From: Chloroflexota bacterium
GTDB lineage: Bacteria > Chloroflexota > Dehalococcoidia > JACPPY01
Length of the DNA: 10,138 nt
Assembly: GCA_016189825.1 (NCBI GenBank)
Contig: JACPRR010000280.1
Location: forward strand, 1 to 10,138
Direction: 5' to 3'
Under the pieces are notes generated by a model, which saw nothing but the letters and a program-made list of their open reading frames with translations, made no database searches and was not told the DNA's origin. Both the position numbers and the translations under genes were made by a program. Shown here piece after piece: positions 1 through 10,138 of this stretch; position 1 is the first letter of the stretch, and the number at the start of each line of letters is the position of its first letter.

Positions 1-72
1 CCTGTGTGCGCAGACCCTCGCCAGATGCGCATCTCGTTGTTGGCGGCCCAGCGCAGGCGTCGTCTTGTGACG

Positions 73-93
73 GCCGGGTACCGGCTCTTGTCT
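73..93 (+). terminator. possible terminator hairpin upstream of the cluster
   Basis: GCCGG (73-77), loop GTA and CCGGC (81-85) form a 5-bp GC stem followed by TCTTGTCT, a moderately T-rich tail. This could end transcription of a gene lying left of the window. The stem is short and the tail is not a clean T-run, so the call is weak. The rest of 1-121 shows no ORF with recognisable similarity in any frame and no convincing promoter boxes. Confidence 0.25.
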
Positions 94-121
94 TAAGCAC
101 CACGTCGGAAGGGAAGAAAGT

Positions 122-1036
122 ATGGCAGAACGACCGTACGTAATACTGGAAAAGGACAGCGAAAAGCACAAAGCGGTGGTGACTCTTAACCGGCCGGAAG
201 AGAGCAACGCGCTGCATCGGGAGATGTGGAGCCAACTGGCCTCCGCGATGACCGACGTGCACAACGACGACGACCTGAAGGTAGTGGTAATAAAGGGAGC
301 CGGCGATTGCTTCAGCATCGGGGAGGACATGGAGCTACAGGGCAGGGAAGGCTACGGATGGGAAGATCCAACGCCGGGCAAGGAACGGCCACGCCGGCCC
401 AGCCAGCGACGCCGCCTGGTACATAACCGGTGGATGACCCATCACGTGTTGGGCAGCATAGCGTACTGCAACAAGCCCACCATAGCTCAGGTGCACGGGT
501 CGTGTTTCGGTGACGCCTTCAGTGTCGCCCTGCTCTGTGACCTCATCGTGTGCTCAGATGATGTCTTGCTGGGCCATCCCGGAGCCCGCGTCTTCGGGCC
601 CAACACGGTCTACGGCGCCATGGCCTACTACTTGCGATTGGGCATGGCGCTGGCCAAGGACCTGATGTTCACCGGGCGGCTTCTGGATGCAGAAGAGGCA
701 TTGCGTCGCTCAGTTGTCACCAATGTCGCCCCGCGTCGCGAGCTGGACGAGCTGGTCGGCAGGTATGTCCAGGGCATCCTTCAGATGCCTGCTGACGGTA
801 TTGCCACCGGCAAGGCCGTGGAGGCGATTTACCAGGATATCCATGGGTTGCTCGAGGGATTGAACGTGGCCTACGAAGGAATGACCCTCCTCAGCAACAT
901 GCGCTGGGAACCGGATGAGCACAACTTCTACAAGGAGCGGATGAAGCTTGGCGCGAAGGAGGCTATGAGACTGGCCAACGAGCGTTTCCGCGGGCTATAT
1001 GACAACGATGCCCTATTCAAGCCGGCCAGGGCGTGA
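122..1036 (+). CDS. crotonase-fold (enoyl-CoA hydratase/isomerase family) protein, both catalytic Glu missing
   Basis: This is a 304-residue crotonase-superfamily protein predicted to bind an acyl-CoA in the cytosol. The N-terminal VTLNRPEESNAL (19-31) and the first oxyanion-hole region DCFSIGEDM (62-70) are typical. The second block, G126 to D140 (HGSCFG...LLCD), aligns with the family's G-x-x-x-GGG-x-E-L-A block. The usual catalytic glutamates (rat ECH Glu144 and Glu164) fall on Ser134 and Gly154, and an oxyanion glycine falls on Asp131. A basic insertion (about 85-104, rich in Arg) separates the two blocks, and the protein is about 40 residues longer than standard hydratases. It is paralogous to the genes at 1096 and 9390, sharing the MPADGI motif and the MRW-P-E / DNDA-F C-terminus. 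The ATG is chosen for the GGAAGGGA Shine-Dalgarno at 107-114. Family membership is clear. The reaction is unknown, and it could be a non-catalytic partner subunit. Confidence 0.88.
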   Translation: MAERPYVILEKDSEKHKAVVTLNRPEESNALHREMWSQLASAMTDVHNDDDLKVVVIKGAGDCFSIGEDMELQGREGYGWEDPTPGKERPRRPSQRRRLVHNRWMTHHVLGSIAYCNKPTIAQVHGSCFGDAFSVALLCDLIVCSDDVLLGHPGARVFGPNTVYGAMAYYLRLGMALAKDLMFTGRLLDAEEALRRSVVTNVAPRRELDELVGRYVQGILQMPADGIATGKAVEAIYQDIHGLLEGLNVAYEGMTLLSNMRWEPDEHNFYKERMKLGAKEAMRLANERFRGLYDNDALFKPARA

Positions 1037-1095
1037 AAGGGACCCCGGATCGAGAAGCTCTACACCGGATGACACGGGCAGGCAAGCTAGGCGAA

Positions 1096-2073
1096 ATGGA
1101 CGAGTGCAAAGAGATAATCTATCACAAGGACCGTGCGCAGCGGGTCGCGCGTATCACGCTTAACCGGCCGGAGAAGCTGAACGCCATCACCCATGCGATG
1201 AAGAACGCGTTCTTGACGGCAATACATGATGCGGAATCGGACGACGCAATAAAAGTAGTTATCATCCAGGGCGCCGGCCGGGCCTTTTGCTCCGGCATAG
1301 ACCTTGGGGTGGCATTCACCGACCCGGAGACCTGGGGGGTGCAGGCGCCGCATCCAGGGGAAAAAGCAAGACGGCCCAGCCTGCGTCGTATGTTGACCTG
1401 GGACCGCTGGCAGTGTCTTGAGTTCATCTCGTCGATCGGGCGTTGCAACAAGGCGACTATAGCCCGTGTGCAGGGCTACGCCCTGGCCCTGGGGTTTGAC
1501 ATTGCGATGCAGTGCGATCTGGTGATTGCTTCTGAGGAAGCTGTCGTGGGCAACGCGCAAACCCGGGCGATGGGTGGGTTCTACGATGGCACGGTTTACG
1601 CCCGGTACCTTCGGCTGGGCAACGGGTTTACCAAGGAGCATTGCTTCGCTCCCAGATTGTATGATGCGCAAGAAGGAATGCGGCGTGGCTTCGTCAACAG
1701 GGTCGTACCCCTGGACCGTCTGGACGAAGAGGTTGACAAATGCGCCCGGGGAATCTGCGAGATGCCCGCGGACGGGATCACAATCGGCAAGAACATGCAG
1801 ATCGCCCTCCTGGATATCATGGGATATCGAAAGGGGCTGAACGCAGGGTACATGCATCACGTCGTTCACGGGAACATGCGGTGGGATCCTGGCGAGTACA
1901 TATACTTTAGAGAGCGCAGTAAGAAGGGTGCCCGGACGTTTTTTGTGGCGAGGGACGAGCGGACGCGTGGCGCTTGGGATAACGATGCCCGGTTCACCAA
2001 GGTAAAGACGCGCGAGCAAAGGGCTGGTGAGCCAGAAAAAGCTAATGGGAACTCAAGTCGCCAGGGCACTTGA
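1096..2073 (+). CDS. crotonase-fold (enoyl-CoA hydratase/isomerase family) protein, Asp in place of Glu
   Basis: This 325-residue crotonase paralogue is probably a cytosolic acyl-CoA-transforming enzyme. ITLNRPEKLNAI (20-31) and the canonical oxyanion motif AFCSGIDL (63-70) are present. In the second block (GYALALGFDIAMQCD, 127-141) Asp135 replaces the first catalytic Glu and Gln155 replaces the second. A basic loop around residues 85-105 (RRPSLRRMLTWDRW) matches the third paralogue almost exactly. The ATG at 1096 is preferred because MDECKEIIYHKD aligns with MDFENVIYEKD at the start of the gene at 9390. In-frame starts further upstream (GTG 1033, ATG 1069) would add a tail not shared by the paralogue. 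The 3' end overlaps the CoA-transferase start, suggesting co-translation. Family call is strong. Hydratase activity is doubtful; an isomerase, hydrolase or lyase-like role using Asp135 is possible. Confidence 0.88.
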   Translation: MDECKEIIYHKDRAQRVARITLNRPEKLNAITHAMKNAFLTAIHDAESDDAIKVVIIQGAGRAFCSGIDLGVAFTDPETWGVQAPHPGEKARRPSLRRMLTWDRWQCLEFISSIGRCNKATIARVQGYALALGFDIAMQCDLVIASEEAVVGNAQTRAMGGFYDGTVYARYLRLGNGFTKEHCFAPRLYDAQEGMRRGFVNRVVPLDRLDEEVDKCARGICEMPADGITIGKNMQIALLDIMGYRKGLNAGYMHHVVHGNMRWDPGEYIYFRERSKKGARTFFVARDERTRGAWDNDARFTKVKTREQRAGEPEKANGNSSRQGT

Positions 2074-3280
2074 CAACATAAGGGTCATAGACGTTGGGGG
2101 GTTTCATGCCGGGCCGGGGGCGGCCTACATTCTCGGCGACCTCGGCGCGCAAGTAGTAAAGGTGGAAGAGCCCCTTCGGGGCGACCCCTACCGCGGGCTG
2201 ACCGTGCTCCAGGGCGATGCCAGCGTGGTCCTGCCGGGAGGTCGCGTGATACCCGTGGAAACAGCCAACCGCAACAAGCGGGGCATCACTCTCAACCTGA
2301 AGAAAGAGGCGGCGCGGGCGGTACTGTACCGGCTCATTGAGAAATCCGATGTCTTCGTCACCAACTACTCCTCGACTACGCTGAAGAAGCTGGGCCTTGA
2401 CTATGATGCTTTGTCCCAACGCAATCCTCGTCTCATATACGGCGCGAGTTCCGGCTACGGTCCGGAGGGCCCGGACAAGGACCGGCGGTCCTTCGACTCG
2501 CTGACACTCGCCCGTTCCGGGCTGATGTGGGCTGCCGGCGAGCGTGAATTCGATGAACCTGTAGGGCTTGTGGGAGCTACCATGGACCAGCTGGGAGCTA
2601 CCATGCTGGCGTTCGCCATTTGCGTGGCCCTTTTTCATCGCCAGCGGACCGGCGCCGGGCAGCGCGTTGATGTCTCTCAGCTAGGTTCGGCAATGCATTT
2701 CCAGGGGATAAACGTGGATATGGCCCTCTTGCGCGGCCGGGGTTTCCCGCGCCATAGCCGTACTCGGACCAAGAGCGTCTTCTTGAACACCTACCTGTGC
2801 GCCGACAAGAAGTGGCTGGCATTGGGGGAAGGGCAGCAGGACAAGTACTGGCCTCAATTGTGCGATGCCCTGGACATGAAGGAACTGGAAAAGGACCCGC
2901 GCTTCGCCACGTCCCGCGCCCGCAGGGAAAACTATGTGGAGCTGAACGCCCTTGTGAACAAGATATTTGCCTCCAGGGGTCGGGAAGAGTGGCTCCAGGT
3001 GTTCAAGGACAAAGCATGTGGATTTGCCTACGATCGTGTCAACACTATCGAAGAGGCGGTCAAGGACACGCAAGTTCTGGAGAACCAGTATGTGGTTGAT
3101 TTCGATCATCCGGCGCTCGGTCCGGTAAAGCTGATAGGCTTTCCCATGCGCTTCAGCAAGACGCCTTGCGCGATTCAGCGTGAGGCCCCCGAGGTGGGGC
3201 AGCACACCGAGGAAGTGCTTCTTGAATACGGGTATACCTGGGATGATATCGCCAGCCTCAGAGGGGCGGGCGCCTTGTGA
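2027..3280 (+). CDS. family III CoA-transferase (CaiB/BaiF type)
   Basis: About 417 residues, the normal length for this family, which transfers CoA between carboxylic acids in the cytosol through an enzyme-bound aspartyl-CoA intermediate. Visible family signatures are an N-terminal RVIDVGG and HAGPGAAYILGDLGAQVVKVEEP (about 19-49, with the nucleotide-like GP-A-A turn), then GDPYRGL, then NRNKRGITLNLKKE (about 83-96). The MDQLGATM block has Asp187 at the position of the catalytic aspartate of formyl-CoA transferase, followed by HRQRTGAGQRVDVS. The start is ambiguous. GTG 2027 has AAAGGG a few bases upstream; ATG 2045 would shorten the protein by six residues. Either start overlaps the preceding crotonase gene, so the two are probably co-translated. 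It likely activates or deactivates the acid handled by the neighbouring crotonases. Substrate unknown. Confidence 0.92.
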   Translation: MSQKKLMGTQVARALDNIRVIDVGGFHAGPGAAYILGDLGAQVVKVEEPLRGDPYRGLTVLQGDASVVLPGGRVIPVETANRNKRGITLNLKKEAARAVLYRLIEKSDVFVTNYSSTTLKKLGLDYDALSQRNPRLIYGASSGYGPEGPDKDRRSFDSLTLARSGLMWAAGEREFDEPVGLVGATMDQLGATMLAFAICVALFHRQRTGAGQRVDVSQLGSAMHFQGINVDMALLRGRGFPRHSRTRTKSVFLNTYLCADKKWLALGEGQQDKYWPQLCDALDMKELEKDPRFATSRARRENYVELNALVNKIFASRGREEWLQVFKDKACGFAYDRVNTIEEAVKDTQVLENQYVVDFDHPALGPVKLIGFPMRFSKTPCAIQREAPEVGQHTEEVLLEYGYTWDDIASLRGAGAL

Positions 3281-3323
3281 ATCTGGCGATGACTAGCTTC
3301 GGACGACACAAATCGACTCTTAC

Positions 3324-3329
3324 AGGAGG
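3324..3329 (+). promoter_or_regulatory. strong Shine-Dalgarno for the thioesterase gene
   Basis: AGGAGG lies nine bases before ATG 3339 and is the closest match to the anti-SD consensus in the window apart from the panB site. It suggests the thioesterase is translated independently and efficiently, unlike the overlapping genes before it. Confidence 0.75.
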
Positions 3330-3338
3330 AAAACGGTA

Positions 3339-3734
3339 ATGGGACAGGTCACACCCGGTCTTGTCGGCGAGTCCAGTCAGACGGTCACTTTCGAGTTGAC
3401 TGCGGCCGCCAATGATAGCGGGCTCGTTCCCGCGTATGCCACGCCGGCGATGGTCAACTTGATGGAGAACGCCAGCATTGCGGCAATGAAAAAGCAGATG
3501 GACCCGGGTCAAACCAGCGTCGGCATCGAGGTCAACGTGAAGCATCTCGCGGCCACACCGGTGGGAATGCATGCTCGCGCTCGCTCGGAAGTGGTCGCGG
3601 TCGACGGGCGGCGGATTTCCTTCAAGGTGGAAGCCTGGGACGACAAGGAAAAGATCGGCGAGGGCACACACTCGAGAGCCATCGTAGACGACTCGCGGTT
3701 CAGGGAAAGGCTCTCCCAAAAGGCGAAACCTTAG
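3339..3734 (+). CDS. hotdog-fold acyl-CoA thioesterase, fluoroacetyl-CoA thioesterase (FlK)-like
   Basis: A 131-residue single-domain hotdog thioesterase, predicted to hydrolyse a short acyl-CoA in the cytosol. It resembles FlK of Streptomyces cattleya along its length: ATPAMVNLMENASI (34-47), SVGIEVNVKHLAATPVG (60-76) and a C-terminal GEGTHSRAIVD. The three FlK catalytic residues Thr42, Glu50 and His76 correspond to Thr35, Glu43 and His69 here, each with the same offset of seven. FlK-family proteins are common and most do not act on fluoroacetyl-CoA, so the substrate is open. In this cluster a role in releasing a pathway product, or in clearing a dead-end CoA thioester, is plausible. The gene follows the CoA-transferase after 58 bp, and a hairpin follows immediately. 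Confidence 0.88.
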   Translation: MGQVTPGLVGESSQTVTFELTAAANDSGLVPAYATPAMVNLMENASIAAMKKQMDPGQTSVGIEVNVKHLAATPVGMHARARSEVVAVDGRRISFKVEAWDDKEKIGEGTHSRAIVDDSRFRERLSQKAKP

Positions 3735-3754
3735 GGGACCTTCAGGGTCCCTTG
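3733..3754 (+). terminator. possible attenuating hairpin after the thioesterase gene
   Basis: AGGGGACC (3733-3740), loop TTCAG and GGTCCCTT (3746-3753) form an 8-bp stem with one G-U pair, starting on the thioesterase stop codon. The following bases (TGTCGTTGGG) are only weakly T-rich. It could be a weak terminator or an mRNA processing/stability hairpin separating the first four genes from panB onward. Confidence 0.4.
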
Positions 3755-3806
3755 TCGTTGGGACTGGCAGGACTGGAAGGAAATGACCCGTCAATTTGGC
3801 GTGAAG

Positions 3807-3813
3807 AAGGAGG
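3807..3813 (+). promoter_or_regulatory. Shine-Dalgarno that fixes the panB start at GTG 3818
   Basis: AAGGAGG ends four bases before GTG 3818. Together with homology it places the start there rather than at in-frame codons up to 66 bp upstream: from this GTG the metal-binding aspartates fall at positions 45 and 84, the same numbers as in E. coli PanB. Confidence 0.75.
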
Positions 3814-3817
3814 AGCC

Positions 3818-4672
3818 GTGGCAAAGAAGAGCATTATCGATCTGTACGAGATGAAGCAGCGGGGAGAGAAGGTGACCTGGATCACTGCCTATGACTTCCC
3901 TACTGCCGGTCTGGTCGAGCAGGCGGGGATGGATATGATCCTCGTTGGCGACTCCGTGGGCATGGTGGTCTACGGCTACGCCGGCACAATGCCGGTAACC
4001 ATGGACCAGATGATCTACCATACGGAAGCGGTCCGCAGAGGCGCCCCCAACACCTACGTCGTGGGAGACATGCCCTTCTTGTCGTACCAGCAGTCTGTCC
4101 AGGATGCCATCCTGAACGCCGGCAGGTTCTACAAAGAGGCGGGTGTCGACGCCATCAAGCTGGAGGGTGGCAAACGTGTCGTCCCACAGATACGCGGGAT
4201 AGTTGACTCCGGAATGGTGGTGATCGGACACATAGGGCTGACGCCGCAAAGCTCGGCACAGCTTGGCGGCTTCAAGGCCCAGGGCAATACCGCTGACGCA
4301 GCGCTGGCCCTGCTGGAGGACGCCAGGGCCGTCCAGGAAGCTGGAGCGGCGGCTCTCCTGGTCGAGGCGGTGCCGCCGGAGACCGGCAGGCTGATCCGAG
4401 ATAGCCTTCGCATACCGGTGCTGGGCATCGGAGCGGGGCCGCATTGCGATGGGCAACTCATGATCGTAAGCGACCTGCTCGGGATTTTCGAGGCCTTCAC
4501 CCCCAAGTTCGTAAAAAAATATGCAACCCTGGCTGACACCATGCGAAAGGCCTTTCGCGACTATATCCAGGAGGTCCATGAGGGCAAGTTCCCCACTGAG
4601 GACTACTGCTACAGAATGAAGGCCGGCGAGGCGGAGAAGCTAGCACGGTCAGTGGCGTCACGAAAGGCATGA
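3818..4672 (+). CDS. panB: 3-methyl-2-oxobutanoate hydroxymethyltransferase (ketopantoate hydroxymethyltransferase)
   Basis: A 284-residue TIM-barrel enzyme of the PEP mutase/isocitrate lyase superfamily. The family adds a hydroxymethyl group from 5,10-methylene-tetrahydrofolate to 3-methyl-2-oxobutanoate, giving ketopantoate for CoA biosynthesis. The PanB blocks appear in order: ITAYDFPTA (22-30), VGDSVGMVVYG with Asp45, VGDMPF with Asp84, IKLEGG with Lys114 and Glu116, GHIGLTPQS with His138, GGFKAQG, LLVEAVP with Glu183, and GIGAGPHCDGQ. All metal and substrate residues known from E. coli PanB are kept, so activity is likely. The oddity is the setting: no panC, panD or panE is nearby and the neighbours are acyl-CoA enzymes. 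It could be the housekeeping enzyme in an unusual place, or a paralogue that hydroxymethylates another 2-oxo acid. It overlaps the next gene by 4 bp (ATGA). Confidence 0.93.
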   Translation: MAKKSIIDLYEMKQRGEKVTWITAYDFPTAGLVEQAGMDMILVGDSVGMVVYGYAGTMPVTMDQMIYHTEAVRRGAPNTYVVGDMPFLSYQQSVQDAILNAGRFYKEAGVDAIKLEGGKRVVPQIRGIVDSGMVVIGHIGLTPQSSAQLGGFKAQGNTADAALALLEDARAVQEAGAAALLVEAVPPETGRLIRDSLRIPVLGIGAGPHCDGQLMIVSDLLGIFEAFTPKFVKKYATLADTMRKAFRDYIQEVHEGKFPTEDYCYRMKAGEAEKLARSVASRKA

Positions 4673-5823
4673 ATGACAGGCTCCAGGGGAAACGACTAGA
4701 GGGCGCAAACAGGCTGAAGGTCCTCGCAGTTGGGGATCTGATCCTGGGAATGCCGGACCCTGAATCCTATTTCCGCTATTCCCAGCCCATCCTCAAGAGC
4801 GGAGATGTCGTCATCGGTCAGGGTGAGGTACCTTATACCAGAAGCACCTTCCGCACCCGGCCCACTGTGATATCTGCTCCTGATCCGGACAACATGCGTG
4901 GCCTGACCTTCGCAGGGTTTAACATCATAACACTTGCCGGGAACCTGATATGGAACTATGGCCTCCCGGGAATACAAGACACCGTCGAGTGGCTTCACGA
5001 CCACGGGATTTCGACAACGGGCGCCGGAATGAACATTGATGAGGCGCGGCGCCCCATCCTGGTCGAACGCCACGGAATCCGGGTCGGCGTCCTGGATTAT
5101 AACTGTGTTGGACCCAGGGAAGCATGGGCCAGCCCGGAAAAAGCGGGGTGTGCGTACATAAGCATCCTGACTCACTACGAACCGTCGTTCCCTACGCCGG
5201 GCGGGCCATCCACGGTGTTCACTCTTGCTGAACCCCGAAGCCTGGAGTCGGCACTTGATGACATACGCCACCTCAGGCCACTTTGCGACGTATTGATCGT
5301 GGCGTTGCACAAAGGAATCACCAACACGCCGGTTACGCTGGCCGACTACGATCGGCAGGTATCTCATGCCGCCGTTGACGCCGGCGCGGATCTGATACTG
5401 GGACACCACGCCCATATTCTGAAGGGGATCGAGGTATATAGAGGAAAGGTCATCTTCCATGGCCTGGGAAACTTTGTTACCGTCGTTCCCAGGATGCCGC
5501 GTCGGCCTGGAGAGCCACTCGATACGTGGGCGCTGGCCAGCAGGCAGCTCTATCACTTCGAACATGACCCTGAGTATCCTACCTTCCCTTTCCACCCTGA
5601 GGCAAGGAAGACTATCATAGCCAGGTGCATCGTGGAGGACGGGCGGATATCTCAGGTAGGATACGTTCCCTGCTTGATAAACACGTCCGGCCAGCCGGAG
5701 GTCCTGGGGCATGACGCCAGGGGGCAACAGGTTTTCGACTATGTGGACAGGATAACACGGGAAGCCGGCTTGAATGGCGAGTTTGAATGGGAAGACAACG
5801 AGGTAGCTATTCGCCTGAGCTGA
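4669..5823 (+). CDS. CapA-like metallophosphatase-superfamily protein
   Basis: 384 residues resembling the CapA (PGA_cap) domain of the calcineurin-like phosphoesterase superfamily. Visible blocks are VGDLILG (Asp23), GEVPYT (52-57), an AGN block with YGLPGIQDTVEWL (90-107), GISTTGAGMNIDEARRP (113-129), VALHKG (211-216), DAGADLILGHHAHILKGIEVY (237-257) and HGLGNFV (264-270). Several usual metal-site positions differ: N-x-E-x-P is G-E-V-P, A-N-N-H is AGNL, and H-W-G is HKG, while GHHAH is intact. No signal peptide or membrane segment is seen at the N-terminus, unlike envelope-anchored CapA proteins, so a cytosolic role is likely. The ATGA overlap with panB indicates translational coupling. Its role in the cluster is unknown; hydrolysis of a phosphoester or another metal-dependent reaction is possible. 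The poly-gamma-glutamate name should not be applied. Confidence 0.8.
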   Translation: MNDRLQGKRLEGANRLKVLAVGDLILGMPDPESYFRYSQPILKSGDVVIGQGEVPYTRSTFRTRPTVISAPDPDNMRGLTFAGFNIITLAGNLIWNYGLPGIQDTVEWLHDHGISTTGAGMNIDEARRPILVERHGIRVGVLDYNCVGPREAWASPEKAGCAYISILTHYEPSFPTPGGPSTVFTLAEPRSLESALDDIRHLRPLCDVLIVALHKGITNTPVTLADYDRQVSHAAVDAGADLILGHHAHILKGIEVYRGKVIFHGLGNFVTVVPRMPRRPGEPLDTWALASRQLYHFEHDPEYPTFPFHPEARKTIIARCIVEDGRISQVGYVPCLINTSGQPEVLGHDARGQQVFDYVDRITREAGLNGEFEWEDNEVAIRLS

Positions 5824-5880
5824 AGGGCAGCGCCTGTCTGAAAGGGCATGAGGATTCACCAGCCGAACGAGGAAGGGCAA

Positions 5881-7584
5881 ATGTATAGCGTGTTGTGGCC
5901 GCGGGGGATGCAGGTCATTGAGGAGACCAGCCCCGCCAGCCGTCTCGATAGCCTGGAAGGGAAGACAGTAGGAGAGCTGTGGGGGTGGATCTACCGGGGC
6001 GATGTGATCTTCCCGGCCATAGAGAGGGAGTTGGCCCGGCGGTTTGCCGGTATCCGGTTCGTAAGTTACGAGGAGTTCGGCTCCACGCACGGGGCCGAAG
6101 AGGCGAAGGTGCTGGCGGCCTTGCCGGAGAAACTCAAGGAAACCGGGTGCGAAGCCGTCATCTCCGGTGTGGGTTGCTGAGGGGCTTGCACGCCCGCAGT
6201 TGTGCGGGCAAGTATCGAGGTAGAGAAACTGGGGATTCCAACTGCTTCGATCATATGCAGCGGCTTTGTGCCGCAGGCGCACATCGTTGCTGGAACCCTT
6301 GGAATCCACCATTTGCCAGTGGCATCGTATCCCGGACACGTTTTGCTCCAATCGGATAATGAGCTTAGCAAGAACGTAGAGAGTGTTCTCGTCGATCAGA
6401 TTATCAGCGCGTTGACTGTGCAGCCAGCACAGAAGAAGCCGAATCGTGAAGCAATTGGACCGCGGGACATCGTTTGCCGGGGTACCTTCGAGGAAGTCAA
6501 CAGTTTCTTTTATGAGAGGAAATGGAGTGACGGACTGCCGATTGTACCCCCAACCGCCGCCAAGGTGGAGGAGTTCCTGCGCTACACAGACCGTGCCCCT
6601 CATGAAGTGGTCGGGGTGCTGTCACCGGACAAACGGGAGGCCACTGTGTGGAACATCGCCGTGAACGGCGTGATGGCTGGCTGCCGCCCCGAGTACATGC
6701 CGGTGTTGACGGCAATCGTGGAGGCCCTGGCCGACCCCTCGTTCCGCCATGAGTACATGGGGACGACTGCGGGCACCGAAGCGCTGATTATCATGAACGG
6801 GCCGGTAATCAAGGACCTGGGGTTCAACTTCGAGCAGGGGGCGCTCCGGGTAGGCTTTCAGGCCAATACCAGCATCGGACGCTTCTTGAGGCTATACCTG
6901 AGGAATGTGGCTGGATTCTTGCCACATAGCACGGATAAGGCGACCTTTGGCGGGACGTGGAGGGTGGTGCTGGCGGAGAACGAGGACGCCGTGGCTCGAA
7001 TCGGGTGGCAACCGTTAAGCGTTGACCGAGGGTTCGATGCGGGTGAGAACGTCGTGACTGTCACCTCCTGCACTTCCACGGCCATGCTGGTCTCGGTTGG
7101 ATCATCTAGAGCCGAGGAGATGCTCGAGAAGCTGGCCGCTGCTGTCGCAGATATCCAGGTATACTTGTTCAGGGTTTCCTTTTCGGGACTCAGCGCAATG
7201 CCGCAAGTTGTGTTGAGTCCTTGTGTGGCGGAGGCCATTGCCCAAAGCGGCTACTCGAGGGCAGATGTTAGACGGTACTTGTACCAGCATGCGAGGGTTC
7301 CCGCGAAGAGGCTCGAACAGTTGTGTCGGGACAAGGGCACGCTGTGCGAGGCGGTGCGGCAGGGCAAGTTCCCGCGACAGTACTGCGAATCCACGGACCC
7401 CGATCGCCTGGTCCCGATGGTTTGGTCCCCAGACGACTACATAGTTATCGTGAGCGGTGACCCGGCCAGGGACAATTGCCTGGTATGCGGGCAGAACTCG
7501 TATGTAGGTTACCCGGTTTCCAAGCGAATCGAGCTGCCCTCCAACTGGCAGGCGTTATTGAGGGACCGGGTAGCTGCGTGCTAA
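5881..7584 (+). CDS. UGSC-family selenoprotein (Sec encoded by in-frame TGA 6178-6180)
   Basis: One gene of 567 residues, read through TGA as selenocysteine (U100). Residues 1 to about 180 form a UGSC-type domain: RLDSLEGKTVGELW (21-34), DVIFPAIERELARRF (41-55), then SGVGC-U-GACTPAVV and LGIPTASIICSGF directly after the TGA. The local motif is C99-U100-G-A-C103, so a selenol sits beside two cysteines (U-x-x-C as in thioredoxin-like redox sites). From about 190 to the end is a second domain starting near FYERKWSDGLPIVPP (DGLPIVPP 217-224), with AVNGVMAGCRPEY and a C-terminal C533-L-V-C536; the last residue is also Cys. This second domain is known to me as a partner of UGSC proteins, here fused. 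ATG 5881 is chosen for GGAAGG four bases upstream and agreement with family starts; ATG 5848 is an in-frame alternative. Reaction unknown; a thiol/selenol redox or reductive role is inferred. Confidence 0.85.
6178..6180 (+). other. selenocysteine codon (TGA)
   Basis: The TGA lies in frame between upstream and downstream halves of the same domain. The codons around it read GGT TGC TGA GGG GCT TGC ACG, giving G-C-U-G-A-C-T, a variant of the U-G-S-C-T motif for which the family is named. In relatives the same position is Sec or Cys. Confidence 0.85.
6185..6212 (+). promoter_or_regulatory. bacterial SECIS element
   Basis: Directly 3' of the UGA, GCCCGCA (6192-6198) pairs with TGCGGGC (6203-6209) around the tetraloop GTTG (6199-6202). 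The outer CTT (6185-6187) pairs with AAG (6210-6212), leaving a 4-base bulge on the 5' side. The bulge can also slide, giving CTTGC/GCAAG outside and CCGCA/TGCGG inside, with the same 10 pairs. The apical loop starts 18 bases after the UGA and begins with G-U, as expected of bacterial SECIS hairpins that bind SelB. The hairpin lies inside the coding region, as in bacteria generally. Confidence 0.8.
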
Positions 7585-7603
7585 TACAAACGCCTTAGAA
7601 TTT

Positions 7604-7638
7604 GTGGCATAACGCACAGGCAGGGACGCCTGTGCCAC
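7604..7638 (+). repeat. inverted repeat / hairpin before the CoA-transferase gene
   Basis: GCACAGGC (7614-7621) and GCCTGTGC (7628-7635) are perfect 8-base inverted copies around the loop AGGGAC. Outer GTGG (7604-7607) and CCAC (7635-7638) can extend the dyad with a shift. It sits between the selenoprotein stop and the CoA-transferase start. No T-run follows, so it is not a typical terminator. Only one copy is in this window. The GTGGCA...GGGACGCCTGTGCCACCC look is that of a dispersed intergenic repeat, but that is inference. Confidence 0.6.
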
Positions 7639-7661
7639 CCATAGGGATGCGACATCACTAC

Positions 7662-9317
7662 ATGAACAAGATAAGGTCTCTCGAAGAGGTCGTTGAGCTG
7701 GTCAGGGACGGCGATACCATCACGTGGTCTGGCTGTATCGGCATATTGAATCCAGAAAGGGTGTTGGGCGCGCTCGAGGCGAAGTTTCTCACGGAAGGGC
7801 ATCCGCGCGACCTGACGCTGTTTGAGCCATGCTCCACGGTGGTCAGCGTAGGCATGGAGCACTTCGCCTACGAGGGTTTCATCAGGAGACTGATTACCGC
7901 GCACTTGGGAATCGATCTGGAGCCAGACCATTGCCGCATGGTGGTGGACAACAAGATCGAAGCCTTCGCGATACCTCTGGGGGTGGCAAATCAGCTCCTG
8001 GCAGAGATTGCCAGGAAGAGCCCTGGTCTGCTCACGAAGGTCGGCCTGCATTCTTATCTTGATCCACGTCTCCAGGGGGGAAAGTATAACGACGTCACGA
8101 AGGGAGACCTGATACGGGTAGTCGAGTTCGAGGGAGAAGAATGGCTCTTCCTCAAGTCTTTCCCTATAAACGTCGCCGTTATCCGGGGCACCACGGCTGA
8201 CGAGGACGGCAATTTGAGCCTCGAGGAAGAGCCGCTGACGCTCAGCGTCTTGTACCAGGCAATGGCCGCTAGCAATTGGGGAGGGAAGGTCATCGCCCAG
8301 GTGAAAAGAGTCGTTCCCAGGGGCAGCCTGGACCCTCGCATGGTCGTGGTGCCGGGAGTGATGGTCGATGCTGTCGTCGTGGTTGAAGACCAGTGGCAGC
8401 ACGAGCGCTTCCCCGGTGAGTACGACCCTGGCATCGACGGGCGAGCGCGGGTGGCCCCGCCTCCAGCCCCGTTGTATCCCCTCGACGCTGAAAAAGTGGT
8501 GGCCCGCAGAGCGGCTATGGAGCTGGCGGCAGGTCAGGTCGTGAATCTTGGAGCGGGGATACCGACGAGGAGGCTTGCCGTCTTCACCCTTGAGGAGGAC
8601 ATACAGGATCTGATCACGGTGTCTCGTGAACACGGCGCACTGGGCGGGATCAGCTACGGCAGGGATGTCCACGTGAATCCGACTTCGTGGCTTTGTTACC
8701 AGGACGTTTTCAACTGGTACACGGGAGGTGGGTTGGATATCAGTTTCTCAGGCTTCGGCCAGGTCAATCCAGACGGCGACGTCAACCTGACCAGGTTCTC
8801 CAAGCATGTGCTGCGGGGCCCCGGTGGGGCGGCCGACATCATTCATCACGCCAAGAAAGTGGTTTTCACCGGCGCCTTTACACAAGGGGGACTCCGGGTC
8901 AAGATAGACAGGGACAAGCGCTGCATGGTTATCGTGGAGGAGGGCCGAAACCTCAAGTTCGTCAATCGCCTGTACCACGTTACGATGAGCGGGAAATACC
9001 TGGGGAGTCAGCACAAGCCGGTCCTGTTCGTGACTGAACGGGCGGTGTTCCAGCTTACCCAGGGCGGCCTCGAGCTCATAGAGATCGCCCCGGGCATCGA
9101 TCTCCAGAAGGACGTCCTGGAGAAAATGGAGTTCAGGCCCTTGATCTCCGGCTCGCTGCGCGAGATGGATTCGAGGGTGTTCTCGGATGGCAAGATGGGA
9201 CTGAGGCGCGACATGCTTGGCTGCGAGGAGCCGGGGAGGAAACCGCCCGTGCCCCTGGTGCCCGTTGAGAAGCTGCCCGAGCGGAGCTACTGGACCTCAC
9301 GCACGATAAAGAGATGA
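7662..9317 (+). CDS. family I acyl-CoA:carboxylate CoA-transferase, fused alpha-beta (propionate CoA-transferase/YdiF-like)
   Basis: 551 residues from ATG 7662, a single chain containing both the alpha and beta halves of a family I CoA-transferase. The family moves CoA between an acyl-CoA and a carboxylate through a glutamyl-CoA thioester in the cytosol. The N-terminal MNKIRSLEEVVELVRDGDT resembles propionate CoA-transferases, and NVAVIRGTTADEDGNLSLEEE is the alpha-half motif. The beta half begins near EKVVARRAAMEL and contains VVNLGAGIPTR. The catalytic motif is SREHGALGG with Glu323, close to Glu324 reported for the Clostridium propionicum enzyme. SFSGFGQVNPDGDVNLTRFS and FTGAFTQGGLRVKI follow. 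ATG 7662 is chosen by homology; ATG 7647 and TTG 7602 are in frame, and no start has a good Shine-Dalgarno. It would activate the pathway's acid using a cheap CoA donor. Substrate unknown. Confidence 0.92.
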   Translation: MNKIRSLEEVVELVRDGDTITWSGCIGILNPERVLGALEAKFLTEGHPRDLTLFEPCSTVVSVGMEHFAYEGFIRRLITAHLGIDLEPDHCRMVVDNKIEAFAIPLGVANQLLAEIARKSPGLLTKVGLHSYLDPRLQGGKYNDVTKGDLIRVVEFEGEEWLFLKSFPINVAVIRGTTADEDGNLSLEEEPLTLSVLYQAMAASNWGGKVIAQVKRVVPRGSLDPRMVVVPGVMVDAVVVVEDQWQHERFPGEYDPGIDGRARVAPPPAPLYPLDAEKVVARRAAMELAAGQVVNLGAGIPTRRLAVFTLEEDIQDLITVSREHGALGGISYGRDVHVNPTSWLCYQDVFNWYTGGGLDISFSGFGQVNPDGDVNLTRFSKHVLRGPGGAADIIHHAKKVVFTGAFTQGGLRVKIDRDKRCMVIVEEGRNLKFVNRLYHVTMSGKYLGSQHKPVLFVTERAVFQLTQGGLELIEIAPGIDLQKDVLEKMEFRPLISGSLREMDSRVFSDGKMGLRRDMLGCEEPGRKPPVPLVPVEKLPERSYWTSRTIKR

Positions 9318-9389
9318 GGCCCTGAGGACAGCCGGAACAAGGTCGCCCGGAAAAGCTGGGCCGGCGCCGGGAGTCGAGGCAGATAAGAC

Positions 9390-10138
9390 ATGGACTTCGA
9401 AAATGTGATCTACGAGAAGGACCGCGGGAGGCACCTTGCAACGATCACCCTCAACCGCCCGGAGAAGCTGAACGCCATTAACCAGGGGCTCAAGCTGGAT
9501 TTCATGAGGGCCATGGCGGACGTGGAGGAAGACGACGCGGTGAAGGTGGTTGTTATCAAAGGCGCCGGTCGCAGTTTCTCTTCCGGGGCGGACCTGTCAT
9601 CGGCGTTCACCGATCCGCAAACCAGTTGGGGCGTTAAGATAGAGAAGCCCAAGAAGACGGCCGGCCGGCCCAGTCTGAGGCGCATGTTGACGGCGGACCG
9701 CTGGCTGGAGTTGACGTTCCCCAGCGCTATAGCCTATAGCAGCAAGGCCACCCTTGCCCAACTGCACGGGCATGTTCTGGGGCTGGCCTTCGACCTGGCG
9801 ATGCAGTGCGACCTGATCATCGCCTCCGAGGACGCTGTCATCGGCAACCCGATGACCCGCGCGATGGGTCCCTATTACGATGGCAGCGCCTCCTCCTGGG
9901 ACTTGCAGTTCGGCATCGGTCTCGCCAAGGAGCACTGCTTCGCTCCTCGCCTGTACGACGGTCGGGAAGCCTACCGGCTCGGCATCGTCAATAGAGTGGT
10001 ATCCCCGCAGCGTCTCGATGAGGAAGTGGCCAGGTATGTTCAGGGCATCAGCAACATGCCAGCCGACGGGATCGCTATAGGCAAGGGCGTGCAGACCGCT
10101 TTTCTGGACATTATGGGGTACCGCAAAGGCTTCAATTC
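9390..10138 (+). CDS. crotonase-fold (enoyl-CoA hydratase/isomerase family) protein, 3' end outside window
   Basis: A partial gene, open to the window edge (249 codons seen). It is the closest relative of the gene at 1096: the two align without gaps across the first 160 residues except near residue 80. TITLNRPEKLNAI (18-30) and the oxyanion motif SFSSGADL (62-69) are present. GHVLGLAFDLAMQCD (127-141) places Asp135 where hydratases have their first catalytic Glu, and Met155 where they have the second. The basic loop RPSLRRMLTADRW (93-105) and KEHCFAPRLYD further on are shared with the 1096 paralogue. The ATG is weakly supported by GAGG at 9376-9379 and by alignment of MDFENVIYEKD with its paralogue. 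Missing residues are probably about 70, judging from the paralogue. Reaction unknown. Confidence 0.88.
   Translation, partial: MDFENVIYEKDRGRHLATITLNRPEKLNAINQGLKLDFMRAMADVEEDDAVKVVVIKGAGRSFSSGADLSSAFTDPQTSWGVKIEKPKKTAGRPSLRRMLTADRWLELTFPSAIAYSSKATLAQLHGHVLGLAFDLAMQCDLIIASEDAVIGNPMTRAMGPYYDGSASSWDLQFGIGLAKEHCFAPRLYDGREAYRLGIVNRVVSPQRLDEEVARYVQGISNMPADGIAIGKGVQTAFLDIMGYRKGFN

Follow-up and report, generated by a model that had tools for sequence, protein, structure and literature searches.

Selenoproteins in which a UGSC domain is fused to a second domain were published in 2008 from the Global Ocean Sampling study, with the UGSC/Unknown_1 fusion resembling the gene analyzed here in that a Sec-containing UGSC domain is joined to a conserved unknown domain, as far as the accessible part of that paper goes (PMC2398784). 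The UGSC domain is represented by PF24696 (Pfam) and by the equivalog NF041046 (NCBIfam), and no function of the family was found in the accessible portions of the literature searched. The present gene matches PF24696 at residues 4 to 179, over the whole domain, with 110 bits against a gathering cut-off of 25, and has the Sec motif U-G-x-C, which bears out the assignment to the UGSC family made in the original prediction. It differs in scoring below the curated cut-off of 125 for NF041046 (the whole protein reaches 65 bits and the isolated domain 68.1) and in carrying a fused second domain of about 385 residues. Beyond residue 182, Pfam gives no match at E 1e-3 and NCBIfam none even at E 10; this region is perhaps the Unknown_1 domain as described in the accessible part of PMC2398784. 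C268, in AGCRPEYMP, is the sole invariant Cys of this C-terminal domain (alignment A1, 48 sequences). Two contigs of the same genome (C127 and C60) encode the UGSC domain and the C-terminal domain in separate adjacent genes, which supports a functional link between them. The gene adds a member to an established selenoprotein family and, so far as one can judge, to an already reported fusion type.

The window, i.e., the whole 10,138-nucleotide stretch of DNA analyzed, contains an ORF at 5848-6180 (110 aa, stop TGA) and an ORF at 6202-7584 (460 aa, GTG start) in one common frame. Between 5881 and 7584 this frame has no stop other than the TGA at 6178-6180 and the terminal TAA at 7582 (Table 1). 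The original prediction had read the two ORFs as one gene in one frame, with a product of 567 residues made by reading through this TGA, and both points agree with the translation of TGA as U from the ATG at 5881: the product is 567 residues long and has U at position 100, within the motif GVGC-U-GACT. The start site is shared with paralogues from the same genome (for example, MYEVVWPRGK), and the GTG at 6202, proposed to be a false start, has as its first base the last loop base of a SECIS hairpin. We consider it very probable that the gene encodes a single 567-residue selenoprotein, in which the UGA would specify selenocysteine through the usual bacterial pathway of SelA, SelB, SelD and tRNA-Sec, directed by the hairpin.

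Table 1. Features of the UGSC fusion gene and its immediate neighbors
Feature	Position	Strand	Basis
Upstream neighbor, PGA_cap (CapA-like) protein	4669..5823	+	
Putative Shine-Dalgarno-like GAGGAAGGG before ATG 5881	5869..5877	+	Read from the sequence
UGSC/C-domain fusion gene, predicted selenoprotein of 567 residues, Sec at residue 100	5881..7584	+	
UGSC domain (PF24696)	5890..6417	+	Profile match
TGA probably read as selenocysteine (U100)	6178..6180	+	Translation, homologue column, paralogues, relative loci
Predicted bacterial SECIS hairpin GCCCGCA-GTTG-TGCGGGC	6192..6209	+	Folding, selection tests, model in the accessible part of PMC13188914
C-terminal domain, without Pfam or NCBIfam match	6427..7581	+	
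Downstream neighbor, CoA-transferase, FadX-like, below the FadX cut-off	7602..9317	+	

A search of genome contigs with the C-terminal domain gave at least 567 confirmed stretches, of which the best 80 were kept as relative loci (72 accession prefixes, with some genomes represented more than once). A first search of genome contigs with the single protein P0001 found no relative; the search with alignment A2 did. The UGSC motif aligns upstream in the same frame in all 80 loci, and the Sec column is occupied by TGA in 79 of them, the exception being a Peptococcaceae bin with TGC. Since TGA occupies exactly this codon in 79 of 80 loci, the in-frame TGA is not a matter of chance. According to their record titles, the relatives belong to Chloroflexota, several classes of Proteobacteria, Nitrospinota, Acidobacteria, Verrucomicrobia, Streptomyces, Amycolatopsis and Paenibacillus, and they include the named strains Paenibacillus thalictri, Streptomyces hyderabadensis, Amycolatopsis acidicola and Novosphingobium flavum, which makes the function of the family testable. 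From the names that homologues bear, the host of the window is taken to belong to Chloroflexota. The window's own genome (an assembly 62% complete, in 282 contigs) contains 17 PF24696 domains, 16 of them with one TGA, always at the motif column. The seventeenth (contig C60, L046, 675-1331) has Trp in place of Sec, and its C-terminal domain is encoded by a gene of its own downstream.

Among annotated proteins, we observe two groups in the best 120 of 5441 matches, 28 full-length and 92 shorter. The Sec column of the full-length homologues holds Cys in 14, Gly in 11, Leu in two and Ala in one, the Gly residues together with the Trp of the C60 paralogue indicating that the residue is dispensable in some members. 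All 92 shorter homologues begin downstream of U, 80 at query residues 101 to 120 and 12 at 121 to 160, and starts just past U would be the mark of truncated gene calls. The window gene is itself a clean case of such annotation loss: a shortened product of ordinary annotation had been predicted, and the database protein from this contig (P0002) is a fragment of 423 aa, shorter even than that prediction supposed.

The original prediction had also proposed looking for Cys or Sec at position 100 of UGSC homologues, and both are found, as Cys in half of the full-length proteins and as TGA in nearly all relative loci. It had named homologues that end at this position, followed by a separate downstream gene, as evidence against itself; this is contradicted by the full-length annotated homologues, half of them with Cys at the column, by the TGA count and by homology in one frame on both sides. 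We regard it as very improbable that the locus consists of two separate genes or a nonsense-mutated pseudogene, with translation stopping at 6180 and the downstream ORF restarting or dead. Such an arrangement would fit the failure to find tRNA-Sec, selB and selD in the incomplete assembly, but it is at odds with a TGA at the same codon in relatives and in 16 of 17 domains of the own genome, with homology and predicted structure that continue across the UGA codon (pLDDT 92), and with a hairpin selected at synonymous sites. That this genome reads TGA as one of the ordinary amino acids (Trp, Gly or Cys) is harder still to credit. In-frame TGA does occur in many of its genes, but TGA is also the stop of six of the eight window ORFs counted, so that the code is not reassigned; in UGSC genes, moreover, the TGA that is read through falls at the U column, and it is shared by relatives from, for example, Streptomyces and Paenibacillus.

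With respect to the hairpin, its loop GTTG (G first) follows the UGA after 18 nt on a 7-bp stem, with 43 nt folding at -16 kcal/mol, which lies within the bacterial SECIS model given in the accessible part of PMC13188914 (loop of 3 to 9 nt with G in the first two positions, 16 to 37 nt from the UGA, stem of 4 to 16 bp, MFE <= -7.5). The window hairpin stands out weakly from a plain dinucleotide shuffle (z = -1.35, 22 of 200 as stable) and more clearly from 1000 synonymous recodings (z = -3.1, 11 of 1000 as stable). Compared with synonymous recodings, the fraction is <=0.05 in seven of the 14 copies of the own genome and not in the other seven, and the summed stability of all 14 is reached by 0 of 1000 recodings; control windows from the same genes (n = 70) have a mean z of -0.25, with seven below -1.5. 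Codon choice was evaluated in 75 of the 79 TGA loci, those with the context G[SAG]CTPAV, which are related and not independent sequences. The third positions that form the stem are strongly biased, with a pyrimidine for Pro in 75/75 (background 36%), CGG for Arg in 75/75 (28%) and ACG for Thr in 69/75 (41%). No such bias is seen at the Ala position, where pairing would extend the stem (4/75 versus a background of 54%), and the Val site can be judged in two loci only, so the common stem is taken to be 6 bp. These comparisons indicate that the hairpin is under selection at synonymous sites.

The original prediction had pointed to Sec machinery in the genome as a check, and to its absence as a counterargument. 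The counterargument does not hold, given a selA gene of which the window's assembly has the N-terminal half, at the end of a contig (280 bits versus a cut-off of 267.9), and the selB and Sec-containing selD of a relative; the check itself is answered only in part, with selB, selD and tRNA-Sec giving nothing over cut-off in the 62%-complete assembly, where the nearest matches are EF-Tu, ThiL and Ser/Tyr tRNAs. A candidate selB (C206, 189 bits) was rejected because EF-Tu scores 514 bits, as was a candidate selD (C104, 66 bits), which scores 222 bits as thiamine-phosphate kinase ThiL (cut-off 184). A single genome of the same family was searched (G001, 81% complete); its selB reaches 382 bits and has SelB-wing_3 (the SelB winged helix), and selD adjoins it directly upstream (L128 3378-4427; 382 bits, cut-off 125). 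This selD has its own in-frame TGA near the N-terminus (AAG-U-AAKLGPGDL), which we take to be the place of the catalytic Cys.

Across genomes of the class, UGSC is found in 40 of 119 (39 over cut-off), with one TGA in all but two among the matches listed. tRNA-Sec is matched with 61 bits or more in 35 of the 40 genomes with UGSC versus 40 of the 79 without (hand count, from searches that scored only part of the first-look candidates). The five UGSC genomes without such a match are the window's own (G000), G001, G006, G027 and G043, the last having UGSC only at E 6.8e-4. selB is over cut-off in G001, G006 and G027, with none over cut-off in the control G013, which has no UGSC. A divergent tRNA-Sec was looked for in G000, G001, G006 and G027, whose assemblies are fragmented, without a hit: the Rfam search gave nothing over cut-off among 150 scored candidates in each genome (from totals of 180, 268, 353 and 734, respectively), ARAGORN found ordinary tRNAs and no anticodon TCA at the loci examined, and the pattern TTCAA...GGTTCRANNC recovered the known tRNA-Sec of the control G028 and none in these four.

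As to what the protein does, we tentatively propose an oxidoreductase that acts in the manner of the B subunit, the one with Sec, of the reductases for glycine, sarcosine, betaine and D-proline, a reading that falls somewhat short of probable. In this model the nucleophile would be Sec100; a transient selenenyl-sulfide would link it to Cys103 (U-G-A-C), and an NAD(P)H-dependent thioredoxin-reductase-like flavoprotein would return it to the reduced state. That the C-terminal domain binds or activates the substrate, which may be an acyl compound or a carboxylate, is a weaker suggestion and a rather unlikely one. The proposal draws on profile matches: of the 28 UGSC domains of alignment A3, at E <= 0.01, eight match TIGR01917 GrdB (best 1.3e-6) and eight match GrdF (best 6.2e-6), so that UGSC domains weakly resemble the Sec region of GrdB-type reductases. 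Compared with selenoprotein B (GrdB/GrdF/GrdH/PrdB), the likeness consists of these weak NCBIfam matches over the Sec region, whereas the window protein differs in its C-terminal domain, its own UGSC domain scores 12.7 to 17.9 bits against the GrdB family (TIGR01917, TIGR01918, NF040794, NF040795, TIGR04483), far under the curated cut-offs, and no Gly_reductase-type gene is present among the seven window neighbors scanned. A Pfam scan of the same 28 domains gave no selenoprotein-B model at E <= 1; one domain matches PF09338 Gly_reductase at 0.11.

TrxR-like genes with CxxC are found in 28 of the 80 relative loci, all on the UGSC strand and 17 within 300 nt. Their density is 3.2 per 100 kb in the relative loci versus 3.1 in 93 background loci, the background rate being equal because nine of the 30 tRNA-Sec loci there (L086-L113) carry one, versus 0 of the 63 others. 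With a rate no higher than background, the association may be with the use of selenium as such. No TrxR-like gene was found on the 16 UGSC contigs of the own genome or in 80 stretches of G027. Because of this rate and the lack of a selenoprotein-B model in Pfam, we judge the GrdB-like mechanism, as well as the reading of a UGSC radiation given below, less likely. The same Pfam result, together with the UxxC motif, would suit a selenoprotein that is a thioredoxin-fold thiol oxidoreductase and not a GrdB-like enzyme, as thought likely in the accessible part of PMC2398784; we consider this improbable. In the fold comparison, Rossmann-like matches lead, with no thioredoxin among the 50 matches listed, and sequence searches of solved structures gave nothing usable, the best match being a designed origami protein.

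We observe a large expansion of UGSC in G027, a genome of the same class (96% complete, 7% contamination, 5.0 Mb), with at least 150 PF24696 matches (150 of 208 candidates scored); G028 has 46. Of the 102 G027 genes read (L188-L267 and L348-L369), 100 have TGA at the Sec column and two have none, and every one of the 100 TGAs is followed by G-x-C, or by G-T-U in L241. In this last gene the partner Cys is also TGA, giving two TGAs and the motif U-G-T-U. TGA also terminates 21 of the 101 G027 ORFs whose end is seen, and the hairpin sum over 99 genes is reached by 0 of 200 synonymous sets. The identity to the closest paralogue has a median of 65% and a maximum of 91%, with two entries at or above 90%, which makes strain mixing an improbable reason for the gene number. 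In the accessible parts of the sources, the upper bound of a bacterial selenoproteome is 63 selenoprotein genes, and 57 before that (PMC13188914), with 39 given in PMC5029168 and PMC9312934; the at least 100 UGSC genes with TGA in G027 are above 63, the largest bacterial count found cited there. No report of the UGSC expansion was found in the literature searched, in which subscription journals are mostly outside coverage. If the G027 count stands, the selenoprotein genes of a single family in one bacterium would outnumber any whole bacterial selenoproteome found cited in that literature, which raises the question of what UGSC enzymes do. The window gene might then belong to a massively radiated, GrdB-like selenoenzyme family of substrate-diversified reductases, fed by TrxR-like flavoproteins and largely missed through UGA-truncated gene calls, a possibility that we place a little below an even chance. 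The GrdB resemblance and the G027 expansion are the parts worth following.

The remaining window genes, at 122-4672 and 9390-10136, lie on one strand and form an acyl-CoA cluster, with three enoyl-CoA-hydratase-like genes (the third, at 9390-10136, judged by its sequence), a class III CoA-transferase, a ketopantoate hydroxymethyltransferase and an FlK-type thioesterase. The neighborhood was tried as a guide to the substrate and abandoned, with no single pathway emerging from 20 ORFs scanned from UGSC contigs of the own genome. SBP_bac_5 transporter genes are present on the contigs of five UGSC copies (C116, C211, C270, C252 and C60), and other neighbors of the own copies include 3HCDH, TPP-enzyme, AFOR, amidohydrolase, MFS, DegT and more. 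Just after the 567-residue gene, at 7617-7632, lies the palindrome CAGGCAGGGACGCCTG, possibly a REP-like repeat, which is also found near UGSC genes on contigs C273 (L008) and C20 (twice, L055) of the own genome and in L177.
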